A DNA stretch of 64,000 nucleotides from Propionispora vibrioides. Lineage in GTDB: Bacteria > Bacillota > Negativicutes > Propionisporales > Propionisporaceae. The stretch lies in the NCBI RefSeq assembly GCF_900110485.1, contig NZ_FODY01000004.1, positions 1 to 64,000 of the forward strand. Direction: 5' to 3'. Of the stretch, positions 1 through 64,000 are shown one piece after another (position 1 is the first letter of the stretch; the number at the start of each line of letters is the position of its first letter). A program made the translations under genes and the position numbers. The notes beneath the pieces were generated by a model that was not told where the DNA came from, ran no database searches, and was given only the letters and a program-made list of their open reading frames with translations.

Positions 1-93
1 ACTTTCCTATAGCCGGATTGCCGCTCTTTTTGTGGCAATCCCATTTAGGAGCTTATCCGTGAGATAAAAGAGGAGATTTTCGCACAGTCTGAC

Positions 94-126
94 GTCCCCA
101 ACTGTCACTCGTCCCCAACTGTCACT
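94..126. repeat. Two tandem 16-bp copies of a gtccccaactgtcact unit
   Basis: The unit gtccccaactgtcact occurs at 94-109 and again at 111-126 with one base between. On the minus strand it reads as an aGTGACAGTTGGGGAC unit. It lies between genes. A similar gaaccgtccccgtgcttt stretch lies near 3153-3170. I read these as remnants of a dispersed intergenic repeat; no function can be inferred. Confidence 0.5.
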
Positions 127-153
127 TTTCTTGAATATTTTACCGTCTACAAG

Positions 154-192
154 AAAAAGGACACCTTACGCTTTGTGTAAAGTGCCTTTTTG
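154..192 (-). terminator. Rho-independent terminator after the 61-aa gene
   Basis: Arms aaaaaggacaccttac and gtaaagtgcctttttt-like pair around a short loop with one or two mismatches. Read on the minus strand the hairpin ends in a T run. It lies about 60 bases past the stop codon of the gene at 251-436, so it probably ends that minus-strand transcript. Confidence 0.6.
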
Positions 193-250
193 TCTACGGT
201 CTGGACAATAAATAGTGTTATCCTGCCTTCTAATTATTTAAAGCATTCAA

Positions 251-436
251 TTATTTATCTGAAAGTCCCTTAAGAAATTTACCTATCTCTTCACGATCTA
301 TACGTTCAAGATCTATAAGTCGGTTACGTTCCGATTCGGGCATATCATTCCATTCTTTTTTAGACCAGGTTCGTTGCGCTCGTTCCACATCGCTCATTTC
401 ATTCAATAACTTAACTTTCTTATTTTTATTTGCCAT
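251..436 (-). CDS. Small charged protein of unknown function, 61 aa
   Basis: I do not recognise a family. The product is short, highly charged and probably mostly helical, rich in Lys, Glu and Arg, with no Cys, no signal peptide and no membrane segment. The start is ATG at 436, with a good ribosome binding site (AAGGTGA) about 6 bases upstream, which is the main reason to believe it is translated. A zinc-cluster gene lies just upstream at 464-643 on the same strand, 27 bases away, so the two may be cotranscribed, and a terminator-like hairpin follows at 154-192. The region is AT-rich compared with the rest of the window. Function cannot be inferred. Confidence 0.55.
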   Translation of the reverse strand: MANKNKKVKLLNEMSDVERAQRTWSKKEWNDMPESERNRLIDLERIDREEIGKFLKGLSDK

Positions 437-463
437 AAAATCACCTTTTCATTTTTATTGTCG

Positions 464-643
464 TTACTTAAATATTGTGACAATGCCTTTTCCGTCACAG
501 GATGGGCACGGGATATAAGATTGGCCTGTACATTGCGGACAATCGGGTTCACACAAGGTTAGACCAGAAGGTGCCATTGGGCATGGGATGACCCGTTCAC
601 CTTTACACCGTGAACAATCTACTTCTTTAAATTCAGACGACAT
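464..643 (-). CDS. Small DnaJ-type zinc-cluster protein, 59 aa
   Basis: The sequence carries four CxxC-like pairs: CSRCKGE near residue 10, CEPDCPQC near 31 and CPSCDGKG near 47. This resembles the CxxCxGxG repeats of the DnaJ central zinc domain, so the protein probably binds zinc. There is no J domain and no membrane segment. A TTG at 646 is in frame, but ATG at 643 has better spacing to the AAGGGA ribosome binding site and is used here. It lies upstream of the 61-aa gene on the same strand. Stand-alone zinc-ribbon proteins of this size often act as small chaperone-like or nucleic-acid-binding proteins; the role here is unknown. Confidence 0.6.
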   Translation of the reverse strand: MSSEFKEVDCSRCKGERVIPCPMAPSGLTLCEPDCPQCTGQSYIPCPSCDGKGIVTIFK

Positions 644-689
644 CAAAAATCCCTTCTTCTTATAAATTTTCAGTATTTACACTTCGATA

Positions 690-718
690 TTGACTTAAAA
701 ATTTAATTATTTTATTCT
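690..718 (+). promoter_or_regulatory. Possible sigma-A promoter for the gene at 856
   Basis: TTGACT at 690-695 and TATTCT at 713-718 are separated by 17 bases. The pair faces the gene at 856 and would give an untranslated leader of about 130 bases. The sequence around it is very AT-rich, so chance matches are likely. Confidence 0.3.
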
Positions 719-855
719 TAAACTAGCTTCTGTAATAAATGATACCACTCAAAATTAGCAGAATCAACTACTTTCCATCAATCAGCTATAATCAGCTCTA
801 TCAATGTTATTATAACTGAAAAAATTCAGGGGGGGCGCTTTTTATTTTATATGTA

Positions 856-2232
856 ATGTTTAGCAACGATGGCTATAATTTCTACGATGAGCATCATATG
901 CCGAATTTCGATGACCAAGGTCATCGGTATCTATTTGATTTTGTTGCTGCGGAGCTATCGAAATTTGAAGTATTGCTGGATAAATTCTTTTCAACAATGT
1001 TCGATTTTGTAAAACTTGAATTAACACAGGACGGACTTCGCAAGGAATTTAACAGTGACTATGAAAAAGCATTGCAGTCGAATTTTGCTGTTGTAGAAGC
1101 GGATTTCTATGTGCCTAATGTATATTTTGAAGAGATGGTAAGTATTTTGAAATTCAGCCATCCTTATTACAAAATTGGTGAAAACGCAAGGAATATTGTT
1201 AAAAACATCGTAATCGACTATTTTCATTTCCATTCTTCACTCAATGAGAGGTTGCTCTTTGAAGATGATTATAAAGAAAAGGTTTCGGATTTATTATCAA
1301 TTCCGAAAGGGTTTTTCCCAAAAAACCGCTTAGATCAGTTGTATCAAGTATATATAAAATGCTACCGGCAATCATCCTCTATTCGCCGCAAAATAGCAAA
1401 AGGCAGGGAACTTGATGCGAAGTATTCCTTAAATATAATCACTTTCCAACAGAAAATGAAGGAGTTGCTTTTTCGCATCTTGGATATTTCTGTTCCTATT
1501 ATTAACAGGCTGAGTATATTCGAAAGGATTTCGCTTTATAAAAAAATCCAATCTATGCCATTTAGCAACGCAGATATTCAAAAGCTGCCGAAGGAATTAT
1601 CGGATTTCATAACCGCACATCCCCTTCATAACAGTCTTCATTATGACTTTGCTCCTGAAGGTAACATTAAGATTTCAATATTTGAGACCGAAAACAAGAT
1701 GTATGAAAAGTTACAAGTTGAATCCTTGGAACAGCTGTTGGAATGGGAGTTTATTAAAATGGTCCAGGCAGGTGTGAGGATAAAGAAGTGTGCCTGCTGC
1801 AATAGATATTTTCTCGTCAAAGACGCCAAAAATAATTATTGCGGCAGAAAGTTTAAAGGTAATAAAACCTGTTTGGATGTAGGTTCGAACCACCGTTTTT
1901 ATGAGTTGAAAAAAAATGACGTCTATTATAAGGCATGGCGCACAGCTATTTGTAGGAATAGGGCTCGAATAACATCCAAATCAAACTCAATCTCTGAAGA
2001 CTCATTTATTTGCTGGCGCATAGAAGGTGATAGAAAACTGACCGATGTTAGAAAAGATGCAGAAAAAAGCAGCGAGAGCTTTTTTAAATGGTTAGCTATG
2101 ACAAATGATGAGATTAAAGAATACGAAATTAATATGATTAGCATACTGGGCCAGGAAGAATATTCGAGAATCATAAGTGAGTGGAAAGCTAAAAATAAAC
2201 CCAAAAATATATTACGGGCAAGCCCCACCTAA
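856..2232 (+). CDS. Uncharacterised protein with a C-terminal Cys4 zinc cluster (tentatively DUF6076-like)
   Basis: This 458-aa protein has a long, mostly helical N-terminal part (about 1-310), then a Cys cluster: KKCACCNRYF near residue 314, followed by a Cys about 15 residues later and another after KGNKTC. Aromatic- and Lys/Arg-rich helices follow. The layout recalls DUF6076 proteins and more loosely CGNR zinc fingers, which are thought to bind nucleic acid; this match is from memory of the motif only. There is no signal peptide or membrane segment. ATG at 856 is the first possible start because a stop codon directly precedes it; the purine-rich stretch at 828-835 is too far away to be a good ribosome binding site. 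The low GC content and a neighbouring broken gene and repeat debris suggest acquired DNA. Confidence 0.55.
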   Translation: MFSNDGYNFYDEHHMPNFDDQGHRYLFDFVAAELSKFEVLLDKFFSTMFDFVKLELTQDGLRKEFNSDYEKALQSNFAVVEADFYVPNVYFEEMVSILKFSHPYYKIGENARNIVKNIVIDYFHFHSSLNERLLFEDDYKEKVSDLLSIPKGFFPKNRLDQLYQVYIKCYRQSSSIRRKIAKGRELDAKYSLNIITFQQKMKELLFRILDISVPIINRLSIFERISLYKKIQSMPFSNADIQKLPKELSDFITAHPLHNSLHYDFAPEGNIKISIFETENKMYEKLQVESLEQLLEWEFIKMVQAGVRIKKCACCNRYFLVKDAKNNYCGRKFKGNKTCLDVGSNHRFYELKKNDVYYKAWRTAICRNRARITSKSNSISEDSFICWRIEGDRKLTDVRKDAEKSSESFFKWLAMTNDEIKEYEINMISILGQEEYSRIISEWKAKNKPKNILRASPT

Positions 2233-2635
2233 GGGTGAAGCCTGTCCCGTTATCCTTCTCCCGAATTCTTATAACATAAAAAGGGCCAAAGTTTCCATGA
2301 CGGCCGACCATGTGGCGGTTTGTCCCCCGGAGGGTGTAGGCGCGCGTCGCGCCGTGATCCTTACCAAGGCAAAAACGAGAGCACCAGAGCGACGATCAGC
2401 TGCATGGTGCCGAGACGAAAAAATTCCCAACTTTCTTTGTCTATATGAAACAGGGGACAGGTCAGGCGTTTCATTCCAATTTTACCATGAAACACTCGAT
2501 CTCTCCCCCTGATTTCCTGATTCTTAGCGGCACAATCGGCATTAACAAATCTTGCCAACTTCACAATATTACTAGGAATTCACTATATAAAAAACACCTG
2601 CTAACAAGCCGGTGAAAAATATCGACATATTCACA
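2233..2635. other. Gap without a convincing gene; likely repeat or transposon debris
   Basis: About 400 bases follow the stop of the gene at 856. The GC content changes sharply at about 2240 from AT-rich to GC-rich. Short open frames exist (for example on the minus strand at 2361-2564), but none has a ribosome binding site or a recognisable domain. The motif caggggacaggtcag near 2452 resembles the short tgtcccc-type motifs at 94-126 and 3153. I read this as remains of a mobile or repetitive element. Confidence 0.35.
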
Positions 2636-3075
2636 TTAACCCCAAGCAACAAAAATTTCTTTCAATTCTATTGCCAACTCCTCAAATACCTTTAATTGAA
2701 TATTTTCATCTTCACCAAGAACAAGCACATCCGGCATGTCATAATGCCCTTGTTCATTTAGTACATAACTTACAATAGTCTCTGTTTCCGGTGTAACAAT
2801 CCAGTATTCCTGTACACCAGCCTTTTCATACTTATTTCTCTTTACCAGGTTATCACGCTAAATTGAGCTTTTTGAGACAACCTCAATTACCAACGTTGGC
2901 GCGCCGAAATAGCCACTTTTATCTAATTTACTTTTATCACAAACTACAGCCAAATCAGGCTCAACTACGTTTTTATTCTTCTTTCATCTATTTCGCCATC
3001 AAGCGGTAGCCTAACTGTAAAAGGCGCCAATTTATTCACATCATTTTCTAAAGCCACATACATAAGCACAGAGAC
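2636..3075 (-). pseudogene. Broken Uma2-family (DUF820) nuclease gene
   Basis: Reading the minus strand, the frame ending at the stop at 2636-2638 encodes VEPDLAVVCDKSKLD, then GAPTLVIEVVS, and VQEYWIVTPE. These are hallmarks of Uma2-type predicted endonucleases (PD-(D/E)xK fold), which contain a PDL...D and an E-V-S core. The gene is broken in three ways. An in-frame TAG lies between the IEVVSKSS and RDN segments, near 2859. A one-base frameshift lies just before VVEPDL, near 2970, where the upstream frame KLAPFTVRLPLDGEI no longer matches. The N-terminal third is missing: similarity fades above about 3075. No intact product is possible. Confidence 0.75.
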
Positions 3076-3222
3076 GATTCTATTGCTTCTCTGCTTTAAA
3101 CATAGTGTTTTGATTAATGCCTGTTACTCTCGCTAATCACGGAAGCAAGAGAACCGTCCCCGTGCTTTCCTTATTATCAATCATCCCGCTCACCTCCACT
3201 ACCTACTCCCAAAATATACAGC

Positions 3223-3250
3223 AAAAAACCCGCGAAACACCGCGGGTTTT
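3223..3250 (-). terminator. Terminator of ssrA
   Basis: AAAACCCGCG and CGCGGGTTTT pair around a short loop. On the minus strand the stem ends in a T run. It lies 17 bases beyond the CCA end of the tmRNA. Confidence 0.8.
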
Positions 3251-3266
3251 AGTAATTCCCAAAATT

Positions 3267-3614
3267 TGGTGGAGGCGAGGAGAATCGAACTCCTGTCCAA
3301 AGGTGCCGCTACACAGGCTTCTCCGAGCGCAGTCTGCAATTTAAGCTTCGCTCCATTGACGCCTACAGACAAGCTTCGCCGGTGCTATCTCGTTAAAATT
3401 TCCCAGTCGGTCCGCGGAGAATTAGACCTCAGGTATCCCGCTAAGTGACGCCCTATCCCGCCTCACGGGAAGAAGGAGAGTAGGACGTTAGCATTAAGCT
3501 GCTAAAGCGTATTCGTTGTTTGCTTTTACTTTAAGTCCACCGTATTGACGGGCTGATGGAACCCCGGCTCGCTACCCATGCTACAACTACCCCTGTCGAA
3601 ACCATTACGCCCCC
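3267..3614 (-). ncRNA. ssrA: tmRNA (transfer-messenger RNA)
   Basis: tmRNA rescues ribosomes stalled on broken mRNAs by adding a degradation tag. The 5' end GGGGGCGTAATGG (from 3614) pairs over seven base pairs with CGCCTCC near the 3' end, followed by A and the encoded CCA (3267-3269). The TTCGA-type T arm is at 3280-3300. The tag reading frame is at 3494-3523 on the minus strand and reads ANNEYALAA followed by TAA, with the AANDENYALAA-like ending that ClpXP-type proteases recognise. The encoded tag is nine residues, one fewer than in E. coli. The gene is about 348 nt, the usual size. The partner gene smpB lies directly upstream on the same strand. Confidence 0.95.
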
Positions 3615-3689
3615 GTATTGGTATTTAGGTATTGTTCATGACTTTTAAAGAGCTGCAATCCGACTACGCTTCTTAATTTCGTAAAGTTT

Positions 3690-3718
3690 ATTATATCACA
3701 GTTTACAAGATACGCCAA
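3690..3718 (-). promoter_or_regulatory. Promoter of ssrA
   Basis: On the minus strand TTGGCG (3713-3718) and TATAAT (3690-3695) are 17 bases apart, with an extended TG just before the -10. Transcription would start about 70 bases before the mature tmRNA, consistent with a 5' leader removed by RNase P. Confidence 0.6.
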
Positions 3719-3783
3719 GTGGATAGATCTGACATACTGGCTTCTTCGCAAATTTTGCCAAAGATAAAGCAGGCCGCTGCCTG

Positions 3784-4257
3784 CTACTCTCTTTGCTTAT
3801 CCTTAAAGGCTCTGTCCATTTCCCGTTTAGCATCCTTGGCCGCCAGGTCCTGGCGCTTGTCATATAGCTTCTTACCGGTTGCCAGTCCCAGTTCCAGCTT
3901 AGCCTTGCCTCGCGTAAAATATACTTTCAGAGGCACCAGCGTATAGCCTTTTTCCTTGGTCTTGCCTATCAGCTTGATAATTTCGTAGCGGTGCATCAAT
4001 AGCTTGCGGGTACGCAACGGTTCATGATTAAACCGGTTCCCCTGATCGTAGGGGCTAATATGCATATTGTGCAGCATGACTTCGCCATGATTGTCAATCC
4101 GGGCATAGGCATCCTTCAAATTGGCTTTGCCGGCGCGCAGTGATTTAACCTCCGTACCGGTAAGCACCAGCCCGACCTCATAGGTTTCATGAATATGATA
4201 ATCATGGCGGGCTTTACGATTTTCAGTTGCTATTTTGCTGCCGGGTTCCTTGCTCAT
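3784..4257 (-). CDS. smpB: SsrA-binding protein SmpB
   Basis: SmpB binds the tRNA-like part of tmRNA and delivers it to stalled ribosomes. The 157-aa product has the normal family length. It shows the conserved [11 protein letters not shown] start, [13 protein letters not shown] and [12 protein letters not shown] segments and the basic tail ending near [19 protein letters not shown], which enters the mRNA channel. ATG at 4257 has the ribosome binding site GAGGTGA about 7 bases upstream. ssrA lies 170 bases downstream but has its own promoter, so the RNA and its partner are neighbours rather than one transcript. Confidence 0.97.
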
Positions 4258-4334
4258 GGTGGGTCACCTCATCTATCAAGCCTATATCCATTTCTTCATT
4301 GTAAAGCATATGCCCGCCAGAGTCAATAAAGTCT

Positions 4335-4802
4335 CTATTTAGGCAATTGCTCTTCCTGTTCACCGATAATCCGCAGCACTTCTTCCGCCGTGGGAGCTGT
4401 GCGCAGAGCGGCCAGGAAAGAATCATGCCGGATCATCCGGGCAATGGTCGACAGCATTTGTAAGTTCAGGTCGATGCCGTCAAGCGGTGCGGCTACCATA
4501 AAAAACAGATCGGCTTTCGTGCCGTCCAGAGAGTTGACATCTACCGGCGTAGCCAGACGGGCAATCGCCAACCCGGCCCGATCCACCGCCGCCGATTTGG
4601 CATGGGGAATCGACACGCCATGACCAACACCGGTTGTTCCCATGCTCTCACGGGCCGCCACATCCTCCACGAATTGTTCGGCTGTGCTGATGACTCCGGA
4701 GTGCTGCAATCTGTCAGCCAGTACCTCCCATACTTCCTCTTTATGCTTTGCTTCCACATGTAATACGATACAGTCCAAGGCCAAGAGCTCTCTGGTTTTC
4801 AA
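4335..4802 (-). CDS. Orphan PTS sugar transporter subunit IIA, fructose/mannitol (PtsN-like) family
   Basis: This 155-aa protein is a single fructose-type EIIA domain. The phosphorylated His is in VSIPHAKSAAV near residue 68, following the ARESMGTTGVG segment typical of the family. It takes phosphate from HPr and passes it to an EIIB. No EIIB or EIIC lies next to it. It is a clear paralogue of the EIIA in the fru operon (14567-15022), sharing the ARES.GTTGVG, IPHAKSAAV and LDG.KADLFF blocks. The start is TTG at 4802 with AGGAGGA about 8 bases upstream. It could serve the fru permease as a second EIIA or play a regulatory role like PtsN; the sequence does not decide. Confidence 0.85.
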   Translation of the reverse strand: MKTRELLALDCIVLHVEAKHKEEVWEVLADRLQHSGVISTAEQFVEDVAARESMGTTGVGHGVSIPHAKSAAVDRAGLAIARLATPVDVNSLDGTKADLFFMVAAPLDGIDLNLQMLSTIARMIRHDSFLAALRTAPTAEEVLRIIGEQEEQLPK

Positions 4803-5009
4803 GTCAATTCCTCCTACACTAAAAATTGGTAAAATGCAATATGTTTCAAATATTCAGTTACCTTCCGGCAAAAAACGGTTACACATTCTCTGCCATAGTA
4901 TATATTTCGACATCTGGCGCATTTTCACTTTAGCAAATTAGCATAATATAGCTATATTTGTATTTCTTCTATTCTATAGTATATATCAAACTCCGTCAAC
5001 TAACCCAAC

Positions 5010-5057
5010 CAGGCAAAAAAGCAGCCTCCGTTACAGGAAGTTGTACTTTTTTGCCTG
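5010..5057 (-). terminator. Hairpin after the aldo/keto reductase gene
   Basis: CAGGCAAAAAAG (5010-5021) and CTTTTTTGCCTG (5046-5057) are perfect 12-bp arms around a 24-base loop, 28 bases past the stop codon. The AT-rich inner stem gives a T run on either strand. A terminator is the simplest reading, but the loop is large. Confidence 0.45.
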
Positions 5058-5084
5058 TCCGGTTGCCGCGAAAAAATGCCCGCT

Positions 5085-6092
5085 CTACTCGTCCTGCTCG
5101 GAACCGCTCAGAATGATTTCAATCAATTCCAATTCTTCCGGCGAGAACTTCGATCTTTTTAAAGCACCCACACAATCATCAATTTGCGAAACTTTGCTGG
5201 CGCCTATAAGCACTGAAGTAATCCTGTCGCCCCGTAAAACCCAGGCCAGTGCCATCTGGGCCAGCGTCTGCCCCCGTTCCAGCGCCAGATCCTGCAGTGC
5301 CCGCAGTTTAATCAGCAGCGGCTCATTAATATCCTCGGCCTTTAGAAAAACACTCGGTCCGGCTGCCCGTGAGTCGGCGGGAATGCCCTTCAGGTACTTA
5401 CTAGTCAGCAAGCCCTTGGCCAATGGCGAAAAGGCAATGCTGCCGACGCCTTCCTCTTCCAGTACTTCCAGCAGACCGTCTTCTACCCAGCGGTCCAGCA
5501 TGGAATACCGGGGCTGATGAATCAGGCAGGGCGTGCCCAGTTCCTTCAGGATTTGAATGGCCGCCTTCGCCTGCTCCGCTTTGTAATTGGAAAGGCCCAC
5601 ATAGAGAGCCTTGCCCTGACGCACCAGCAAGTCCAGCGCTGCCATCGTCTCCTCCAGCGGCGTCCGCGGGTCGGGGCGGTGATGATAAAAGATATCGACA
5701 TAGTCAAGGCCCATGCGCCGCAGGCTTTGATCAAGGCTGGACACCAGATATTTCTTCGAACCCCAGTCACCGTAGGGTCCCGGCCACATGGTATAACCCG
5801 CTTTGGTTGATATGATCAGTTCATCCCGGTAGGGCGCCAAATCTTCTTTCAAAATCCGTCCGAAGTTAATTTCCGCCGAACCGGGCGGTGGACCGTAATT
5901 ATTGGCTAAATCAAAATGGGTAATGCCCAGATCAAACGCCCGTTGCACCAGGGCCCGTCCATTTTCAAAGCAGTCGGTGCCGCCAAAATTATGCCACAAG
6001 CCCAGTGAAATGGCCGGCAGCATCAACCCGCTCCGGCCGCAGCGGTTGTATTGCATCGAAGCATACCGTTCCTTGCTGGCTGTGTATGTCAT
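5085..6092 (-). CDS. Aldo/keto reductase, L-glyceraldehyde 3-phosphate reductase (YghZ/MgrA) type
   Basis: The 335-aa protein is an NADPH-dependent reductase with the aldo/keto reductase barrel. The tetrad is visible: Asp and Tyr in FDLANNYGPPPGSAE, Lys in ISTKAGYTMWPGPYG, and His in YHHRPDPRTP. The WPGPYGDWGSKKY segment and the GPPPGSAE loop are characteristic of the AKR14-type L-glyceraldehyde 3-phosphate reductases (YghZ/GPR), which detoxify the wrong triose phosphate isomer. The C-terminal RGDRITSVLIGASK stretch binds the cofactor 2'-phosphate. ATG at 6092 has GGAGGGGG upstream. It appears monocistronic. Substrate assignment rests on subfamily motifs only. Confidence 0.88.
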   Translation of the reverse strand: MTYTASKERYASMQYNRCGRSGLMLPAISLGLWHNFGGTDCFENGRALVQRAFDLGITHFDLANNYGPPPGSAEINFGRILKEDLAPYRDELIISTKAGYTMWPGPYGDWGSKKYLVSSLDQSLRRMGLDYVDIFYHHRPDPRTPLEETMAALDLLVRQGKALYVGLSNYKAEQAKAAIQILKELGTPCLIHQPRYSMLDRWVEDGLLEVLEEEGVGSIAFSPLAKGLLTSKYLKGIPADSRAAGPSVFLKAEDINEPLLIKLRALQDLALERGQTLAQMALAWVLRGDRITSVLIGASKVSQIDDCVGALKRSKFSPEELELIEIILSGSEQDE

Positions 6093-6410
6093 ACTTTATC
6101 CCCCTCCTAACCTTCCTTCTTCTATTCTAATACACCGGATAGATGGCTGCCATAGTTTTGAAAATAAATTGTAGTAAAAAGAGTGAACTTTCTTACTTCT
6201 TCAAAGAAAATGCTTACAAAAGTCCGCCAGGAATTCCTCGTTTCCGCTTACTCCGTTTTATCCTAATCCATCCGAATTGTTTGCATTCTGTAACTAAAAG
6301 AGAAACTTCCCGTGTTATTCAGGACTTACTAGGGCTTCGGTATTATATGGTTATGTTCTGCCATGTGGTATAATTAGGTAAATAATACAAAACGAGTAAA
6401 GAGGTTTTAT
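6093..6410. other. Promoter-bearing gap between divergent genes
   Basis: About 320 AT-rich bases separate the divergent genes at 6092 and 6411. A clean TATAAT lies at 6369-6374 on the plus strand, about 40 bases before the start of the DinB-like gene, without a convincing -35. No small gene with a ribosome binding site is visible. Confidence 0.4.
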
Positions 6411-7109
6411 ATGAAACACTTTGGTGCCGGATTAAGTGAGTTACACAAGGAATTAAATACAATCATCAGAAAACAGGATAAAGTGGAATATGCAAAGCGA
6501 TTGTTTTTAGACTTGCACGCTGCCTTACACCTATCCGCTATCTCCGGCAGGGCGAAAAATGAAGTGGATCAGCTTTTATGCGATTTATCGCCTCATGAAT
6601 ACAGAATTATGCCAACTGCTAAAGATGAAACAATAGCCTGGGTTTTATGGCATATTGCCAGGATCGAAGACTTGACAATGGGTATTTTAGTAGCTGATAG
6701 GGAACAGCTATTTAATGATGAATGGAGAAAACAGCTTAATACTCCTATTTCAGATACAGGGAATGCTCTGACAGATGATGAAATTATGGAATTCAGTAAG
6801 CAGATTAACATTGATAAGTTAATTGCATATCGAAATGCCGTCGGCCAACGAACATGCGATATTGTAAAGACACTTACTGCTACGGATATGAAGCGCAGAG
6901 TTACTTCGCTTGGTCTTGCTACAATCAGACAGATAGGTGGTGTGACCGATCAGAAAGATTCGCTTTGGCTTCTTGATTTCTGGAGCAAAAAGGATGTTGC
7001 CGGCATATTGCTGATGCCACCGACACGCCATGTCATGCTCCACTTAAATGACTGTTGCAAATGGAAACAACAAATACGGGAAAGAAAAAAGTACTTTCAC
7101 TCAACTTAA
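6411..7109 (+). CDS. DinB-like family protein
   Basis: The 232-aa protein looks like a DinB/YfiT-type four-helix bundle. The metal-site candidates are His in WVLWHIARIED near residue 81 and the pair in TRHVMLHLNDC near residue 205, the usual order and spacing for the three-His site of this superfamily. Many such proteins are thiol-dependent S-transferases or stress proteins. It is longer than minimal DinB proteins because of a charged N-terminal helix and a variable middle. ATG at 6411 has AAAGAGG about 8 bases upstream. It is one of the few plus-strand genes here and stands alone, with a terminator at 7225-7260. Family assignment is moderate; substrate unknown. Confidence 0.6.
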   Translation: MKHFGAGLSELHKELNTIIRKQDKVEYAKRLFLDLHAALHLSAISGRAKNEVDQLLCDLSPHEYRIMPTAKDETIAWVLWHIARIEDLTMGILVADREQLFNDEWRKQLNTPISDTGNALTDDEIMEFSKQINIDKLIAYRNAVGQRTCDIVKTLTATDMKRRVTSLGLATIRQIGGVTDQKDSLWLLDFWSKKDVAGILLMPPTRHVMLHLNDCCKWKQQIRERKKYFHST

Positions 7110-7224
7110 CACAATAAAGCAATTTCAACTTTAGACCAAGTTGATCCTGAAATGCGATTGTATGGTTACCGTTGTCTAGCGGCGGAATTCCGTGGAAAGT
7201 ATATTCATAGAAGCCAACGACAGT

Positions 7225-7260
7225 AAACAGCCGGAGCGTGGGTACACACTCCGGCTGTTT
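7225..7260. terminator. Terminator between convergent genes
   Basis: AAACAGCCGGAG (7225-7236) pairs perfectly with CTCCGGCTGTTT (7249-7260). The plus strand continues with TTTG. It can serve both the DinB-like gene and the convergent mannose-class PTS operon. The 110 bases up to 7373 hold nothing else I can support. Confidence 0.7.
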
Positions 7261-7373
7261 GTTTGCGTCCTCCTCCGCCCCGCGCGAAAACGCTGGAGCA
7301 GAACTAGTACTACCATGCCTTATGACCTTGCTTTCCTATGCATCCTATACTTCTGCACAGGAATTTTTCTTAT

Positions 7374-8195
7374 TTATTTGAGAATACCGCCGGCATAGCC
7401 TAAGATGCCGATGGCGAATAAGCCAAAGATGATGGCAATGGCATTGACTTTCCGTTTTAGGAGATACATGCAGGCGAAGGTTAAGAGCAGCGGCAGCAGG
7501 CCGGGCATGAGCTGGTCGAGAATGCCCTGTACCGTAGTGACGACCGTCTTGCCGTCCTGGCCGGTTACGGTGGAAACCACCAGCGGCACGTTCACACTGG
7601 TCCATTTGCACACCAGCGACCCCATGACGAACAGCCCTAAAATGGAAGCGCCTTCGGTAATTTTCTGCAGCCGGTTGCCTGACATGTCGGCAACGATGTC
7701 TGTTCCTTTTTCATAGCCGTATTGAATGCCATACCATTTGGTGGCCAGGCGAAGAATGTTGAATACCACAAAGAAGAGCAGCGGGCCTAAGATGCTGCCG
7801 CCTAAAGCCAGCGAGGCGCCGAGAGCTGCCGTAACCGGCCGCAGTGTTCCCCAGTAGATTGGATCGCCGACACCGGCCAACGGCCCCATCAAACCGATCT
7901 TTACCCCATTTAGCGTGCCGTCGTCAATGGGCGCGCCGTTAGCTCTTTTTTCTTCCATGGCCGCCGTAATGCCCATGATAGCGTTGGCAACAAAGGGCTG
8001 GGTGTTGAAAAACTCCAGATGCCGTTTTAAGGCCGCTTTCCGCTCTTCGCCTTCATACAATCGCTTGATGGCCGGAATCAGGGACACGCAAAAGCCCATG
8101 GACTGCATTCTTTCAAAGTTAAATGAAGCCAGCAAAAAGTTGGAACGGATAAACATGTTGAATAAATCGCTTTTAGTCAGTTTCTTTTCGCTCAT
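7374..8195 (-). CDS. levG: PTS mannose/fructose/sorbose family transporter subunit IID
   Basis: IID is one of the two membrane subunits of mannose-class PTS permeases. The 273-aa protein has the family start KLTKSDLFNMFIRSNFLLASFNFERMQ, the GVKIGLMGPLAGVGDPIYWGTLRP signature near residue 108, and several hydrophobic segments in the C-terminal half. ATG at 8195 has GGGAGGA upstream. It is the last gene of a IIA-IIB-IIC-IID operon, 15 bases after IIC. The lev name follows the LevR-type regulator next door; the sugar could be fructose, mannose or another hexose. Confidence 0.93.
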   Translation of the reverse strand: MSEKKLTKSDLFNMFIRSNFLLASFNFERMQSMGFCVSLIPAIKRLYEGEERKAALKRHLEFFNTQPFVANAIMGITAAMEEKRANGAPIDDGTLNGVKIGLMGPLAGVGDPIYWGTLRPVTAALGASLALGGSILGPLLFFVVFNILRLATKWYGIQYGYEKGTDIVADMSGNRLQKITEGASILGLFVMGSLVCKWTSVNVPLVVSTVTGQDGKTVVTTVQGILDQLMPGLLPLLLTFACMYLLKRKVNAIAIIFGLFAIGILGYAGGILK

Positions 8196-8210
8196 GTCTG
8201 CACATCCTCC

Positions 8211-8978
8211 CTATAGATCCAATTCGTCGACATCGGAATTTGTCTGGTTGTAACGCGGATGAAGCTGGATATACAAAATGGCCAGAATCGCCCCGACGAT
8301 ACCAAAGCCGACCAGATTGAGATTAGTAAATGCCGCCATAACAAAACCCAGGAAGAAGAACGGCATGAGATATTTGGCTTCCATCATATTAATAACCATG
8401 GCATACCCGACAACTACGATAAAACCGCCGGCCACCTGCAGGCCTCTGGTAATAACCTCCGGTATGGATGCCAGCATGGCTTCTACACCGTGTGTACCGG
8501 CAACAGCCGCTACCAGCGCGGTGGGTACGGCTACCCGGATAGCTTGCAGCATCCAGGCCAGGAAATGGCACATTTCAATGCCCCGCAGACTGCCCTCATC
8601 GGCATATTTATCGGCCAGATGCTGAAAGAAAGTAGTAATAGACCGGACAAAAATAGTAAGCACCTGTCCTGCCGCCGCAATCGGAATGGCCACCGCAATA
8701 CCGGCGCCGATCGACTGCTTGCCGACAATAACCAAAATGGATGCGATAACACTGGCCAGGGCCGAATCAGGCGCCATGGACGCACCGATATTCATCCAGC
8801 CCAGCGCCATCAACTCCAGCGTACCGCCCAGGATAACCCCGGTTTTCAAATCTCCCAGCACCAAACCGACCAGCGTGCAGGCAATCAGCGGCCGATGCCC
8901 CTGTCCCTCATCGACAACGCTCTCCATCCCGGCGTATGCCGCAACAAGGATCAACAAAATCATTTGTATTTCACTCAT
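8211..8978 (-). CDS. levF: PTS mannose/fructose/sorbose family transporter subunit IIC
   Basis: This 255-aa membrane protein forms the sugar channel together with IID. It begins MSEIQMILLILVAAYAGMESV and carries the CTLVGLVLGDLKTGVILGGTLELMALG block that is the family signature for mannose-class IIC. About seven hydrophobic stretches are visible. ATG at 8978 has GGAGGAGG upstream. It sits between IIB and IID, all on one strand with short gaps, so it is one operon. Expression is expected from the sigma-54 promoter at 9962-9980. Confidence 0.93.
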   Translation of the reverse strand: MSEIQMILLILVAAYAGMESVVDEGQGHRPLIACTLVGLVLGDLKTGVILGGTLELMALGWMNIGASMAPDSALASVIASILVIVGKQSIGAGIAVAIPIAAAGQVLTIFVRSITTFFQHLADKYADEGSLRGIEMCHFLAWMLQAIRVAVPTALVAAVAGTHGVEAMLASIPEVITRGLQVAGGFIVVVGYAMVINMMEAKYLMPFFFLGFVMAAFTNLNLVGFGIVGAILAILYIQLHPRYNQTNSDVDELDL

Positions 8979-9018
8979 GACAGTACCTCCTCCTTATTTA
9001 TCAGGCAATCTTAGTTCT

Positions 9019-9510
9019 TTATTCGGTAAATAGTCCTTCAATTTTGCCCATCAGATCTTCCCGGTTGTCGGCCGATACCTTTCTTACTTCCAGTTCGATG
9101 CCCAAAGCGTGGAGTTTGCGAAAGGCCGCCACATCCTCCTTGCCTACGGCCACCGCGCCGGTAATCAGCACCTTACCCTCGCGGTAGTTCATGCCGCCCA
9201 CATTAACTGATTTGATATCGACGCCGCCCTCCACCATCCGGACGACATCGGTGGGATTAGTGAACAAAAACAGCGTCTTAAAATCGTTGTATTTGGGATT
9301 CTTATAGGCTTCCACCGCCTTGGCTATGGGCAGCACATAGGCTTTGATACCCGGCGGCGCCACCTGCAGCACCAGTGTCTTGCGCAACTGGTCGGCAGCC
9401 ACTTCGTCACTGCAGGCAATGATCTTGTTGCAGCCTACCGCTTTGACCCAGGTCGTGGCTACCTGCCCGTGAATTAAACGATCATCAATCCGTGCTAAAC
9501 AAATATGCAT
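9019..9510 (-). CDS. levE: PTS mannose/fructose/sorbose family transporter subunit IIB
   Basis: Cytoplasmic EIIB passes phosphate from IIA to the incoming sugar. The 163-aa protein has the phosphorylated His in RIDDRLIHGQV near residue 15 and the conserved NVGGMNYR segment near residue 108. It is a separate protein rather than fused to IIA as in E. coli ManX. The start ATG at 9510 shares one base with the IIA stop codon (TAATG), a sign of translational coupling and equal dosage. Confidence 0.94.
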   Translation of the reverse strand: MHICLARIDDRLIHGQVATTWVKAVGCNKIIACSDEVAADQLRKTLVLQVAPPGIKAYVLPIAKAVEAYKNPKYNDFKTLFLFTNPTDVVRMVEGGVDIKSVNVGGMNYREGKVLITGAVAVGKEDVAAFRKLHALGIELEVRKVSADNREDLMGKIEGLFTE

Positions 9511-9932
9511 TATAAATCCTCTCCCGCATTGGTATCAAAATTTGCCCTAAACGATTTTATCGCACTGCTTCCTGCGCTCATTGCGATATCCACTAGTTCC
9601 GGTAGACTGGAAAACTTCCGTGTCCCGTAGATTTCCAGCAGCATAGGCAGGTTGACACCGGTTACCACGTCCATGCTGTTTTGATTTTCTGCGGCTACAC
9701 GGCCGGCGGCGTTGTAGGGGCTGCCGCCAAAGAGATCCACCAGGAAAAGCACCGCCTGCTTATCCTCCAGCTTGTTGAGTGCCGCCTTATACCTGTCCAC
9801 CAGGTCTTCCGCGCTCTCCCCCGGTTCAAAAGTCAGGTACTGCAGATTGTCCTGCCTGCCGAACATCATCTCCGATGCTCTGACCAGCTCTTCCGAAAAT
9901 TTGCCATGGGTGCATACGATCAAACCGATCAT
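9510..9932 (-). CDS. levD: PTS mannose/fructose/sorbose family transporter subunit IIA
   Basis: Cytoplasmic EIIA takes phosphate from HPr. The active His is in IGLIVCTHGKFSEEL near the N-terminus; the FLVDLFGGSPYNAA block near residue 64 and the TGVNLPMLLE block are typical of the mannose-class IIA. Length is 140 aa from ATG at 9932, chosen because GGAGG lies 8 bases upstream; a GTG three codons earlier overlaps that site. This is the first gene of the operon and lies 30 bases downstream of a near-perfect sigma-54 promoter, with LevR-site-like repeats upstream. Confidence 0.93.
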   Translation of the reverse strand: MIGLIVCTHGKFSEELVRASEMMFGRQDNLQYLTFEPGESAEDLVDRYKAALNKLEDKQAVLFLVDLFGGSPYNAAGRVAAENQNSMDVVTGVNLPMLLEIYGTRKFSSLPELVDIAMSAGSSAIKSFRANFDTNAGEDL

Positions 9933-9961
9933 TGCTATCACCTCCTCTTGCCCTTATAAAT

Positions 9962-9980
9962 AAGCAAGAACCGTGCCAAA
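9962..9980 (-). promoter_or_regulatory. Sigma-54 (-24/-12) promoter of the mannose-class PTS operon
   Basis: The minus strand reads TGGCACG, four bases, TTGCT (9978 down to 9963), a full match to the sigma-54 consensus with GG and GC spaced by ten bases. It lies just upstream of the IIA gene. A LevR-type activator gene is directly upstream, and rpoN is at 53662-55089. Confidence 0.9.
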
Positions 9981-10061
9981 CAGCGTATGAACGGCCAACA
10001 ACCCGATTATCCGCCGTAAAACCGTCCCGTTTCATACACAGGCCGCCCGTTTCATACACTA
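9981..10061 (-). promoter_or_regulatory. Probable LevR upstream activating sites of the PTS operon
   Basis: Two direct copies of CCGTTTCATACAC(A/T) start at 10027 and 10047, exactly 20 bases apart, about 50-80 bases upstream of the sigma-54 promoter. An inverted, weaker copy (GCGTATGAACGG) lies at 9983-9994, right beside the promoter. The same set occurs before levR at 12951-13041. Binding by LevR is an inference. Confidence 0.75.
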
Positions 10062-10090
10062 GCCCGGAAAGCGCCCTGTCTTTTGATACG

Positions 10091-12886
10091 TTAAAGCCCT
10101 TCTTCCTCACTGGCAACAGGCAGTTGCAGCAATTCGCAGATATAATATTTTTCATCCTCCGTCAGACTGATGCGCAGCGACGCTGTAAAAAGCCGGCAAG
10201 CCCGGTCGACTGCCGCGACCAGACCAGGCTCCAGTTGCGAAGCATCCTCCACATACCGCAGCCCCTCCTGCAGCAGCATCCGCTCCAGGGCATAACCGAC
10301 ATGGACTACCAGCCGGATCTTTACGACATTTTCCAGTTGATAACCCAATTCCCCCTCCAACTGAGCGACAAATTCAAGCAGCATACCGATCACTTTGGCC
10401 GGGTTTAAAAAAGTGAGAAACTGCTGCAGGTTCTTCTCGCACAAATCCCGCACCACCGCACTAGGCTGGGCCTGGCCGACGCTAAGCTCCTTACCGCCCA
10501 GCAGCTCCTGCAGCAACCGCTCGCCGCTGCCGTCAATCAGCTTTTCCAACGGGATAAACGGTATGGCAGCCTTGGGCCGCTTAACACCCACTACGGCCAA
10601 AATGGCGTGATTGGCCTGTAATTCCTTTAGCTTGCGGTCAAGCTCCCGGACCCCGGCAGGTACCACCTGCACGCCTTTCTCTCCCGCCTCCGTCAGGATG
10701 CTCTCCACCATTTCCTTTAGCTTTACCGCCGTGCCGCTGCCGGAAGCGCACACCGTGATGATCAACCGGCCGGGGTGCTTTTCCTGCTCCTTAAAATCAT
10801 TGTTGTAGCCCCGGAATGCTCTGAGTGCGGCATATACATCCTCCAGCTCCATATCGAACACATTAGTCTTGCGGACAGCCTCCAAAATGAGCGGCGTGGA
10901 GACCATGTCAATCGTCCTAACGGCGCTGCCGGTCCGTTCGACCAGTGTCGTTTCAAACTTGAACAGCGACCCCATATCGACCAGCAGCAAGACCCCTTTG
11001 CCCTTATCCATGATCCTAACCTTTTCCGTCATGACTTCCAGAATCTCCTTCGGGCTGACATCGAGCGGCATATCGACGGCACACAGGCTGGTCACCTCGC
11101 CTAACAGCCGCTCCACTACGGCAACCATGCTGCTGGCCGTACTGTTGCCATGGGCGGCGACAATAATGCCCACCTGTCCCTGCCGTTCCAATTCCACCGA
11201 TTTAAGCAAAATGGCAATATAGGTCACTTCGGCGGCAGGCACCTCTATGTGGAAGGTCTGACTGATGGCCTGCTTAATTTGCAGCGCTACCGCCAGCTCA
11301 GCCTCCTCGATCTGCAGCGAGGGGTCACGATACACCGCATGCTTGTACTCCTTTTCCTTAATCCGCTTGAAGAAGGCGCTTAAGTGAAAGCTAAGGGCAT
11401 AAGTAAAGCGTTCACTGTAAGCCCGCCCCAGATTCTGCTCGGCCAGGATCTTCATTTTTTCGGCAAACTCCAGAATTTCCTTATCGATGACCTTCAGCAT
11501 GCGTTCCCGGTTTTCCTTATCCTTGGCCAGACGGTTATACAGTTTCTTGATATTGATATGAACATCGTTGGCGATAAAATTGTTGATATAACTGTCGTCA
11601 ATGCCTTCCTGGCGCAGCAGGGTAATCTTGTCCTCCATCAGCCGGTACAGGTTAAAAGGCATGTCGTAGCTGTCCTCGACCAGCGGCTTGTGGCCCTCCG
11701 GTCCGATAACCAGCGGCGCCGCCAGCCGCTGTCCCAACTCCTCAAACTCCCGGTGATTGCGGCCGATGGCAAATAAACCGTCCTTGATATCGGACGACAG
11801 CAGGCTGAATTCCAGCTCAATGCATTCCTGGCTGCTGTTTAAGCTGTTTAAAAAACCCTTGGCGCAGGTAATCTGGATATTGGATTTCAACTGGCCGATA
11901 TTGCCGTAGGAAACACTGCCGATCAGCGCCTTCACCACTTCCGGCGATACTTTGATCGATTTATTCACCCGGTGGGCCTCATTGGCAAACAAGTGCCGGA
12001 TCATATCGATCTTTTCGCTTACTGTCCGTTCCTGCAACGACGGGATGCGAATAATCACCGGTATCCGGCGGATAAAGGTGGTCAGCAGGTGAGAACTGGG
12101 CTCTTCGGTCGTGGCCCCAATAATCAGCACACCGGCTTTGCGCTTGCGTTCCGTCTCACCCAGCTTGTTGTAGGTGCCTGTATCAATGAAATAAAAGAGC
12201 ATTTCCTGCCCTTCCGGCGGCAGACGGTGAATTTCATCCAAAAACAGCACTCCGCCGTCGGCTTTTTCCACCAAACCGTCGCGGTCCTGATCGGCGCCGG
12301 TAAAGGCGCCTTTGACGTAGCCAAATAGATGGGACAGCAAGAGCTGCGGATTATGGTAGTAATCAGCGCAGTTAAAAATAATAAACGGCGACTTTTCGGA
12401 AAATCGCTTGCAGTACTTGCCATAGTTGTACATCATCCGGGCAAACAGGGTTTTCCCCACTCCCGTATTGCCCAGGATCAACGTATGGAGTCCCACCGGC
12501 GGGTACACCATGGCCGCCTTGGCCTGTTCCACCTGATTCTTCAAGCTCTTACCCGAACCGATAAGCAGGCTGAATGGGTCCTGCTCCGCCTGGGCGGCGA
12601 CGAGTTCCCGGATGCTGTCCACCTCCAGACAGGACTCGGCCAACGGCAGATTAAGCAAGGTCTGGACGCCGGCCTTATCCAAAAAGCGAACCGGCCGGCC
12701 TTTCAGCTTGATGATCTTATCCAGCCGGAGCAGCTCATTCAGCTCCTTGCTGACATTATTGCGCAGCATCCCCAATTGATCGGCTATCTCATTGGTCTCC
12801 AGCCCTTGTCCCCCCAGCAGCTCATCGGGGGAAAACCTGGCTGTATGCTCTTTGACGAACTCGTATACCAAATCCATTCTTTTCAT
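10091..12886 (-). CDS. levR: LevR-type sigma-54-dependent activator with PTS regulation domains
   Basis: This 931-aa regulator turns on a mannose-class PTS operon when its sugar is present. Domains in order: a winged helix at about 1-75; an AAA+ domain with Walker A GNTGVGKT at 139-146, the sigma-54 contact motif GAFTGA at 193-198 and Walker B LFLDE at 214-218; a first PRD around 470-570; an EIIA-mannose-like domain starting near VGIIVAAHGNSTASS; an EIIB-like domain starting near LIITVCASGSG; and a second PRD at the C-terminus. The PTS would phosphorylate His residues in the PRD and EIIA-like parts to set activity. ATG at 12886 has GAGGG upstream. Its own gap holds a sigma-54-like promoter with the same sites as the PTS operon, suggesting autoactivation. 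Confidence 0.92.
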   Translation of the reverse strand: MKRMDLVYEFVKEHTARFSPDELLGGQGLETNEIADQLGMLRNNVSKELNELLRLDKIIKLKGRPVRFLDKAGVQTLLNLPLAESCLEVDSIRELVAAQAEQDPFSLLIGSGKSLKNQVEQAKAAMVYPPVGLHTLILGNTGVGKTLFARMMYNYGKYCKRFSEKSPFIIFNCADYYHNPQLLLSHLFGYVKGAFTGADQDRDGLVEKADGGVLFLDEIHRLPPEGQEMLFYFIDTGTYNKLGETERKRKAGVLIIGATTEEPSSHLLTTFIRRIPVIIRIPSLQERTVSEKIDMIRHLFANEAHRVNKSIKVSPEVVKALIGSVSYGNIGQLKSNIQITCAKGFLNSLNSSQECIELEFSLLSSDIKDGLFAIGRNHREFEELGQRLAAPLVIGPEGHKPLVEDSYDMPFNLYRLMEDKITLLRQEGIDDSYINNFIANDVHINIKKLYNRLAKDKENRERMLKVIDKEILEFAEKMKILAEQNLGRAYSERFTYALSFHLSAFFKRIKEKEYKHAVYRDPSLQIEEAELAVALQIKQAISQTFHIEVPAAEVTYIAILLKSVELERQGQVGIIVAAHGNSTASSMVAVVERLLGEVTSLCAVDMPLDVSPKEILEVMTEKVRIMDKGKGVLLLVDMGSLFKFETTLVERTGSAVRTIDMVSTPLILEAVRKTNVFDMELEDVYAALRAFRGYNNDFKEQEKHPGRLIITVCASGSGTAVKLKEMVESILTEAGEKGVQVVPAGVRELDRKLKELQANHAILAVVGVKRPKAAIPFIPLEKLIDGSGERLLQELLGGKELSVGQAQPSAVVRDLCEKNLQQFLTFLNPAKVIGMLLEFVAQLEGELGYQLENVVKIRLVVHVGYALERMLLQEGLRYVEDASQLEPGLVAAVDRACRLFTASLRISLTEDEKYYICELLQLPVASEEEGL

Positions 12887-12933
12887 AATCAGACCCTCAC
12901 ACTAACAGACTTTATTTCTCATCTTTCATTAGT

Positions 12934-12949
12934 AGCAAAAATCATTCCA
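12934..12949 (-). promoter_or_regulatory. Probable sigma-54 promoter of levR
   Basis: The minus strand reads TGGAATG, four bases, TTGCT, keeping the essential GG and GC with correct ten-base spacing; two consensus positions of the -24 box differ. It lies 48 bases before the levR start codon. Confidence 0.65.
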
Positions 12950-12950
12950 G

Positions 12951-13041
12951 CTTAGTGTATCAAACCGGTGATTGGACGAACCGGGACACCCCCGGCCGGC
13001 CATCGCGCTTTTCATACACTAATCTTGCTTTACATACACTA
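12951..13041 (-). promoter_or_regulatory. LevR-site-like repeats upstream of levR
   Basis: CTTAGTGTATCAAACCGG (12951-12968) abuts the promoter in one orientation. TTTTCATACACTA (ends 13021) and TTTACATACACTA (ends 13041) follow in the other orientation, 20 bases apart. The order, orientation and spacing match the sites before the PTS operon at 9981-10061. Confidence 0.7.
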
Positions 13042-13060
13042 CTACATGTAAGAACTTTCA

Positions 13061-13096
13061 AAAAAGACCAGGCACCGAAAAGTGCCTGGTCTTTTT
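13061..13096 (-). terminator. Terminator of the fru operon
   Basis: AAAAAGACCAGGCAC pairs with GTGCCTGGTCTTTTT around a six-base loop, about 55 bases past the fruA stop codon. The minus strand ends in a T run. Confidence 0.85.
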
Positions 13097-13151
13097 CATA
13101 TGGTCCTGTCTTACCAGGACAACGCTTTTTCTGAATGCTGTCCGCTTTTTC

Positions 13152-14519
<1,368 letters not shown>

Positions 14520-14566
14520 AAGTCCTTTCCTCCCCCATGTTATTTTTTATTTATCTATGAAAAAGA

Positions 14567-15022
14567 TTATCCTTCCCGTTCACTGATGACCGCCAGTACG
14601 TCGGCCGAATCCTTCGCCGCCCGCAGCGAGGACAGGAATGAATCGTGCATCAGCATCCGGGCCAGCCGGGACAGAGCCTGCAGGTGCAAGTCGCCGCCGC
14701 TGACCGGTGATGCGATCAGGAAAAACAGATCGGCTTTCGAGCCGTCCAGCGAGGCTACATCCACCCCGTCAGTCAGCCGGGCCATGGCCAGTGCCGGCTT
14801 GGCTACCGCCGCCGATTTAGCGTGGGGAATAGCTACACCAAAGCCAACACCGGTGGTACCGTGGCTTTCCCGGGTGGCAATATCGGCCAGATACTGTTTT
14901 ACATCGGTAACCGCTCCGGCTGCCGCCAGTTTGCCGGCCAGCGCCTGCCACACATCCTCCTTGCTGGCTGCCTCCAGACCTAACACGATACATTCCGGTA
15001 ACAATAATTCCGTAATTTTCAT
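14567..15022 (-). CDS. PTS fructose transporter subunit IIA
   Basis: A 151-aa single-domain fructose-type EIIA, with the active His in VAIPHAKSAAV near residue 67 after ATRESHGTTGVGFG. It receives phosphate from HPr and passes it to the IIB domain of the fruA product downstream. In many Firmicutes this domain is fused into FruA; here it is split off but stays in the operon, 47 bases upstream of fruA and 50 bases downstream of fruK. ATG at 15022 has AGGAGG upstream. A close paralogue is found at 4335-4802. Confidence 0.93.
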   Translation of the reverse strand: MKITELLLPECIVLGLEAASKEDVWQALAGKLAAAGAVTDVKQYLADIATRESHGTTGVGFGVAIPHAKSAAVAKPALAMARLTDGVDVASLDGSKADLFFLIASPVSGGDLHLQALSRLARMLMHDSFLSSLRAAKDSADVLAVISEREG

Positions 15023-15071
15023 AAGTTAAAACCTCCTTGCTCTCTTTTCATCAACTATAATGATCTGCGCT

Positions 15072-16010
15072 TTATTGGCGCGTAACTTTTACCGCCGCCA
15101 TGACCTTTTCCACATCGGTCATCGAACAGGCCTGCGTCCCCGGCTGCATCACCGCGGCTACCGCCGTGGCGGTTGCCAGCCGGATACGGTCCGGCAAGGG
15201 CAGGCCGCGCACCTCACCGCTAACCAGACCGGCTACCATCGAATCACCGGCACCCACCGTACTCTTGACTTCCACCTGGGGCGGTTCGGCCAGCCACATG
15301 CCTTCCCGGCTGGCGATCATAGCCCCTTTCGACCCCAAGGACACCGTCACTTGCTCAATGCCACCGGCCAACAGCTCGTTGATTACCTGTTGGAGGGCTT
15401 CCTTGCTGTCGAGTGACCGTCCGGCCATTTGGCTCAGTTCATGAATGTTCGGTTTTATGGCATACGGTTTGGCTTTGATGCCTTCCTCCATAGCCTGGCC
15501 GCTGGTATCCAAAAAGACCTTGCAGCCGGCTTGCCGGAGTTTCGTTATATACTTCCCGTAAATGTCGGCCGGTACGCCCTGGGGCAAACTGCCGGCAAAA
15601 ACAAATACTCCCTGCTGTCCGGCCAGCAGTGCTATCTCCTGCTCTAGAGCAGCCAGATCTTCCGGCCGGCAGGTGACACCGCTGAAATTGATTTCCGTCA
15701 CTTCGCCGTTGGAACCGTCCACCACCTTCATATTGACCCGTGTGGATCCTTCCACTTTGATGAAACGGTCGGTAATATCGTTAGCGGCAAAACATTTCTC
15801 AAAATGTATCAAATTGTTTTTGCCCAAAAACCCTGTTACTGTCACTTCATGGCCCAGTGCTTTCAACACCTTAGCCACATTAATGCCTTTACCGGCCGGA
15901 TCAAGCCGGTCCTGTTCCACCCGGTTAAGCTGGCCGGGAAAAAACCGGGAAAAATAAATGGTGTGATCCAGTGCCGCGTTGAGAGTGACTGTGGATATGA
16001 CAGGTTTCAT
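15072..16010 (-). CDS. fruK: 1-phosphofructokinase
   Basis: FruK phosphorylates fructose 1-phosphate to fructose 1,6-bisphosphate, so FruA-imported sugar enters glycolysis. The 312-aa protein is a PfkB-family kinase: N-terminal ISTVTLNAALDHTIYF, the substrate loop RLDPAGKGINVAKVL, and the C-terminal catalytic motif VKSTVGAGDSMVAG with its Asp base near residue 255. ATG at 16010 has AAGGAGG upstream and overlaps the end of fruR by four bases, which couples the two genes. Confidence 0.95.
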   Translation of the reverse strand: MKPVISTVTLNAALDHTIYFSRFFPGQLNRVEQDRLDPAGKGINVAKVLKALGHEVTVTGFLGKNNLIHFEKCFAANDITDRFIKVEGSTRVNMKVVDGSNGEVTEINFSGVTCRPEDLAALEQEIALLAGQQGVFVFAGSLPQGVPADIYGKYITKLRQAGCKVFLDTSGQAMEEGIKAKPYAIKPNIHELSQMAGRSLDSKEALQQVINELLAGGIEQVTVSLGSKGAMIASREGMWLAEPPQVEVKSTVGAGDSMVAGLVSGEVRGLPLPDRIRLATATAVAAVMQPGTQACSMTDVEKVMAAVKVTRQ

Positions 16011-16783
16011 ACTGGTCCTCCTTTCCCACCGGGCACAACCTGCACCCGGACAAACTCACGAATGCTCCGTAAAGCGTCGTCATCGCCCTGATCATCGGTA
16101 ATCAATAAATCCACTTCGTCGAGGGAACAAATGCGGCATAGACCCTTAATTCCCAGCTTAGAGCTGTCGGTCACTACAATCACTTCGCTGGCCGCCTTCA
16201 GCATATGCCGTTTGGTTTCCGCTTCCACCAGAAACGGAGTGGTGACCGCCGTTTCCACTGAAACGCCATTGGCCCCGAGAAAAATTTTATCAAAGTGCAG
16301 ATTGGCCAACACCGTATTGGTAATAAAACCTACCAGGGAGTGAGTTGTCTTGCGGAAGGTCCCGCCCAGCACCCAAACCTCCACCACCGGATCGTCGGTG
16401 AACACCTGGGCTACATCCATACTGGTGGTGGCAACCGTTACCGGCCGTCCTCTAAGCGCCTTGGCAATCTGCAGCGTCGTAGTTCCCGCATCAAGCAGCA
16501 ATGCCTCGCCATCCTGGACCAGGGCGGCAGCAGCAGCGGCAATCTGGCTTTTAGCCTCTAAATTGCGTATTTCCTTTTCTTTAAAACTTAACTCCAGGCC
16601 GGTTTGGGGCGAAATCGCGCCGCCATGGGTACGCTGAATCAGGCCGGAATCCTCCATCTCCTGCAAATCCCGCCGGATGGTCGATTCTGAAACGGCAAAC
16701 CGCTTGCTTAATTCTCCGACCTTAGCCTTTTTGCCCGATTGCAGCAACTGCAAAATTTCTGTTTTTCGCTCTTCTGCAAACAT
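16007..16783 (-). CDS. fruR: DeoR-family transcriptional regulator of the fru operon
   Basis: This 258-aa repressor-type protein has an N-terminal winged helix (AEERKTEILQLLQ, then VSESTIRRDLQEMEDSGLIQRTHGGA, residues about 1-57) and a C-terminal sugar-phosphate-binding DeoRC domain with LLDAGTTTLQIAK near residue 95 and FLGANGVSVE. Fructose 1-phosphate is the usual inducer in this family. ATG at 16783 has TAGGAGA upstream. It is the first gene of the operon it presumably controls; a strong promoter with flanking repeat motifs lies directly upstream (16803-16897). Confidence 0.9.
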   Translation of the reverse strand: MFAEERKTEILQLLQSGKKAKVGELSKRFAVSESTIRRDLQEMEDSGLIQRTHGGAISPQTGLELSFKEKEIRNLEAKSQIAAAAAALVQDGEALLLDAGTTTLQIAKALRGRPVTVATTSMDVAQVFTDDPVVEVWVLGGTFRKTTHSLVGFITNTVLANLHFDKIFLGANGVSVETAVTTPFLVEAETKRHMLKAASEVIVVTDSSKLGIKGLCRICSLDEVDLLITDDQGDDDALRSIREFVRVQVVPGGKGGPV

Positions 16784-16802
16784 ATGCTGTCTCCTATATC
16801 GA

Positions 16803-16897
16803 ATGATCGTTTTTGGATGATAAATGCTCGTTTATGATTGATTTAAGTTCATTATACGGGGTTAAATCTCCCAAGTCAATACTAAATGAGCATATTT
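16803..16897 (-). promoter_or_regulatory. Candidate FruR operators around the fru promoter
   Basis: A motif ATG(A/C)TCGTTT occurs at 16803-16812 and 16825-16834, downstream of the -10 box, and in inverted form (AAATGAGCAT) at 16884-16893, directly upstream of the -35 box. Three copies framing one promoter fit DeoR-family repression by looping. Assignment to FruR is inferred from position. Confidence 0.6.
16851..16879 (-). promoter_or_regulatory. Sigma-A promoter of the fru operon
   Basis: TTGACT (16874-16879) and a perfect TATAAT (16851-16856) are 17 bases apart on the minus strand, about 70 bases before the fruR start codon. Confidence 0.85.
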
Positions 16898-16941
16898 ATT
16901 TCAAATTTTCTCACTTTTTCGAAGACTTCCCGACAAAGTAA

Positions 16942-16967
16942 TACCCCCTGCCAGCAGGCAGGGGGTA
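16942..16967 (-). terminator. Hairpin after rnr
   Basis: TACCCCCTGCC pairs with GGCAGGGGGTA around a four-base loop, five bases past the rnr stop codon. The T run after it on the minus strand is poor, so termination may be partial. Confidence 0.55.
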
Positions 16968-16971
16968 CTCT

Positions 16972-19266
16972 TTATTCTTTCGCCGGTTTCTTCTTCCGTC
17001 GGACTCCGGTACGAGGGTTCCTTTTTTTCTTATTCTTGACAGGCGTCTTGGCTTTTTCTTCCCGTTTCCGTTTCGGCCGTCCTTCTTTTTCCTGGCGGGG
17101 CTGCCGGCGTTCCACCACCCTGTGGGTTGTACCGGTCAGGCAAAAATCCAGTGTCCGGCTGTCCAGGTTGACTTTGACCAGCACAACTGAAACAGAATCA
17201 CCCAAGCGGTATACTTTACGGGTATGCTCGCCAATGAGCGCATATTGTTCCTCCACATACTGATAATAGTCGTCATCCATGGTCGAGACATGGACCAGAC
17301 CCTCCACGCCGTTATCCAGTTCGACAAAAATGCCAAAGGCCGTAACACTGCTGATGATACCGTCAAACTCCTGATCGACAAAGCGGGTCATGTATTCCGC
17401 CTTTTTCAAATCGACCGTTTCCCGTTCGGCATCGGCTGCCGCCCGCTCCCGTTCGGACGAATGAGCGGCAATGCCCGGCAGGATAGCCGCCAGCTTATCC
17501 CGGCGCTTGCCGGTAATCTTGCCGCCGGTCAGGAAAGAGTCCCGCAGCAGGCGATGCAGCACCAGGTCGGGATAACGGCGAATCGGCGAGGTAAAATGAC
17601 TGTAAAACTCGGCAGCCAAACCAAAATGCGGACCCTGCACGGCGTCATAGCGGGCCTGCTTCAGAGAACGGAGCATAACCGTACTGATGATCCGTTCCTC
17701 CGGCCGGCCGGCAACGCGGCTCAGCACCCGTTGCAGCACCATCGGCTTGATTTCGTCCATTTTGCGTAAGCTCAGCCCGAAAGTCTGCAACAGGGTATTC
17801 AGCTTAACCATCTTCTCCTGTTCCGGTTCTTCGTGAATCCGGTACAGCGAAGGGTTGTTGCGGCGATACATATGCTCAGCCACCGTTTCATTGGCCACCA
17901 GCATGAATTCCTCGATAATCGACTCGGCAATACTGCGGACTCGTTTGACTATATCCACCGGCCGGCCAGCCTCATCCAGCTTCACCTTAATTTCCGAAAA
18001 CTCAAAATCAATGGCGCCGCGTCGCAAACGACGGTTGCGCAAAATCCGGCACAACTCTTCCATATCGCTAAAGGTAAGCAAAAACTCACGGAATTCTTCC
18101 CGCAGGGCTTCGTCTTCCTCCTCCAATATCTTCCGGACAATCGTATAGGACAAACGCCGTTTCACCCGGATGACGCTGGGGAAAATATCGTAGGCGACAA
18201 CCTGGCCCCGCCGGTCAATCTCCATATGAGCCGACATAGCCAGCCGGTCCTCATTGGCATTCAAGCTGCAAATTCCGTTGGACAGACGCTGGGGCAGCAT
18301 GGGCAGCACCCGGTCAGCCAGATAGACACTGGTACCCCGTTCCCGTGCTTCTTTGTCCAGCGGACTATTTTCCCGGACATAGTAGCTGACATCGGCAATA
18401 TGAACTCCCAGCAGATAATGGCCGTTATTCAGCCGTTCGACATGGACTCCGTCATCCAGATCCTTGGCATCTTCGCCGTCAATCGTAACGATCGGCAGGT
18501 GCCGCAGATCGCGCCGTCCGGCAATTTCCGCCTCACTAATAACGGACGGTACCTGCTCGGCCGCCGCCAGCACTTCCGGCGGAAACTCGGTCGGCAGGTT
18601 GTGGCTCTTGATGATCGACAATATCTCGATGCCTGTATCACCCTTATCGCCCAGGATTTCCACCACTTTACCCTCGGCGCTGCGCTTTTTTTCCGGCCAT
18701 TTGATGATTTCCACCACGACCTTATTGCCGGTTTTGGCACCGCCGAAATGCTGCTGGGCAATAAATACATCCTGTTTGATGCGCATATCGTCAGGCACCA
18801 GAAAGCCATAGCTCCGGTTGGCCTCGAAAGTCCCTACAATACGGGCATTAGCCCGTTCGACTACACGGATAATCTCTCCCTCTTGCCGTTTACCGTCCTG
18901 TGTCTTGCCCTGGTGCAGCCGGGCCACAACCCGGTCACGGTGCATAGCAGTCAAAAGGCCATCGGGGGGAATAAATACATCACTCATCGCTTCCGGTGCA
19001 TCCCCCGGTGTCTCCGGAATCACAAAACCAAAACCCTTGCTGTTCAGCGAAAGGCGGCCTACCACCAGATTCATCCGTTCCGGCACCCCGTACTTGCCAT
19101 ACCGGGTACGGATAATCAGGGCGTCTTCCTCCATCTGCCGCAGTACTTGCCAAAAATCAGACAGTTCTTCCCCTTCCAATTCCATTGCGCCGGCCAATTC
19201 TTCCACGGTGAGCGGCTTATAGGCTTCCGTACGCATAAAGGCGGCAATTTTGTCCTTCAATTCCAT
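16972..19266 (-). CDS. rnr: Ribonuclease R
   Basis: RNase R degrades structured RNA from the 3' end and helps tmRNA-linked RNA decay. The 764-aa protein has the family length and order: an N-terminal helix-turn-helix region, cold-shock OB domains (GFGFVIP near 90, RSYGFLVPD near 165), the RNB catalytic domain with IDGEDAKDLDDGVHV near 265 (the Asp cluster binds Mg), and a C-terminal S1 domain (GIISSVTAFGIFVELDNG near 645). The last 40 residues are Lys/Arg-rich, as usual for RNA grip. ATG at 19266 has AAAGGTGA upstream. The thioesterase gene ends four bases upstream, so the two are likely cotranscribed. Confidence 0.97.
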   Translation of the reverse strand: MELKDKIAAFMRTEAYKPLTVEELAGAMELEGEELSDFWQVLRQMEEDALIIRTRYGKYGVPERMNLVVGRLSLNSKGFGFVIPETPGDAPEAMSDVFIPPDGLLTAMHRDRVVARLHQGKTQDGKRQEGEIIRVVERANARIVGTFEANRSYGFLVPDDMRIKQDVFIAQQHFGGAKTGNKVVVEIIKWPEKKRSAEGKVVEILGDKGDTGIEILSIIKSHNLPTEFPPEVLAAAEQVPSVISEAEIAGRRDLRHLPIVTIDGEDAKDLDDGVHVERLNNGHYLLGVHIADVSYYVRENSPLDKEARERGTSVYLADRVLPMLPQRLSNGICSLNANEDRLAMSAHMEIDRRGQVVAYDIFPSVIRVKRRLSYTIVRKILEEEDEALREEFREFLLTFSDMEELCRILRNRRLRRGAIDFEFSEIKVKLDEAGRPVDIVKRVRSIAESIIEEFMLVANETVAEHMYRRNNPSLYRIHEEPEQEKMVKLNTLLQTFGLSLRKMDEIKPMVLQRVLSRVAGRPEERIISTVMLRSLKQARYDAVQGPHFGLAAEFYSHFTSPIRRYPDLVLHRLLRDSFLTGGKITGKRRDKLAAILPGIAAHSSERERAAADAERETVDLKKAEYMTRFVDQEFDGIISSVTAFGIFVELDNGVEGLVHVSTMDDDYYQYVEEQYALIGEHTRKVYRLGDSVSVVLVKVNLDSRTLDFCLTGTTHRVVERRQPRQEKEGRPKRKREEKAKTPVKNKKKRNPRTGVRRKKKPAKE

Positions 19267-19270
19267 AGAA

Positions 19271-19678
19271 TCACCTTTCTTCGATTACGGCTACCGTTGC
19301 TTTGCCTTCAGCCGTTACACTGCCGTCAGGCAAGACAACTTTACCGGTCATTTCATATAATTTGCCCCGCTCTTTCACAATCCATCCAGTAACAGTAAGC
19401 GTCCGGTCCACCGGTGTCGGCCGGCGGTAGCGGACCTCCAGTCTGGCCGTTACCGCGTGATGCCCCAGACTGTATAAATACCGAACCATCACCTCATCCA
19501 GCAAGGTGCTGATAATACCGCCATGGACAATGCCGTTATAGCTTTGATGCTCCGGGCCGGGTTTAAACTCGGTGATATAGATGCCATTTTCCTCCCGGAA
19601 ATTTAGCTTCAGGCCAATCGGATTTTTCCGGCCACAGGCAAAGCACCAGTCATCATCGCGGGCTTCCCATTCTGCCAT
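19271..19678 (-). CDS. PaaI-type hotdog-fold thioesterase
   Basis: A 135-aa 4HBT-superfamily protein expected to hydrolyse acyl-CoA thioesters. The YNGIVHGGIISTLLDEVM segment near residue 55 is the hotdog helix with the conserved His-Gly-Gly and catalytic acid. The N-terminal WCFACGRKNPIGLKL motif (two Cys) is seen in many PaaI-like proteins. An upstream ATG at 19708 lacks a ribosome binding site; ATG at 19678 has GAGGTGGAG directly upstream and is used. It lies between the esterase gene and rnr on one strand. Substrate unknown. Confidence 0.85.
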   Translation of the reverse strand: MAEWEARDDDWCFACGRKNPIGLKLNFREENGIYITEFKPGPEHQSYNGIVHGGIISTLLDEVMVRYLYSLGHHAVTARLEVRYRRPTPVDRTLTVTGWIVKERGKLYEMTGKVVLPDGSVTAEGKATVAVIEER

Positions 19679-19726
19679 ATTCTCCACCTCACTTATCAGT
19701 CGTATCAAAAGGGGTTATAACCATTG

Positions 19727-20449
19727 TCACTTCAAAAAATCTTTGATCTCGTCAAAGACCGTTTCTTTTTCTACATCCAGGGTAATAATATGCCCTGATT
19801 TCTCCAGCCAAATCAGCCGTTTGTCGCGGCTGCCGATATGCTCATAAATATGCCGGGCACTGTGCGGCTCCACCGTATGCTCATGGCGGGCCTGCATAAT
19901 GAGTGCCGGAACCGTCACTGCCGGCAGCAGTCTGTCGACATGCTTAATCAGCGCCAACAGGCTGGACAGACTCCGTAAGGGCGTCTTATCATAGCAGACC
20001 GACAGTTCCTCCTGAATGCCGGGCAGCTTGCGCCGCCGTTTGGCATGGTAAGAACGGAACACACGATATACAGGTAAAAATTGCAGCCGCTTCTCGGCAA
20101 TATAAATAGGAGCGCATAAGGCCGCCACTTTATGTACAGGTTGCTCGGCCGCCAGCTTAAGTGCCAGCAGGCCGCCCATCGACAGGCCCACGACCGATAC
20201 GGTCCGGCAAGTCTGCCGCAGCAGATGGTAGGCGTCCAGCGCACTGCCGTACCACAAATCCCAAAAAGTCCGGGACATTTCCTCCGCACTGGTCCCATGC
20301 CCGCAGAGCCGCGGTCCCAGCACGGTATAACCGGCCTGCTGCAGCGCTTCTCCCAACAGCCGCATCTCCGAAGGTGATCCGGTAAAGCCATGGATGACCA
20401 GCACTCCATGCTCCCCGCCCGGCAGAAGAAACGGCTCAGCCCCCTTCAT
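19727..20449 (-). CDS. Carboxylesterase-type alpha/beta hydrolase
   Basis: The protein (240 aa from the start used) is an alpha/beta hydrolase of the Est30 carboxylesterase type. The oxyanion motif is VIHGFTGSPSEM near residue 18, the nucleophile is the Ser in VGLSMGGLLAL near residue 89, and the last His of the triad is in LEKSGHIITLD near the C-terminus. ATG at 20449 gives the family-like start MKGAEPFLLPGG; in-frame ATGs at 20461 and 20512 are alternatives, the former sharing the GGTGGAGGG stretch as ribosome binding site. It probably hydrolyses short-chain esters in the cytoplasm. It lies in the same direction as secG upstream, beyond a terminator. Confidence 0.85.
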   Translation of the reverse strand: MKGAEPFLLPGGEHGVLVIHGFTGSPSEMRLLGEALQQAGYTVLGPRLCGHGTSAEEMSRTFWDLWYGSALDAYHLLRQTCRTVSVVGLSMGGLLALKLAAEQPVHKVAALCAPIYIAEKRLQFLPVYRVFRSYHAKRRRKLPGIQEELSVCYDKTPLRSLSSLLALIKHVDRLLPAVTVPALIMQARHEHTVEPHSARHIYEHIGSRDKRLIWLEKSGHIITLDVEKETVFDEIKDFLK

Positions 20450-20622
20450 AATCAAAACCATCCCTCCACCCAGTACGCAGTGTCCGGCCGGACTCCCCGG
20501 TGTTATTACCATAGTGAGCCGGACCGTTAGCTGCGCAGTGCTTATCTATAACCGGTATCTTACTTATAGCCTGTCCGGTATATTTTGTTCTCATTATACC
20601 ATTTACAGGAATTTTTATGAAG

Positions 20623-20654
20623 AAAAAACGCCAGACCGGTTAATGTCTGGCGTT
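20623..20654 (-). terminator. Terminator of secG
   Basis: AACGCCAGAC pairs with GTCTGGCGTT around an eight-base loop; on the minus strand it is followed by a run of T. It lies 35 bases past the secG stop codon. Confidence 0.85.
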
Positions 20655-20689
20655 AGTATTACAGGATAAAACTTTTTGCAAAGCTAGTA

Positions 20690-20917
20690 TCAGGAAATCC
20701 TAGCTAAAATCAAAGTAACAATGCCGAACAAACAGCCCAGCACCATCGTTACTCTGGCCAATTGTTCATCAAGTCCCTTGCGGCGACCGCCAAAAAAAGA
20801 CTCGGCGCCACCGGCAATCGAACCGGACAAACCGGCGCTTTTACCGGACTGTAACACGACGGAAATAATTAACGCAATAGAAATGATCGCTTCCAGGATC
20901 ATTAATGCTGTAACCAT
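20690..20917 (-). CDS. secG: Preprotein translocase subunit SecG
   Basis: SecG is a small membrane part of the SecYEG channel. The 75-aa protein has two hydrophobic segments (about 2-22 and 53-72) joined by the polar loop VLQSGKSAGLSGSIAGGAESFFG, which is the family signature. An in-frame ATG at 20947 is possible, but ATG at 20917 gives the usual length and has AGAGGTG and AGGTTG upstream. It follows eno by position (eno ends at 21067) behind a terminator-like hairpin; secG next to the glycolytic operon and rnr is a common Firmicute order. Confidence 0.95.
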   Translation of the reverse strand: MVTALMILEAIISIALIISVVLQSGKSAGLSGSIAGGAESFFGGRRKGLDEQLARVTMVLGCLFGIVTLILARIS

Positions 20918-21025
20918 AATCAACCTGCACCTCTCTAACATTCGCACTCTATATCACTGTATTTCATTGTATCACAAATAAAATACCCTTGGCAACTTAA
21001 TAGTAGTCACACGATTAGTATAAGC

Positions 21026-21055
21026 AAAAAGCCGCCGGAATATCCGGCAGCTTTT
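21026..21055 (-). terminator. Terminator of the glycolytic operon
   Basis: AAAAAGCCGCCGGA pairs with TCCGGCAGCTTTTT with one mismatch, 12 bases past the eno stop codon, with T-rich ends on the minus strand. Confidence 0.8.
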
Positions 21056-21066
21056 TATCAGCGCGC

Positions 21067-22377
<1,311 letters not shown>

Positions 22378-22422
22378 TTATTTTTCATAAAGCTATATGG
22401 CAGTAAGCCATAGTAGACAGCA

Positions 22423-23961
22423 TTATTTTACCAGGTTTTTGCCGGTCATATCGGCAGGCACGCTGATGCCTACCAAGTTCAGCATGGTCGGCGCAATATC
22501 CGCCAGGCTGCCTTCCCGCAAAGTCACCTGACGATGCTTTTCCGAAACCAGAATAAACGGCACCGGATTGGTCGTATGGGCGGTAAAGGGCGCGCCCGTT
22601 TGAGGGTCAACCATCATTTCTGCATTGCCATGGTCGGCGGTAATGCAGGTAATGCCACCCTGCTCCTTCATAGCTTCCGCCACGCGGCCCACGCAGGCGT
22701 CAACCGTTTCCACCGCTTTCACGGCTGCTTCAAACACACCGGTATGGCCAACCATATCGCCATTGGCAAAGTTTAGAATAATCAGGTCATGCTTACCGGA
22801 TTTGATTTCCGCTACCACTTTATCGGTAACTTCCAAGGCACTCATGTCCGGTTTCAAATCATAGGTAGCCACTTTCGGCGAAGGAATCAGAATGCGTTCT
22901 TCCCCTTCACTCGGTTTTTCTTCGCCGCCGTTAAAGAAGAAAGTAACATGGGCGTATTTTTCGGTTTCCGCAATGCGCAGCTGTTTCAGGCCGGCAGCGG
23001 CAAACACTTCGCCTAAGGTATTTTTCAATTGCTGCGGTTTATAAGCCACTTCCACCGGCAACGTTTCATCGTATTGCGTCATAGTAGCAAAATAGAGCGG
23101 CATAAAGCCGTTACGGCGGGTAAACCCGTCAAAAGCCGGATCGACAAAGGTGCGGGTCAGTTCCCGGCCCCGGTCGGGACGGAAGTTGAAAAAAATCGCT
23201 CCGTCGTTGGCTTTCACCTGGCTGTTGCCAGAGGCAGTAATGACTGTCGGCAATACGAATTCGTCGGTCTGCTCCCGTTTGTAGGAAAGCTCAACCGCTT
23301 CTCTGGCGGTGGCGGCTTTTTCGCCTTCGCCGTATACAAGCGCGGCATAAGCCTTTTCCACCCGTTCCCAACGTTTATCACGGTCCATAGCATAGTAGCG
23401 TCCCGAAACAGTAGCAATTTTGCCTACGCCGATTTCGGCCAGCTTGGCTTCCAATTCGTCGATAAACCCAAGAGCACTGGAAGGAGGAACGTCGCGGCCA
23501 TCCAGGAAAGTATGTACGTATACTTCGGTCAATTGGTACTTTTTCGCCAGCTCCAATAGCGCATACAAATGCGTATTATGGCTGTGCACACCGCCATCGG
23601 ACAACAGTCCCATCAGGTGCAGGGCACCGCCGGCCGCTTTGGTTTTCTCAATAATGTCGCACAGTACCGGATTGGTGAAAAAGTCTTTATCACGAATGGC
23701 TTTGGTAATGCGGGTCAGTTCCTGATAAACAACCCGGCCGGCGCCAATATTCAAATGGCCCACTTCCGAATTGCCCATCTGACCCTCCGGCAAGCCTACC
23801 GCTTCACCGGAGCATGCCAAAGTCGTGGAAGGATATGTTTCGTTTAAAAGGCTCAAATGCGGTGTTTTGGCTTGAACAATAGCATTTGAAGAGTCGTTGG
23901 CACAACCTAAACCCCACCCGTCCATAATAACAAGTGCGATAGGTGATTGTAACTTGCTCAC
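22423..23961 (-). CDS. gpmI: 2,3-bisphosphoglycerate-independent phosphoglycerate mutase
   Basis: Interconverts 3- and 2-phosphoglycerate with two Mn ions. The 512-aa protein is an alkaline-phosphatase-fold enzyme: metal ligands in VIMDGWGLG near residue 12, the phosphorylated Ser in [15 protein letters not shown] near residue 62, the [11 protein letters not shown] segment near 150 and the C-terminal [11 protein letters not shown] near 455. The start is GTG at 23961 with GGGAG about 7 bases upstream. It lies between tpiA and eno. Confidence 0.97.
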
Positions 23962-23990
23962 GCCGTCACTCCCATTTCCATATGTTTTAC

Positions 23991-24740
23991 TTAAAATTTA
24001 ACAATTTTGCTGAAGCCGGCTGCATCCAAAGCTGCGCCGCCTACCAGAGCACCGTCGATATCGCTCTTGGCCATCAATTCAGCAATGTTATCGGCTTTTA
24101 CACTGCCGCCGTACTGAATTCTGACCTTAGCTGCGCTGTCGGCGCCAAATTTTTCGGCTACCGTTTTACGGATAAAGGTGCATACGGCATTGGCATCATC
24201 GGAAGAAGCCGTACGGCCTGTACCGATCGCCCATACCGGTTCGTAAGCGATAACCAGTCCGGCTACCTGTTCGCCAGTTAATCCGTCAAGACCTGCTACT
24301 ACCTGGCCGCCAACCACTTTTTCCGTAATGCCGGCTTCCCGCTCTTCCAGCGATTCGCCAACACAAACGATCGGCACAATACCGTTAGCCAAAGCAGCTT
24401 TGGTACGTTTATTGACGCCTTCATCGGTTTCACCGAAATACTGACGGCGTTCCGAGTGGCCGATCAGGGTATATTCAGCTCCAACGTCTTTTAGCATAGC
24501 CGGGGAGATTTCACCGGTAAAAGCACCTTTTGCTTCCCAGTGAATATTTTGCGCGCCTAATTTGATATTGGTTCCGGCCAAAGCTTCTTTTACCGAAGCC
24601 AAAATGGTGAATACAGGGCAAACCACGATGTCTACATCTTTCGCATCGCTTACCAGAGCGCTCAGTTCTTTAGCCAGAGCAACACCTTCCGCCGTGGTTT
24701 TATTCATTTTCCAGTTGCCGGCAATGATCGGTTTACGCAT
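23991..24740 (-). CDS. tpiA: Triose-phosphate isomerase
   Basis: Interconverts dihydroxyacetone phosphate and glyceraldehyde 3-phosphate, so it also joins the glycerol genes of this window to glycolysis. The 249-aa protein shows the substrate Lys in AGNWKMNKT near residue 10, the electrophilic His in LIGHSERR near 94, the catalytic Glu in [11 protein letters not shown] near 165, and the phosphate loop VQYGGSV-like (IQYGGSV). ATG at 24740 gives the normal length; ATG at 24746 is also possible since both share the GGAGGTGG site. Confidence 0.97.
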
Positions 24741-24809
24741 AATCATTCCACCTCCAAATTTAGTAAGCTGCACCCCGCCGCCAGGCGGGGCACAAGCACC
24801 ATGACAGTC

Positions 24810-25994
24810 TTATTTATCCTGCAGTGCGGCAATACCGGGAAGTACTTTGCCTTCCAGATATTCCAGCGAGGCGCCGCCGCCTGTGGAAATATGGGTGATT
24901 TTATCGGAAAGACCTACTTTTTGCAGCGCTGCGATCGAGTCGCCGCCGCCGACAATGCTGGTGGCATCTGAATCGGCTACTGCTTTGGCTACCGCTTTGG
25001 TACCGGCAGCAAAGGCATCCATTTCAAATACGCCCATCGGTCCGTTCCAAACAACCGTCTTAGCACCTTCCAAGGCTTTGGCAAAGGCTTCGGCCGATTT
25101 CGGTCCGATATCCAAGGCCATCCATTCGTCCGGAATGGCGTCAAGGCCGACTACTTTATGTTCGGCATCGGCGGCAAACTTGTCGGCTACGACCATGTCG
25201 GTCGGCAGCAACAGATTGACGTCCTGTTCTTTAGCCTGAACGATCAGAGATTTAGCCAGGTCCAGCTTTTCTGTTTCCACTAAGGATTTACCGGTCGAAT
25301 AGCCCTGAGCCGCTACGAAGGTATTGGCCATCCCGCCGCCGATAATCAAAGTATCCACTTTTTTCAGCAGATTTTCGATTACGCCGATTTTATCGGATAC
25401 TTTAGCACCGCCAATAATAGCGACAAACGGACGGACAGGGTTGGCAACCGCCTGACCAACGAACTTAATTTCTTTTTCCATCAGGAAGCCGGCAACCATC
25501 GGCAAATGCTTAGTTACACCTTCTACCGAGGCATGGGCGCGATGGGACACACCGAACGCATCATTTACACCGACATCAGCCAGTTTGGCCAATTTCTCAG
25601 CAAACTCGGCGCCGTTCTTTTCTTCTTCCTTGTGATATCTGAGGTTTTCCAGCAGCAATACTTCGCCGGGTTTTAACGCGGCAGACATCTTTTCGGCTTG
25701 TTCGCCCACGCAGTCGGGAGCGAATTTGACTTCGCGGCCGAGCAGCTCAGCCAGGCGCTTAGCCACAGGCGCTACGGTAAATTCAGGCACCGGCTGTCCT
25801 TTCGGACGGCCCAGATGGCAGCCGATTACCAGGGATGCACCTTTTTCCAACAGATAGTTCAGCGTCGGCAGCGTAGCCGTAATGCGAGTATCGTTGGTGA
25901 TATTGCCTTCTTTGTCCATGGGAACGTTGTAGTCAACACGGATGAATACCCGTTTGCCGGCTACATCAATATCGCGGATAGACTTTTTATTCAC
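24810..25994 (-). CDS. pgk: Phosphoglycerate kinase
   Basis: Makes ATP from 1,3-bisphosphoglycerate. The 394-aa protein is full length: [12 protein letters not shown] near the N-terminus, the RPKG basic site near residue 63, [12 protein letters not shown] near 190 and the nucleotide loop GGGDSIAAL near 350. The start is GTG at 25994 with GGAGG upstream. A terminator-like hairpin (26007-26038) lies between gapA and pgk, so pgk and later genes may be expressed at a lower level than gapA. Confidence 0.98.
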
Positions 25995-26006
25995 GTTCTT
26001 ACCTCC

Positions 26007-26038
26007 TAAAAAGGGTCACAGCATATAGTGTGACCCTT
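26007..26038 (-). terminator. Partial terminator between gapA and pgk
   Basis: AAGGGTCACA pairs with TGTGACCCTT around an eight-base loop, followed on the minus strand by TTTTT and then directly by the pgk ribosome binding site. It may lower transcription past gapA or protect the gapA message 3' end. Confidence 0.7.
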
Positions 26039-26104
26039 CCTTTGGTTAATTAATACTATTAATTGTCGCCCTATCCCTTAAGCGGGATATTGTTTTGCTG
26101 CAAC

Positions 26105-27118
26105 TTATTTAATTTCTGCGAAGTATTTAATGGTGCGAACCATTTGGCTCACATAGCTATTTTCGTTGTCATACCAGGATACAACCTGAACCTGGGTAGT
26201 GCCATTGTCCAGCGGAGCAACCATGGTTTGAGTAGCGTCGAACAGCGAACCGAATCTGATACCAACGATATCGCTGGATACCAGTTCGTCTTCAGTGTAA
26301 CCATAAGATTCAGTCGCAGCTGCTTTCATAGCGGCATTAATCTGGTCCTTGGTAACAGCGCCTTCTACTACGGCAATCAGGATGGTGGTGGAACCGGTAG
26401 GAGTCGGAACGCGTTGAGCGGAACCGATCAGTTTACCGTTCAATTCAGGAATAACCAAGCCGATAGCTTTTGCAGCGCCGGTGGAGTTAGGAACGATGTT
26501 GATTGCAGCGGCACGGGATCTTCTCAGGTCGCCATTTCTCTGCGGGCCGTCCAGAGTCATCTGGTCGCCAGTGTAAGCATGGATAGTGGACATGATACCG
26601 CTCTTAATCGGTGCCAATTTGTGCAGTGCCAAAGCCATCGGAGCCAGGCAGTTGGTGGTGCAGGAAGCTGCCGAAATAACAGTGTCGCTGGCTTTCAAAG
26701 TGTCATGGTTTACATTGTAAACGATAGTAGGCAGGTCGTTACCGGCCGGAGCGGAGATAACAACTTTCTTAGCGCCTGCTTTAACGTGAGCGGAAGCTTT
26801 TTCTTTGGAAGTGTAGAAACCGGTGCACTCAAGTACAACGTCTACGCCGATTTCGCCCCAAGGCAATTCGTCAGCTTTTGCTTTTGCATAAATTTTGATG
26901 GTTTTGCCGTTAACAGTGATGGAGTCTTCACCTGCAGTTACTTTGTCAGCAAATGCGTAAGTACCTTGAGTGGAATCATATTTTAACAGGTGTGCAAGAA
27001 CTTTAGGGCTGGTCAAGTCATTGATTGCAACAACTTCATATCCTTCCGCTCCGAACATTTGCCGAAATGCCAGACGTCCAATACGTCCAAAACCATTGAT
27101 CGCTACTTTTACTGCCAT
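26105..27118 (-). CDS. gapA: Glyceraldehyde-3-phosphate dehydrogenase, type I
   Basis: NAD-dependent oxidation of glyceraldehyde 3-phosphate. The 337-aa protein has the Rossmann motif [14 protein letters not shown], the catalytic Cys in [12 protein letters not shown] near residue 154, and the C-terminal [18 protein letters not shown] at 27118 has GGGGGT upstream at ten bases. It follows cggR with a 65-base gap and is the first enzyme gene of the operon. Confidence 0.98.
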
Positions 27119-27183
27119 TGTAAAAATACCCCCATATTTTTTTTATTTTTTTATTTATACTTAACGGTTTTTATTAGAAACCG

Positions 27184-28215
27184 CTAACACCGACATAGAT
27201 CGCGGATTGCCAGAGCCGCCGCTTCATCCAGTACCAGTACATCCTGCCGTCCGGCCCGGACTACCGCCACAATCGCCTCGGCCTTATCCCGGCCGCCGGC
27301 AACGGCAATCACCGTACCAACTCCCGATAAATCCTCCAACCGGAGACCGACACTGTTAGTCACATAGACCGGTTTGCCCTCCAGCGTGCAATAATGCCCC
27401 AACGTTTCGCCAACAGCACCGCGGCGTAAGATTTCCTGCACGGTCTGTTTATCCAGTCCGCGGCGCAGGGCCATTTTTTCCGCCCGGCCAATACTATGGA
27501 CCAGAATATCCGCTTTTTTAATCATCTGCGCTACCGCCGGCAAATTGGAGTCACTGGTTAGGATAGCTTCCGCCACCTGTTCGCTGACCACTTCCGGCAC
27601 ATGCAACAAGCGGTAACTGCCGCCCAGTTTGGCAGCCATTCTGGCTGCGATGGTATTAGCCTGGTACTCCATTTTTTCACCCAGACCGCCCCGGGCCGCC
27701 ACTACCGTTGTCGTCGGCTGCTTGACGTAAATGCCTTCGGCAATCATCGCCATGGTTGAACCACCACTAACCGCAATGGTTATGTGATCTTTCAGATATT
27801 CTGCCAGCACACCGGCTGCCACCCGGCCCAGCTCACGCTGCACCATCGGTTCGGTGTCACTGTCACCGGGGATGACGATCACTCGTTTGATACCCAGCTT
27901 TTGCGATAATTCCTGTTCCAGCGAAGAGAATCCGTGCAACAGACGCACATATTCGCCAATGTCCTGCAGGCTGGCTTCCCCTTCCGGCGTCACCCGCATG
28001 CCCATCAGCGAAAATTCAACCATTCCTGCTTCTTTAAGAAAATCCACCTGGACCCGGACCGCCCGTTCGCCAATGCCCAGTATACCGGCCAGCGCCCGAC
28101 GGCCAATCGGCTCATTATAGCGGATGTTACGCAGAATGTTGTACCGATCTTCCATCGTATGTATTAAATCAGGAGCAAATTTGCGATGCAGTTGCACAAT
28201 TTTTTCCAAGGCCAT
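27184..28215 (-). CDS. cggR: Central glycolytic genes regulator CggR
   Basis: CggR represses the glycolytic operon and is released by fructose 1,6-bisphosphate. The 343-aa protein has an N-terminal DNA-binding part (RYNILRNIRYNEPIGRRALAG...LGIGERAVRVQVDFLKEAGMV, about residues 25-75) and a SorC-type sugar-phosphate domain (ITIAVSGGSTMAMIAEGI near 150, GGDKAEAIVAV-like GGRDKAEAIVAV near 315). ATG at 28215 fits the family N-terminus and has GGAGGGG just upstream. An earlier ATG at 28272 would read through the operator and is rejected. It is the first gene of the operon it controls. Confidence 0.95.
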   Translation of the reverse strand: MALEKIVQLHRKFAPDLIHTMEDRYNILRNIRYNEPIGRRALAGILGIGERAVRVQVDFLKEAGMVEFSLMGMRVTPEGEASLQDIGEYVRLLHGFSSLEQELSQKLGIKRVIVIPGDSDTEPMVQRELGRVAAGVLAEYLKDHITIAVSGGSTMAMIAEGIYVKQPTTTVVAARGGLGEKMEYQANTIAARMAAKLGGSYRLLHVPEVVSEQVAEAILTSDSNLPAVAQMIKKADILVHSIGRAEKMALRRGLDKQTVQEILRRGAVGETLGHYCTLEGKPVYVTNSVGLRLEDLSGVGTVIAVAGGRDKAEAIVAVVRAGRQDVLVLDEAAALAIRDLCRC

Positions 28216-28223
28216 GTCCCCTC

Positions 28224-28261
28224 CGGGACGTTTTGTGTCCCATAGGGGAATAATGCGTCCC
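28224..28261 (-). promoter_or_regulatory. CggR operator
   Basis: The plus strand reads CGGGAC-N6-TGTC, four bases, then AGGGGA-N6-CGTC. This matches the known CggR double site (CGGGAC-N6-TGTC repeated after four bases) exactly in the first half and closely in the second. It sits between the likely promoter and the ribosome binding site of cggR. Confidence 0.85.
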
Positions 28262-28439
28262 ATCATTATCAAAAAAATTTATCCAACCACATTTTCCATA
28301 GTATAACTTTTTCTCTTCACTTATGATCATTTCGCCATAAACTTAGCAAATCCTTCTTGTTTAAACAAAATTTTATGAGGAATCGCTACTATTTTTTCCT
28401 GGATTTCCTGGCTTTATGCAAGCAAACTGCAACAAAAGC

Positions 28440-28489
28440 AATGCCGCCATCCGTGAGGTCCGGCTGAACCTCAACCGGATAACGGCATT
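28440..28489 (-). terminator. Terminator of glpABC
   Basis: AATGCCG and CGGCATT close a long stem with an inner GAGGT/ACCTC pairing, 23 bases past the glpC stop codon; on the minus strand it is followed by CTTTTGTT. Confidence 0.7.
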
Positions 28490-28511
28490 GTTCTTTATGA
28501 CTTTATAACTT

Positions 28512-29708
28512 TTAAGCGATTGCCTGTTTGATGAGTGTAATCGGATGGACGGCTTTCAGTCCGGAGCCATGGGTAAGCTGCATCCGGCAGGTGCCGCAGT
28601 CGGAAGCCAACAGGTTGACTTTGCTTTCTTTGATCTTCTCAAATAAAGCGCTGCCGACCTTCATGGAAATGTCGTATTTTTCTTCCTTCATGCCATAGCT
28701 GCCGGAAATACCGCAGCAGCCGGCATCGGCATCAATGACTTCCAGACCGGGAACAATTTCCATCAGATCAATGCTCGGCCGGCCAATTCCCTGGGCCCGC
28801 AAATGGCACGGCGCATGATAGACAATCCGTTCCTTGATCGGTTTGAATTTCAGATTTAATTTTCCTTGATTATATAGATCCAGCAAAAATTCAGTAGCAT
28901 TGTACAGATATTTGGCAACTTCTTCCGTACCCGGGATATCGAACAGCTCCTGATATTCCTGTTGCAGCATCAAATGACAGCTTGTGCAGCAGGTAACCAC
29001 CGGAATCTTACGTTCAGCCCATTTCTTTAATTCATTAACATTGACATGGGCATTTTTCTCCGCTTCAGCCAGGAACCCGCTGGCTACCATCGGCGTACCA
29101 CAGCAGACAAATTCTTCCGGTACGATGACTTCATAGCCGGCAGCCTGCATAACGGCCACAAAATCCATACCGACCTGAGGATCATTATAGTTTATGAAAC
29201 AGCCAGGATAAAAGACGACTTTCTTATCGCTCGGTTTCTGCTTCAGATTTTTAAACTGTTTGTAAAAGCTCTTGCTGGCATAAGCCGGCAGGGACCGCTG
29301 GTCGCTAATACCGATCCGTTTCATCAGCGCTTTGTTAATCGGATTGGCCAAGGCAAAGTTGGTCATGGAAGCAAAAGGCGTCGCCAGTTTGCCCATCAAT
29401 TCCCCATGAGCCAGCATCCAGTCACGCAGGCTGTGTTTATGGGTCTTATAGTATTCCGCTTTAGCCAATACGTTCAGCGTAGAAATCGGTACACCGCTGG
29501 GGCAACTGATATCACAGTTCTTACAGTTGGAGCAATAGTCCAGGGAAGGTTCCATATCTGTCTCGTCACCGGTGTAACGGAATCTTTGCAGGGCAGGGCC
29601 AACCAATTTCGGCCCACGAAATTTATTAGTAGCGGCCGTTACCGGACAATGCGCGACACAAGAAGTACATGAAATGCACTCGTCAGGTACATGTTGATTT
29701 TTTTTCAT
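28512..29708 (-). CDS. glpC: Anaerobic glycerol-3-phosphate dehydrogenase subunit C
   Basis: GlpC links the GlpAB catalytic dimer to the membrane and to the quinone pool. The 398-aa protein has two 4Fe-4S clusters at the N-terminus (CISCTSCVAHCP at residues 11-22 and CSNCKNCDISCP near 60) and two CCG domains with CCGTPM, CCTSCH, CCGISG and CGTCRMQL motifs, as in heterodisulfide-reductase-type iron-sulfur proteins. ATG at 29708 has AAGGAGAG upstream. Last of glpA-glpB-glpC. Confidence 0.95.
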   Translation of the reverse strand: MKKNQHVPDECISCTSCVAHCPVTAATNKFRGPKLVGPALQRFRYTGDETDMEPSLDYCSNCKNCDISCPSGVPISTLNVLAKAEYYKTHKHSLRDWMLAHGELMGKLATPFASMTNFALANPINKALMKRIGISDQRSLPAYASKSFYKQFKNLKQKPSDKKVVFYPGCFINYNDPQVGMDFVAVMQAAGYEVIVPEEFVCCGTPMVASGFLAEAEKNAHVNVNELKKWAERKIPVVTCCTSCHLMLQQEYQELFDIPGTEEVAKYLYNATEFLLDLYNQGKLNLKFKPIKERIVYHAPCHLRAQGIGRPSIDLMEIVPGLEVIDADAGCCGISGSYGMKEEKYDISMKVGSALFEKIKESKVNLLASDCGTCRMQLTHGSGLKAVHPITLIKQAIA

Positions 29709-29727
29709 GATATTCTCTCCTTAATTT

Positions 29728-30975
29728 TTAGACCGACATGCCGGCGTGGTAGCCTGATGCCATTGCCACACCGTTGCCGGATTTTTCAAGGCAATAATCA
29801 TAGCCTGGCAGATTACGTCCTGCCACAAAGAGATTGCTCACAAGCACGTTTCCGTTATTATCTGCCGGTTGCAAATTATCATTCACTTGAATACCGATCT
29901 GAGCAAAGGGCTGACCGTGGGCGGCAAACAGCTTCAGATCGCCCCAGTTGCCCTGGTCCATATCGCCGGCCAGCGGCAATTTAAAGATAGGCTCATAAGC
30001 CGTGCCAGGCTCGGAAATCAAGCCGCCGCCAAAGAACCCGCCTGTGGCCAGAATAAAGCTTTTGGCATAGAAGGTATGCTCCCGGGCTGCCGAACTGACG
30101 ATAACCCCTTTGCATACACCATTTTCCACGACCGAACCGGTGATATTCACTTGTTCGGCCACGGCAACACCCATTTTCTTAATATAACTCATTAACAGGC
30201 TGCGCAGACGGTAGCCGGTTACTCCCGGCGGCATGCCTAAGAGTTCCACGAGCTTGCATTTTAAAAGTCCTTCCAGTTCATCACGAACGGCATAGGTTGG
30301 TTTGCTGCCCAGAACCGGCGGCACCAGAACAACCGCACCCGGTTTCACCACACCTCTGAGCTGGCTGACAAACTGACTCCGGCCGGCCGGCGAATCCATC
30401 CAGCGAGCTACGTCAAGGGCGTTGAAGTCCCGTCCTTGTTCGTCCTGTTTAATGTCAACCATGACTACTTCATACTTTTTATCATAACCGGGAATGCGGG
30501 CCAAGCCTTTGGCAATGACCTGCGGATAATAATCTTTCAGTTTTTCGAAACCTACCACCACAACCTGCTCGGCCTGTTCAATCACCGAAGCATCCATGGT
30601 TTTCGGAATCAGACCGGTCGGTTTTAACGTTCCGGCGGCTGTCGGCAAGAAGGAGTTTTTATCCAGACCGCCGGCATATTCAAAACCTTCTTCTTTACAG
30701 ATATCGGACAGGAACTGTGCGGCAGCCGCCACTTTTTCCGCTCCCAAACGGGCATACGGATGTGTCTTCGGCAATTGAGCCAGTCCGGAATTAAAATCAG
30801 TTACCATCGTTTTATCAGGCAAATATCCTAGCAAATCGACAGTGCCGCTACCAAAAGCAACAGCGCCTGTACCTTTAGCCATCAGCATAACCTTTTTACC
30901 CCGTTTAACGGCGGCTGCTGCGGCTACAAGACCGGACATGCCGGCTCCCATAACAATTACATCATATTCTTTCAT
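29728..30975 (-). CDS. glpB: Anaerobic glycerol-3-phosphate dehydrogenase subunit B
   Basis: GlpB pairs with GlpA and is thought to carry a flavin. The 415-aa protein starts with a dinucleotide-binding fold (YDVIVMGAGMSGLVAAAAA) and ends with the NLFVAGRNLPGYD flavoprotein motif. A longer frame begins at 31056, but ATG at 30975 follows GGGGAG and overlaps the glpA stop codon by four bases (ATGA), a typical coupling in this operon, so it is used. Confidence 0.95.
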   Translation of the reverse strand: MKEYDVIVMGAGMSGLVAAAAAVKRGKKVMLMAKGTGAVAFGSGTVDLLGYLPDKTMVTDFNSGLAQLPKTHPYARLGAEKVAAAAQFLSDICKEEGFEYAGGLDKNSFLPTAAGTLKPTGLIPKTMDASVIEQAEQVVVVGFEKLKDYYPQVIAKGLARIPGYDKKYEVVMVDIKQDEQGRDFNALDVARWMDSPAGRSQFVSQLRGVVKPGAVVLVPPVLGSKPTYAVRDELEGLLKCKLVELLGMPPGVTGYRLRSLLMSYIKKMGVAVAEQVNITGSVVENGVCKGVIVSSAAREHTFYAKSFILATGGFFGGGLISEPGTAYEPIFKLPLAGDMDQGNWGDLKLFAAHGQPFAQIGIQVNDNLQPADNNGNVLVSNLFVAGRNLPGYDYCLEKSGNGVAMASGYHAGMSV

Positions 30976-32576
30976 GATGAAATCTCCCCATCTATGTTTA
31001 AAGTCGCTTGATAAATCCCGCGCATCAATTCCATTTCCCGCAGTTGATTGCCCCACAGCGCAGCCCGGATGCCGCTCCAGCGGGATTGCAAAAAGCCCTG
31101 CAGCAATTCGGAAGAATTATCATTGTCCAAAAGATTATTGGTAACTACGACACCAACACTGCGGAAGCCGCAGAATGAACCCTGGCAGGTTCCCATACCC
31201 ATACGGGTCTTACGGCGAATATCATCCAAATCATAGCTGGTATCTTCTGCCGCCATTTCTTCCACTTCGGCCAGTGTAACCATTTCACATTCACAAACCA
31301 ATTGGCGGGTTTCCGGTTTCGCTTTCATACGGTTAACCACATTGTCGAACTTGGTTCCCAAACGGGACATAGCCACTTTGGTGCCATAGGAAGGGAAATA
31401 CTTCTTAGCCTCGGCAATTTTTTCCGCCGGCTGATCTTCCACCAGCGGTTCTACCGCCGTACGACACTGGGCTGTCACGTTCAGCTTCTTACAGACCACA
31501 TCGGTCATTCTCTCCGCCATCAGACGATAGGTAGTCAGCTTGCCGCCCACAATGGTAACAAGGCCTTCCATACCTTCTTTGGCGTGGTCAATAATGGTGA
31601 AGTTACGGGAAGCGTTCCGGCCGGCCGCTTCCGGATTGGCGCTGTACAACGGCCGGGTACCGGAGAAGGCACGTAAAATACGGTAATGATAGATATCTTC
31701 AAACAGGCCTTCGCCAATTTTCAATAATTTGATAACATCTTCGGTCCGTGGAATGGTGTCGTCAGGACGTTCAGCCGCTTCGGAAGTTGTCCCCAAAATA
31801 GTAATGGAACCATGGGGCACAAAAATGTCGCCATCCGAAGGAGGACGCAGACGATTAACCACCCGGCTGGTGAAACGATGGTTAAAAGCAACCAACGTAC
31901 CGCGGTCCGGTTTTACATTAACATGCAGTCCAGCCATGGCCACAATTCTTTCTACCCAGGAACCGGCTGCATTCACAATACATTCGCAGGCAATCTTATC
32001 TTCTTCGCCGGTCCTGGTATTGCGGATTTTCACCCCGGTAACCCGGCCATTCTCCTGTTCAATACCGATGACTTCGGTATAAGTCATCACCTGACCGCCA
32101 TACCGTTTAGCCGACATGACATTTTGCCAGGCCAGACGGAAACCGTCAACCGCCGAATCAGGCACCCGGTATACCGACAAAGCCCGACTGGTTAAGTTGG
32201 GTTCGAGGCGAACCGCTTCCTCCGGACTGATTTGAATGGTAGAGATACCTACTTTATTACAGGATTCCACCCATTTTGCTTCAAAGCTTGCATCATCTTC
32301 CGGCAGGCGAACGAAGAAGCCCTCCGTTTCCTCCACACAGTGCCGGCCAATTTTGCGCAGAATCATATTTTCTTCAATACATTCTTGTGCCGACTCGGCA
32401 TCCTTTACGGCATAACGGCCGCCACTGTGAAGCAGGCCATGGAACCGCGAACTGGTTCCATAAACTAAATCGCGTTGCTCCAGCAAAATGGCTTTTACAC
32501 CGCGCATCGATAAGTCGCGTAACACACCCACACCGGTAGCGCCGCCGCCAATAACCACAACTGTCGTCTGCTGCAT
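30972..32576 (-). CDS. glpA: Anaerobic glycerol-3-phosphate dehydrogenase subunit A
   Basis: Catalytic FAD subunit that oxidises glycerol 3-phosphate to dihydroxyacetone phosphate. The 534-aa protein has the FAD fold VVVIGGGATGVGVLRDL at the N-terminus, the DAO-type RGVKAILLEQRDLVYGTSSR segment, and a C-terminal BFD-like 2Fe-2S region (CECEMVTLAEVEEM, then GMGTCQGSFC). ATG at 32576 has AAAGGAG upstream; an earlier start at 32609 lacks one. The long leader upstream contains a GlpP-type attenuator at 32933-33003. Confidence 0.96.
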   Translation of the reverse strand: MQQTTVVVIGGGATGVGVLRDLSMRGVKAILLEQRDLVYGTSSRFHGLLHSGGRYAVKDAESAQECIEENMILRKIGRHCVEETEGFFVRLPEDDASFEAKWVESCNKVGISTIQISPEEAVRLEPNLTSRALSVYRVPDSAVDGFRLAWQNVMSAKRYGGQVMTYTEVIGIEQENGRVTGVKIRNTRTGEEDKIACECIVNAAGSWVERIVAMAGLHVNVKPDRGTLVAFNHRFTSRVVNRLRPPSDGDIFVPHGSITILGTTSEAAERPDDTIPRTEDVIKLLKIGEGLFEDIYHYRILRAFSGTRPLYSANPEAAGRNASRNFTIIDHAKEGMEGLVTIVGGKLTTYRLMAERMTDVVCKKLNVTAQCRTAVEPLVEDQPAEKIAEAKKYFPSYGTKVAMSRLGTKFDNVVNRMKAKPETRQLVCECEMVTLAEVEEMAAEDTSYDLDDIRRKTRMGMGTCQGSFCGFRSVGVVVTNNLLDNDNSSELLQGFLQSRWSGIRAALWGNQLREMELMRGIYQATLNIDGEISS

Positions 32577-32659
32577 TAATAAGACTCCTTTCGTCTGTCT
32601 GACAAACATTAATAATATGATATGATTTATAAAAAAAGATTTTCAGCCATAGCACTAGC

Positions 32660-32824
32660 CTAGTACCTTGCGTCACTTAAATACATAGAGGATCTTGCAG
32701 TCTTTTTTCTTCCCCTTTTGTTGTTGTCGTCTTACATATGTCTCATATGCGCGACTCCTCCACCTTGGATGTCGAAAAAATCCTTACACGCTTTTCTCCT
32801 GCTTTAAGTCACGCAAGGTACTAG
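32660..32824. repeat. 165-bp element with 21-bp terminal inverted repeats
   Basis: CTAGTACCTTGCGTCACTTA (from 32660) returns inverted at 32804-32824 with one mismatch in 21 bases. The inside (about 120 bp) holds no gene. It lies within the glpABC leader region, between the attenuator and glpA, so it would be transcribed as part of the leader. Origin as a small mobile element is possible. A shorter palindrome sharing the CACTAGT end lies at 58495-58554. Confidence 0.65.
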
Positions 32825-32932
32825 TGTCATGACTCAATAATCTTTATTTCCATATAGTATAGTATAAACTTGTCTGAGAATAATAACCGGTTCTCCAGCT
32901 TTCCCCTGTTTATGGACATGGTGATTTCACAA

Positions 32933-33003
32933 CAAAAAAAAGTCCCAAAAGAAACTATGCCTCCATAGTGTATCTCCTGGACTTCTCTTCAGCTCTCTTG
33001 TCC
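32933..33003 (-). promoter_or_regulatory. GlpP-type attenuator in the glpABC leader
   Basis: On the minus strand the arm AAGTCCAGGAGA (to 32973) pairs with TCTTTTGGGACTT followed by nine T, a terminator about 360 bases before glpA. A 25-base box at 32979-33003 with the pattern GGAC-N3-AGAG-N4-AGAGAAGTCC overlaps the left arm. Its first GGAC can pair with the GTCC used by the terminator. The same box precedes the glpF terminator (35838-35862). GlpP, the likely antiterminator, is encoded at 36349-36948. An extended -10 (TGCTATAAT) lies just upstream near 33019. Confidence 0.7.
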
Positions 33004-33137
33004 TCAATATATTATAGCAATAATTGTTGCTTATTGTAGTACCCGTTTCTATAAACATAATATAATAAAATTCGCCATCCTGCAATATAATATTTTTAAC
33101 AAGTGTCAACCTTCAGAAAACTTGTAACAAATTTTAG

Positions 33138-33187
33138 AGGTATAAGGCAGCCCCTCACTCCACATGTATCGGGACCGCCTTATACCT
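33138..33187 (-). terminator. Hairpin after glpK
   Basis: AGGTATAAGGC and GCCTTATACCT are perfect 11-bp arms around a 28-base loop, 53 bases past the glpK stop codon. The T run is good only on the plus strand, so its role as the glpFK terminator is uncertain. Confidence 0.4.
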
Positions 33188-33239
33188 TTTAGCTGTTACA
33201 AATTACTTAGAAGGGTTTCTATTAATATAGGAAGGTTTT

Positions 33240-34745
<1,506 letters not shown>

Positions 34746-34834
34746 TCATCTACTCCCTTGTATTTATATTTTTAGTTTGAACTAAAGATTATAAACCAGC
34801 ATCATAAGGGTGTTACATTTGTATAAATTACTTT

Positions 34835-35563
34835 TTAGATAAGACCAATGGCCTTAGCAAATACATAGGCAATTGCAGCACCAACGAACGGTCCTACAAC
34901 CGGTACCCAGGCATAACCCCAATCGGAAGAACCTTTACCGGCAATCGGCAAAATAGCATGGGCAATACGAGGTCCCAGGTCACGGGCAGGGTTCATAGCA
35001 TAACCGGTAGGTCCGCCGAGGCTCAAGCCAAGAGCAAAGATTACCATGCCTGCCAGGTAAGGTCCAACTCCCGGAGGGATAGCTCCCACTGCCGGAGAGA
35101 ACAGAGCAAAGAAGCTGAACATCAACATAAAGGTAGCAATAATTTCTGTGAGAAGATTTGCTTTCAAGTCCCGAACAGCCGGGCCAGTAGCAAATACGCC
35201 TAATTTGAGACCGGGATCTTCAGTAATTTCCCAGTGCGGCAGGTAAGCCAGCCAAACAACAACCGATCCGGCAATAGCGCCAACCGTCTGTACTACCATC
35301 GTCATGATCGCCTGATCCAGGGTATAAATTCCGCCTCTCAGATATTTAGCCAACGTAACCGCGCAGTTTAAGTCCGCTTGCGGAGCACCAAGGGATACAG
35401 CAGTGAAAACACCAGCAAATACAGCAAGAGCCCAGCCTGTGGTTATAACAATCCACCCGCTGCCTTGACCTTTGGAGTCTTTGAGTAACACATTTGCAAC
35501 AACGCCTGCACCAAAAACAATCAGCACTGCAGTTCCAAGGAATTCGCCTAACAAGTTAGTCAT
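34835..35563 (-). CDS. glpF: Glycerol uptake facilitator (aquaglyceroporin)
   Basis: Membrane channel of the MIP family that lets glycerol diffuse in. The 242-aa protein has six hydrophobic segments and the two pore loops: an N-terminal half loop in which LGAPQADLNCAVT replaces the usual NPA-centred stretch, and the C-terminal NPARDLGPRI. The first canonical NPA motif is not seen in its usual form (AD-L-N-C-A-V), which is unusual. ATG at 35563 has GAGGAGG upstream. First gene of glpFK; its leader holds a GlpP-type attenuator. Confidence 0.9.
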   Translation of the reverse strand: MTNLLGEFLGTAVLIVFGAGVVANVLLKDSKGQGSGWIVITTGWALAVFAGVFTAVSLGAPQADLNCAVTLAKYLRGGIYTLDQAIMTMVVQTVGAIAGSVVVWLAYLPHWEITEDPGLKLGVFATGPAVRDLKANLLTEIIATFMLMFSFFALFSPAVGAIPPGVGPYLAGMVIFALGLSLGGPTGYAMNPARDLGPRIAHAILPIAGKGSSDWGYAWVPVVGPFVGAAIAYVFAKAIGLI

Positions 35564-35789
35564 CGTATTTCCTCCTCAATAATTTTTATAATTCCGACTT
35601 CCAAACCGTTATAACTAACTGCCCTCCCTTCCCGTAAATTTGTATCAAAGAAGCTCTACACAAAGCCGCTTCTTGTTACCTGATTACATGCAACCTTCAT
35701 ATCCTTCTCAAATTTATCTTAACCAATTCAGCTAGATATTTTTTAAATCCTTAGTAAAACTTTTTAAATACTTAATTTACCAGCTTTTT

Positions 35790-35862
35790 GAAAAAAGAAA
35801 TCCGAAAAATAAGCATGGCATAACCAAACTATTTTTCGGACTTCTCTAGCACTCTAGCGTCC
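35790..35862 (-). promoter_or_regulatory. GlpP-type attenuator in the glpFK leader
   Basis: On the minus strand AGAAGTCCGAAAAATA pairs with TATTTTTCGGATTTCT followed by a T run, a strong terminator about 230 bases before glpF. The 25-base box at 35838-35862 (GGAC-N3-AGAG-N4-AGAGAAGTCC) overlaps its left arm and is shared with the glpABC leader at 32979-33003. This supports control of both operons by the same antiterminator, presumably GlpP. Confidence 0.75.
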
Positions 35863-35885
35863 CAGATATTAATATTGGTTCATAC

Positions 35886-36015
35886 GCTGAACAAACGTTC
35901 AGCCTTCCGGTCCTGCTTTTCTCCTGAACACATCAAAATACACAAATGACATTTTTCTACTTAAAAATGTCCATTCTGCTTCATTTTTCACAGATTTCTT
36001 TTGAACAAACGTTCC
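35886..36015. promoter_or_regulatory. Two operator-like palindromes upstream of glpFK
   Basis: GCTGAACAAACGTTCAGC (35886-35903) is a palindrome around a four-base centre; TGAACAAACGTTCC (36002-36015) is a second copy 114 bases away. The first overlaps a possible -35 (TTGTTC, 17 bases before TAATAT) for the glpFK leader. A separate 9-bp-arm hairpin lies between them at 35948-35971. The binding protein is unknown. Confidence 0.5.
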
Positions 36016-36130
36016 AATGACTATTTTTTATTTTGGGAGAAAGCATTTTTTCAATACTAAGATTATTCTGTATACACTTTTAAATTCCTGCTTGAATTTT
36101 AAAAAAATTATAATTTTTTTATTTCCTTAC

Positions 36131-36178
36131 AAAAAAGTCCCGGAAAAAGGTAATTCCAGAGACTTGTCGCTGTCCTCC
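36131..36178 (-). terminator. Third attenuator-like hairpin between glpP and glpF
   Basis: On the minus strand AAGTCTCTGGAA pairs with TTTCCGGGACTT followed by six T. A GGAC lies just upstream, as in the two glycerol leaders, but the 25-base box is not conserved. It may be a second terminator of glpP or a degenerate attenuator. The rest of 35564-36348 shows no gene. Confidence 0.5.
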
Positions 36179-36206
36179 CCGCTTCTCTTCCTGCGGTAAA
36201 TGCCCA

Positions 36207-36270
36207 CAAAAAACAAGGGAGACACTCTTTAAAACAGCTAACTATCTTAAGCGTTTTAAGAAGTGTCTCC
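36207..36270 (-). terminator. Terminator of glpP
   Basis: GGAGACACT and AGTGTCTCC close a long imperfect stem with inner AAAAC/GTTTT pairing. On the minus strand it is followed by CTTGTTTTTTG. It lies about 80 bases past the glpP stop codon. Confidence 0.65.
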
Positions 36271-36348
36271 TAGTGCGTAAACGTACACAATATATATTTA
36301 TCTTATTGTTATGTATAAATTAATGATTCCAGATGACCGGGCAACGTC

Positions 36349-36948
36349 TTATAGGCCCCTGTCAGGGTAAGTGAAGTTCCACAACTCCCGTTTACTTGTG
36401 CTGACAGCATAGACACCATTATTAATCGCTCCAATGACTTCCTCTTCGGTTTGCATAAGCCCACCGGCCAAAATAGGCCGACCAACTTCAGACAACAAGC
36501 GTTGGACAACCACGCGTGGCACCATTCCCGGCAATACTTCAATGGCATCCGGTTTAAGGGCCTTCGCCGCTTGTATTCCTGTACGTACAGCCTCGGAGTC
36601 CATCAAAAACAGCCGCTGAATAACAATCATACCGTCTTCATGAGCCATTTTGCCAATTTGCGTTTTGGTGGTGATAACAGCCGAGACTCCCTGACGGGCC
36701 AAAAAATTAATACCCGGTTTATCTCTCCCAATTCCCTCCAGTAAATCCAGGTGTAAGATCAACCGTTTTTTGTACTGTTTAGCCTGTTCCAATAGACTTG
36801 ACACCGTATTAATATCCCCGAACAGTACAATAACTCCCGGAGCTGCGGTATTTGACATGGCGTACTTAAAATCCTGAATTGTACGAACTGCCGGAATAAT
36901 AGGTCCATTGACAATCGTCTTTAAAATTCCAGGAACCTGCAATCCCAT
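36349..36948 (-). CDS. glpP: Glycerol-3-phosphate-responsive antiterminator GlpP
   Basis: GlpP senses glycerol 3-phosphate and prevents termination in glycerol operon leaders by binding RNA. The protein (199 aa from this start) is a TIM-barrel-like member of the family: PIIPAVRTIQDF near the N-terminus, LILHLDLLEGIGRD near residue 62, IQRLFLMDSEA near 112, IEVLPGMVPRVV near 138 and the phosphate-site GRPILAGGLMQTEEE. ATG at 36948 gives a family-like start though GAGGGG lies directly against it; an ATG at 36978 without a ribosome binding site is the alternative. Its likely targets are the two attenuators at 32933-33003 and 35790-35862. Confidence 0.92.
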   Translation of the reverse strand: MGLQVPGILKTIVNGPIIPAVRTIQDFKYAMSNTAAPGVIVLFGDINTVSSLLEQAKQYKKRLILHLDLLEGIGRDKPGINFLARQGVSAVITTKTQIGKMAHEDGMIVIQRLFLMDSEAVRTGIQAAKALKPDAIEVLPGMVPRVVVQRLLSEVGRPILAGGLMQTEEEVIGAINNGVYAVSTSKRELWNFTYPDRGL

Positions 36949-37154
36949 CCCCTCACATTCCTTCTTTTGTAATAACATAATGTGACAATAATAAATATGA
37001 TTATTATGACGTTATTACACCCTTTCTCCAAAGGTGCACATTTTTCCTGCCGTCAGTATTTCTATTTTTCATTTTCTGCCCTCAATTGAGTGAATATACT
37101 GATAAATAACTGAGAATGATTACATATAAAGGAAAAGTTCTTTGATAAAACGTC

Positions 37155-37186
37155 TTGACACCTTATATGTTAGATAATATTATCTA
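37155..37186 (+). promoter_or_regulatory. Promoter of dhaKLM with a palindromic operator
   Basis: TTGACA (37155-37160) and TATTAT (37178-37183) are 17 bases apart. A perfect 16-bp palindrome, TAGATAATATTATCTA (37171-37186), covers the -10 box, as expected for a repressor site. The leader to dhaK is about 440 bases long and includes a MITE-like element. No other gene is visible from 36979 to 37630. Confidence 0.7.
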
Positions 37187-37362
37187 ATTAATAGCGACTA
37201 TGCTATGCAAATATTCCTAATTTTCCAAAACTATAGCCTGGATACCACACAAAAAAATAACTACCTGGCAAAACAGAGATAATCCAGGCTCCCGTTCTTA
37301 GTCCGGCATATAGCCCGTTAGTAGGAGGAGCTTGGATTTTGTAGTCTAAGCTGGATCATACC

Positions 37363-37522
37363 GGGGAACCACTGATTTATTCACGCAGCCATCCTGACAG
37401 ATCCGGCTGGCTGCGTCAGCAAAACCTTGAAATAGAGACCGCTATTCCTGCGTTTTTACTTCCTTGCCAGGCGAAAGAATCTCTCGCCAGGCCGGCAGAC
37501 TCATTAAATCAGCGGTTCCCTA
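37363..37522 (+). repeat. MITE-like dispersed repeat, copy 1
   Basis: About 160 bp beginning GGGGAACCACTGATTTAT and ending ATTAAATCAGCGGTTCCCTA, so the ends are inverted copies of each other. The core contains the shared block GTCAGCAAAACCTTGAAATA. It lies in the dhaK leader, about 110 bases before the gene. Other copies: 43587-43753, 55281-55447 and, truncated and inverted, 53491-53605. Confidence 0.8.
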
Positions 37523-37630
37523 GGACTGGCTGCCGAAGGTTTTCCCCTGCAATTTATTTTTGTCTGGTTTGGTGCCGGTACGCCGGCACTTTAATTAGAG
37601 CATAACACAAAGTACGAGGAGGCCGTTCGC

Positions 37631-38626
37631 ATGAAAAAAATCATTAATGTTCCGGAAGAAGTAGTACAGGACATGCTGCAAGGTATCACAGCCGCTCATC
37701 CGCAATATGTCAAGCAAGTGGAAGGAACCAGTGTATTGGTCCGCGCGGTAAAACCGGAGAATAAGGTCGCTTTGGTAAGCGGCGGCGGCAGCGGTCATGA
37801 GCCGGCCCATGGCGGGTTTGTTGGCAAAGGGATGCTGGACGGCGCTGTTGCCGGTGCCGTATTCACTTCTCCCACTCCTGACCAGGTATATGAAGCCGTC
37901 AAAGCCGTCGATACCGGCAAGGGTGTTCTCCTAATCATCAAGAACTATACCGGCGACGTCATGAACTTCGAAATGGCCGCCGAAATGGCTCAGGCTGACG
38001 GCATTCAGGTGGAAAAAGTCATCGTAAATGATGATGTCGCTGTGGAAAATAGCACCTGGACGATTGGCCGTCGCGGCATTGCCGGCACGATTTTGGTTCA
38101 CAAACTGACCGGTGCCAAAGCCGAAACAGGCGCCGATCTGGCCGAAGTAAAACGGATTGCCGAAAAAGCCATCGCCAATGTGCGCTCCTTTGGCATTGCC
38201 TTGTCAAGCTGCACCGTTCCGGCTGCGGGAAAACCGAGCTTTACCCTGGCCGACAACGAAGTCGAAGTAGGCATGGGCATTCACGGCGAACCGGGCACAC
38301 ACCGCGAAACGCTTCGTACGGCTGATGAAACTGCTACCTATTTGGTAGATAAAATTCTGCAGGACATGCCTGTCAAAGACGGTGAGGAAGTTGCCGTACT
38401 CATCAACGGGCTAGGCGGCACACCGGCCATGGAATTATACATCGTAAACAAAAAAGTATCCGAAATTCTCAAAGACCAGGGCATTAAAGCCGTCAAAACC
38501 TATGTCGGCAATTATATGACATCCCTGGAAATGGCCGGCTTTTCGATTTCCCTGCTCAAACTGGATAGCGAATTAAAAGAGCTGCTGCTGGCTACGGCCG
38601 ACACCCCCGCTCTTGTTCAAATCTAA
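37631..38626 (+). CDS. dhaK: PTS-dependent dihydroxyacetone kinase, subunit DhaK
   Basis: DhaK binds dihydroxyacetone covalently and receives phosphate from ADP bound on DhaL. The 331-aa protein has the N-terminal LVSGGGSGHEPAHGGFVGKGMLD block and the substrate-binding His in GMGIHGEPGTHRE near residue 218, which forms a hemiaminal with the substrate. The length fits the PTS-type subunit. ATG at 37631 has GAGGAGG upstream. First gene of dhaKLM, on the opposite strand to the glp genes. The product dihydroxyacetone phosphate enters glycolysis through TpiA. Confidence 0.96.
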   Translation: MKKIINVPEEVVQDMLQGITAAHPQYVKQVEGTSVLVRAVKPENKVALVSGGGSGHEPAHGGFVGKGMLDGAVAGAVFTSPTPDQVYEAVKAVDTGKGVLLIIKNYTGDVMNFEMAAEMAQADGIQVEKVIVNDDVAVENSTWTIGRRGIAGTILVHKLTGAKAETGADLAEVKRIAEKAIANVRSFGIALSSCTVPAAGKPSFTLADNEVEVGMGIHGEPGTHRETLRTADETATYLVDKILQDMPVKDGEEVAVLINGLGGTPAMELYIVNKKVSEILKDQGIKAVKTYVGNYMTSLEMAGFSISLLKLDSELKELLLATADTPALVQI

Positions 38627-38642
38627 AGGAGGCCCAAGGTAC

Positions 38643-39284
38643 ATGAATACTGCTATGCTAACGCTCATCGACGCAGCAAAAGAAAAAATACTTGCGCAAA
38701 AGGAATGGCTGACCTCGCTGGACGCCGCCATCGGCGACGGCGATCACGGCATCAATATGGCCCGCGGCTTTGAAGCGGTAGCAACCAAAGTCCGGACTTT
38801 GCCACCGGAAGCCGAACTGCCGGCTATCTTAAAAACGGTAGGAATGACGCTAATTTCCACCGTAGGCGGCGCATCCGGCCCGCTGTACGGCACAGCCTTT
38901 TTACGGGCGGCCGATCAGGCATCCAAAAGCGCCGGCCTGCCCGCCGCTGCTCTCCTCGGCAATATATTAGCCGGGGCACTGCAGGGAATCAAGGACCGCG
39001 GCAAGGCCACAACCGGCGAAAAGACAATGGTCGATGCGCTGGAGCCGGCCTGCGTGGCCTACGACAGAGGCCTGACCGAAGGGAAAACTCTGCCTGTTTG
39101 CCTGGAAATGGCTTGCGAGGCCGCCCGCCAGGGCGTGGAGTACACCAAAACCATCATTGCCACTAAAGGACGGGCCAGCTATCTTGGCGAACGCAGCCTG
39201 GGACATCAGGATCCGGGAGCCACCTCCCTCTGCCTGCTCCTGGAAACACTGTCCGACTTTGTAAACCGGCAGGAGGTAAAATAA
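38643..39284 (+). CDS. dhaL: PTS-dependent dihydroxyacetone kinase, ADP-binding subunit DhaL
   Basis: DhaL keeps a tightly bound ADP that is phosphorylated by DhaM and hands the phosphate to DhaK-bound substrate. The 213-aa protein is an eight-helix barrel member, with the Mg/ADP-binding SLDAAIGDGDHGINMARGF near residue 25, the VGGASGPLYGTAF loop near 80, and SYLGERSLGHQDPGA near the C-terminus. A start at 38613 in the same frame would overlap dhaK; ATG at 38643 has AAAGGAGG upstream and is used. Confidence 0.95.
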   Translation: MNTAMLTLIDAAKEKILAQKEWLTSLDAAIGDGDHGINMARGFEAVATKVRTLPPEAELPAILKTVGMTLISTVGGASGPLYGTAFLRAADQASKSAGLPAAALLGNILAGALQGIKDRGKATTGEKTMVDALEPACVAYDRGLTEGKTLPVCLEMACEAARQGVEYTKTIIATKGRASYLGERSLGHQDPGATSLCLLLETLSDFVNRQEVK

Positions 39285-39285
39285 T

Positions 39286-39681
39286 TTGGTAGGGTTAGTA
39301 ATCGTGTCACATAGCAGTAAAATTGCGGCGGGAACTTGTGAAATGGCCTATCAGATGGCTAATCCCGAGCAAAAAATCATCGCCGCCGGCGGTACGGCCG
39401 ACGATGGCATCGGCACCGATGCTGTAAAAATCGCTGCCGCCATTGAAGCTGCCGACGATGGCAGCGGCGTTTTGATTACCGTTGACCTGGGCAGCGCCGT
39501 CTTATCGGCAGAAACAGCCCTGGAACTCATTCCCGAAGAGATTAAGGCGCGGGTTAAAATTGCCAACGCCCCGCTCGTGGAAGGGTCAATCACCGCCGCC
39601 ATTCAGGCCTCGCTGGGTGTATCGCTGGAAGAGGTATGCCAAACAGCCGAAGACGCCCGCCAATTGCAAAAGTTTTCCTAA
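39286..39681 (+). CDS. dhaM: PTS-dependent dihydroxyacetone kinase, phosphotransferase subunit DhaM
   Basis: DhaM passes phosphate from HPr to the ADP of DhaL. The 131-aa protein is only the EIIA-mannose-like domain, with the active His in GLVIVSHSSKIAAG near residue 9 and GVLITVDLGSAVLSAE near 68. It lacks the HPr and EI-like domains of E. coli DhaM, as is usual in Firmicutes. The start is TTG at 39286, one base after the dhaL stop codon, with AGGAGG ten bases upstream. A strong terminator follows. Confidence 0.95.
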   Translation: MVGLVIVSHSSKIAAGTCEMAYQMANPEQKIIAAGGTADDGIGTDAVKIAAAIEAADDGSGVLITVDLGSAVLSAETALELIPEEIKARVKIANAPLVEGSITAAIQASLGVSLEEVCQTAEDARQLQKFS

Positions 39682-39690
39682 TGATTCAAT

Positions 39691-39737
39691 AAAAACAACA
39701 AAGGCTTCGCCTAACCGGCGAGGCCTTTGTTGTTTTT
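39691..39737 (+). terminator. Terminator of dhaKLM
   Basis: AAAAACAACAAAGGC pairs with GCCTTTGTTGTTTTT with an inner CGCC/GGCG stem, ten bases past the dhaM stop codon, followed by a T run. Confidence 0.9.
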
Positions 39738-40068
39738 ATTCCATGTATCCCAGGCTTTTGAAAGAGAGTCTGCCACATATCTCATTTTTTGTATGTCTAG
39801 CGGCAATAACCTGACCTCCTTTTGGCATTGCCCCAAAAGGAGCAAAAGGGCTAGGCCTGTCCTCCAACATACTTGAAAAATTGCCATCTTCCTAAAATCC
39901 GTAAACTCGCTTCGCTCAAACAAACGGATTTCTTAACGGAAGCTGGCAGTTTTTCATCCTACGGAACGTATGTTTCCGGAAAAGGCCGAACGGGGAAACG
40001 AAAGATCCTCCCACCATTTCCTATCATGACAGTTCCTCATTTATTTCCCTAGCAAATTTAGTAAACTC
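39738..40068. other. Gap with repeat-like sequence, no gene
   Basis: About 330 bases between dhaM and ilvB. It contains TTTTGGCATTGCCCCAAAAGGAG (partly self-complementary) and AAATCCGT/ACGGATTT arms at 39893-39932 around CTCGCTTCGCTC. An open frame on the minus strand at 39711-39923 (beginning MFERSEF) arises from this palindrome-rich sequence and has no ribosome binding site; I do not regard it as a gene. It looks like a dispersed palindromic repeat. Confidence 0.4.
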
Positions 40069-41736
40069 TTATTCTAACTCAATATAATTATTCAACGTTG
40101 AACCCGGCATGGCCATGGGGGTGACGAAATCTGTCTTTGCTACATTAGCCACGATGACATGGGGCCGCTGGGAAGCCAGCGCCTGGGCAAAGGCTCCTTT
40201 AAATTCCTGCGCCGTATTGACCGCCACACTGTCGACGCCAAAGCTTTTGGCATACAGCGTAAAATCGACTGTGGGCGGCAAACAGCAGGCAGAATACCGC
40301 TTATTATACAGCGCATGCTGCATCTGACGGATCATTCCCAGCCCGCTATTATTGATAATGACGGAAATAATCGGCAAACAGTGGGCGGCAATAGTATACA
40401 GTTCATTGCCGGTCATCTTCATTCCACCGTCGCCGGCAATATGGATAACCCGCTTGCCGGGAGCAGCAAACTGGGCCCCCATGGCGGCAGGCAAACCGTA
40501 GCCCATAGCACCCAGTCCGCCCGAGGTCAGCCAGGTCCGCGGCTTTTCCAGTTTCAGGTGCTGCGCCGCCCACATCTGATGCTGTCCTACATCGGTGGCA
40601 AAGACAAATTCCTGACCGGCCGTTTCTTCCGCCATATGCTGCATAATCCAGGGCGCATTCAGACTGGCTTCGGAATACACGGGAGCAAATTCCTCCTGCC
40701 AGGACCGGATGGTATTGAGCCATTTATCCACCGGTCCCGGCTGGGCATACTCGGTAATACAGCTTAGTATTTTTTTCAGATCGCCTGGCAGGCCGATATG
40801 GGTCATGACATTTTTATCAATTTCCGCCGGATCCACGTCAATGTGAATTACGCTTTTCTGCTCACCGTACCGCCGGCGATCACCGGTCACCCGGTCGCTG
40901 AAACGACAGCCGACAGCCAGAATGGTATCGGCATAATGGATGGTACTATTGGCCGCCTTATGGCCATGGAGCCCGGTCAGCCCCAAAAAGCGTGGATGGG
41001 AAGCCGGAAAAGCACCCAAGCCCATTAAGGTGCTTACCACCGGCAACCGACACTTTTCCGCCAGTGCCAGCACTTCGGCGCCCGCTTCTGCCTGGATGAC
41101 GCCGCCGCCGACAATAATAACCGGCCGCCGGGCCTCCTGAATGATGTCACCGGCTTCCCGGAACTCTCTTTCCATCCCGCCGGGAACCTGCCACTCACGG
41201 CCAGGGGACGGCGGGGCTTCGTAAAAATCCAGTTTGGCGCTCTGGATGTCGCGGGGAATATCAACCAGCACGGGACCCGGCCGGCCGCCGCGGGCGATAT
41301 GGAAAGCGTACCGGATGATCTCCGGCAGCTTCTGCACGTCTTTGACCTGAAAATTATGCTTGGTTATCGCCATGGTCATACCAACAATATCAATTTCCTG
41401 AAAGGCATCCTGGCCGATCACGCCGGTCGCCACCTGACCGGTGATGGCTACTACCGGAATCGAGTCCATATAGGCTGCGGCCAGACCGGTAATCAAATTG
41501 GTCGCCCCCGGCCCGGAGGTGGCAATACATACACCCACCCGGCCGCTGGCCCGTGCATACCCGTCGGCAGCATGGGCGGCTCCCTGTTCATGAACGGTAA
41601 GCACATGTTTCAGGGCAGGAGTATCGCAGAGAGCGTCATACAGCGGGAGCACCGTTCCTCCCGGATAACCGAATACCGTATCCACCCCTTGTTCCAATAA
41701 GCATCTAATAACTGCCTCTGCACCGGATATTTTCAT
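40069..41736 (-). CDS. ilvB: Acetolactate synthase, large catalytic subunit
   Basis: Thiamine-diphosphate enzyme that makes acetolactate for valine and leucine and acetohydroxybutyrate for isoleucine. The 555-aa protein has VFGYPGGTVLPLYDAL and the catalytic Glu in TVHEQGAAHAADGYARA near residue 48, the FAD/middle domain, and the C-terminal ThDP site GDGGMKMTGNELYT...NNSGLGMIRQ. ATG at 41736 has GGGGGGA upstream; an in-frame start at 41802 lacks one. It is the last gene of ilvN-ilvC-leuA-ilvB, separated from its regulatory subunit by two genes. Confidence 0.95.
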   Translation of the reverse strand: MKISGAEAVIRCLLEQGVDTVFGYPGGTVLPLYDALCDTPALKHVLTVHEQGAAHAADGYARASGRVGVCIATSGPGATNLITGLAAAYMDSIPVVAITGQVATGVIGQDAFQEIDIVGMTMAITKHNFQVKDVQKLPEIIRYAFHIARGGRPGPVLVDIPRDIQSAKLDFYEAPPSPGREWQVPGGMEREFREAGDIIQEARRPVIIVGGGVIQAEAGAEVLALAEKCRLPVVSTLMGLGAFPASHPRFLGLTGLHGHKAANSTIHYADTILAVGCRFSDRVTGDRRRYGEQKSVIHIDVDPAEIDKNVMTHIGLPGDLKKILSCITEYAQPGPVDKWLNTIRSWQEEFAPVYSEASLNAPWIMQHMAEETAGQEFVFATDVGQHQMWAAQHLKLEKPRTWLTSGGLGAMGYGLPAAMGAQFAAPGKRVIHIAGDGGMKMTGNELYTIAAHCLPIISVIINNSGLGMIRQMQHALYNKRYSACCLPPTVDFTLYAKSFGVDSVAVNTAQEFKGAFAQALASQRPHVIVANVAKTDFVTPMAMPGSTLNNYIELE

Positions 41737-41916
41737 GCCAATCCCCCCTTGCCCGTTTACAGCAAGAGACGGTTTTCCAACCGCCTCTTTTTCAACTTGC
41801 ATCCGGCCCTTACGGCGCCATCGGCAAGCTGTTGTCGTTCTTATTTCTAGCCGGATAGCTGTCCGGTCAGACCAAACGCGGCGTTGCGTTGTTTTTGTCT
41901 CGTTTGCTGTCAGTGA

Positions 41917-43467
41917 CTACCGTATACCGGTTTCGTTACTTGTCTCCGGCACACCGCAAACAGCCAGCATTTTGTTGATGGCACCGACATAAGCCTTGGC
42001 GCTGGCCTCAATGACATCCGTGCTTAAACCCCGGCCGCTGAATGAACGGCCATCGCATTCCACCCAGACAATAGCTTCGCCCAGGGCATCTTCGCCGGAA
42101 GTAACGGCTTTAATAGTATAGTCCTGCAGGCTTACCTTAAAACCTACGGCTGCCTCGATAGCTTTAAACGTCGCATCGACCGGTCCATCACCGCAACTGG
42201 CGTGTTCGACCACACCATTGCTGGTTTCCAGCCGCACCGTTGCCGTAGCCAGCATCTGATTGCCGCTGACCACATGGTGATAAGACAGGCGGTACCATTC
42301 GGGTTTTAAGCTCACTTTTTCATTGACCAGCGCTTCAATATCACGGTCAAACACCATCTTTTTGCGGTCGGCCAGCTCTTTGAAACGGACGAACAGCATA
42401 TTGACGGTATCACTGTCCAGTTCAAAGCCCAATTCTTTCAACCGGTCCTCAAAGGCGTGACGGCCCGAATGCTTGCCCAGCACAATGGCGTTACGGCTGA
42501 TACCGACCGTTTCAGGTCGCATGATTTCATAAGTAAGCGAATTGTTGAGCACGCCATGCTGATGAATCCCCGATTCATGGGCAAAAGCGTTTTCGCCGAC
42601 AACCGCCTTATTGGGCGGCACGGAAATACCCGCCAGGGTGCTGACCAACCGTGAGGTGCGGTAAATCTGCGTTGTGTCGATCCGCGTCTCGGCCTTGTAA
42701 AATTCCTTGCGGGTGTGCAGGGCCATCACAATTTCCTCCAGCGAGGCATTGCCGGCCCGTTCGCCCAGTCCGTTCATGGCACATTCCACCTGGGTAGCGC
42801 CATTTTCGATGGCCGCCAGTGAATTGGCTACTGACATGCCTAAATCATCATGACAGTGAACACTGATGGCTGCCCGGTGAATATTGGGGACATGGTCGCG
42901 GATGTATTTTATGAGCGCGCCGAATTCGCTGGGCGAAGTGTAGCCCACTGTATCGGGAACATTGATGGTGCTGGCGCCGGCGTCGATGACCGCCGTATAA
43001 ATTTGGCACAAAAAGTCCCAATCGGAACGGGAAGCGTCTTCTGCCGAAAACTCAACATCCTCCACAAACTTCCGGGCATAGCGTACAGCCTCTTCGGCTC
43101 TGGCCAATACCTGTTCCCGGCTCATCTTTAATTTATACTCCATGTGAATGTCGCTGGTGGCAATAAAGGTATGAATCCGGGGCCGTTCAGCCTGCTTCAG
43201 TGCGTTCACCGCGGCATCAATGTCTTTCTGCCCGGCCCGGGCCAGTCCGGCAATCGTCGGTCCGCCTTTTATTTTGGCGGCAACCTGACTGACTGCGGCA
43301 AAATCACCGGGGGAAGCGATAGGAAAGCCCGCTTCAATAACATCCACCCGCAGTTTGGCGAGAGCCTGAGCAATCTCCAACTTTTCATCCACTTCCAGGC
43401 AGACACCCGGCGTCTGTTCCCCATCACGCAACGTGGTATCAAATATTTTTATCACGGGTATATCCAT
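41917..43467 (-). CDS. leuA: 2-isopropylmalate synthase
   Basis: First committed step of leucine synthesis: acetyl-CoA plus 2-oxoisovalerate. The 516-aa protein has the HMGL-type barrel with [19 protein letters not shown] (metal and base), the [14 protein letters not shown] metal site near residue 200 and [14 protein letters not shown], followed by the LeuA C-terminal allosteric domain (about 395-505) where leucine acts as inhibitor. ATG at 43467 is chosen for spacing from GAGAGGG; ATG at 43473 and 43497 are alternatives. leuB, leuC and leuD are not in the window. Confidence 0.95.
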
Positions 43468-43505
43468 CTGCATCCCTCTCTTCGTTAATATATTCAAAAA
43501 TGGAA

Positions 43506-43568
43506 AGCGCCAGACGATATGAACGAAAAGTCAGCAAAGCTTCGCAGCATTCATACCGTCATGGCGCT
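43506..43568 (-). terminator. Long hairpin in the leuA leader
   Basis: AGCGCCA-GACG-TATGAA-type arms (43506-43524 and 43550-43568) pair over about 18 bp. On the minus strand the stem is followed by TTTCCATTTTTG, directly before the leuA ribosome binding site. It may reduce read-through from ilvC or act as an attenuator; no leader peptide is obvious. Confidence 0.5.
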
Positions 43569-43586
43569 ATACCGTCCTATCCGTAC

Positions 43587-43753
43587 TAGGGAACCACTGA
43601 TTTATTCACACCGCGCATCCTGGCGGATCTTTTTCCGCCTGACTGCGTCAGCAAAACCTTGAAATAGTGACCGCTATTCCTGCGGTTTAGTTCCTTGTCA
43701 GCCGAAAAAATCTCTCGCCAGGCTGGCAGGCTCATTAAATCAGCGGTTCCCTA
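43587..43753 (+). repeat. MITE-like dispersed repeat, copy 2
   Basis: Begins TAGGGAACCACTGATTTAT and ends ATTAAATCAGCGGTTCCCTA, a near-perfect terminal inverted repeat. It ends four bases before the ilvC stop codon position, inside the ilvC-leuA gap of the operon. It shares the core GTCAGCAAAACCTTGAAATA and overall about 85-90 percent identity by eye with copy 1. Confidence 0.85.
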
Positions 43754-43756
43754 ATC

Positions 43757-45254
<1,498 letters not shown>

Positions 45255-45275
45255 CGTATCCCTCCTTTTCCAATT

Positions 45276-45545
45276 AAAAAACCGCCCCTATTGACTTTCG
45301 TCAATAGGGGCGGCTAAACCGCGGTACCACCCTACACTGTACTCAAACGCCGGCTCTTACAAGCCAACTTCCGGTCAACGCCCGGCAGGCGCCTTTATCT
45401 AACCGCAATGCGGCCTCAATAAAGGAGTTCGTGGGTGAGCTATCTCAACAGGTTGCACCGGTTCACAGCAGCCACCGGCTCTCTGCAGCAAGCTTTGTTG
45501 ATTTATCCCAGTCATCACTTTTCGCCAAACCTGCCTACCTGTTAG
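45276..45545 (-). promoter_or_regulatory. T-box riboswitch leader, probably leucine-specific
   Basis: The minus strand contains the T-box AGGGTGGTACCGCGG (45318-45333) followed by a GC-rich terminator (CCGCCCCTATTGA / TCAATAGGGGCGG, 45282-45313) and a T run. Upstream lies a long stem I region. The unpaired stretch GAACTCC before the closing TTTAT of stem I suggests the specifier codon CTC (45425-45427), that is leucine. Uncharged tRNA would pair with the T-box and allow transcription of ilvN-ilvC-leuA-ilvB. The T-box is certain; the specifier is read by eye. Confidence 0.92.
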
Positions 45546-45567
45546 GCAAGTTTGTAACATTGAATAC

Positions 45568-45596
45568 ATTATCCCAGGACATGTGTCATTTGTCAA
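45568..45596 (-). promoter_or_regulatory. Promoter of the ilv-leu operon
   Basis: TTGACA (45591-45596) and GATAAT (45568-45573) are 17 bases apart on the minus strand, placing the start point near 45560, just before the T-box leader. Confidence 0.85.
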
Positions 45597-45613
45597 TACA
45601 TTTTACAAAAATT

Positions 45614-46303
45614 TTACTGTAGTTCATGCTCCCGCACCATTCCCGCCGAATCGCAGGCCACCGATTTTACACCGGGTATCGCCGCCAAATTAGCCAGTAT
45701 ACAGTTCATATTGTGTTTATCCGGCAATTGCAGCAACAGATGAAACAGCAGATGATGATTGTTTTCTTCGATCTTTATGTCACGGATGCTGACCCCATGG
45801 CAGCCAAGACAGGCCCCGATAGCACCGATCTGCTCCGGCCGGTCCTCGCTGGTGACAACTATGTTGATAAACTGCTTACTGTATAGTCTTGCCTCCATGC
45901 GGGTCAAAATAACCAAAATACTGAACACCAATACGGTAGTCATCAATGCGCTGACATAAAAACCGCCTCCCGCCGCCAGTCCCACGCCGGAAACAACCCA
46001 TAAACTGGCCGCCGTGGTTAATCCTTTGACGGTAAGTCCCTCTTTCATAATACTGCCGGCTCCCAGAAAACCGATGCCGCTCACTACCTGGGCCGCCAGC
46101 CGGGCCGGATCGGCATTGGTTTTTCCCTGGACCATTTCGTAAAGACTGATGGACAGGATCATAATCAGGCAGGACCCGATACTAACCAGCGTGTGTGTTC
46201 TAAGCCCGGCCGCCTTATGCTTGGCCTGCCGTTCATAGCCGATAATTCCTCCCAAGATGCCGGCCACCAGCAGCCGTAAGGCGATTTCACCATCTGTAAT
46301 CAC
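45614..46303 (-). CDS. MgtC/SapB family membrane protein
   Basis: The 229-aa protein has the MgtC N-terminal domain with about five hydrophobic segments: LRLLVAGILGGIIGYERQ, LRTHTLVSIGSCLIMI, ARLAAQVVSGIGFLGAGSIM and GLTTAASLWVVSGVGLAAGGGFY are the family signature blocks. A C-terminal soluble ACT-like part (about 150-229) follows. MgtC proteins act in magnesium limitation and modulate ATP synthase or other partners. The start is GTG at 46303. It stands alone between the T-box promoter and the receiver gene. The exact function is unknown. Confidence 0.92.
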   Translation of the reverse strand: MITDGEIALRLLVAGILGGIIGYERQAKHKAAGLRTHTLVSIGSCLIMILSISLYEMVQGKTNADPARLAAQVVSGIGFLGAGSIMKEGLTVKGLTTAASLWVVSGVGLAAGGGFYVSALMTTVLVFSILVILTRMEARLYSKQFINIVVTSEDRPEQIGAIGACLGCHGVSIRDIKIEENNHHLLFHLLLQLPDKHNMNCILANLAAIPGVKSVACDSAGMVREHELQ

Positions 46304-46421
46304 ACCAACCCGCCTCCCCCACCGGCCATATCCCCATTGCGGCGATAGAACCGGCTATTTTGCTTTTCTGTTACTATATACCAAATACTAAGCGAAAATA
46401 CAAGTTTTTATGCAGATATAC

Positions 46422-46477
46422 AAAAACAACAGGGTATACATAAACGTCCATCGTCTACGCATCCCCTGTTGTTTTTT
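46422..46477 (-). terminator. Terminator of the receiver/kinase operon
   Basis: AAAAACAACAGGG and CCCTGTTGTTTTT pair with a long loop that has little structure, eight bases past the stop codon at 46485. T runs lie on both sides. Confidence 0.65.
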
Positions 46478-46484
46478 ATTATTC

Positions 46485-47267
46485 TCACTTTTTCAGCAAG
46501 GTAAACTCAACCGGTCCCAGAGCAGGCACATTCCGGAAAAAACGCAAATAGTCCTGAGTGTGGCAACTGACCTGCACTTGCCGACCTGCCAGCACAAGCT
46601 TTTCCAGCAGGTCGGCAAAACCCGGCGCCACGCCGTCATTAACGGCCTGGCACTTTGTAAGATCGAGGCTGAACTGCCCGACGCCGCTGGCGGCCCGCTC
46701 CGCCATCAACCGGGACAACTCGGCAAAATCCCGCTGCATAAACTGCCGGACTACCGTGACTTTCAAGCTCTCGCCGGCCTCTTCCGAGGCAAAGGCAGCT
46801 GTATGGGGCAGGGAAATCGCCGCTAGATCCACGCCGGGCGGCAGCTTGTCCTCCGGCTCAGCCATCCGGTTGCCCAGGCGTTCGGAAACAAAATCACCGC
46901 AAGTCCGGTTTTCCAAAATATCATTGATTACACTAATCAGCCGTTCTTCTTTAAAGGGTTTAAGAATGTAGCTTTTAGCCCCGTATTGCAAGGCGTCAAA
47001 CACCTTGTGCTGCTGTCCCAGCGCACTGACAATCATCACCCGCGCTGCCGGGTCCAGGGCGACAATCTGCTTTAGCGCTTCAATGCCGTCCATCCCGGGC
47101 ATGGTAATATCCATAGTTACCAAATCCGGCCGATGCTGCCGGTAGGCTTCCACAGCCTGTACACCATTACCGGCTTCCGCCGCTACGGTATGCCCGTTTT
47201 TTTCTAACATGCCACCAATCGTTCTACGCATGATCAATGCGTCATCTACCACCAGTACTTGCGCCAT
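46485..47267 (-). CDS. Response regulator with a CheY-like receiver and a STAS-like C-terminal domain
   Basis: The 260-aa protein has a receiver domain at 1-120: acidic pair at residues 8-9 (VVDDA), phosphorylated Asp53 in TMDITMPGMDG and Lys103 in ILKPF. After a linker, residues about 165-258 look like a STAS domain (FSLDLTKCQAVNDGVAPGFADLLEKLVLAGRQVQV), which usually mediates protein contacts, not DNA binding. The output is therefore probably a protein interaction. ATG at 47267 lies inside the end of the kinase gene (26-base overlap), so the two are coupled. STAS is inferred by pattern only. Confidence 0.8.
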   Translation of the reverse strand: MAQVLVVDDALIMRRTIGGMLEKNGHTVAAEAGNGVQAVEAYRQHRPDLVTMDITMPGMDGIEALKQIVALDPAARVMIVSALGQQHKVFDALQYGAKSYILKPFKEERLISVINDILENRTCGDFVSERLGNRMAEPEDKLPPGVDLAAISLPHTAAFASEEAGESLKVTVVRQFMQRDFAELSRLMAERAASGVGQFSLDLTKCQAVNDGVAPGFADLLEKLVLAGRQVQVSCHTQDYLRFFRNVPALGPVEFTLLKK

Positions 47268-49737
47268 ATGCGTCCTCCCTCTCCTTGGCTAAGGATATTA
47301 AACTCAATGCAATCGGTCCCGCGTCTGTCCGTATTTGCCACAGACGAACGGCCGCAGCGGCATACTTGGCCGAAGCACCCTCCGCCCAGATGGTAACAGG
47401 AGTTCCCATACTGAGCGGCACCTGACCGCCGGGCAAAAGCTGCAGCGTATTGCCGGCAATCGTATTGCAGACTTCGGAAAATACGCTTTCCACCAGCATC
47501 TGCTGCTCTTCGGCAGCCATGCCGTCAGGCAAAAAATCGCCGGCCAGTTGCCGGGCAAAACCGGCGCTGCTGCTAAACATCACCCGACCAGGCCAGGCGC
47601 CCTGAAAGTCGATAAACGAGCTGAGCTCCTGCATGGGAATCATATTGCACTCCGCGGCCAACTCCTGTACTGCTTCCACCTGTATCCGGTATTCCTCAGA
47701 CAAGTACCTGCCGGTCTGGTGCTGCAGTTGTTCGGCAAAAAACGCTACGTCAAAGCCTTCCGGCGGTTCCAACGGTTCCAATGGCAGGACAAACGTGAAG
47801 GTCGTACCTTTTTTCTCTTCGCTGACAATATGAATCTGCCCGCCCAGGCGATTGACCTCTTCCAATACGGCGGACAGCCCTACCCCACGTCCGGCCAACT
47901 CATCCACGGTCGCCGCGCTGGAAAACCGGTCGGCCAGCACCAACCGCAGCGTTTCCTCCCGGGATAGACCCTGTAGCTGCTCCGGCCTGGCCACGCCTTT
48001 TTGAATGGCGACTTCCTTAATGGCCAGCTCATCCATCCCCCGGCCATCATCGCTAATGGCAACCACCAGACGGCCGTCCTCCTCTCTGATGCTGCAGCTA
48101 ATCCGCCCCCACTCCTCCTTGCCCATCGCCAAACGTTCCTCCGGTGTTTCCAGACCGTGGGCAACGGCATTGCGAAATACGTGAATCAGCGTCTTGGCAA
48201 AATCGTAATAACGGTCCGGGTCGAGCCAAACCGGCTGCCCCTGAATAATCACCGGTCGCAGCAGCTTATCATACCGTTCCGCCAGCGACAGTGTGTATTC
48301 CGGATATCTTTGCAGTAAATCGGTAAACGGTTTATAGCGAAGGCGGCGCAGCTCCGACAGCAGCCGTTTGGCCTGGCCGGCCGGCAGGATTTGCAGCACC
48401 CTTTCCTCCAGTTGCTTTAAGCGGCCGGCCTCGATAATAATTTTGTCCTCCTCCTGGAAAAACCGCTCGCCCAAGACATTGGTCAGCAGCCTGATCTCGT
48501 CTTCCAGCCAGCCGTACAAAACCAGTTGGGAATAACGGGTAAAGAGCCGGGTAAGTTCAAACTCAGCCAGATCGTCTTCCAACAGGTTGCGCAGTTTTTC
48601 CAGCTGCGACTCCAGCTCATGCAGTCTGGCGGCCAGTGTCTGCATATCCAGTTGAGCAAAAATTCCCTTCCAGGTATGCACCGCCCGGAAAATCATATCC
48701 ACCCGCTCTGCTGCCGTCCGGCTGGACGCCAGCATCGCCGGCAGCTCCTCCCGGCAAAAAGCGCCGTAATCCTGTCTCGCCTTGGAAAACTCGTGGTAGC
48801 CGGTTACGGCATGAACCACCATGGAAAGGATATTCCGTTCCTGCTCAATCTGTTCCGCCATGCAGCGCTGCTCGGTAACATCGGTCAGAATCAGCAGGAT
48901 TTGCCGGCCATAGGGCTCCAGCGGCGACTGAATCAGCTTATAGGCCGCCTTGATATATGTATCGCCCAGCAGGATTTCCTCCGGCAGCAGGGAAATATAA
49001 TTGTCCCGTAAAAAGGTATCCTCTTCTTTAAAAATTTTATTAAACAGTGCTTTGAGAAAATTCTGCTGCTGTTCGTCGCCGGGATAAAACAGGGCCGGCA
49101 CAAACTCACCGCCGATTTCCCGGTTGAACAGCATGACGCATTCCGCGCTGTACTCGCCGGCCACTTTCAAATCACCGGCAAAGGTCAAAAAGCCCTGTCC
49201 GGCGTTATCCAGCAGATTGCGGATTTTACCGACCACCTCGGATAAATCCTGGGTCTTTCGCTCAAGCTGGGCCTGCACGGCCAGTTGTCTGACCTGGGCC
49301 TGTTTCAGTTCGTCCCTTTGTTGACGGATTTCCTGCTGCGATTCCCGCAAATGATCGACGGCCTGCTGCAGATCGGCGGCATTGACCTTGATGCAGTGGG
49401 CCATCCAGTTCATATGGCGCATCAAGACCTGCCACTCATTTTCATCCTGCTGGTCATTGGTGGAGTTACCCACCGGCAGATGCACATCGTACCGTCCTTC
49501 CTTTACTGCCTGGCAGAATTGCTGCATATTTTCCAGTTTGCTGCCGAAAATCCATCGTTTGACCAGCCCCGGGGTAAATAAGCCCACAAGAATAGTCCCG
49601 ATTAACGTCATCGTCATGGCATATTGGAAGCCGTTATGAGCTTCCAGACCAGTCCGGCCGACAAACCAGAACAAACTGACCAATGGCATGAAGCCAAAGA
49701 AAAAGACGACCACCATAAGCTTACTGCGGATTTGCAC
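47242..49737 (-). CDS. Membrane-bound CheA-like histidine kinase with a C-terminal CheX-like domain
   Basis: The 831-aa protein starts with two membrane segments (about 7-26 and 38-56) with almost no outside loop, then a HAMP-like stretch, a coiled coil (about 120-170), a PAS-like region (about 175-290), an Hpt-like helix bundle with the likely phospho-His354 in RAVHTWKGIF, a CheA-type ATPase (HVFRNAVAHG at 519-528, DDGRGMD at 563-569, GRGVGLSAV at 616-624), and from about 660 a CheX/CheC-like domain with EVCNTIAGN at 755-763, the phosphatase signature E-x2-N. There is no CheW-like coupling domain. Kinase and phosphatase in one chain would set the state of the partner receiver at 46485. The start is GTG at 49737. 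A Fur-box-like site lies upstream at 49777. Confidence 0.82.
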   Translation of the reverse strand: MQIRSKLMVVVFFFGFMPLVSLFWFVGRTGLEAHNGFQYAMTMTLIGTILVGLFTPGLVKRWIFGSKLENMQQFCQAVKEGRYDVHLPVGNSTNDQQDENEWQVLMRHMNWMAHCIKVNAADLQQAVDHLRESQQEIRQQRDELKQAQVRQLAVQAQLERKTQDLSEVVGKIRNLLDNAGQGFLTFAGDLKVAGEYSAECVMLFNREIGGEFVPALFYPGDEQQQNFLKALFNKIFKEEDTFLRDNYISLLPEEILLGDTYIKAAYKLIQSPLEPYGRQILLILTDVTEQRCMAEQIEQERNILSMVVHAVTGYHEFSKARQDYGAFCREELPAMLASSRTAAERVDMIFRAVHTWKGIFAQLDMQTLAARLHELESQLEKLRNLLEDDLAEFELTRLFTRYSQLVLYGWLEDEIRLLTNVLGERFFQEEDKIIIEAGRLKQLEERVLQILPAGQAKRLLSELRRLRYKPFTDLLQRYPEYTLSLAERYDKLLRPVIIQGQPVWLDPDRYYDFAKTLIHVFRNAVAHGLETPEERLAMGKEEWGRISCSIREEDGRLVVAISDDGRGMDELAIKEVAIQKGVARPEQLQGLSREETLRLVLADRFSSAATVDELAGRGVGLSAVLEEVNRLGGQIHIVSEEKKGTTFTFVLPLEPLEPPEGFDVAFFAEQLQHQTGRYLSEEYRIQVEAVQELAAECNMIPMQELSSFIDFQGAWPGRVMFSSSAGFARQLAGDFLPDGMAAEEQQMLVESVFSEVCNTIAGNTLQLLPGGQVPLSMGTPVTIWAEGASAKYAAAAVRLWQIRTDAGPIALSLISLAKEREDAYGASTGGR

Positions 49738-49776
49738 CCTATCCCCACCTTTCCGGCGATTCTATTTTCTTTTTAT

Positions 49777-49795
49777 GATAATAATTATCATTATC
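49777..49795 (-). promoter_or_regulatory. Fur-box-like site upstream of the kinase gene
   Basis: GATAATAATTATCATTATC matches 17 of 19 positions of the classical Fur box. It lies 40 bases before the kinase start codon and downstream of a TTGACA at 49833-49838. An 8-bp-arm palindrome (TATGTCAA / TTGACATA, 49831-49851) overlaps that TTGACA. Iron control is an inference. Confidence 0.65.
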
Positions 49796-49876
49796 AAAAT
49801 CACCCTTATATTCTCACAAATAAACCGCATTATGTCAAGCCTTTTGACATAAAATTCCCGTAAAACAGGGATAACA

Positions 49877-49917
49877 AAAGAGAGCCGTCTTCCTGCCATA
49901 GAGGAAAACGGCTCTCT
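49877..49917 (-). terminator. Terminator of the emrAB-type operon
   Basis: AGAGAGCCGT and ACGGCTCTCT pair with an inner TTCC/GGAA stem. On the minus strand it is followed by TTTTGTT, about 35 bases past the transporter stop codon. Confidence 0.85.
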
Positions 49918-49951
49918 GAGATAATTCAATTATTGTCTTGCCAGACTCGTG

Positions 49952-51517
49952 TCAATGTGTTTCCACGGCAGGCGCTTTTTTTCGCGACTGAGTGTCCGGC
50001 ATGAATAGCGCGATGACGGCCAGCACTACCAACACAGCCACAATGATTTGGTACACGTCACGATACGCCAGAATACTGGCCTGATGCAGGAGTTGCTGAT
50101 AAATCTGCCCCATGGCCGAACTGGAAGCCTGCGAAGCAGGCACGCCAAGATTCTCGACCGTCTGGGTATAAGAGGCCAACGACTGCACATAGGCCGGATC
50201 GGCACTGGTCAAATGCTGCACCAGATTGGACTGCTCGATTTGCTGCCGGTGGGCCAGCATGCTGGTCACCAGCGAAATGCCGATACTGCCGCCCAGATTG
50301 CGCATCAGGGAGACAATGGCCGAGGCATTACTGCTCTTCTCCGGCGGAATCTCAGAAAAGGCCAGCGTGCTGGCGGGCACGAAGAGAAATGGCAGCCCGA
50401 CCATTTGTAAAATACGGACGGCAACGAAAGTGGTATAATCAGTCTGCGGCGTAAGCAAACTGGTGGCCCACAAGCCGGCCGCCGTTGTCAGCATACCGAA
50501 GGAAACCAGATAGCGGGCCTTTATCTTGTTCACCAGCCGGCCGGCAAAAGGCATCATGCACAGGACGGCAATACCGCTGGGTGAAATAACCATGCCGGAC
50601 AAAGTGGCGTTGTAGCCAAAATTGCTCTGCAGCAGCATGGGCAGCAAGGTCGATGAAGAATAAAGCGCAAACCCGACAAAAAAGATCATTAAACAGGGCA
50701 TGGAAAAGCTGCGAAGGGAAAACAGTCTTAAATCGACAATCGGTTTCTTCTGCTGCAGCAGCCAGAATACGGCTAAAGCCAAGGCAACAACGGTAATGCA
50801 GGCAAAAATGATGATGAAGGAACTGTCAAACCAGTCTTCCTGTTGTCCCTTGTCCAGCACGATCTGCAAAGCCCCCAGCCCCAAAGCAACCAGACTGAGG
50901 CCAATGTAATCAATCGACCCCGTCTTTTTCCGGCGGGCGCTGGGTGGATCGACCACCAGCATCTTAACAAGAGACACCGCCAGCAGACCGACAGGCACAT
51001 TCATAAAGAAAATCCAGCGCCAGTTAAAATTGTCGGTAATATAACCGCCCAGCGTCGGTCCCAAAATGGGCGCCAGCACGGTGGTAATTCCGGTAATGGC
51101 AAAGGCCATACCCAGTTTCTCCGGCGGAAAGCTGTCTTTAATGATCGCCTGCTGGGTCGGCTGCAAGCCGCCCCCCGCCAGGCCTTGCAACAGACGAAAA
51201 ACAATCAGCATCGGCAAGGACGAAGCGATACCGCACAAAAACGAGGTCAAGGTAAAGCCCAGAATACAGACCAGAAAAAAGTTCTTACGCCCCATCAGAT
51301 CAGACAACCAGCCGGAAAGGGGCAAAACAATGCCGTTGGCCACCAGATAGGAAGTGAGTACCCAAGTACTTTCATCCGAACTGGCGCCAATGGAACCCGC
51401 AATCTGCGACAAGGCCACATTGGCGATGGTGGTATCCAAAACTTCCATGAAGGCCGCCAGACTGACCGCCATGGACACCAGCAGCGGATGGTGTTGTTTT
51501 ACCGACGTATCAGCCAT
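49952..51517 (-). CDS. emrB: DHA2-family MFS drug efflux transporter (EmrB/QacA type)
   Basis: The 521-aa membrane protein has about 14 hydrophobic segments. DHA2 marks are FMEVLDTTIANVAL in helix 1, WVLTSYLVANGIVLPLSGWLSDLMGRK (motif A) and GGGLQPTQQAI. It exports hydrophobic drugs with proton exchange, together with the adaptor encoded upstream. The frame is open to 51604 but ATG at 51517 gives MADTSVKQHH and overlaps the end of emrA by eight bases. Order tetR-emrA-emrB on one strand. Substrates unknown. Confidence 0.93.
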   Translation of the reverse strand: MADTSVKQHHPLLVSMAVSLAAFMEVLDTTIANVALSQIAGSIGASSDESTWVLTSYLVANGIVLPLSGWLSDLMGRKNFFLVCILGFTLTSFLCGIASSLPMLIVFRLLQGLAGGGLQPTQQAIIKDSFPPEKLGMAFAITGITTVLAPILGPTLGGYITDNFNWRWIFFMNVPVGLLAVSLVKMLVVDPPSARRKKTGSIDYIGLSLVALGLGALQIVLDKGQQEDWFDSSFIIIFACITVVALALAVFWLLQQKKPIVDLRLFSLRSFSMPCLMIFFVGFALYSSSTLLPMLLQSNFGYNATLSGMVISPSGIAVLCMMPFAGRLVNKIKARYLVSFGMLTTAAGLWATSLLTPQTDYTTFVAVRILQMVGLPFLFVPASTLAFSEIPPEKSSNASAIVSLMRNLGGSIGISLVTSMLAHRQQIEQSNLVQHLTSADPAYVQSLASYTQTVENLGVPASQASSSAMGQIYQQLLHQASILAYRDVYQIIVAVLVVLAVIALFMPDTQSRKKAPAVETH

Positions 51518-52568
51518 GCTCAGGGCCTGCGCCTTCCGTGTGCACGGTAGGGATGACCGACATGCCCGGTCCCAGATGGAGCGCTTCGTCCGGCGGATTG
51601 TCAAAGGTAATTTTCACAGGAACCCGCTGCACGATTTTAACAAAATTGCCTGTGGCATTTTCTGCCGGGAACAGGGAGAAATGAGCGCCTGTTCCGGCCT
51701 GCAAGCTGTCCACTGTCCCGGTCAGCTTTACATTGGGGAAAGCATCAATCCGGATTTCTACCTTTTGGCCCGGCACCATGTGTTCGAGCTGGGTTTCCTT
51801 ATAGTTGGCCACCACCCACAGCTCGGTCCCAACCAATGAGGAAAGCTGTTGTCCAGCCTGCACATAGTTACCCAGTTCCACACTGCGTTTGGTAATGCGT
51901 CCGTCAATGGGCGCGATAATCTTCGTATTGGCCAGATCGCTTTCGGCCTGGGCCAAATCGACTTCAGCCTGTTTCACCTGAGCCTGAAGCTGCTCACTGG
52001 TTTGTTTAGCAGCGTCAATCACATTGGGAGCGGTGCTGGCCGAACGAAGATCGGCCTGAGCTTTGTCCAGGGCCGAACGGGCAGCCTTTTCCGTTTCTAC
52101 GGCGGCGTCAAGCTGCTGCCGCGAGCAGGCGCCACTGTTAAACAGCGCCTCCATCCGCCCGCGATCGCTATAAGCTTTATCCCAGGCGGCTTGTGCCGAG
52201 GCGACCTGCGCCTGGGCCCCCTCGATGGAGGAAGGCGCCGATACGGACGTCGTCGCCAACTGGCTGCGGGACGCATTGGCTGCCGCCTGCGCTGCGGCTA
52301 ATGCTGCCTTGGCGCGATCCCGTTTAATGATATAGTCGGTGGGATCAATTTCCAGTAACACATCACCGGCTTTAACCAATTGGTTATCCGTCATATAGAG
52401 CGCTTTTACATAGCCCTGCACCTTCGGGCTGAGCACCACCGTTCGCCCCTCAATGGTAGCGTTGTCGGTGGAAACTTCACCACGCTGCAGATAATAATAA
52501 GTCCCTACTCCGCCAAGCAAAATCAATAGTACAATACAAATTTTTACCATTTTAGCACTTATTTTCAT
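51510..52568 (-). CDS. emrA: HlyD-family efflux adaptor (EmrA type)
   Basis: A 352-aa membrane-fusion protein that bridges the transporter to the outer layers, fitting a diderm cell. One N-terminal membrane segment (ICIVLLILLGGVGTYYYL) is followed by a biotinyl-lipoyl half (VVLSPKVQGYVKALYMTDNQLVKAGDVLLEID), a long coiled coil rich in Ala and Gln (about 75-200), and the second lipoyl half with IIAPIDGRITKRSVELGNYVQAGQ and a beta barrel. ATG at 52568 has AGGTGA upstream. Partner of the DHA2 transporter. Confidence 0.93.
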   Translation of the reverse strand: MKISAKMVKICIVLLILLGGVGTYYYLQRGEVSTDNATIEGRTVVLSPKVQGYVKALYMTDNQLVKAGDVLLEIDPTDYIIKRDRAKAALAAAQAAANASRSQLATTSVSAPSSIEGAQAQVASAQAAWDKAYSDRGRMEALFNSGACSRQQLDAAVETEKAARSALDKAQADLRSASTAPNVIDAAKQTSEQLQAQVKQAEVDLAQAESDLANTKIIAPIDGRITKRSVELGNYVQAGQQLSSLVGTELWVVANYKETQLEHMVPGQKVEIRIDAFPNVKLTGTVDSLQAGTGAHFSLFPAENATGNFVKIVQRVPVKITFDNPPDEALHLGPGMSVIPTVHTEGAGPEHG

Positions 52569-52601
52569 ATACACTTCACCTTTATCTATCAAATTAACGA
52601 C

Positions 52602-53222
52602 TCACAGAGCCGGCACGGGTTCCGGCCGGTTGTGAGCAATACCGTACAGATAAATCTGCAAGGCTTGTTTGACATACTCGCTGTTGATCCCGGCCGGCAA
52701 GGGAGTCAGCTTACTGACCAGGGGTTTGCTAATAAAGTAGAAATTCAAAATGCCCACGAACGCTATGGCGGCATAGGTAATATCCACCTCCGACCGCAAA
52801 CTGCCACCGTCTATTCCCTCTTGCAGCGTTGCCAGCACAAACTGATACACCTGGGAAAGATGTTTTTCAATTACCTCGCTGCCATAATCGGTCGGATTAT
52901 TCACTTCAGCCATCATAAACCGGACCAAAAACGGCCGTGCAGCGTGGATATGAAAGACCTGCTCGGCATAAAAACTGAGCCGTTCGATCGGCGAAGTCAG
53001 TTCCTCACTCTGCGCCAAATCAAGAGCCTGCCGGATGGGAACAAACTGTTCCTCCAACACCGCCTGGTACAGGCCGCCCTTACCGTTAAAATGATAGGAA
53101 ACGGCCGACACGTTCATTGCCGCCGCATCGGTTACATCCCGGACGGAAACCCCGGCAAAGCCCTTGGTGGCAAACAGCGGCGTAGCTATTTCAATCAATT
53201 TACATTTGCATTCGCTTCGCAT
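52602..53222 (-). CDS. TetR/AcrR-family transcriptional regulator
   Basis: The 206-aa protein has an N-terminal TetR helix-turn-helix (LIEIATPLFATKGFAGVSVRDVTDAAAMNVSAVSYHFNGKGGLY, residues about 7-52) and a ligand domain resembling the CecR/YbiH group (DUF1956), known to control efflux genes. ATG at 53222 with AAGGAG upstream is used; a TTG just before is in frame. First gene of tetR-emrA-emrB. A 26-bp perfect palindrome at 53248-53273 in its promoter is the likely operator, so it should repress its own operon. Confidence 0.92.
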   Translation of the reverse strand: MRSECKCKLIEIATPLFATKGFAGVSVRDVTDAAAMNVSAVSYHFNGKGGLYQAVLEEQFVPIRQALDLAQSEELTSPIERLSFYAEQVFHIHAARPFLVRFMMAEVNNPTDYGSEVIEKHLSQVYQFVLATLQEGIDGGSLRSEVDITYAAIAFVGILNFYFISKPLVSKLTPLPAGINSEYVKQALQIYLYGIAHNRPEPVPAL

Positions 53223-53247
53223 CAAATCTACTCCTTATAGTTTACAG

Positions 53248-53299
53248 CATTAAAACAAACGTTTGTTTTAATGTAGCACTATTTGTCAGCCCTTGTCAA
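53248..53299 (-). promoter_or_regulatory. Promoter and TetR operator of the efflux operon
   Basis: A perfect 26-bp palindrome whose half site is CATTAAAACAAAC spans 53248-53273. TTGACA (53294-53299) and TACATT with extended TG (53270-53275) form a promoter with 18-base spacing, so the palindrome covers the -10 box and start point. Confidence 0.85.
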
Positions 53300-53445
53300 G
53301 ATTTTTCTTTCCGCCCGGCAAAGCCGCGGCTTTTTCTACTAAATGTCCCAGTATTACAAACTGATTATAGCGGGATAAGATAAAATCGTTATAAAAAGTT
53401 TTTAAAATTTTTATAAAAAATTTGAAACCACCGCCATAGACAGGC

Positions 53446-53487
53446 AAAAACCGGCGCTCAGACTACCGTCTGTTACCACCGGTTTTT
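53446..53487 (-). terminator. Terminator downstream of rpoN
   Basis: AAAAACCGG and CCGGTTTTT enclose an inner stem (CAGAC / GTCTG). It lies 175 bases past the rpoN stop codon, after a MITE-like copy. The remaining bases of this gap (53300-53445) are AT-rich without a gene. Confidence 0.65.
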
Positions 53488-53490
53488 CTT

Positions 53491-53605
53491 TAGGGGCCAC
53501 TGATTTACTGAACCCATCGGCATGATAAAAATTTTTTACCTGGTAAGCGAAACTGTAGGAATAACCCCACTCTTGCAAGGTTTTGCTGACCCAGCTTCGC
53601 CGTGA
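53491..53605 (-). repeat. MITE-like dispersed repeat, copy 4 (divergent, truncated)
   Basis: Read on the minus strand it contains GTCAGCAAAACCTTG, TATTCCT and a final TAAATCAGTGGCCCCTA, matching the core and right end of the other copies with many changes. The left end is lost. It lies between rpoN and the terminator at 53446. Confidence 0.6.
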
Positions 53606-53661
53606 CACTTAATATGGATAAGTCCATGTTTTCTTCGACCACCGGCAGGCAATCACGCCAT

Positions 53662-55089
53662 TTAGTAGCGTTTGCGCTTGCTGGAAGCCGCAATATTCAT
53701 TTCTTCCCGGTATTTGGCCACTGTGCGGCGCGATACGGTAATCCCCTTCTCCTTCAATATATCGGCCAGAGCTTGGTCACTTAACGGCCGCGTCGCGTCC
53801 TCCTTGCCAATCAGTTCCTTGATTTCCCGTTTCACATTGGCCGAGGCCACATCATCGCCGTCCGAACCTTGCACACCGGCGGTAAAAAAGGACCGGAGGC
53901 TAAACACCCCATACGGCGTATCCACGTATTTGTTGGCCGTAGCCCGGCTTACGGTGGACTCATGGACTTCCACCCGATCGGCCACCTTTTTCATCGTTAA
54001 AGTCTTTAAGGCCTGGGGACCCTGATCAAAAAAGTCCCGCTGAAAATGAATGATCGCTTCCATAACATGCAGCAGCGTACTGCGGCGCTGCTCGATGCTC
54101 TTGATCAGCCATACCGCCGCATTGACCCGGTTCTCAACGAACTTCTTGGTCGTATCGTCGGCATCCCGCACCGCCCGGCGATAATACGGACTGATGGTCA
54201 GATGAGGCAGATCGTCATTCAGCAAAATGACATATTCACCGTTCACCTTCTCCACTGTTACATCAGGCACAATATAGCTGGCCGGCGCACCGCCAAAAGC
54301 CCGCCCCGGCTTGGGGTCGAACGAGCGGATGACGTCAACGGCCTGCTGCACCGCCTGCACGATGGAGCCGGTCTTTTCGGCAATCAGCTTAAACTTGCCG
54401 GCTGCCACCTCGTCGAGATGGTCTTCAATAATCCGGCGGATTAGGTGGCTATCGACCGGCGTTGCAATATTTTGAAAACTATAATTAATATTCCGCTGCT
54501 CCAGCTGAATAGTCAGACACTCCCGCAAATCCCTGGCGCCGATGCCGGGGGGATCAAAACTCTGGATTAGGGCCAGCACCTGCTCCACAATGGGTGGTTT
54601 CATGCCGGTGGCCTGAGCGGCTTCTTTTATGGTGCAGCTTAAATAGCCGTTGCTGTCAATGCAGCCGATCAAATATCTTCCCACCGCTAAGAGTTCCGGA
54701 CGGCGCAATGACAGATGAAGCTGCAGTTCCAAATGCTCCTGCAACGAAACGGTATTAGCCACAAAGAATTCGAGCGACGGTTTTTCCTTTGCTCCCGGTG
54801 AGTTGTAACCCGGGTCAGTACCGTCATTGAAAAACTCCGCCCAGTCGAAATAGTCGCTCAAGGTGGTATCAGTGTCGGTGTTTTTCTCGGCCTGCCCATA
54901 GTCCTCCAGTTCCTGTTCCGCCGGCGAACGGGCCTCAGTTTCTAACATGGGGTTTTCCAGGATGGCCTGTTCAACCATAGTGGATAAATCCTGCGAGGAA
55001 AGCTGCAAAATCTCTATCGCTTGCCTTAATTGGGGCGTCATAATTAACTTCTGGCTCTGCTCCAGTTTAAGTCCAAAATCTAAGTGCAT
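53662..55089 (-). CDS. rpoN: RNA polymerase factor sigma-54
   Basis: Alternative sigma factor for -24/-12 promoters that need AAA+ activators. The 475-aa protein has the Gln/Leu-rich region I (QKLIMTPQLRQAIEILQLSSQDL), an acidic region II, the core-binding region, the helix-turn-helix (TMKKVADRVEVHESTVSRATANKYVDTPYG near 380) and the RpoN box VSRRTVAKYREEM near the C-terminus. ATG at 55089 has AAGGGGGGAAGG upstream. Targets in this window are the promoters at 9962-9980 and 12934-12949, with LevR as activator. Confidence 0.97.
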   Translation of the reverse strand: MHLDFGLKLEQSQKLIMTPQLRQAIEILQLSSQDLSTMVEQAILENPMLETEARSPAEQELEDYGQAEKNTDTDTTLSDYFDWAEFFNDGTDPGYNSPGAKEKPSLEFFVANTVSLQEHLELQLHLSLRRPELLAVGRYLIGCIDSNGYLSCTIKEAAQATGMKPPIVEQVLALIQSFDPPGIGARDLRECLTIQLEQRNINYSFQNIATPVDSHLIRRIIEDHLDEVAAGKFKLIAEKTGSIVQAVQQAVDVIRSFDPKPGRAFGGAPASYIVPDVTVEKVNGEYVILLNDDLPHLTISPYYRRAVRDADDTTKKFVENRVNAAVWLIKSIEQRRSTLLHVMEAIIHFQRDFFDQGPQALKTLTMKKVADRVEVHESTVSRATANKYVDTPYGVFSLRSFFTAGVQGSDGDDVASANVKREIKELIGKEDATRPLSDQALADILKEKGITVSRRTVAKYREEMNIAASSKRKRY

Positions 55090-55253
55090 ATCCTTCCCCC
55101 CTTTACCTGTCTACTTGCTTATTCTGTTTCGACAACGCCAGGTATTTTACCTGCCGCCCAAAATGCCGATTTCTGCTAGTGCTCCGCCAACTTGGAAGCT
55201 GCAAATTAAATTTGCCGATCCTTTTTAGGCTTAGACCTCCAGCCACGCAACAA

Positions 55254-55274
55254 AGGGGCGGAAATTCCGCCCCT
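55254..55274. terminator. GC-rich hairpin between rpoN and the SCIFF operon
   Basis: AGGGGCGGA and TCCGCCCCT are perfect arms around AAT; on the minus strand TTTGTT follows. It may end the SCIFF maturase transcript after read-through of the MITE-like copy. The rest of 55090-55541 outside this hairpin and the repeat shows only a weak AAACTA/TAGTTT hairpin at 55458-55493. Confidence 0.5.
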
Positions 55275-55280
55275 CCTGCC

Positions 55281-55447
55281 TAGGTAACCGCTGATTAATT
55301 CACCCTGCGCGTCTTGACGGATTTTTTTCCGTCTGACTGCGTCAGCAAAACCTTGAAATAGCAGTACTATTCCTGCAGTTTTGCTTCCTTGCCGGACAAA
55401 AAGATCTGCCGCCAAGCCGATAGGCTCATTTAATCAGTACTTACCCA
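55281..55447 (+). repeat. MITE-like dispersed repeat, copy 3
   Basis: Begins TAGGTAACCGCTGATTAATTCAC and ends TTTAATCAGTACTTACCCA, with the core GTCAGCAAAACCTTGAAATA. It is more diverged from copies 1 and 2, but the terminal inverted repeat can still pair (compensating changes GGTAA/TTACC). It lies between rpoN and scfB. Confidence 0.75.
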
Positions 55448-55541
55448 GGGAGTAATTTCAAACTATCCGTAATGTCTCCTAACGGTAGTTTAAAAGCACC
55501 CCCTCCAGGTGGTGACACCCTGTATTGTAATACGCTAAAGG

Positions 55542-56915
55542 CTATACGTCAAATCGTTTAAGCATAGCCAGCCTGGCCTGAATCATCAACGCACACTCAA
55601 CCCGTTTTTTCTGCAGCTCGCAGCCCAGTTCATAAGGCTGGTCAATCCGGTCATGAAACAACTGCGCATTGGCATGACAGCCGCCACTGCAGTAAAATCT
55701 GGCCCAGCAATTACGGCAGGCCTCTTTGTTCAGCACATGCATCTGGCGGAACTGGTCCGGCAGTTCCTTGTTCTGCACGCCGTCAAATACGTTGCCCAGC
55801 AGATAATCCTCGCGGCCGACAAACTGATGACAGGGGTACAAATCCCCGTCGGGAGTTACCGCGAAGTATTCGTGGCCGGCGCCGCAGCCGGAGAGCCGTT
55901 TGGCCACACAGGGCCCATGATGGATATCCATGTTGAAGTGAAAGAAGTTAAAGCCCTTACCGTCCAGCATACGGCGGATATATTCCTCCGCCAGCAGTTC
56001 ATACTGTTCAAACAGCACCGGCAGATGCTCCTCAGTCAACGCATAATCGACATCCTTGCCAACTACCGGTTCGACCGACAACTGATCAAAGCCCATGTCG
56101 GCCATAGCCAGCACATCGGCGGCAAAGTCCAGATTGTTGGCCGTAAAGGTTCCCCGGAGAAAATAGTTTTCCCCGTTGCGGGATTCAATAGCCCGGCGTA
56201 CATTATTAAGCACCGGCTCAAAGCTTCCCCGGCCGCCGGCAAAAGGACGCATCCTGTCGTGTACCTCACGCCGGCCGTCCAGACTCAGCACCAGGCTGAT
56301 ATTATTGTCGTTCAGGTACTGAATGATCTCATCCCGCAAGAGTACTCCGTTCGTAGTCAGTGTAAGCTTGAAAATCTTGCCGGTCTCTTGTTCGCGGCGG
56401 CGGACATAGTCCACCACATGTCTGACCGTTTCCATATTCAGCAGCGGTTCACCGCCAAAAAAGTCGATTTCACAGTGACGGCGCGGGCCGCTGTGCTCAA
56501 TGATAAAGTCTACCGCCCGTTCGCCGATCTCCTTGGGCATCAGGCTGCGGCCGTGGCCAAAATCGCCGGTGCCGGCAAAGCAGTAGGTACAGCGCAGGTT
56601 GCAGTCATGGGCCACATGAAGGCACAGCGATTTAACAATCGGTTTTTCGCTAAAGGTTGGCGGTACCTCCAGCTCAGAGGAAAATAACAGCCCCTGTTCG
56701 ATCAACTCGTGCAATTCGTCCAGAATTTCCCGCACCGCTTCGACACCATAAGTGAGCGCATAGGTAGCTATTACCGCCTCATCGTTGTCGCCGGTAAACA
56801 CATCCAAAATATGATACACCGCTTCATCAACGATATGCACGGCCCCGCTGTTGATATCCAGCAGCACATACACACCATTGATATGAAATTTATGAATTAA
56901 TTGATTATGTTCCAT
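55542..56915 (-). CDS. scfB: Radical SAM SCIFF peptide maturase
   Basis: ScfB installs a Cys-to-Thr thioether crosslink in the SCIFF peptide. The 457-aa protein has an N-terminal peptide-recognition domain (about 1-90), a radical SAM core with the cluster motif CNLRCTYC (Cys105, Cys109, Cys112), EIDFFGGEPLLN near 170, and a C-terminal SPASM region with Cys-rich CRNCWARFYCSGGCHANAQ for two auxiliary clusters. The frame is open to 57113, but ATG at 56915 has AAAGGTGA upstream and begins like the family (MEHNQLIHKF). The substrate gene lies just upstream at 57031-57171. Confidence 0.95.
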   Translation of the reverse strand: MEHNQLIHKFHINGVYVLLDINSGAVHIVDEAVYHILDVFTGDNDEAVIATYALTYGVEAVREILDELHELIEQGLLFSSELEVPPTFSEKPIVKSLCLHVAHDCNLRCTYCFAGTGDFGHGRSLMPKEIGERAVDFIIEHSGPRRHCEIDFFGGEPLLNMETVRHVVDYVRRREQETGKIFKLTLTTNGVLLRDEIIQYLNDNNISLVLSLDGRREVHDRMRPFAGGRGSFEPVLNNVRRAIESRNGENYFLRGTFTANNLDFAADVLAMADMGFDQLSVEPVVGKDVDYALTEEHLPVLFEQYELLAEEYIRRMLDGKGFNFFHFNMDIHHGPCVAKRLSGCGAGHEYFAVTPDGDLYPCHQFVGREDYLLGNVFDGVQNKELPDQFRQMHVLNKEACRNCWARFYCSGGCHANAQLFHDRIDQPYELGCELQKKRVECALMIQARLAMLKRFDV

Positions 56916-56986
56916 TATTTCACCTTTCCCCGCCAGTACAGTAAACCCTACCAGCGGGATTCTTATTTCCTTCCGGCCGGGTAAAA

Positions 56987-57016
56987 ATAAGTCCCTTACC
57001 GTAACGGCAAGGGACT
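56987..57016 (-). terminator. Hairpin between the SCIFF peptide gene and scfB
   Basis: GTCCCTTACCG and CGGCAAGGGAC pair around TAA; on the minus strand the stem is followed by TTATTTTT. It likely stops most transcripts after the peptide gene, so the peptide would be made in excess over its maturase. Confidence 0.7.
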
Positions 57017-57030
57017 GACCGGAACGCCAA

Positions 57031-57171
57031 TTATTTCTGGCAGACCTGATTGCCAACCGTGCAGGACGTTTTGCAAGCGGACTGGCAGGAAGTCTGACAT
57101 TCTCCACAGCCACCGGTATGTACGGTATTTTTTAAAGAAGCTGTATTCGCGGTAAAAATATGTTTAGCCAT
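57031..57171 (-). CDS. scfA: SCIFF peptide (six cysteines in forty-five residues)
   Basis: A 46-aa ribosomal peptide precursor too short for many gene finders. The sequence starts MAKHIFTANTASLKN and ends with CGECQTSCQSACKTSCTVG followed by NQVCQK; the six Cys are residues 22, 25, 29, 33, 37 and 44, the exact family pattern. ATG at 57171 has GGAGGGA upstream. It is followed by a hairpin and then the maturase gene. SCIFF peptides are almost universal in Clostridia and relatives; their mature function is not known. Confidence 0.96.
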   Translation of the reverse strand: MAKHIFTANTASLKNTVHTGGCGECQTSCQSACKTSCTVGNQVCQK

Positions 57172-57309
57172 TGTAAAAATCCCTCCTCCAAAAGAACAAT
57201 ATGCTTCCTTTACTTATTTTATACGCTTTTGTAATGTTAGGCAAGCATAATCATGATACCGACCCGCTCCCCGTAAACTATGCAGGCAAGCAGGCCGGCT
57301 ATAATCTAA

Positions 57310-58395
57310 TTATTTTGCTGTACTTGTTTCCTGTTCCGGTACGATCAGCAGCTTAACCGGCAGATTGGAAGCGCCCGGCGGGCTGAACGTCAGCCATAGC
57401 GACTGCCCCACGTCATAGGTTCCCACATAAGAAGCCTGGCCGTCCTCGGTGCGACCGCCGATCCACAGCCGGTCAGCCGGCGTATTAACCGGGCTTTCCG
57501 TTACATGACGGTATTTAACCCCCATAGCGCCGGCATACTCGCCGCCCCGCGGATTGAGATACACCGAAAGCTTATCGGCATGTTCCGACGGCAAAAACAG
57601 CTTATACACCACGCCGTAATTGCCGTAATTCTGCACCCGTGAGCCATCGGTGGCGTCAATGCCCCAGAGATACTGGTCAATTTTATTGTCGGCCAGTGTC
57701 AGAACCACCGGTCCGTCGGTCGCCGCATCATACACTTTGCCGGGAATAAACAGACGGTCCCGGCCATCAAAGGTACCCCGCAGCCGGTATTGGTCGGCCG
57801 GCAGCACGTTGGCCCGGGAAAGGAAGCGTTTAATACTCATATCCTTCGGCAGCATCATCACGCTAACCAGCACCGGCTGGTCGGAAGTAAAATCAAACAT
57901 GCCGTTTAACAGCATATTAGGCTTTACCACCGTATCTACCAGGCTGACCTGGCCGTGAGCCGGCACCGTCAGATTCTGAATGTCCAGCCCTTTCATATAC
58001 TGGGTCTGCACCGACTTGCCGATATCCAGATAATTATAGCCGGGACCGCTGATACCTTTTTGATATACGGTGATTTTAGCCGGCTGATCGCCCTGATTTC
58101 TAAATACCACGGCAATCCGTTTATCTATTTTGGTGTCATTAACATGGTGAAAAAACAGACGGGCATTGCCCTGAACCACATCCTGATATGTAATGCCGTC
58201 GGCCGGCACCATTTCCGGACTATCGGATAAGAGCAGCTTGCCGCCGTAACCGGAGGCCATAACCTGCCACTCCGGCTGTCCCAGCGGGTCCAGGGGCAAA
58301 CTGACCGTTTGGCCGGCGGCTAGCGCTATGGCCGATCCACCTGTCAACATTATACTCATTGCCACAATTTGGGCTATTTTGGTAAATCTCTTCAC
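57310..58395 (-). CDS. Secreted protein of unknown function, 361 aa
   Basis: I do not recognise the family. Residues 1-27 form a signal peptide (MKRFTKIAQIVAMSIMLTGG, then a likely cut after ALAAG). The rest is rich in beta-strand-like segments with no Cys except none seen, no repeat and no obvious catalytic motif; segments such as ISGPGYNYLDIGKSVQ and LFLPSEHADKLSVYLNPRGGEYAG suggest beta-sandwich folds. ATG at 58395 has AAGGGAGGT upstream. It is monocistronic between the SCIFF genes and nrfHA. It is probably periplasmic or surface-located. Confidence 0.7.
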   Translation of the reverse strand: MKRFTKIAQIVAMSIMLTGGSAIALAAGQTVSLPLDPLGQPEWQVMASGYGGKLLLSDSPEMVPADGITYQDVVQGNARLFFHHVNDTKIDKRIAVVFRNQGDQPAKITVYQKGISGPGYNYLDIGKSVQTQYMKGLDIQNLTVPAHGQVSLVDTVVKPNMLLNGMFDFTSDQPVLVSVMMLPKDMSIKRFLSRANVLPADQYRLRGTFDGRDRLFIPGKVYDAATDGPVVLTLADNKIDQYLWGIDATDGSRVQNYGNYGVVYKLFLPSEHADKLSVYLNPRGGEYAGAMGVKYRHVTESPVNTPADRLWIGGRTEDGQASYVGTYDVGQSLWLTFSPPGASNLPVKLLIVPEQETSTAK

Positions 58396-58494
58396 TATGT
58401 ACCTCCCTTTACCTTAGTGCACTCCAACCTTGAAAGCAGAAATGCTGACGGCCAAAATTTCGTCATCATCTTCCAGTTTCAAGATTGGTACAGC

Positions 58495-58554
58495 ACTAGT
58501 GGTCTGTCTACTTTGAAGAAGTAATTATGATTTCAAAATAGACAGACCACTAGT
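58495..58554. repeat. 60-bp near-perfect palindrome
   Basis: Arms of 23 bp beginning ACTAGTGGTCTGTCTA (58495-58517 and 58532-58554) pair with a single mismatch around a 14-base loop. It lies between nrfA and the secreted protein gene, with no T run. The ACTAGT ends recall the element at 32660-32824. It could be a small mobile or REP-like unit. Confidence 0.7.
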
Positions 58555-58592
58555 ATCGTCACTATTATAGCAAACCCTCAGAATTATGTAAA

Positions 58593-58631
58593 ATTGCCGG
58601 TCAGGCTCTCCTAAAGAGCCTGACCGGCAAT
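58593..58631 (-). terminator. Terminator of nrfHA
   Basis: ATTGCCGGTCAGGCTCT and AGAGCCTGACCGGCAAT are perfect 17-bp arms, right at the nrfA stop codon; on the minus strand TTTTAC follows. Confidence 0.85.
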
Positions 58632-58632
58632 T

Positions 58633-59916
58633 CTATAACGTATTTACGCCTGCTGCACGATTTGCGGCATCGATGGACTGATTGGACAAATCAATGGACT
58701 GTCCCAGCGTGTTCAACCCCTGCACCGAATTATGGAAGCCCATGCTGTTCGAGGCGGCCAGAAAGTCCCAATACCACTGGGCCCGGCGTAGCAGTTCACG
58801 GGACTTGTCCAGTTCCTCCCGGTTGACTCCCGGCATGGCCGCGGCCTTGGCAATGGCGGTGTGTCCCCTGGCCACCAGCAAGCCTGCCGTATGCTGTAGC
58901 TGCCATACATTGTCCTGGGTGGCCTTTACCTGATTATACAATTGATCGCGGTTTTCCGTATGACAGGGAAAACAGGAATCCTCAATGGTTCTCAGGGGAC
59001 TGGTCATCCAGTGGGATGAGTATTTCCTGCCATTTTCCCGCATATAAGGCATGTGACAGTCGGCACAGGATACGCCGAACTTGCCGTGGGTGCCGTTCTG
59101 CCATTCCTCAAAATCGGGATGCTGCGCTTTTAGTACAGGCACCTGCGAGTCGGGCTGAAAAAAGTCCTGGCCAAAGTCATGAGGTTTTGCCGCATAATAT
59201 TGATACATCTCCTGCGGTGTTACTCCTTTGTCCCAGGGAAAAATAACCTGTGAGGTACCGGGAGCGAAATAATATTCCGCATGGCACTGACCGCAGACAA
59301 AACTGCGCATCTCCTCCTGGCTGGCCTTGGTCACATCATAGCCGCGCCGGGCCATGGCTTCGATAAAGGCCGGATTGATGACCCGCAGGTTCATAGTTTC
59401 CGGATCATGACAATTGGCACAGCTAACCGGATGCTGCGACCGGTTCAACAGCTCCTCCAGCGGCTTATTGGCGTAAGACCAGCCCATTTCGTTATAAAAA
59501 GCCTCCAACTGCGGTGTTTTACAGGTAATGCAGGCCCCTTTGCTGGTTGGTCCAATGCGCTTTGATTCCCGCAGATCGTCCAGCGAATAGGGGTGCCCCC
59601 GGTCCTCCGTATAGTCCTTGCTAAAAGGATTGCCTTTGAAGTTGGTGTAAATTTCCGGCTGCCGGTCGGCCTTCTGCTCTTTAACACTGCCGCCATAGCC
59701 GGTGGGAGAAGGAGCGGATTCCAGATTTTTTTGAAAACTTTTATACTGGAGCGGATAGCTTTTCCCCCATACGGCCGGATCATATTCGCCGGCTGGAATA
59801 GCTGCTACTTTAAAGCCGACCGGCGGTTTCAGCGCCCACACCCGGATCACCACAGCACCAAACACTACGACCATGGTGGTTAAAAAAGCGATGAGAAACT
59901 TTTGTGGTTTATTCAC
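58633..59916 (-). CDS. nrfA: Ammonia-forming cytochrome c nitrite reductase
   Basis: NrfA reduces nitrite to ammonium with six electrons at the outer side of the membrane. The 427-aa protein has an N-terminal membrane anchor or signal (FLIAFLTTMVVVFGAVVI) and five haem sites: the catalytic CITCK at 129-133 (Lys-ligated), CANCH 166-170, CGQCH 208-212, CADCH 284-288 and CFPCH 315-319. The frame is open to 59970, but GTG at 59916 overlaps the nrfH stop codon (GTGA) and gives the family-like start VNKPQKF. Partner NrfH supplies electrons from menaquinol; ccsA and resB upstream attach the haems. Confidence 0.96.
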   Translation of the reverse strand: MNKPQKFLIAFLTTMVVVFGAVVIRVWALKPPVGFKVAAIPAGEYDPAVWGKSYPLQYKSFQKNLESAPSPTGYGGSVKEQKADRQPEIYTNFKGNPFSKDYTEDRGHPYSLDDLRESKRIGPTSKGACITCKTPQLEAFYNEMGWSYANKPLEELLNRSQHPVSCANCHDPETMNLRVINPAFIEAMARRGYDVTKASQEEMRSFVCGQCHAEYYFAPGTSQVIFPWDKGVTPQEMYQYYAAKPHDFGQDFFQPDSQVPVLKAQHPDFEEWQNGTHGKFGVSCADCHMPYMRENGRKYSSHWMTSPLRTIEDSCFPCHTENRDQLYNQVKATQDNVWQLQHTAGLLVARGHTAIAKAAAMPGVNREELDKSRELLRRAQWYWDFLAASNSMGFHNSVQGLNTLGQSIDLSNQSIDAANRAAGVNTL

Positions 59917-60383
59917 TGCTCCATCCCTCCCACACTGTGATTCCGGCCATGGATCAGGGCCCGGTGACACTTGATACAGTCCTGCCCGCCCTGTCCCATA
60001 GCTGTGTTTTCCACTGTCGAACTGTGACAGCGTAAACAGTTCCGGTCAATGATATACCGGCCCTCCTGCGTCAGAATCAGGGCTGCCGGATAGTCGCGCA
60101 GCGTTTCGTGGTACACGTCGCGGTTGCCTGTTTTCATTTTGGTCACCAGCTTTTCCGCCAGGCTGTCATGGGGGAGATGGCATTCGGTACAGGTGAATTG
60201 TTTGTGATTGGACTGACGCCAGGTAGCCGCCGGTTCGATCATCGAATGGCAACTGCCGCAAAATTGCGGTGAATCGGCCCAGGCATAGCCCGCCCCGGCA
60301 ATGGTTACCGCGACTACGGCTCCGGCCGCGCCAAACAGAATCAGTCTGATGGTATCGCCGGCAGGGAATTGCTGAAAATTCAA
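59913..60383 (-). CDS. nrfH: Cytochrome c nitrite reductase small subunit
   Basis: NrfH anchors NrfA and oxidises menaquinol. The 156-aa protein has one N-terminal membrane helix (LILFGAAGAVVAVTIAGAGYAW) and four haem sites: CGSCH 42-46, CTECH 65-69, CLRCH 116-120 and CIKCH 136-140, the NapC/NirT family pattern. The start is TTG at 60383 with AAGGAGGGG upstream. It overlaps nrfA by four bases. Confidence 0.95.
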   Translation of the reverse strand: MNFQQFPAGDTIRLILFGAAGAVVAVTIAGAGYAWADSPQFCGSCHSMIEPAATWRQSNHKQFTCTECHLPHDSLAEKLVTKMKTGNRDVYHETLRDYPAALILTQEGRYIIDRNCLRCHSSTVENTAMGQGGQDCIKCHRALIHGRNHSVGGMEQ

Positions 60384-60436
60384 TCGCTTGTCCCCTCCTT
60401 TTCATAACACCGTCACAGGCAGCGCCCAAGCCGTGA

Positions 60437-61264
60437 TTAGGAAGCATAGCTGTGCAGACCGGGCAGGAGCAGGTTTACGCCGACAAAGGTAAACAGCACG
60501 GCTAAAAAACCGGCAATGGCCCAGTTCATCGCCTGTTTACCCCGCCAGCCCAGTACGGTCCGGCCATGAAGATATACGGCATAGATACACCAGGTAATCA
60601 GCGACCAGGTTTCCTTAGGGTCCCAGCGCCAGTAGGAGCCCCAGGCATATTCGGCCCATACGGCACCGGTCAAAATCAGCAGGGTAAGAAAAGGCACGGC
60701 AAAAACAATGGCCTGATTAGCCAGGCGCTCCAGCGTCTCCAGGGCCGGCAGAATTTCCTGCAGGGCGCCGGCCTGCTTGTCCGTCTCCAGGCGGCAGCGC
60801 CAGCGGTACATCAGTGCCAGGGCAAAGGATAACGCCAGCGCACCGTAGGCAATGACGGCCGTCAGAACGTGCACCGTAAGCCAGCCGCTCTTTAAAGCCG
60901 GCATCAGCGGTTTGCCCTCCTGATAAAAGACAGCGAACAAGGCGGTCAGAAAAAACACCACCGGCAGGACAAAAGCGCCCAGCGCACGGCTTTGGCAGCG
61001 GTGCTCCAGATATAGATACAGTAGAACAGTGCCCCAGACAAAAGTCATGCCAAACTCGTACATATTGGCCATCGGCAGATGTCCGCTCCCGATTGTCCGG
61101 ATAACCAGCGCCGCCGTTGTCAGCAAAAAGGCAGCGGCGGTAACCTGTGTTGCCCGGTAGGCCAGTCGGGCCTTAAGACAGATCAGGTTACCCAGGTATA
61201 AACAGCCGGCACAAAAGTAACCGGCAAAAGACAGGATAAATAATTGTGTTTCCCACCAAACCAT
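60437..61264 (-). CDS. ccsA: Cytochrome c biogenesis protein CcsA/ResC (haem handling)
   Basis: With ResB it exports haem and attaches it to cytochromes c outside the membrane (System II). The 275-aa protein has about eight membrane segments and the tryptophan-rich WWD-type motif EYAWGSYWRWDPKETWSLITWCIYAVYLH near residue 210, the family hallmark, with flanking His. ATG at 61264 has GGGAG upstream, and resB ends five bases before it. Together with nrfHA this forms a nitrite-respiration cluster with its own maturation genes. Confidence 0.93.
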   Translation of the reverse strand: MVWWETQLFILSFAGYFCAGCLYLGNLICLKARLAYRATQVTAAAFLLTTAALVIRTIGSGHLPMANMYEFGMTFVWGTVLLYLYLEHRCQSRALGAFVLPVVFFLTALFAVFYQEGKPLMPALKSGWLTVHVLTAVIAYGALALSFALALMYRWRCRLETDKQAGALQEILPALETLERLANQAIVFAVPFLTLLILTGAVWAEYAWGSYWRWDPKETWSLITWCIYAVYLHGRTVLGWRGKQAMNWAIAGFLAVLFTFVGVNLLLPGLHSYAS

Positions 61265-61268
61265 CGTT

Positions 61269-62540
61269 TCAACTCCCTTGTATAATTATAGCATGCAGTT
61301 TTTTACCCAGCTCTTCCGCTTGCCCGCCTGTCCCGCCAAACCGTACGCAACTGCCGCCCTGATCCGGCTCAATGGCCAGCCATACACAACGGTAACGGAC
61401 ATAGAGCCCCAGAAAAAAACCGGCCGCCATTAGCGCAAAGCCCAGCCAAACCAGCGGCATGCCGGGATCATGCTTAATCTGCACTCCCGAAAAGGGCACG
61501 GTGCCGGTAAAGGTTACCGTACCGCTCCCCGGCCCCAGCGCAACCGGCTGTCCCAAAGCCGCCGCGCCCCAGGACTGCTCCTCTCCTCCGTTATAGAGGA
61601 CATACAGCACATAAGGGTTCTTTGCCTGCCCCATGACCGGCAGCTGATCCCGAAGGTGGCGTCGGTCCGGCATATAGCCCACCGGCAGGATGGCCATATC
61701 CGTACTGCCGGTAAGCGAAAGGAGTTCCTGCTCCGCTACAGCGGCCTGTTGCACCACTTGTCCGGCAGCATCGGCCACGACCGTTTTGATGGCTGTGCCG
61801 TAAGAGGACTGGTACAGCCTGATCCCGTGATAGTCCAGGGGATGATTGACCTTCACAGCCTGCCGGAGCACTTCGCGGCCACCGGCTTCAATGCCGATAT
61901 CGCTAATCCAGTCGGAAACCGAACCGTCCGGATAATATTCGGTGGAAAACTGATGGAGCCGCACAACAAAAGGCTCCTGGCCGGCCGTAACGGTGTAAGC
62001 ACCGCCGACCGGCAGCTTGACGGTCATGGTATAACCGTACCAACTACCCCAGACCGCACCACAGGCAATGAGCAGCACCGATACATGAGCCAGCAGAATA
62101 CCCCAGCTGCCGGCAATTCCCTTATCGGCGCAAAGCTGCCTGACCGGACCGGCAGCCTGGCATTTCAGCCGCATGTTCTGGCGGCGCAGAAAGTACCCAC
62201 ACCGTTCCGCCACCTCAGCCTGGGAAGCGGTAACCGACACCCGGTAGCCGCCCGGCAGCTGCTCCAGCCGCTCCGGCGCTGCCGCCGGCGGCCCGTCCCA
62301 GATCAGCCTGCGCCAGGCAGGCAGCCGGCGCAGGCTGCAACATACCAGATTCAGGCATAACAGTCCCAGCAGTCCGCTATACCAGCCACTCCGGTAAATA
62401 GCAGGCAGTGCCGTGCCGGCAGCCATTGCCCCGATTAACAGCAACAGCAGCAGCAGTCCCAGCCGCATAGATCCCATAAACAGCCAGAGCTGTTTCCATT
62501 CCCAGTTTCTCCGATCATTCATCACCGTCCGGTATGACAT
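61269..62540 (-). CDS. resB: Cytochrome c biogenesis protein ResB
   Basis: ResB partners CcsA in System II cytochrome c maturation. The 423-aa protein has membrane segments near the N-terminus (LGLLLLLLLIGAMAAG, then YSGLLGLLCLNLVCCSL), a third near 160, a large outside domain (about 180-365) with the HPLDYHGIRLYQSSYG block typical of the family, and a last helix (MPLVWLGFALMAAGFFLGLYV). The frame is open to 62708, but ATG at 62540 has AGAGGTG upstream. First gene of resB-ccsA-nrfH-nrfA. Confidence 0.92.
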   Translation of the reverse strand: MSYRTVMNDRRNWEWKQLWLFMGSMRLGLLLLLLLIGAMAAGTALPAIYRSGWYSGLLGLLCLNLVCCSLRRLPAWRRLIWDGPPAAAPERLEQLPGGYRVSVTASQAEVAERCGYFLRRQNMRLKCQAAGPVRQLCADKGIAGSWGILLAHVSVLLIACGAVWGSWYGYTMTVKLPVGGAYTVTAGQEPFVVRLHQFSTEYYPDGSVSDWISDIGIEAGGREVLRQAVKVNHPLDYHGIRLYQSSYGTAIKTVVADAAGQVVQQAAVAEQELLSLTGSTDMAILPVGYMPDRRHLRDQLPVMGQAKNPYVLYVLYNGGEEQSWGAAALGQPVALGPGSGTVTFTGTVPFSGVQIKHDPGMPLVWLGFALMAAGFFLGLYVRYRCVWLAIEPDQGGSCVRFGGTGGQAEELGKKLHAIIIQGS

Positions 62541-62599
62541 AGCGCACCTCTTATTGTTACGATTTACTTCCCTGTTAGTATTTAATTTTTTCCAATAAA

Positions 62600-62627
62600 A
62601 AATGCTTTGACATAGCGTCAAAGCATC
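62600..62627 (-). terminator. Terminator of whiA-deacetylase transcript
   Basis: AATGCTTTGA and TCAAAGCAT pair around CATAGCG; on the minus strand a run of six T follows. It lies 15 bases past the deacetylase stop codon. Confidence 0.85.
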
Positions 62628-62641
62628 AGAATTTCTATATT

Positions 62642-63403
62642 TTATAGTCCCAGTTTGGTAAACACAATGGCTCGCCAGAGCCGCAGTTTGAATTCCCACA
62701 GGCCCCACCGGGAGTTGGGAATGTATACCCGTTTGAGCGCATAGGGCTTGTCCCCGCCCCGGTTCAGACCGGCTTCTCCCGTGCAGGCGCCGGCATAACC
62801 GGCCTCTTTCAGCAGCTTTTCCGTTTCTGCCGTATAGCCGCCAAAGGGATAGGCAAGAAACTCCACCGGCCGGCCGATATGCTGCTCCAGTACCGCCTTA
62901 GACTCAGTAATTTCCTTACGCTGTTCATCCGGACTCAGTGTATCCAGTTGCACATGGTTGGCAGTATGGGAGCCGATCTCCATCCCCCGCCGCTGCATCT
63001 CCAGGATTTGAGGCCACGACAGATAACCCGGATACTGTTCCACATAGCCGCTGACGACAAAGACCGTGCCTTTCATCCCATGGCGCTCCAGTAAGGGTAA
63101 CGCTTCGGTATAGTTATTGTCATAGCCGTCGTCAAAGGTAATAACCACCGGTTTGGCCGGCAAAACTCCCTGGCCGGCCGCAGCGGCGGCATATTCTTTC
63201 ATCGATATGGTCGTATAACCTTCATCGGCCAGGTATTGAAGCTGTTTATCAAATTCAGCCGGCGCTACCGCATAGGGCGAAGTATCCTCACAGATTTTAT
63301 GGTATTCCAGAATCAGCGTCCCCTGGGCAGGATACAGCAGCCAGACAAGGCCTGCCACTACTAGCGCCGCCGCCCATATAGCCAGTTTATTTGTGCGTTT
63401 CAT
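62642..63403 (-). CDS. Polysaccharide deacetylase (NodB-type), membrane-anchored
   Basis: The 253-aa protein has one N-terminal membrane segment ([18 protein letters not shown]) and an outside carbohydrate esterase 4 domain. Motif 1 is [12 protein letters not shown] near residue 86 (catalytic Asp and metal Asp), motif 2 is [13 protein letters not shown] near 145 (two metal His), and motif 3 is [12 protein letters not shown] near 185. Such enzymes remove acetyl groups from cell wall or exopolysaccharides. ATG at 63403 overlaps the end of whiA by 17 bases; ribosome binding site GGAGGAAAT directly upstream. Confidence 0.92.
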
Positions 63404-64000
63404 GATTTCCTCCGGTTTCCAAACACTCCCTAGCAATCTCTTCCAGCTTCCGCAGCCGGTGATTAATGCCCGATTTACCTACCTGGCCACCCATAATCGC
63501 CACCAACTCCTGCAGGGTGGCGTCAGGATGCTCCAGGCGGACTTCGGCCATTTCGCGTAAACCGCGGGGCAGTTTGGCCAGACCGATAGCCTGGTCAATA
63601 CGCCTAATATTTTCCACCTGCCGGACGGCGGCATTGACGGTTTTCTGCAAATTGGCCGTTTCACAGTTAACCAGCCGGTTTACCTGATTACGCATGTCTT
63701 TTACCACCCGGACATTTTCAAAGGCCAGCAGGGCATTGTGGGCACCGACAATTCGCAGCAGCGAAGTGATAGCATCGCCGTCCTTTAAGTAGACAATATG
63801 ATCGTTCTTCCGTTCGGTCAGGCGCACCGGCAGATGGAAATTCTTCATCAGCCGGACCAGCGTTTTGGCAAAGTCCAGATTGCCCGTAACCAGCTCCAGG
63901 TGGTAATCGCCCTCCGGCTTATTCACCGAGCCGCCCCCTAAAAAAGCGCCGCGCAGATAAGCCCGGCGGCAGCAGGATTTACGCAGCAGGCCGATGTCGC
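63387..64000 (-). CDS. whiA: DNA-binding protein WhiA (3' part; continues beyond the window)
   Basis: Partial gene: the reading frame runs off the window end at 64000, so about the first third is missing. What is present reads [16 protein letters not shown] then [12 protein letters not shown], the LAGLIDADG-like domain of WhiA, followed by the C-terminal helix-turn-helix ([30 protein letters not shown] and [33 protein letters not shown]). A GTG at 63926 could be mistaken for the start but lies inside the conserved domain. WhiA links cell division and metabolism in Firmicutes. The deacetylase gene overlaps its 3' end. Confidence 0.93.

Follow-up and report, generated by a model that had tools for sequence, protein, structure and literature searches.

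A separate sigma-54 control region ahead of levR in Propionispora vibrioides repeats the layout of the PTS operon promoter and suggests autoactivation

LevR of B. subtilis and its relatives bind upstream sites and open sigma-54 promoters; HPr phosphorylation stimulates these activators, whereas EIIB phosphorylation inhibits them (PMC10864463, PMC8262876). The locus described here, found in a window of 64 kb of DNA from Propionispora vibrioides that was analysed as a whole, resembles the systems of B. subtilis LevR, Listeria ManR and E. faecalis MptR (PMC10864463, PMC8262876) in the domain order and GAFTGA motif of the activator, and it shares with them an adjacent PTS operon with a -24/-12 promoter and upstream boxes. 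Unlike these systems as they have been described (PMC10864463, PMC8262876), the levR gene of the window itself has a sigma-54 promoter and boxes.

The LevR protein is composed, in this order, of an HTH, an AAA+ part with GAFTGA, a PRD, an EIIA-man, an EIIB-like part and a second PRD (PRD2), with Pfam matches to PF00158 (E 8e-41), PF00874 (two stretches) and PF03610. The phosphorylatable residues H501, H579, C713 and H862 are present and invariant across 7 orthologues. A mannose-family PTS operon with a sigma-54 promoter adjoins the gene, and judged by its domains and motifs the protein is a LevR activator of the ManR/MptR type. The EIIA of the target operon probably starts at the ATG at 9932. 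The fru operon lies upstream of levR, and the strong terminator between them isolates levR from it (Table 1). One full-length match to rpoN was found in the whole genome and it is located in the window; its DNA-binding domain matches at 53668-54144, about 40 kb from levR. An Rfam search of the region gave no match.

Table 1. Features of the levR locus (window coordinates) and positions of six LevR-type paralogues on other contigs of the same genome; promoters and LevR boxes are predicted sites.
Feature	Position	Strand	Details
Target PTS operon, EIIA-EIIB-EIIC-EIID, mannose family	7374..9941	-	PF03610, PF03830, PF03609, PF03613
PTS operon sigma-54 promoter	9963..9978	- (read 9978->9963)	TGGCACGGTTCTTGCT, 0 mismatches to TGGCAYGNNNNTTGCW
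PTS operon proximal LevR box, weak	9982..9992	+	AGCGTATGAAC, two mismatches, 10 bp from TGG
PTS operon distal LevR box	10030..10040	-	TGTGTATGAAA
PTS operon distal LevR box	10050..10060	-	AGTGTATGAAA, 20 bp from the 10030-10040 box
Possible third, degenerate PTS distal box	10082..10092	-	AACGTATCAAA, two mismatches, levR end
levR	10091..12886	-	931 aa, LevR/ManR-type sigma-54 activator
levR sigma-54 -24/-12 promoter	12934..12949	- (read 12949->12934)	TGGAATGATTTTTGCT
levR proximal LevR box	12954..12964	+	AGTGTATCAAA, ATAC exactly 11 bp from TGG
levR distal LevR box	13010..13020	-	AGTGTATGAAA
levR distal LevR box	13030..13040	-	AGTGTATGTAA, one mismatch, 20 bp from the 13010-13020 box
Hairpin terminator, fru operon / levR control region	13061..13097	.	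17-bp stem, -27 kcal/mol, z -6.7
fru operon (DeoR, PfkB, EIIA, EIIBC)	13152-16783	-	upstream of levR
Paralogue L057	C10:125 kb		
Paralogue L059	C12:45 kb		
Paralogue L064	C12:17.8 kb		
Paralogue L062	C20:1.5 kb		
Paralogue L063	C2:247 kb		
Paralogue L071	C3:216 kb		

The initial annotation had described a -24/-12 promoter, an adjoining box and two boxes of opposite orientation 20 bp apart in each of the two gaps, and all of these elements were found. The claim that the layout is equal at both gaps holds for the set of elements, but less well for the proximal box ahead of the PTS operon, which is weak and lies one base short of the usual 11 bp; the best-formed proximal box of the two is that of levR and not that of the PTS operon. 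The levR promoter keeps GG-N10-GC intact and has a single mismatch, an A in place of C in the -24 block; from the position of the GC its transcript start is predicted near 12923. The possible third box of the PTS operon stands 32 bp from the box at 10050, tentatively in helical phase with it. A terminator-like match at 12968-12947, over the levR proximal box, was ascribed to the sequence of box and promoter and not to a terminator.

The shared layout of the two gaps is not due to chance. Nine copies of the exact box WGTGTATSAAAM were counted in the genome (4.43 Mb), compared with 5 of the reversed control pattern, and four of the nine fall in the levR and PTS gaps. The other five are single, mostly inside genes, and none of them has a good adjacent -24/-12 element, so that the genome-wide search yields no further regulon members at exact-box stringency. 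The full layout, in a relaxed description, is present in both gaps, and 100,000 first-order resamples drawn from each of them did not reproduce it once. Since this description was drawn up after the sequence had been seen, more weight is carried by an independent matrix of 36 bp, which was built from 64 distinct PTS promoter sequences located downstream of levR in other species, picked by the -24/-12 score alone and with Propionispora and Lucifera left out. Its consensus starts with tattTTgATACACAAagTTGGCACG: the box adjoining the -24 element emerges although it was never a selection criterion. When the window was scanned with this matrix, the levR promoter came out on top with 22.0 bits, the runner-up scored -0.4, and the best score over 30 Markov resamples was 11.5 bits. 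The PTS promoter of the window scores low because its proximal box is degenerate and shifted by one base. In 64 of 70 PTS promoters of relatives the ATAC of the box stands at exactly the same distance from TGG as at levR. Distal boxes on the same strand of PTS promoters are spaced by 10-12, 20-22, 31-33, 40-43 or 52 bp, that is, in helical phase, and the distal pairs of the window fit this series.

Conservation was followed in the order, which was sampled through four genomes. In Propionispora sp. 2/2-37 the LevR protein is 71% identical, the synteny is the same and the levR gap retains TTTTTGATACACTATGTTGGTATGATTTTTGCTA with a matrix score of 38.3 bits. Lucifera butyrica retains TTTTTGATACACATGTCGGAACAATTTTTGCT about 130 bp ahead of levR with a spacing one base shorter, which accounts for the poor matrix score of this site. 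The counterparts of the levR promoter read TGGTATGATTTTTGCT in Propionispora 2/2-37 and, in a degenerate form, CGGAACAATTTTTGCT in Lucifera. The block TTTGATACACTAWGYTGGWATGATTTTTGCTA is conserved between diverged flanking sequences, and TTTTTGCT with GG-N10-GC is kept in three genomes including Lucifera. The third congener (G002) is without this levR, and this levR promoter is common to only two or three genomes. Conservation among relatives, on which the initial annotation had let its reading depend, is partial: the promoter and the proximal box are kept in Propionispora and Lucifera, but of the distal pair only one box, and a weaker one, has a counterpart in each of Propionispora 2/2-37 and Lucifera, and most other Firmicutes have no sigma-54 promoter at levR.

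All four distal boxes of the two gaps carry GTGTATG, compared with 7 of 72 in relatives, all seven of them in Paenibacillus. Such private drift common to both gaps points to LevR as a single protein that recognises the two control regions. The same genome encodes a ManR/LevR paralogue on contig C45, which is 50% identical and uses the same box family; the PTS promoter there is built in the same way, its boxes AGTGTATTAAA are spaced by about 21 bp, and they carry GTGTATT.

Autoactivation of levR through sigma-54 is the best reading of this arrangement and in our judgement a probable one, in which LevR binding, the sign of its effect and the dynamics are predicted from sequence. The suggestion of the initial annotation that the activator may drive its own gene through sigma-54 gains support from the top rank of the site in the matrix scan, the conserved core and the presence of rpoN, as well as from the common GTATG variant and from a simple consensus scan of 12860-13200, in which no sigma-70 promoter match for levR was found. 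The terminator behind the fru operon, the GAFTGA motif and phosphorylatable residues retained by LevR, and the LevR-type genes that head predicted sigma-54 operons in this genome and in C. difficile point the same way. By the logic of B. subtilis LevR, the PTS operon and the activator gene should here both be targets of activation by LevR. The gene has a stand-alone sigma-54 control region that matches in kind the one ahead of the PTS operon. From the helically phased distal boxes (about -80 to -120), bound LevR would make contact with RNA polymerase-sigma-54 at the -24/-12 element and drive both transcripts; this would be a positive autoregulation controlled through the phosphorylation of LevR by the PTS. 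Sugar influx would lower the phosphorylation of LevR by EIIB, transporter and activator would rise together, and this joint rise would make induction steeper and possibly history-dependent. The proximal box, in its opposite orientation 11 bp from the -24 element, is a fixed part of the architecture and perhaps serves as a second polymerase contact, or as a limiting (occluding) site at high LevR. A loop with this promoter alone needs another source of basal LevR, and as no sigma-70 match was found ahead of the gene by the simple scan, this may be leakage, read-through from the fru operon past the terminator, or cross-activation by the C45 paralogue.

In a wider comparison of 80 loci, a sigma-54 promoter at levR is absent in most. 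Boxes in the last 120 bp before levR or manR are nevertheless frequent by a count in which related genomes are not independent: they are found in 21/26 Selenomonadaceae loci (expected 3.6) and 8/8 Listeria loci (expected 0.8), with a less clear enrichment in Clostridium (14/23, expected 6.4) and none in Paenibacillus (1/10, expected 1.3). In Selenomonadaceae (e.g. L139, L160) they take the form TTGATACACTGTTATAAT...AGTATCA around a -10-like element, and in Listeria (e.g. L153, L157) an inverted box pair has a -10-like element on one side and the start codon on the other; these positions suggest autorepression of levR/manR. The enrichment of boxes before levR/manR thus speaks against constitutive expression as the general case, and the statement of the initial annotation that LevR-type genes are usually constitutive appears doubtful also in view of the sigma-54 promoters at paralogues and at C. 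difficile genes. C. zeae and C. yunnanense are plausible further cases of sigma-54 control of levR: a perfect -24/-12 element stands about 130 bp ahead of the gene, together with a weak proximal box, but distal boxes are not clear. A -24/-12 match at -174 in C. akagii is a doubtful further candidate. Read-through from the PTS operon into a downstream levR is possible in four genomes (G008, G018, G026, G044). At two loci (L042 and L043, in G008 and G044) the PTS operon is followed by a second EIIB gene and a phosphatase-like gene, with levR immediately behind these two, so that it may be co-transcribed with them.

The boxes of Selenomonadaceae (21/26) and Listeria (8/8), which overlap or follow sigma-70-type -10 elements, are an argument for reading the window site in the same manner, namely as autorepression or occlusion in which the boxes hold down the expression of levR from a sigma-70 promoter, the -24/-12 match being a weak or vestigial one. 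The two Propionispora levR promoters could also be read as extended -10 elements (TGGTATGAT / TGGAATGAT), yet Lucifera has lost the TATGAT (AACAAT) and still keeps TTTTTGCT with GG-N10-GC. Moreover, the placement expected of an autorepressed levR, with boxes that overlap a sigma-70 promoter or stand shortly behind it, was not seen here by the simple consensus scan, which gave no sigma-70 match in the levR gap, and the register between box and TGG at levR equals that of sigma-54 PTS promoters. We therefore regard autorepression at this locus as unlikely.

A slightly smaller chance is given to a cascade instead of a self-loop, with the C45 ManR/LevR paralogue or some other activator driving the levR promoter. 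The architecture shared with the C45 PTS promoter and the overlapping box motifs speak for such an arrangement, but the GTATG variant of the window boxes is not seen at C45, and activators of this type usually act on adjacent operons (PMC6615313). It is very improbable that the levR site is non-functional, either a chance match or a decayed element: its -24 block is imperfect and its distal boxes are poorly conserved, but the genome-wide box count, the matrix rank, the conserved block, the resampling and the sharing of GTATG all argue otherwise. Sigma-54 autoactivation of levR is accordingly preferred to each of these.

The sign of the levR feedback may differ between lineages. We put forward only tentatively the possible scheme in which sigma-70-dependent autorepression operates in Selenomonadaceae, Listeria and some Clostridium, as against autoactivation through a composite sigma-54 element in Propionispora and Lucifera that would form a self-amplifying, possibly bistable switch of the mannose PTS. 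If true, a positive feedback loop would be added to a class of PTS regulators that is usually drawn without one. An orthologous protein with the same boxes and opposite predicted feedback would offer a natural comparison of how the sign of autoregulation evolves and of how this sign affects the dynamics of sugar uptake. The strict architecture, in which 11 bp separate a box from the -24 element and the distal boxes are helically phased, could also be used for finding ManR/LevR targets.

Autoactivation of LevR-type genes is not a new idea. In C. difficile the LevR-type genes CD0040 and CD2283 each stand first in an operon that has a predicted sigma-54 promoter (PMC7438776 Table 4), an arrangement which implies autoactivation, and the activator gene of the window likewise sits behind a predicted sigma-54 promoter. 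The same holds for six LevR-type paralogues of about 980-1010 aa in the genome studied here (Table 1), which have a -24/-12 sequence near their own start, with PTS genes behind most of them; they are likely autoactivated operons. N-terminal matches to PF04552, the sigma-54 DNA-binding domain, were observed in L061 (C29:14-24 kb), L062 and the C3/C12 paralogues with E values down to 6e-10, as if the DNA-binding part of these activators were RpoN-like. The six paralogues resemble the window levR in having the sigma-54 promoter directly ahead of the activator gene, but they belong to another subfamily with a C-terminal EIIA_2 (in the members scanned) and an operon-type arrangement. Similarly, CD0040 and CD2283 head operons of the galactitol/mannitol family, whereas the promoter ahead of the window levR is a separate one, with the same arrangement as that of the operon. 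In a literature search short of many subscription papers, no paper was found that describes a further, separate copy of the operon control region ahead of a mannose-type levR. The novelty here thus lies in the stand-alone copy of this control region at a mannose-type levR, as opposed to the sigma-70 placement in Selenomonadaceae and Listeria.

Follow-up and report, generated by a model that had tools for sequence, protein, structure and literature searches.

Two dyads sharing a 13-mer before the glpFK leader of Propionispora vibrioides as candidate operators of a repressor other than LexA

The glpP-glpF intergenic region of Propionispora vibrioides carries two dyads that share an identical 13-mer. 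We propose tentatively, from sequence comparison, that these boxes are putative operators at which a dimeric (or tetrameric) protein distinct from LexA, perhaps one of the SorC/DeoR type, would act as repressor. Three observations carry the proposal: the identity of the two boxes, their persistence in one congener and their resemblance to dyads that lie beside a SorC-type gene in another. Within the window, by which we mean the whole 64,000-nucleotide stretch analysed here, TGAACAAACGTTC occurs at 35888-35900 (next base A) and at 36002-36014 (next base C), 114 bases from start to start. These copies, exactly two, fall within the 785 bp that separate glpP from glpF, which confirms the first-pass annotation in its placing of two motif copies 114 bases apart before the glpFK leader. 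Each box is a dyad with the core GAAC-N4-GTTC, and no strand is assigned to either. Box 1 reads GCTGAAC-AAAC-GTTCAGC and extends from 35886 to 35903, with its core GAACAAACGTTC at 35889-35900; box 2, which is TGAACAAACGTTC at 36002-36014, has its core at 36003-36014. The wider dyad TGAA-N6-TTCA is present in box 1; box 2 ends in GTTCC and has a single T flank. Beside GAAC stands T in three of the four half-sites and G in the remaining one.

No further TGAACAAACGTTC site was found in the 64-kb window at up to two mismatches, and the 11 additional matches have three mismatches each. Two of the 29 GAACNNNNGTTC sites in the genome (4,433,598 bases) have the 12-mer GAACAAACGTTC; both are the glp boxes, and the 4.43 Mb hold no third copy. 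As a control we generated 20,000 sequences from a first-order Markov model of this 785-bp gap. At least one GAACNNNNGTTC site arose in 147 of them and two arose in none. A genome search for the motif had been suggested in the first-pass annotation as a way to the regulator, and a lack of both further copies and conservation was to count as refutation. This applies by half: the search returned no other exact copy, but the pair is kept in one of two congeners.

The genes around the boxes are encoded on the minus strand: glpP (36349-36978, glycerol-3-phosphate responsive antiterminator, PF04309), glpF (34835-35563, glycerol facilitator, PF00230) and glpK (33240-34742, glycerol kinase, PF00370 and PF02782), the last named by its FGGY domains and its position. 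In B. subtilis the glp operons are controlled by GlpP through antitermination, and glpP beside glpFK together with a leader terminator is found there as here; in this genome two extra dyads lie upstream of the terminator. The terminator-like hairpin of the glpFK leader (35796-35845, minus strand) folds with a z-score of -6.0 and is preceded by GGACGCTAGAG (35862-35852), a stretch that is conserved in the genus in a three-congener alignment and is presumably the GlpP target. There are two promoter candidates, both on the minus strand. P_A, GCAGGA-N16-AGAATA at 36064-36091, lies upstream of both boxes and is kept in this genome and in both congeners; counted from its predicted start site, the boxes would stand at about +45 and +160. 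P_B, TTGTTC-17-TAATAT at 35866-35894, has its -35 (35894-35889) inside box 1 and its -10 at 35871-35866. It was not listed by a consensus promoter scan and not aligned in G002 in the congener alignment, and P_A is the better conserved of the two. As had been stated before, a possible -35 falls within box 1, but TTGTTC belongs to a weak candidate with 7 of 12 consensus bases. The pattern GCAGGA-N12..22-AGAATA occurs 23 times in the genome, where the reversed control has 4 sites, and the site at 36064-36091 may form a promoter class of its own with the 22 others. Between the boxes, a GACATTTTT/AAAAATGTC hairpin can be drawn at 35940-35980 on the minus strand (z -4.5, and -2.6 in G001). A small gene in the same interval was considered, but in an informal comparison by eye of the short frames of this genome and G001 none was convincingly kept in frame. 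A 60-aa frame on the plus strand, at 36017, starts just after box 2.

For the question of conservation this genome (G000) was compared with two congeners, G001 and G002, the latter rated 8% contaminated, and with one further genome (G003). In G001, whose GlpF is 100% identical, both dyads are present at the same 114-base spacing. The 12-bp core of box 2 is identical there. Box 1 keeps its arms around a changed spacer, and its symmetry reaches a seventh, outermost pair, in which both sides have changed (G:C to A:T). None of the 16 arm positions has changed, against 30 differing positions out of the 166 between 35880 and 36045. Since 6% of the arm pairs that the stretch offers (733 of 11,628) are equally conserved in G001, the arms taken by themselves would lend weak support to the operator reading. 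G002 retains glpP, P_A and the terminator region without either box, and none of its 39 GAACNNNNGTTC sites lies before glpF; the glpF locus of G003 has no GAACNNNNGTTC site. Among 80 named glpF loci, many of them from Negativicutes, up to 900 upstream bases (just 739 in L064) contained one relaxed distant match only, at -771 in L135.

In G002, two T-flanked dyads, TGAACTTTAGTTCA and TGAACATTTGTTCA, lie 20 bases apart at L182:2000-2033 (C18:64602-64633), between a SorC-type regulator gene (sugar-binding domain PF04198) and divergent aldolase and triosephosphate isomerase genes. Box 1 has 12 to 13 of 14 bases in common with them. From their position we tentatively assign these dyads to the SorC protein, with the contamination of G002 in mind. 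Among 219 loci, TGAAC-N4-GTTCA was found in box 1 (of this genome and of G001), in L025, in L029 and twice in L182; the L025 copy forms a longer inverted repeat ahead of a long gene, and the L029 copy lies inside a frame. The DeoR protein of B. subtilis is described, in the excerpted text of PMC11229326, as a SorC-family repressor that binds as a tetramer to paired half-operators, the left half being ATTGAACAAAATTTCAAT. This half operator has 12 of 14 core bases in common with box 1 and 11 of 14 with box 2; as a control, the L211 lexA box shares 13 of 14 with each glp box and the dinB box 11 of 14 with box 1. Box 1 has the TGAAC flanks of SorC/DeoR operators on both sides and box 2 on one, and the sites are likewise paired; the DeoR pair falls within 39 bp, the G002 dyads are 20 bases apart and the glp boxes 114. 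A tblastn search with the G002 SorC protein against the examined loci of this genome and G001 matched that protein itself only, and neither the surroundings of glp nor these loci yielded a gene for a matching regulator.

If the proposal is right, the repressor would recognise TGAAC-N4-GTTCA and would add to the control by GlpP antitermination in lowering the transcription of glpFK. SorC/DeoR, a family of sugar-phosphate sensors, would be the one to look in first. A repressor at box 1 would cover the -35 of P_B. With P_A as the promoter it would instead stand in the path of the polymerase at both boxes, perhaps bridging the two sites, and GlpP would still decide on read-through once the polymerase had passed. 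The binding of a protein, its identity, the promoter used and the signal sensed are what we infer here. The earlier suggestion of a repressor besides GlpP remains the best fit to two dyads whose arms and spacing are unchanged in a diverging stretch, although conservation in the one close congener is statistically weak and the overlapped -35 belongs to a weak promoter candidate. The operators had also been called unknown, and this has to be softened: the motif type is not wholly new, as it has the core of the LexA box and, in its T-flanked form, looks like an operator of the SorC/DeoR family.

Behind a non-LexA repressor we place LexA, then chance and last hairpins in the leader RNA. LexA comes after the other repressor because of the T-flanked pair beside the SorC gene in L182. 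It is doubtful that the dyads are weak LexA (SOS) operators lowering glpFK transcription in undamaged cells; DNA damage would then release glpFK through RecA-triggered self-cleavage of LexA, the weak sites early, with GlpP still needed for read-through. The Gram-positive LexA box (Cheo box) is given as CGAACRNRYGTTYC with the core GAAC-N4-GTTC in an excerpt of PMC2248561, and the 12-bp core of the glp boxes agrees with it, falls under GAAC-N4-GTTY and likewise has a spacer with a purine first and a pyrimidine last. Both lexA and recA are present in the genome and both are boxed. The same core precedes SOS genes here, at 19 bases from dinB and at 177 from the called start of a second Y-family polymerase, where it also lies within a 101-aa predicted frame. 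The lexA gene, divergent to a LysM protein gene that we name here as of yneA type, has three boxes 28 bases apart, two of them with a mismatch to the search pattern, and the recA box is GAACAGATGTTT; before these two genes the core takes the form GAAC-N4-GTTT. For the lexA weights we used 31 loci of the class (30 plus L175), 27 of them with a total of 44 boxes (36 distinct) and 4 boxless by pattern; lexA was found in 86 of 100 genomes. The core scores 16.4 for both boxes of this genome against 15.8-17.6 for four comparison sites, and the 12-mer GAACAAACGTTC also stands in one lexA promoter, L211, which belongs to the training set. By central tetramer the glp boxes come fourth and fifth of 29 genome sites (1.97, behind three at 3.19, with the next at 0.75), and the spacer AAAC is 14th of 256 tetramers in the lexA-promoter weighting. 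However, the box 1 spacer of G001 is just 30th of 256, and good central bases fail to separate LexA from the SorC-side dyads of G002. The flanks also speak against LexA: C or A adjoins GAAC in 46 of the 50 half-sites from lexA promoters of the class and in every half-site of the 13 SOS boxes known from the genus matrix, but in none of the four glp half-sites, where the prevailing T is atypical of LexA. Over 16 bp the boxes score 11.4 and 11.0 (10.2 and 11.0 in G001), below the weakest left-out lexA box at 12.2. A genus matrix, built on the 13 boxes, several of them orthologous, gives them 10.3 and 8.4, compared with 15.7-20.5 for 12 of the 13 and 9.8 for the remaining one; random DNA of genome size contains 192 sites at 10 or above, 350 at 9 or above and 550 at 8 or above. 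A first reading of the sites as perfect LexA boxes was weakened by these genus-matrix scores and the flank bases. In C. difficile, LexA failed to bind stably at the TGAAC-flanked sites of soj, rplR and rpoB and at that of potC (TGGAAC-GTTCAG), although tcdA, which is TGAAC-flanked, and several sites with a G flank were bound. In Synechocystis, LexA represses a glycerol kinase operon, slr1670-glpK, as would be the case here (PMC4759255); the abstract suggests that this LexA takes no part in the SOS response. The usual target of LexA/DinR is repair, that of the glp boxes glycerol uptake. That glpFK was drawn into the SOS regulon in two sister Negativicutes species, so that uptake would need both damage and glycerol-3-phosphate, a two-input switch that G002 is without, we regard as quite improbable.

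We think it unlikely that the dyads bind nothing and that the pair is a relic inherited by two sister species without function. The low full-matrix LexA scores would fit such a history, as would the occurrence of the pair in two close genomes only and the number of arm pairs that are equally conserved in G001; moreover, the pair was picked by eye from 64 kb, and a similar good-looking box at 39964 lay in an interspersed repeat. Against chance stand the lack of two dyads in any simulated gap, the 13 exact bases common to both copies, and the spacing and arm positions that are unchanged in G001. Very unlikely, in our judgement, is a role at the RNA level, in which the P_A leader would include both motifs and the dyads would act as hairpins, either as binding sites or as attenuator parts. 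P_A is indeed the better conserved promoter, box 1 gives a 7-pair hairpin in this genome and in G001 (z -3.0 and -3.1) with a paired change from G:C to A:U and a changed loop, and the whole leader folds well (z -5.8 and -5.1). However, these strong leader z-scores include the terminator, and G002 is without both boxes. Box 2 folds poorly (z -0.6 and -0.3), and a hairpin therefore cannot explain the shared 13-mer.

Should the repressor reading be true, glpFK in this lineage would have two layers of control, at initiation and at antitermination. The upper layer would have been gained recently, being seen in two congeners and not found in the third, and would offer a case for how an operon changes its regulators. 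Should LexA be the protein, an anaerobe would couple its carbon uptake to DNA damage. Boxes that bind nothing would show how far the core motif alone can overcall SOS genes. The type of gene control would be lineage-specific and otherwise ordinary, either protein reading amounting to a new target or a new site set of known control. None of the literature matches listed described glpFK as controlled by LexA or SorC in Firmicutes or Negativicutes.

Two regulators encoded in the window were considered for the boxes and rejected. CggR (27184-28272), a SorC-family protein, has GGGAC repeats upstream and no TGAA-N6-TTCA. These repeats, which lie where the cggR frame begins (28180-28270, minus strand), resemble the B. 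subtilis CggR operator; the start of cggR has probably been called too far upstream. The second, a TetR-family protein (52602-53225) whose gene precedes HlyD and MFS efflux genes, was dismissed on the centre of its dyad: ATTAAAACAAACGTTTGTTTTAAT at 53249-53272 has AACAAACGTT in common with the boxes but is centred differently. ATTAAAACAAACGTTTGTTTTAAT is a perfect 24-bp palindrome 24 bases before the called TetR-family frame, its 14-bp centre recurs exactly in G001 (C8:89540), and it is a probable operator of this TetR-family protein. In the genus-matrix scan the best match of the window was this palindrome, at 53253 (14.3), and not a glp box. A third LexA box was at first supposed at 39964, where GAACGTATGTTT lies between the frames of dhaM and ilvB; it was discarded as part of an interspersed repeat. 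With the same flanks it recurs at C5:115207 and C20:22672. The repeat, at about 39890-39990 of the window and near 1501 in L035 and L039, has at least three genome copies and carries GAACGTATGTTT as a false LexA box. Outside the window, a gene of about 200 aa is found in three congeners with a LexA-type box, GAACATACGTTC or GAACATATGTTC, 1-20 bases before the called frame (L007:1501-2135, at G000:C4:145270; L176:2001-2632 in G001; L180:2001-2625 in G002). Neither Pfam (L007) nor NCBIfam (L007 and L180) gave a match for this gene, which is a candidate new SOS gene.
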